Source: Candidatus Omnitrophota bacterium
GTDB taxonomy: Bacteria > Omnitrophota > Koll11 > Tantalellales > Tantalellaceae
Assembly: GCA_015231715.1 (NCBI GenBank)
Contig: JADGBB010000054.1
Location: 1 to 8,115 of the forward strand
Length of the DNA stretch: 8,115 nucleotides
Reading direction: 5' to 3'
Below the pieces are notes generated by a model. That model saw only the letters and a list, made by a program, of their open reading frames with translations. It was not told where the DNA came from and searched no databases. Each line of letters begins with the position of its first letter. Positions within the stretch are counted from its first letter, which is position 1. Below, one piece after another: positions 1-8,115 of the stretch. The translations under genes and the position numbers were made by a program.

Positions 1-1
1 T

Positions 2-424
2 ATTGAGATGTTTTCATTTGGTGTTATGATATGTTTTGAGGATATTTTTCCGGCTATAGCGAGAAAATTTGTAATTAACGGTGCGGATTTTCTAGTTAAT
101 ATGACTAATGACGCTTGGTTCGGCGACACTTGCGCTTCTAAACAACATCTTATAGCGTCAGTTTTTAGAGCTGTTGAGAATAAAGTGCCTGTTATAAGGT
201 CAGCGAATACAGGTATATCTTGTTTTATCGATCCGTTTGGACGGATAAGCGGAGTAATAGAGCTAAACGGAAAAAGTAATTTTGTCGAAGGCATACAAGA
301 ACAGGCTATAGTGACATATCCTTTGAAGTCTTTATATACAAGATTCGGCGATATTTTCGTTTTGTTGTGTTTTATAATTTTATGTGTTTATTTAGGAATT
401 AAAAACGGAGGAAAAAATGGGTAA
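2..424 (+). CDS. lnt: Apolipoprotein N-acyltransferase, C-terminal part (5' end outside window)
   Basis: This is the C-terminal end of Lnt, the inner-membrane enzyme that adds the third acyl chain to the N-terminal cysteine of lipoproteins. The frame is open to the left edge, so the upstream membrane helices and the first catalytic residues (Glu and Lys of the nitrilase-type triad) lie outside the window. What remains starts just before the nucleophile motif ICFEDIFP, whose Cys codon is at 32-34. It is followed by the family block NMTNDAWFGD, a QHL segment, an R-A-x-E motif and a SANTGIS/IDPFGR block, all typical of Lnt. A hydrophobic segment (codons at about 338-391) is the final membrane helix. 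The TAA stop lies 8 nt inside the next gene, so lnt is translationally coupled to exbB. The methionine codon at 8 is internal and not a start. Only the missing N-terminal part leaves doubt. Confidence 0.95.
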   Translation: MEMFSFGVMICFEDIFPAIARKFVINGADFLVNMTNDAWFGDTCASKQHLIASVFRAVENKVPVIRSANTGISCFIDPFGRISGVIELNGKSNFVEGIQEQAIVTYPLKSLYTRFGDIFVLLCFIILCVYLGIKNGGKNG

Positions 425-1148
425 TAAATGGAAATTATATTTGATGGTCGTGATAATTGTTTTATTTGCATCAGGCGCTGTTTTCGCTTCCGGAGGCATT
501 GAAAAATACATACCCGGGAGCGACTCCGGAATGACTTTATGGCAGGTTATAAAGTCAGGCGGCGAAATAATGATAGTTTTGGCGCTTATGTCTATAGCTC
601 TTTTAGCTTTGGTTATTTATTGTTTTATTACTATATCTACCGAAAAACTTCTTCCCTCAGCATTTAAGGGCAATATCATCACACTTATGGAATCCGGCAA
701 ATATGACGAAGCCAGGATAATGTGCGAAGGTAAAAATAATCTTGTCGCCGAAATGGTTACGATAGGATTGGCGAAACAACCGGAAGGGATAAGAGCGGCG
801 GATGAGGCCATGGAAGACGCTATGAAAAAAAAGATATCAACGCTTTGGCAGAGATTAAGTTATTTGTCGGATATCGCGAGTATTTCTCCTATGGTCGGTT
901 TGCTGGGAACGGTACTGGGAATGATACAGGCGTTTAATGTTATTGCTTTTCAGACAGGAGCCGTTAAGCCTATACTTTTGGCAAGCGGAATATCAAAGGC
1001 TATGATCACAACTGCCGGCGGGCTTATTTTGGCGATACCTGCGATGATATTTTACGCATATTTCAGGGGTGTAGTCGAAACTATTTCCTCGGGAGTCGAA
1101 CATGTATCTAATGAAATATTAAAACTAGTAACACAAAGGAAAAAGTGA
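417..1148 (+). CDS. exbB: ExbB/TolQ/MotA-family proton channel subunit
   Basis: Inner-membrane subunit of an ExbB-ExbD type proton channel, which turns proton flow into motion of a partner protein. At 243 residues it has a cleavable-looking signal peptide (about 1-24, ending AVFA), a first helix at about 49-73, a cytoplasmic loop rich in charged residues (about 75-148), and two conserved helices at about 151-173 and 190-217. The family signature SPMVGLLGTVLGM (157-169) and TTAGGLILAIPA (198-209) are intact. Thr165 and Thr199 match the pore threonines of ExbB and TolQ. The start is set by GGAGG at 407-411 with a 5-nt spacer. It overlaps lnt by 8 nt and is 1 nt from exbD. Family membership is certain. 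The choice of ExbB over TolQ rests on the extra N-terminal signal peptide and the neighbours and is less sure. Confidence 0.93.
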   Translation: MGNKWKLYLMVVIIVLFASGAVFASGGIEKYIPGSDSGMTLWQVIKSGGEIMIVLALMSIALLALVIYCFITISTEKLLPSAFKGNIITLMESGKYDEARIMCEGKNNLVAEMVTIGLAKQPEGIRAADEAMEDAMKKKISTLWQRLSYLSDIASISPMVGLLGTVLGMIQAFNVIAFQTGAVKPILLASGISKAMITTAGGLILAIPAMIFYAYFRGVVETISSGVEHVSNEILKLVTQRKK

Positions 1149-1149
1149 T

Positions 1150-1578
1150 ATGGATCTAACACTTCTAAAAAAAGATTATATTGATCATGCGCCTAAAGTT
1201 CAGATGGCGCCGCTCATTGACATTGTTTTTTTACTTCTCATATTTTTTATGTCGGCTTTTATATTTCAAGAGCTTGAGACTGAAATAGATATAACAGTGC
1301 CTGTGTCAAAAGAAGCTAAAGACACACAAAGAACGCCCGGTGAAATTATCATAAACGTTCGGGAAGACGGCACGGTTGTTGTCAATCAGAGAACATTGAG
1401 TTTTGATGATCTTGATAAAATGCTTGCAAGGGTCACGGAGCTTTACAGCAATCAGCCTGTTATTATTAGGGGCGACAGGGAGACTCGGCATAAGAACATA
1501 ATTAAGGTGCTTGATATTTGTGCTTCGCGCGGGATATGGAATGTTTCGTTCGCGACCATGAATGAGGAGAAGCGATAA
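1150..1578 (+). CDS. exbD: ExbD/TolR-family proton channel subunit
   Basis: Partner of the upstream ExbB. It supplies the proton-carrying aspartate of the channel and a periplasmic domain. The 142-residue protein has a short cytoplasmic N-terminus, one membrane helix (about 21-41) and a periplasmic domain of about 100 residues, which is the usual ExbD/TolR plan and length. The motif MAPLIDIVFLLLIFFM (19-34) contains Asp24, the counterpart of Asp25 in E. coli ExbD and Asp23 in TolR. The periplasmic part has the family's beta strand (IIINVREDGTVVVN) and the VIIRGDRETRHKNIIKVLD segment, in which the aspartate of RGD is commonly conserved. The start is supported by AAGGA at 1136-1140. The stop TAA shares one base with the ATG of the TPR gene (TAATG), indicating tight coupling. 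ExbD and TolR cannot be told apart from sequence alone. Confidence 0.93.
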   Translation: MDLTLLKKDYIDHAPKVQMAPLIDIVFLLLIFFMSAFIFQELETEIDITVPVSKEAKDTQRTPGEIIINVREDGTVVVNQRTLSFDDLDKMLARVTELYSNQPVIIRGDRETRHKNIIKVLDICASRGIWNVSFATMNEEKR

Positions 1579-3896
1579 TGTGGCCTAGGGCGATGTTGAT
1601 ATTCCTTGGAGTGGCGATTATTTCTACATTTGCTTTTGCTGAGGAGAAATTAGTTGTTGATAAGGCAGAGGTTGAGCAGTTTGATTTTGCTAATGGGCTA
1701 TTGTCTAGAGGGATGTTTGATATGGCTTCCGGCGAATATGAGACATTTATTAAAGAGTATCCGAAAAGTGAATTAATTGAAGATGCTTCGATAAGATGTG
1801 CCGAGGCTTATTTTTATGACGGGGATAATGAAAAAGCGATACTAAAATTAAGGGCTTTTAAAAATGATTTTCCGAATAGCAGTCTATTGAAAAGTGCTTC
1901 GTTTAGATTGGCTCAAGCCTTGTTCATTTCGGAAGATCTTAAAAATGCAAGGTCCGAACTTGATTTATTGTATAAGTCTTTAGAAAAAACGGATGAATTA
2001 TTAGGCGGTATAATTTACTATTTGGCGGAGATAGAATTTAAAGAAGGAAAAACAGCAGATGCTATTAAAAATTTTAATGAGCTTATTGCCTTGGGCACGC
2101 AGGGGGAGTACTTGCAGTTTGCCTATACAACCTTAGCCAGAGCGTACACTATTCAGGGTGAAAAGGATAATGCTATAGAGGCTTATAGAAAAGTAATATT
2201 GATCGCGGAAAATGAAAAAATAAAAAACAAAGCTTTAATAGATCTTGCGGAATTATTAAGTGATAAAGGTGAAGTTGATGAAGCAAGAAAAATATATTCA
2301 GGTCTTCTTGAGAGGGTGCAGTTTGATGAAATATCGGAAAATGCGCTTTTAGATTTTATCCATCTTGAATACAAGCAAAACTCGGCAGAACAAACGGAAA
2401 GCTTGTATAAAAAATATTTTGATAAGGTTCAAAACGTTATCGTAAAAAGCAAAATACATTTTATTTTAGGAAACACTTTGTATAAGCAAAATAAATTCGA
2501 TGAGGCTTTTGATGAATTTAAAAATGTAGTTGATATGGCTGATGACGAAGAAATTAAAGAGAGGTCTTATGCTAATATGCTTTGGTCGCTTTATGAATCA
2601 GGTAAATACGAAAAATTATTTTCCCTGGAAAAAGAGAGGGGTGAAATAAACGGAACTCCTGAGATCCTGTTTATTAGAGCAAGAGCATTTGATAAAACAA
2701 GTGATACTGAAAATGCTGTTAAAACTTTTGAAACAATAATCGCCGATCATAAAGACAGTTCTTTTTACAAAGATTCTTTATATGAACTTGCGTCGATATA
2801 CGATAAAAATAACGATACCGTGAATGCCTCCCGTGTTTTAAACACATTCATTAACGCATATCCTGATGATGAAAGAATTAATTTTTCGCTTATTATGCTG
2901 GGTAGAAACAACATTAAGTCAGGAGATCTGGAAACAGCCGAAAAAGCCTATATAAAATTTTTAGAGTCAAAAAAAGAAGATACAAATAAAGAGCTAGTGC
3001 AGTTTGAACTGGGAAATATTTACATTAAGCAAAAAGATTATACTAAACTTATACCGTTATACGAATCTTTCGCTTTGATGTATAGCTCTTCTGTCCGTTT
3101 GCCTTTTGTTAAGTATTGGCTTGCTAAATCGTATAAGGCTATAGGAGAAACCGGCAAAGCTTTAGAATGCTTTAAAACTATTTCCGAAAGTGATAGTGAA
3201 TACGCTCCTAAAGCTTTGGAAACTATTGGTTATATGCATTTTGAAAATAAAGAATATGATCTTGCCGCCAGTGAATATTTGGAACTGATGAAAAAGTTCC
3301 CTGAGTATTTATTGCCTGAAAAAGTATATTTATGGGCGGCCGAACATTATTTTGATAAAGAAGCTGCTACCGATTCACAATTTATACTTGAACAGCTGGC
3401 TAATAAGTACCCTGACAGCATAGCAGGTACAGTGTCATTGTATATGATGAGCGAGAATAACAGAAAACTTGGAAATGCGCTTGAAGCTATTACATCGCTA
3501 AAAGAGCTATTGTCTAAAGACATTCAGCATCCATATTTAGAAAAAGCTTCGCTTTCATTAGGTAAATCATATTTATTTCTCAATAATCACGATTTCGCTA
3601 TAAGGGCTTTTGAAAAAGCTTTAGCCGATAGCGCAAGCAATGCAGTTAGCGCTGAAGCTAGAATGGGGATAGGGGAAGCAAAAAGCAAAAAAGGCGATTA
3701 CATTGAAGCCGCAAAATCTTATTTGATGGTAGCAATTTTATTTCAGGATTCATTGATGGAAGAAGAAGCATTGTTTAAAGCAGCAAAATCTTATGAGAAT
3801 GCAGGTAATAGAGAAAAAGCAGTGGAAATATATAAAGAGCTTGAGGGAAAATTTCCCGATGGCAAATATAAAACAACCCAAAAAGAACAGATATGA
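1578..3896 (+). CDS. Secreted multi-TPR repeat protein, probably periplasmic
   Basis: A 772-residue protein with a signal peptide (1-21, hydrophobic core LIFLGVAIIS, likely cleavage after AFA) and no lipobox cysteine, so it should be soluble in the periplasm and not a lipoprotein. The rest is almost entirely helical tetratricopeptide-type repeats of about 34-38 residues. They recur from about residue 36 to 760, with alternating A-x-x-Y/F and G-x-x-x-x-A patterns and YP-x-S or FP-x-S turns at about 61-64, 99-102, 428-430 and 611-614. Such arrays are protein-binding scaffolds; some resemble the BamD/CpoB (YbgF) style of repeat. CpoB is itself encoded with the Tol proteins in many bacteria. Here the gene follows exbD directly (1-nt overlap, GAGGAG at 1564-1569) and overlaps the VWA gene by 4 nt, so I infer that it bridges or regulates the ExbBD-VWA machine. 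No enzymatic domain is visible. Confidence 0.88.
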   Translation: MWPRAMLIFLGVAIISTFAFAEEKLVVDKAEVEQFDFANGLLSRGMFDMASGEYETFIKEYPKSELIEDASIRCAEAYFYDGDNEKAILKLRAFKNDFPNSSLLKSASFRLAQALFISEDLKNARSELDLLYKSLEKTDELLGGIIYYLAEIEFKEGKTADAIKNFNELIALGTQGEYLQFAYTTLARAYTIQGEKDNAIEAYRKVILIAENEKIKNKALIDLAELLSDKGEVDEARKIYSGLLERVQFDEISENALLDFIHLEYKQNSAEQTESLYKKYFDKVQNVIVKSKIHFILGNTLYKQNKFDEAFDEFKNVVDMADDEEIKERSYANMLWSLYESGKYEKLFSLEKERGEINGTPEILFIRARAFDKTSDTENAVKTFETIIADHKDSSFYKDSLYELASIYDKNNDTVNASRVLNTFINAYPDDERINFSLIMLGRNNIKSGDLETAEKAYIKFLESKKEDTNKELVQFELGNIYIKQKDYTKLIPLYESFALMYSSSVRLPFVKYWLAKSYKAIGETGKALECFKTISESDSEYAPKALETIGYMHFENKEYDLAASEYLELMKKFPEYLLPEKVYLWAAEHYFDKEAATDSQFILEQLANKYPDSIAGTVSLYMMSENNRKLGNALEAITSLKELLSKDIQHPYLEKASLSLGKSYLFLNNHDFAIRAFEKALADSASNAVSAEARMGIGEAKSKKGDYIEAAKSYLMVAILFQDSLMEEEALFKAAKSYENAGNREKAVEIYKELEGKFPDGKYKTTQKEQI

Positions 3897-5500
3897 ACGA
3901 TAGAACAAAAACTATACTTTTATTGGCCGTTATTATTTCGGTTATAACACATTTGGTCTTTTTTGTTTCATCTAATTTTATGAAGCTTTCCGGCATTAAA
4001 GGCATAGAAGATGAAACTATGCGACTTTTTAAAATTAACCGGGTGGTTGATGATAAAGAAATAGTTAAACTTTTTGAAAGCTCTAAGAAAGAGATCCCCG
4101 AAATAAAAACTTCAGGCGGTTTGCAGGAAGACGCAGGCGCGGTTCTTGATAAGATGGAGTTCGAGAGTCTGCATAAAGATAAGACCCCTGTAAAAGAAGA
4201 TATCAAGCTGGATGAAGTAGACCTTCGAAAAAAACAAGAAAGTTCAATGAACAAAGAAATACTTGATTCATTGAGCAGTAAAGAAAAAAATGATTATGCC
4301 CCGGATGAAAGATCTTTGACCGAACCATACTATTCTAAAGAAGAAATAGTAACTGCCGATGCCGACAGGATAAATATTGTTACAGCTGATATTAAAGGTG
4401 ATCCGGCAGACAAGAGCATGAGGATGACAGTTCCCGTAACGGGACTTAAAAACATATTAAAGAGAAACCTTACCGGTGGATCCAAAGAAGTATACAATAA
4501 AAGAAAAGCCGATAACTACAAAAGAATTAAAGAATACAAGGATATGAGTTCTTTTCTTAATATTCAAGTGTCAAAATTTTCAAATGCAGGCGGTAAAGAT
4601 AAATATTTTAAAATAGAGATCTCTGCGAAAGACCCGGCTTCTTTGGGATCAATGCCTAAAGAAATTATATTTCTGATCGATTCATCTAAAAGCATGACAC
4701 AAGAAAAACTTGAATATGTAAAAAAAGGGATAGTGGATTGTTTATGGATGCTTTCAAAATCCGACAGATTTAATATTGTTGCTTTCCGTGGAGACCTTGT
4801 TAAATTCAGTCCGAGCTCCGTAAAGGTCACAGATAAGGCTTTATTAGATGCCGAAATATTCGTGCGGGAACTTGAGGCTGTTGGACAGACAGATGTGGAG
4901 CAGGCTCTTTTGAAGATCGTAAAAGAAGAACCCGGAATGAATCCTTCGTACATACTGCTTATAACAGACGGCAGGCCGACTACCGGTGAAATGGATTCTA
5001 AACAAATAATACAAGAAATAACTAAAAGAAACAATATGGAAAGAAGTATTTTTTGTTTCGCCGGAGGCAACAGGATCAACAAATATCTCTTAGATTTTAT
5101 AGCTTATCAGAATAGAGGATTCACAAAGTTTGCTGAGAGAAACTTTGTGATACAAAAGGAATTAATAAATCTGTTTAAAGAGATCAACGATCCAATCCTT
5201 ACAAATGTCAGATACCGCCTAAACGGTTTGGACATGAAAGGTATTTATCCCAAGAACCTGCCGGATTTTTATATGGGCAGGAATTTTACCATCTACGGTA
5301 CATACACTACTGAAGATATTTTTTCTATGCAGCTTTTAGGTGAAATGGGAAAAGATACAAAAGAGCTGATATTTCAAAGATCCTTGAAAGAAGCTTTAGA
5401 AGGAGAGCCTGAAATATTTGAAAAATGGGAGTTCAGTAAAAAGTTCTATCTTATAAGCCGCGAATCAATGGGTGAAAGTAACGATAGTTTTAGAGATTGA
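3893..5500 (+). CDS. Membrane-anchored VWA protein with TonB/TolA-like N-terminal helix
   Basis: A 535-residue protein with one N-terminal membrane helix (about 8-28) preceded by charged residues, so the bulk should face the periplasm. The helix has Ser16 and His20, the S-x3-H pattern found in TonB and TolA anchors. Residues about 31-220 form a charged, low-complexity linker with no recognised domain. A VWA domain follows (about 255-435) with all MIDAS positions: DSSKS (Asp263, Ser265, Ser267), Thr333 in GQTD, and Asp359 in ITDG. After it, NDPILTNVRYRLNG and IYPKNLPDFYMGR resemble the strands that follow VWA in inter-alpha-trypsin-inhibitor-type (VIT/VWA) proteins, but no VIT domain precedes it. 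The start overlaps the TPR stop as ATGA, and no good Shine-Dalgarno is visible before it, so translation probably depends on coupling. The VWA assignment is firm; the role as an ExbBD-driven effector is inference. Confidence 0.9.
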   Translation: MNDRTKTILLLAVIISVITHLVFFVSSNFMKLSGIKGIEDETMRLFKINRVVDDKEIVKLFESSKKEIPEIKTSGGLQEDAGAVLDKMEFESLHKDKTPVKEDIKLDEVDLRKKQESSMNKEILDSLSSKEKNDYAPDERSLTEPYYSKEEIVTADADRINIVTADIKGDPADKSMRMTVPVTGLKNILKRNLTGGSKEVYNKRKADNYKRIKEYKDMSSFLNIQVSKFSNAGGKDKYFKIEISAKDPASLGSMPKEIIFLIDSSKSMTQEKLEYVKKGIVDCLWMLSKSDRFNIVAFRGDLVKFSPSSVKVTDKALLDAEIFVRELEAVGQTDVEQALLKIVKEEPGMNPSYILLITDGRPTTGEMDSKQIIQEITKRNNMERSIFCFAGGNRINKYLLDFIAYQNRGFTKFAERNFVIQKELINLFKEINDPILTNVRYRLNGLDMKGIYPKNLPDFYMGRNFTIYGTYTTEDIFSMQLLGEMGKDTKELIFQRSLKEALEGEPEIFEKWEFSKKFYLISRESMGESNDSFRD

Positions 5501-5504
5501 GGAG
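5499..5504 (+). promoter_or_regulatory. Shine-Dalgarno GAGGAG that fixes the deaminase start
   Basis: GAGGAG lies 6 nt before the ATG at 5511 and incorporates the last two bases of the TGA stop of the VWA gene. This favours 5511 over the in-frame GTG at 5472, which would add 13 residues overlapping the VWA gene. It also suggests re-initiation by ribosomes finishing the VWA reading frame. Confidence 0.8.
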
Positions 5505-5510
5505 TCCGGT

Positions 5511-5978
5511 ATGATCGAATACATGATATTGGCTATTGAAGAAGCTAAAAAAGGAATAGATAGTTTTCACGGCGGGCCCTTTGGAGCCGTTATAGTTAAG
5601 GGCGATGAGATAATAGCTAAAGCACATAACACCGTTTTATTGACTAAGGATCCTACCAAGCATGCAGAGATGAACGCTATCAGTGAAGCCAGCCGCAAAT
5701 TAAAAAATTTTGATCTTTCCGGATGCTCAATATATTCCACAACTGAACCTTGCCCTATGTGTTTTTCAGCAATACATTGGGCAAAGATAGATAAAATTTA
5801 TTTTGGTACAACTATAGAAGATGTCGCAAAGCTTGGATTCAATGAACTCGCGGTCTCGAACGAAACATTAAAAAAATTGGGAGATCTTAAAGTAGAATTG
5901 ATAAACGCTACAATGAAAAAAGAATGCAGGGAACTTTTAAGCTACTGGAAGGGTTTAAGTAATAAAGGAACATATTAA
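5511..5978 (+). CDS. guaD: GuaD-like nucleobase deaminase (cytidine/deoxycytidylate deaminase fold)
   Basis: A 155-residue zinc-dependent deaminase. The zinc and catalytic residues are all present: His51 and Glu53 in KHAEMNAI, and Cys81 and Cys84 in EPCPMC. GGPFGAVIV (21-29), the N-x-V and DPTKHAE block, and the AIHWA segment after the cysteines are as I recall them in guanine deaminase of the Bacillus GuaD type, whose usual length (about 156) also matches. That enzyme converts guanine to xanthine and ammonia in the cytoplasm. A C-terminal YWKGLSNKGTY resembles the swapped tail of GuaD. A related tRNA adenosine deaminase (TadA) is less likely because of this tail and the GGPFGA loop, but substrate cannot be proved here. 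The gene sits 10 nt after the VWA gene and 12 nt before moxR, an odd place for purine salvage. An in-frame GTG at 5472 would lengthen it but lacks a Shine-Dalgarno. Confidence 0.85.
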   Translation: MIEYMILAIEEAKKGIDSFHGGPFGAVIVKGDEIIAKAHNTVLLTKDPTKHAEMNAISEASRKLKNFDLSGCSIYSTTEPCPMCFSAIHWAKIDKIYFGTTIEDVAKLGFNELAVSNETLKKLGDLKVELINATMKKECRELLSYWKGLSNKGTY

Positions 5979-5984
5979 GGAGGT
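5977..5984 (+). promoter_or_regulatory. Consensus Shine-Dalgarno AAGGAGGT before moxR, overlapping a stop codon
   Basis: AAGGAGGT is the strongest ribosome site in the window, 6 nt before the ATG at 5991. Its first two bases are the last two of the deaminase TAA stop. Both the strength and the overlap suggest that MoxR is made in higher amounts than its neighbours while remaining coupled to the same transcript. Confidence 0.75.
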
Positions 5985-5990
5985 AGTAAA

Positions 5991-6983
5991 ATGTCTGAAG
6001 GAATAACAGCTATAAATGAAAAGGTTCAGAGAGAAAGTTTGTTTATTGATGAACTTTTAGCGGAAATAAGAAAAGTTATAATTGGCCAGGATTATCTGAT
6101 CGAAAGGCTTTTGGTAGGGCTTTTGGCTAACGGACATGTCTTGATCGAAGGTGTACCGGGTCTTGCGAAAACCCTATCCGTAAAAGTTCTGGCTATGGCT
6201 ATCAGCACAGGTTTTCAAAGACTGCAGTTTACACCTGATCTTTTACCTGCCGACCTTATCGGAACGCTTGTTTATAATCCTAAAGACGGGAACTTTACTA
6301 CAAAGAAAGGGCCGATATTCTCGAACATAATTCTCGCCGATGAAATAAATAGGGCTCCCGCTAAAGTTCAAAGCGCTTTACTTGAAGCTATGCAGGAAAA
6401 ACAGGTAACAATAGGACACGAAACATTTAAACTTGATGAACCTTTTTTGGTTCTAGCGACACAAAACCCCATAGAACAGGAAGGAACATATCCTTTGCCT
6501 GAAGCGCAGGTAGACAGGTTCATGCTTAAAGTAAAAATAGGCTATCCAACAAAAGAAGAAGAAAGAAAAATACTTCAAAGCATGGCCAAAACAGATAAAA
6601 AACTTGATATCAGATCTGTAGTAACACCGGCAAAAATACTAGAAGCAAGAAAAATGGTCAATGATATTTATATGGACGAAAAAATAGAAAAATATATAGT
6701 AGACATAGTCTTCGCGACAAGAAATCCAAAAGATTACGGCATGGCTGAGCTGGAAGATCTAATAGAGTTCGGCGCTTCTCCAAGAGCGACAATAAACCTG
6801 GCACTAGCTGCAAAAGCATACGCATTTATAAAAAGAAGAGGATATGTAACGCCTCAAGACATAAAATCCATAGGCCCCGATGTCCTAAGACACAGAGTAA
6901 TAGCCAGCTACGAAGCGGAAGCCGAAGAAAAAACATCGGAAGACCTAGTAAAACGAATATTCGACGAAGTAGAGGTGCCGTAA
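5991..6983 (+). CDS. moxR: MoxR-family AAA+ ATPase
   Basis: A 330-residue cytoplasmic AAA+ chaperone of the MoxR family. These ATPases form rings and act with VWA-domain partners to remodel or activate proteins, often envelope or metal-centre proteins. Visible elements in order: the IGQ motif (31-33), Walker A GVPGLAKT (54-61), the LLPADLIGT pre-sensor block (84-92), Walker B IILADE (113-118), the INRAP segment next to it, sensor-1 ATQNP (156-160), and EGTYPLPEAQVDRF (164-177), which carries the conserved arginine region. A C-terminal lid with GASPRAT and a VLRHRV segment near the end completes the family plan, and the length is normal. It is followed by a DUF58 gene, its usual partner, but a 256-nt spacer separates them. 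Family assignment is certain; the substrate is unknown. Confidence 0.97.
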   Translation: MSEGITAINEKVQRESLFIDELLAEIRKVIIGQDYLIERLLVGLLANGHVLIEGVPGLAKTLSVKVLAMAISTGFQRLQFTPDLLPADLIGTLVYNPKDGNFTTKKGPIFSNIILADEINRAPAKVQSALLEAMQEKQVTIGHETFKLDEPFLVLATQNPIEQEGTYPLPEAQVDRFMLKVKIGYPTKEEERKILQSMAKTDKKLDIRSVVTPAKILEARKMVNDIYMDEKIEKYIVDIVFATRNPKDYGMAELEDLIEFGASPRATINLALAAKAYAFIKRRGYVTPQDIKSIGPDVLRHRVIASYEAEAEEKTSEDLVKRIFDEVEVP

Positions 6984-6995
6984 AAGACAGACGGA

Positions 6996-7038
6996 CGAAA
7001 GTCGAACGTGCGAAAGTCGAAAGTTGAAGGGCGAAGGG
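6996..7038 (+). repeat. Degenerate heptamer tandem repeat, about six units of CGAARGK
   Basis: Units read CGAAAGT (6996), CGAACGT (7003), then one extra G, CGAAAGT (7011), CGAAAGT (7018), TGAAGGG (7025) and CGAAGGG (7032). Three of the six are identical. It starts 12 nt after the moxR stop. No function is evident; it looks like a short satellite that has expanded by slippage. Confidence 0.6.
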
Positions 7039-7123
7039 GTAGCTTAGGATTTAAGAACAATATGAATGAGTGAATTTTGAGGAGTAACTACTCAGAAATG
7101 AAATATAAAATCGATATGTCGAA

Positions 7124-7207
7124 GAAATTTTGGGGTGACGCGGTGTAAACTTTGTGTGTTTTTATAAAACACACAAAGTTGGAACGGCGGCAGGACCCGA
7201 AAATTTC
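7124..7207. repeat. Large nested inverted repeat between moxR and the DUF58 gene
   Basis: An outer pair of arms, GAAATTTTGGGGT at 7124-7136 and ACCCGAAAATTTC at 7195-7207, matches at 12 of 13 positions. Inside it, a perfect 15-bp inverted repeat (7148-7162 with 7166-7180) has a 3-nt TAT loop. The strands between inner and outer arms (11 and 14 nt) are G-rich and mostly unpaired. As RNA this would be a long stem with an internal loop. A 5-nt direct repeat TGTCG flanks it (7117-7121 and 7211-7215), which could be a trace of an insertion or chance. Confidence 0.65.
7148..7180 (+). other. Perfect 15-bp hairpin with TAT loop, not a classic terminator
   Basis: Left arm AACTTTGTGTGTTTT and right arm AAAACACACAAAGTT pair completely. 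The stem is AT-rich and is not followed by a T-tract on either strand (GGAACGG follows on +), so it does not fit an intrinsic terminator. It may instead stabilise or mark the processing of the moxR mRNA end, separating expression of MoxR from DUF58. Confidence 0.7.
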
Positions 7208-7227
7208 CCTTGTCGGCAAACAAATTT

Positions 7228-7231
7228 GAGG
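7228..7231 (+). promoter_or_regulatory. Shine-Dalgarno GAGG for the DUF58 gene
   Basis: GAGG lies 8 nt before the ATG at 7240 and supports that start. The in-frame GTG at 7234 is too close to this site to be used. The rest of the 6984-7239 spacer shows the two repeats listed and no convincing promoter. Confidence 0.55.
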
Positions 7232-7239
7232 TAGTGGGT

Positions 7240-8115
7240 ATGATCCCAAAAGAAGTTTTAAAGAAAGTTCGAAAGATACAGATCACGACGACCCGCAAAG
7301 TCATGGACGTCTTCGCCGGCCGATACCAAAGCGTTTTTAAAGGTTCAGGCATGGAATTCAACGAGGTCCGTGAATATAACCCGGGAGACGAGATCAGGTC
7401 TATAGACTGGAACGTTACAGCCCGCATGGGACATCCTTTTGTTAAAAAATTCATTGAAGAAAGGGAACTCACAATAATTTTTCTTTTAGATGTATCAAGC
7501 TCTTGCCGTTTCGGAACAAGAACGCGTTTAAAAAGAGATACGGCGGCAGAACTTTGTTCCGCGATAGCTTTTTCGGCTATAAATAACAATGACAAAGTCG
7601 GCATGATAACTTTTACGGACCGGGTTGAAGAATTCATACCCGCGCGAAAAGGCGTTAAACACGTTCTTAGAGTTATAAGAGAATCGCTTTATAATGAGCC
7701 TAAAGGTATCGGTACAGATATTAATCAAGCATTGAATTATTTAAATACGGTTGTAAAAAGGCGCGCGGTAGTTTTTATCGTTTCGGATTTTATCGCGGGA
7801 GATTTTAAAAAAACGTTATCAGCAGCTAATTCCAGACATGATGTTATTGCTGTAAGAGTCAAGGATCCCGCGGAAGAAAGTATTCCGGATGTAGGCATCA
7901 TAAACGTGCATGACGCTGAAACCGGGAAAAATTTTGTTCTAGACACTTCAAACCCAAGAATACAAAAATTTTATAATAAAGGATCACATGAAGTTCAGGA
8001 AAAAGTAAAAGATATATTCAAATCCGCGGGAGTCGATGTCATAGAGATAAATACAAATGAGTCATATGTTGACCCATTAGTTAAATTTTTTAGATTGAGA
8101 GAAAGAAAAAAAAGA
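7240..8115 (+). CDS. DUF58 (VWA-like) protein, stop codon not seen
   Basis: The frame stays open from the ATG at 7240 to the right edge (292 residues), so the stop lies just outside. Proteins of this family form without membrane helices are about 290-300 residues long, so it is nearly whole. The DUF58 signature is clear: GSGMEFNEVREYNPGDEIR (35-53) followed by SIDWNVTAR. The VWA-like fold that follows has the metal-site residues DVSSS (Asp84, Ser86, Ser88), Thr159 in GIGTD and Asp183 in IVSDF. No signal peptide or membrane helix is visible, so it should be cytoplasmic, on the same side as MoxR. MoxR-DUF58 pairs are widespread and often lead into operons with BatA/BatB-type VWA proteins, which may follow outside the window. 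DUF58 function is not well defined; a role as the MoxR adaptor is inferred from the pairing. Confidence 0.95.
   Translation, partial: MIPKEVLKKVRKIQITTTRKVMDVFAGRYQSVFKGSGMEFNEVREYNPGDEIRSIDWNVTARMGHPFVKKFIEERELTIIFLLDVSSSCRFGTRTRLKRDTAAELCSAIAFSAINNNDKVGMITFTDRVEEFIPARKGVKHVLRVIRESLYNEPKGIGTDINQALNYLNTVVKRRAVVFIVSDFIAGDFKKTLSAANSRHDVIAVRVKDPAEESIPDVGIINVHDAETGKNFVLDTSNPRIQKFYNKGSHEVQEKVKDIFKSAGVDVIEINTNESYVDPLVKFFRLRERKKR

Follow-up and report, generated by a model that had tools for sequence, protein, structure and literature searches.

A VWA protein with a TonB-like anchor encoded beside exbB and exbD in Omnitrophota, as part of a predicted proton-driven periplasmic transducer

The locus described here raises the question of what an ExbB/ExbD motor may serve when the membrane-anchored protein encoded with it carries a VWA head. 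The window (the whole stretch of DNA analyzed, 8,115 nucleotides from a Candidatus Omnitrophota bacterium) contains, on the forward strand, genes for an exbB/tolQ-like motor subunit (417..1148, 243 aa; Pfam MotA_ExbB, 1.6e-28), an exbD/tolR-like subunit (1150..1578, 142 aa; Pfam ExbD, 1.1e-26), a periplasmic TPR protein (1578..3896, 772 aa; Pfam TPRs, signal peptide without lipobox) and a VWA force-transducer-like protein (3893..5500, 535 aa; Pfam VWA). They are closely packed, with a 1-base gap between exbB and exbD, a 1-base overlap between exbD and the TPR gene, and a 4-base overlap between the TPR and VWA genes. A preliminary description had placed the VWA gene two genes past exbD and had seen no TonB C-terminal or TolA domain in its product, and both statements were borne out, by the order of the window ORFs and by a Pfam search. 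Its span of 3893..4678 stopped just before the metal-site residue Asp263 (4679); the whole feature comprises 3893-5500 and the three preceding genes.

A confident helix was placed by the AF2 model at residues 3-27 of the VWA protein (3899..3973, forward strand), a segment also supported by its conservation and by TonB-anchor profile matches. As previously described, this N-terminal membrane helix bears Ser16 (codon 3938-3940) and His20 (3950-3952). In an alignment of 160 anchors (160 of 172 rows, which were not de-duplicated; the 12 dropped were truncated or had no clear helix), the His column held H in 143 rows and Y in 17, and the Ser column S in 128, A in 24 and T in 8. Free variation of the two residues among homologues, named beforehand as an outcome that would speak against a TonB-like anchor, was thus not seen, and judging by the alignment their conservation is beyond chance. 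The Kiritimatiellia VWA protein P0093, which is homologous (E 4e-36), likewise has S-x3-H. The full SHLS motif (S-x3-H-x6-L-x3-S) was absent, since its L and second S (H+7 and H+11) were not kept; 148 of the 160 rows had S or A at H+7, and the window protein has S27 and K31. According to the relevant part of PMC12215075, the L and S of SHLS are less conserved in Ton as well.

The anchor part of the VWA family profile matched four Omnitrophota TonB proteins, with per-genome E values of 6e-5 to 7e-4 (235 genomes searched). A 47-position anchor profile gave E values of 1e-6 to 1e-4 against these proteins within a small set of fetched stretches; the four had been chosen because the profile matched them, and three of them had TonB_C above the Pfam cut-off. 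TonB-like proteins encoded beside ExbBD in two of the VWA-bearing genomes (G001 and G002) matched the anchor profile poorly (E 0.02 and 0.4). Because the profile also matched the four TonB proteins, the VWA anchor may be a TonB-type anchor bearing another head. The window protein shares with TonB the Ser16/His20 pair in a single N-terminal helix and an ExbB and ExbD motor; unlike TonB, it has a VWA head in a protein without TonB_C, lacks the Leu and second Ser of SHLS, and is encoded in a cluster with a TPR gene.

The ExbB subunit was aligned with E. coli ExbB and TolQ. Thr165 (909-911), Thr199 (1011-1013), Pro208 and Ser59 (591-593) of the window ExbB correspond to Thr148, Thr181, Pro190 and Ser34 of E. 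coli ExbB. Among 57 ExbB family rows, both Thr columns were Thr in all 57, the Pro208 column was Pro in 52 and the Ser59 column Ser in 44. The proton-site Asp24 of ExbD (1219-1221) was Asp in 58 of 59 aligned proteins. In the part of PMC12215075 concerned with the E. coli complex, cryo-EM places TonB Ser16 and His20 in contact with ExbB Ser34 and Trp38. The residue equivalent to Trp38 is other than Trp in the window, and Trp is not conserved across the family, which ruled it out as a conserved contact.

The Ser34-equivalent site changed together with the anchor. Anchors in which His was replaced by Tyr or, once, by Gln were paired with ExbB Gly or Ala at this site in 25 of 25 distinct pairs, and His anchors were paired with ExbB Ser in 49 of 53 scorable cases. 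In a test that spanned the columns of all four proteins, ExbB Ser59 and Ile60 showed the strongest association with the state of the anchor, against 1,742 other columns in the 44 Hydrogenedentota-type pairs, and were likewise at the top among 1,658 columns in all 79 pairs. A tree-aware test of His/Ser coupling found only two well-supported independent pairs, at which number significance was out of reach. The natural covariation points at the ExbB residue predicted as the contact, as far as sequences can indicate.

Related loci were collected by an alignment-based scan of genome contigs, of which the best 80 of 108 were taken; a single-protein scan of the contigs had given no match. Of 32 Omnitrophota-type loci, 30 had the order ExbB-ExbD-TPR-VWA, as had 40 of the 41 loci of Hydrogenedentota type, so that motor and TPR gene adjoined the VWA gene in 70 of 73. 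The expectation that VWA genes lie near exbBD held for these two types, but not for Verrucomicrobiota, where the motor was upstream of the VWA gene in 3 of 22 loci and absent from this position in the other 19. In the 20 Verrucomicrobiota genomes without a linked motor that were searched, no ExbD (0/20) was located within 10 kb of the VWA gene, and S-x3-H was kept in 18 of the 20 relatives. This is what would be expected if the anchor were a TonB remnant, inherited as a membrane tether only, and the exbBD linkage were historical. Such an explanation is very unlikely, as a mere tether needs no His, yet His/Tyr and Ser are restricted over three phyla, and the anchor change tracks the ExbB contact-site residue. 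Moreover, ExbD copies were present somewhere in all 20 genomes, and an ExbBD encoded elsewhere may serve those anchored proteins whose genes have no motor beside them.

At least two ExbD genes were present in 11 of 12 VWA-bearing genomes, the exception (G009) giving a single ExbD match, and in G001 and G002 the second ExbBD lay beside the TonB-like gene. The VWA motor therefore looks dedicated, judging by gene content. The TonB-type ExbBD clusters of G001 and G002 also adjoined a TPR gene. The best 80 of 108 loci contained 58 ExbD genes in total, with no locus having two, and the window has one.

The TPR protein scored above the cut-offs of both NCBIfam tol_pal_ybgF (CpoB-type), its top NCBIfam match, and OM_YfiO (BamD-type), with seven stretches each, although TPR repeats make matches of this type easy. 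In its family a hydrophobic N-terminus was found in 72 of 78 members and a lipobox in 1 of 78 by a simple pattern. As in Tol-Pal with CpoB, the cluster combines a motor with an anchored transducer and with a TPR protein that is secreted; in contrast to Tol-Pal, the C-terminal domain of TolA is missing, neither tolB nor pal was found within the 8.1-kb window, and the TPR protein, unlike CpoB, has 772 aa and many repeats.

Following the anchor, residues 46-214 (4028..4534, forward strand) form a mostly disordered linker with pLDDT <50 over most of its length, and AF2 indicated disorder over most of residues 53-212, ahead of the head. A short conserved stretch, F-R/K-h-x-x-V, was seen near residues 46-51 in the family alignment. 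The strict D-box (motor box) pattern was not found in the window linker. It was weakly enriched in Omnitrophota-type linkers (8/32; shuffled mean 3.0, maximum 7), and was found in 21 of 44 Hydrogenedentota-type linkers (shuffled mean 4.1) and in none of three from Verrucomicrobiota (shuffled mean 0.2).

Residues 215-535 (4535..5497, forward strand) were modelled as a head with a hybrid-like beta domain, and VWA-type matches lay mainly at residues 251-464 (Foldseek/VIA). The metal-site residues Asp263, Ser265, Ser267, Thr333 and Asp359 were invariant across the family alignment, and on the model the head is an ITIH-like VWA domain with these residues intact. Unlike ITIH, the window protein is bacterial and membrane-anchored, and Pfam found no N-terminal VIT domain in it. 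The intact metal-site motif suggests that the head is probably a metal-dependent ligand gripper.

Taken as a unit, the products of the four genes probably make up a dedicated periplasmic transducer driven by protons. Its motor, of canonical type, would consist of ExbB, a pentamer by analogy, and an ExbD dimer; the VWA protein would dock outside TM1 of ExbB through Ser16 and His20 of its TonB-like anchor, and the long flexible linker would extend into the periplasm, bearing the ITIH-like head. A divalent metal bound by the head probably mediates its grip on a ligand, and the TPR protein, which is secreted, most likely serves as adaptor or partner of the head. The flow of protons would pull the head or drive it through a cycle, much as TonB and TolA are thought to be pulled. 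We infer this movement of the head by proton flow, as we do complex formation, the force, metal binding, the role of the TPR protein and the target.

The docking evidence, i.e. the constraint on Ser and His and the covariation with ExbB, would equally fit a VWA protein that is docked on ExbBD but not moved, with head and TPR protein acting as a motor regulator, plug or local scaffold. The tight TPR-VWA gene pair (seen in 73 of the 75 loci that had 300 nt or more of upstream sequence) and the usual role of VWA heads as binding modules agree with this alternative. It is nevertheless unlikely, as the ExbB and ExbD pore residues known to matter are kept, more than one ExbD is present in 11 of the 12 genomes, and the layout of anchor, long linker and head mirrors that of TonB and TolA.

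A MoxR ATPase (5991-6983) and a DUF58 protein (about 7240-8115), both identified by Pfam, are encoded downstream of the VWA gene in the window, and the VWA protein could in principle be their client, in a MoxR-VWA assembly or metal-insertion module to which exbBD is incidental. This has very little probability: among 35 loci with 6.5 kb of downstream sequence, MoxR, DUF58 and a deaminase followed in only 4, 4 and 5, respectively, and were rejected as core partners, whereas ExbBD-TPR nearly always precedes VWA in Omnitrophota/Hydrogenedentota-type loci.

The transducer reading has a precedent, although the preliminary description knew of no characterized example of the layout. Williams-Jones et al. 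(2025) proposed a class of force transducers (TMH-SHLS-vWA) whose genes neighbor those for a TolQR-like motor and for a TPR protein, and predicted that the His mediates docking on the motor (PMC12204202); the window system is therefore a variant of an already proposed kind. Likeness to the Tichowtungia-type protein, judged from its published description and layout, includes a TM helix with motor-binding Ser/His, a disordered linker, a vWA head, and both a TPR gene and genes for a TolQR-like motor next to it. The published transducers have the full SHLS and heads likened to YfbK, and the PVC examples among them a pair of tolR-like genes, whereas the window has a single ExbD in the order ExbB-ExbD-TPR-VWA, only the S and H of the motif, and an ITIH-like head. 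The second published family, TPH-vWA, has a transpore helix with an Asp in place of TolR and no exbD gene; the window has exbD, and its anchor has Ser/His with no Asp in the core.

The two-tolR layout could not be linked to the present VWA family in Verrucomicrobiota, where none of six examined regions with two or three neighboring ExbD genes had a VWA-profile match. In four of the five two-ExbD regions (the four checked; L267 is the fifth) the next large protein was a toroid-domain protein, and in the sixth (L271, with a third ExbD) the one checked had no clear family. We tentatively consider a head-swapping family, in which one TonB-type docking helix is combined with TonB_C, with an ITIH-like VWA domain or, in Verrucomicrobiota genomes, with an alpha-alpha-toroid head, and every combination has an ExbBD to itself. 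The contact in the VWA branch would have been rebuilt (anchor His to Tyr, Ser34-equivalent of ExbB to Gly), and the His would therefore not be chemically required for coupling. This is quite possible yet short of probable, because the TonB-anchor matches are modest with 235 genomes counted and two TonB-like proteins matched poorly.

The general idea was published in 2025 (PMC12204202); new are this lineage, its order of genes and the naturally occurring substitutions where the anchor is predicted to meet the motor. The main text of that paper names Proteobacteria, Planctomycetes, Verrucomicrobia, Bacteroidetes and Rhodothermaota, and neither "Omnitroph" nor "Hydrogenedent" occurs in it; the class is thus extended to two phyla, Omnitrophota and Hydrogenedentota. 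A predicted class of proton-driven periplasmic machines is backed here by evidence independent of structure prediction, and the lineages with Tyr (once Gln) and an ExbB changed at the Ser34-equivalent site offer a natural experiment on the function of TonB His20. If the transducer reading is true, the work of ExbBD motors would not be limited to outer-membrane receptors and Pal, and a head with a metal site would make the output searchable, as a metal-dependent ligand.

Ser16 and His20 are present in the N-terminal membrane helix of the VWA protein (3893–5500), as the preliminary description had claimed, and the protein carries neither a TonB_C nor a TolA domain. A protein search gave 115 matches, the window's own included, and the best other match had an E-value of 9e-140. 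Among the first 92 matches, all 15 organism-bearing names were Omnitrophota, Omnitrophus or Tantalella. The homologue alignment suggested for Ser16 and His20 was built from these 92 proteins and 80 loci (the best 80 of 108), giving 172 rows that were not de-duplicated; 12 rows were removed for truncation or lack of a clear helix, leaving 160. Both columns were restricted (His column: 143 His, 17 Tyr; Ser column: 128 Ser, 24 Ala, 8 Thr), and no other helix column had a single residue in more than 60% of these rows. The SHLS motif is defined in PMC12215075 as S-x3-H-x6-L-x3-S, and its remainder beyond S-x3-H was not conserved in the VWA anchors. Every Tyr-anchor locus among the 160 rows was of the Hydrogenedentota type.

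The window's forward-strand genes are, in order, a carbon-nitrogen hydrolase gene of which only the end is present (2–424), exbB (417–1148), exbD (1150–1578), a gene for a 772-aa TPR protein (1578–3896), the VWA gene, a cytidine/guanine-deaminase-like gene (ATG at 5511, to 5978), a MoxR ATPase gene (5991–6983) and a DUF58 gene (about 7240 to the window end). The deaminase-MoxR-DUF58 trio 3' of the VWA gene (5511–8115) was found elsewhere only at five loci (L001, L003, L004, L005 and L006) among the best 80 of 108, many of which are short. The C-terminus of the window VWA protein is about 30 residues shorter than in its relatives (5460–5511); the conserved tail LS.KYGI.TPYD is absent, and the deaminase gene begins immediately after. 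ExbB has a signal-peptide-like N-terminal extension ahead of its first conserved helix (417–520), an arrangement shared with long ExbBs whose N-terminus is periplasmic.

The order ExbB-ExbD-TPR-VWA on one strand was found in 52 of the 54 loci having at least 3.9 kb upstream, among the best 80 of 108 loci from named genome records. After loci from additional genomes had been added and duplicate VWA proteins collapsed, the order held in 30/32 Omnitrophota-type loci (exceptions L029 and L038) and 40/41 Hydrogenedentota-type loci (exception L213, with ExbB and ExbD and no TPR assigned), these type labels being our own and covering a few records titled otherwise (L029 Deltaproteobacteria, L064 Nitrospiraceae) or without a phylum (L037, L041, L049, L063). 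The Verrucomicrobiota showed it in 3/22, so the expected company of the VWA gene with exbBD stood for the first two groups and failed for the third. Family-level matches, counted above 440 bits, occurred in 25 of 235 Omnitrophota genomes; in the Hydrogenedentota phylum, with a count above 250 bits, 60 of 68 genomes had one. Some match was present in 174 of 288 Verrucomicrobiota genomes.

The Verrucomicrobiota sample comprised 23 of the better matches, three with an upstream motor and 20 without (loci L243–L265 minus L257, L259 and L263). S-x3-H was kept in all three of the former and in 18 of the latter, the exceptions being L244 (Thr/Tyr, thus also a Tyr anchor) and L251 (Thr/His). All 20 unlinked genomes have ExbD genes, but a 10-kb radius around the VWA match contained none of them (the closest, in genome G420, is 10.4 kb away). 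This pattern counts against strict VWA-motor linkage. The anchored, unlinked proteins may share a motor encoded elsewhere, or their motor may have been lost.

Within the linked clusters, both ExbB pore threonines were invariant (57/57 each), the proline equivalent to ExbB Pro190 was present in 52/57 and the ExbD aspartate in 58/59. A TonB_C match was found in 8 of 12 VWA-bearing genomes. At least one ExbD occurred in all 12 and in the Verrucomicrobiota genome G013, and at least two in 11, genome G009 having one. Genomes G001 and G002 have a second ExbB-ExbD pair away from the VWA cluster, adjoining a TonB-like gene whose TonB_C match is weak. In these TonB-type pairs (loci L120 and L119, respectively) ExbB likewise has a TPR gene at its side, so such a neighbour does not set the VWA cluster apart. 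In G009 the sole ExbD match sits in the VWA cluster (locus L122, contig G009:C48) and a TonB_C protein lies on a separate contig (G009:C50); TonB may use the VWA motor there, or the assembly may be incomplete.

According to PMC12215075, TonB Ser16 and His20 touch ExbB Ser34 and Trp38 in E. coli. The Ser34 column corresponds to Ser59 of the window ExbB. From 160 loci, 102 VWA-ExbB pairs were obtained (57 excluded for having no ExbB on the stretch, one for having no helix), of which 79 were distinct, close relatives included. With non-His anchors (24 Tyr, 1 Gln) the Ser34-equivalent was Gly in 24 and Ala in one of the 25 distinct pairs; with His anchors (54 distinct pairs) it was Ser in 49, Gly in four and a gap in one. 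As a control for shared ancestry, all well-filled columns of ExbB, ExbD, TPR and VWA, which have a common history, were scored against the anchor state. Among the 44 Hydrogenedentota-type pairs the Ser59 and neighbouring Ile60 columns ranked above 1,742 others, with phi 0.82 against 0.74 for the next column; across all 79 pairs they ranked above 1,658 others, with phi 0.89 against 0.735. A VWA-head tree (50 rows) gave at least seven anchor changes and at least five ExbB-residue changes, with only two well-supported independent pairs; in these two the ExbB residue changed in parallel with the anchor an average of 0.8 times and never in the opposite direction. Trp38 was not kept in the VWA-linked ExbB family and was absent from three TonB-type Omnitrophota ExbBs examined. 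Locus L235 has Gln where others have His, and four loci (L055, L064, L215, L232) retain the His anchor with ExbB already Gly; these are possible intermediates of the contact change.

The first 140 or so positions of the family profile matched four short Omnitrophota proteins (per-genome E 6e-5 to 7e-4; 235 genomes searched), each with an S-x3-H helix and a C-terminal TonB_C (three over the Pfam cut-off, the fourth just under). An anchor-only profile of 47 positions, run on the few stretches that had been fetched, matched these four at E 1e-6 to 1e-4. Across the 80 VWA loci its matches below 1e-3 were 47 VWA frames and two apparent split-off VWA starts, with no others. Against this, the TonB-like proteins adjoining ExbBD in G001 and G002 reached only E 0.02 and 0.4. 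The VWA helix may thus be a TonB-type anchor by descent, although a short hydrophobic profile is slender ground for homology and the four TonBs were selected by the profile itself. Four Verrucomicrobiota genomes have a TPR-TPR-ExbB-ExbD-ExbD cluster and, after it, a gene for a protein of about 490–500 aa (L266:3917–5380, L268:3557–5062, L269:4000–5499, L270:3116–4609) whose toroid domain is squalene-hopene-cyclase/TED-like (Pfam PF13243, E 5e-6 to 1e-11). An N-terminal S-x3-H helix precedes this domain in the three proteins translated (L266, L268, L270); here a TonB-type anchor seems to carry a third sort of head.

The linker was searched for the D-box pattern described in PMC10907165. D-box-like stretches were enriched in Hydrogenedentota-type linkers (21/44; shuffled mean 4.1, maximum 9), slightly enriched in Omnitrophota-type linkers (8/32; shuffled mean 3.0, maximum 7) and found in 0/3 Verrucomicrobiota linkers. 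The strict pattern was not found in the window linker.

The preliminary description knew of no characterised example of the exbBD-VWA layout; the general idea was already in print, since Williams-Jones et al. 2025 (PMC12204202) had proposed it. They modelled docking of vWA transducers through the conserved His, and according to them no deletion phenotype has been reported as yet. The likeness of their Tichowtungia family to the present one is one of layout. Searches of open-licence PMC papers, judged by their listings, gave no mention of branches in Omnitrophota and Hydrogenedentota, the single-ExbD order, the similarity of VWA and TonB anchors, the Ser/Gly-His/Tyr coupling or the ITIH-like head.

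Docking is the best-supported step of the proposed mechanism; energy transfer, metal binding, the role of the TPR protein and the target are what we infer. On the favoured reading, a dedicated ExbBD motor would pull or cycle the VWA head, which would bind a ligand through its metal site, and the TPR protein would be the partner of the head.
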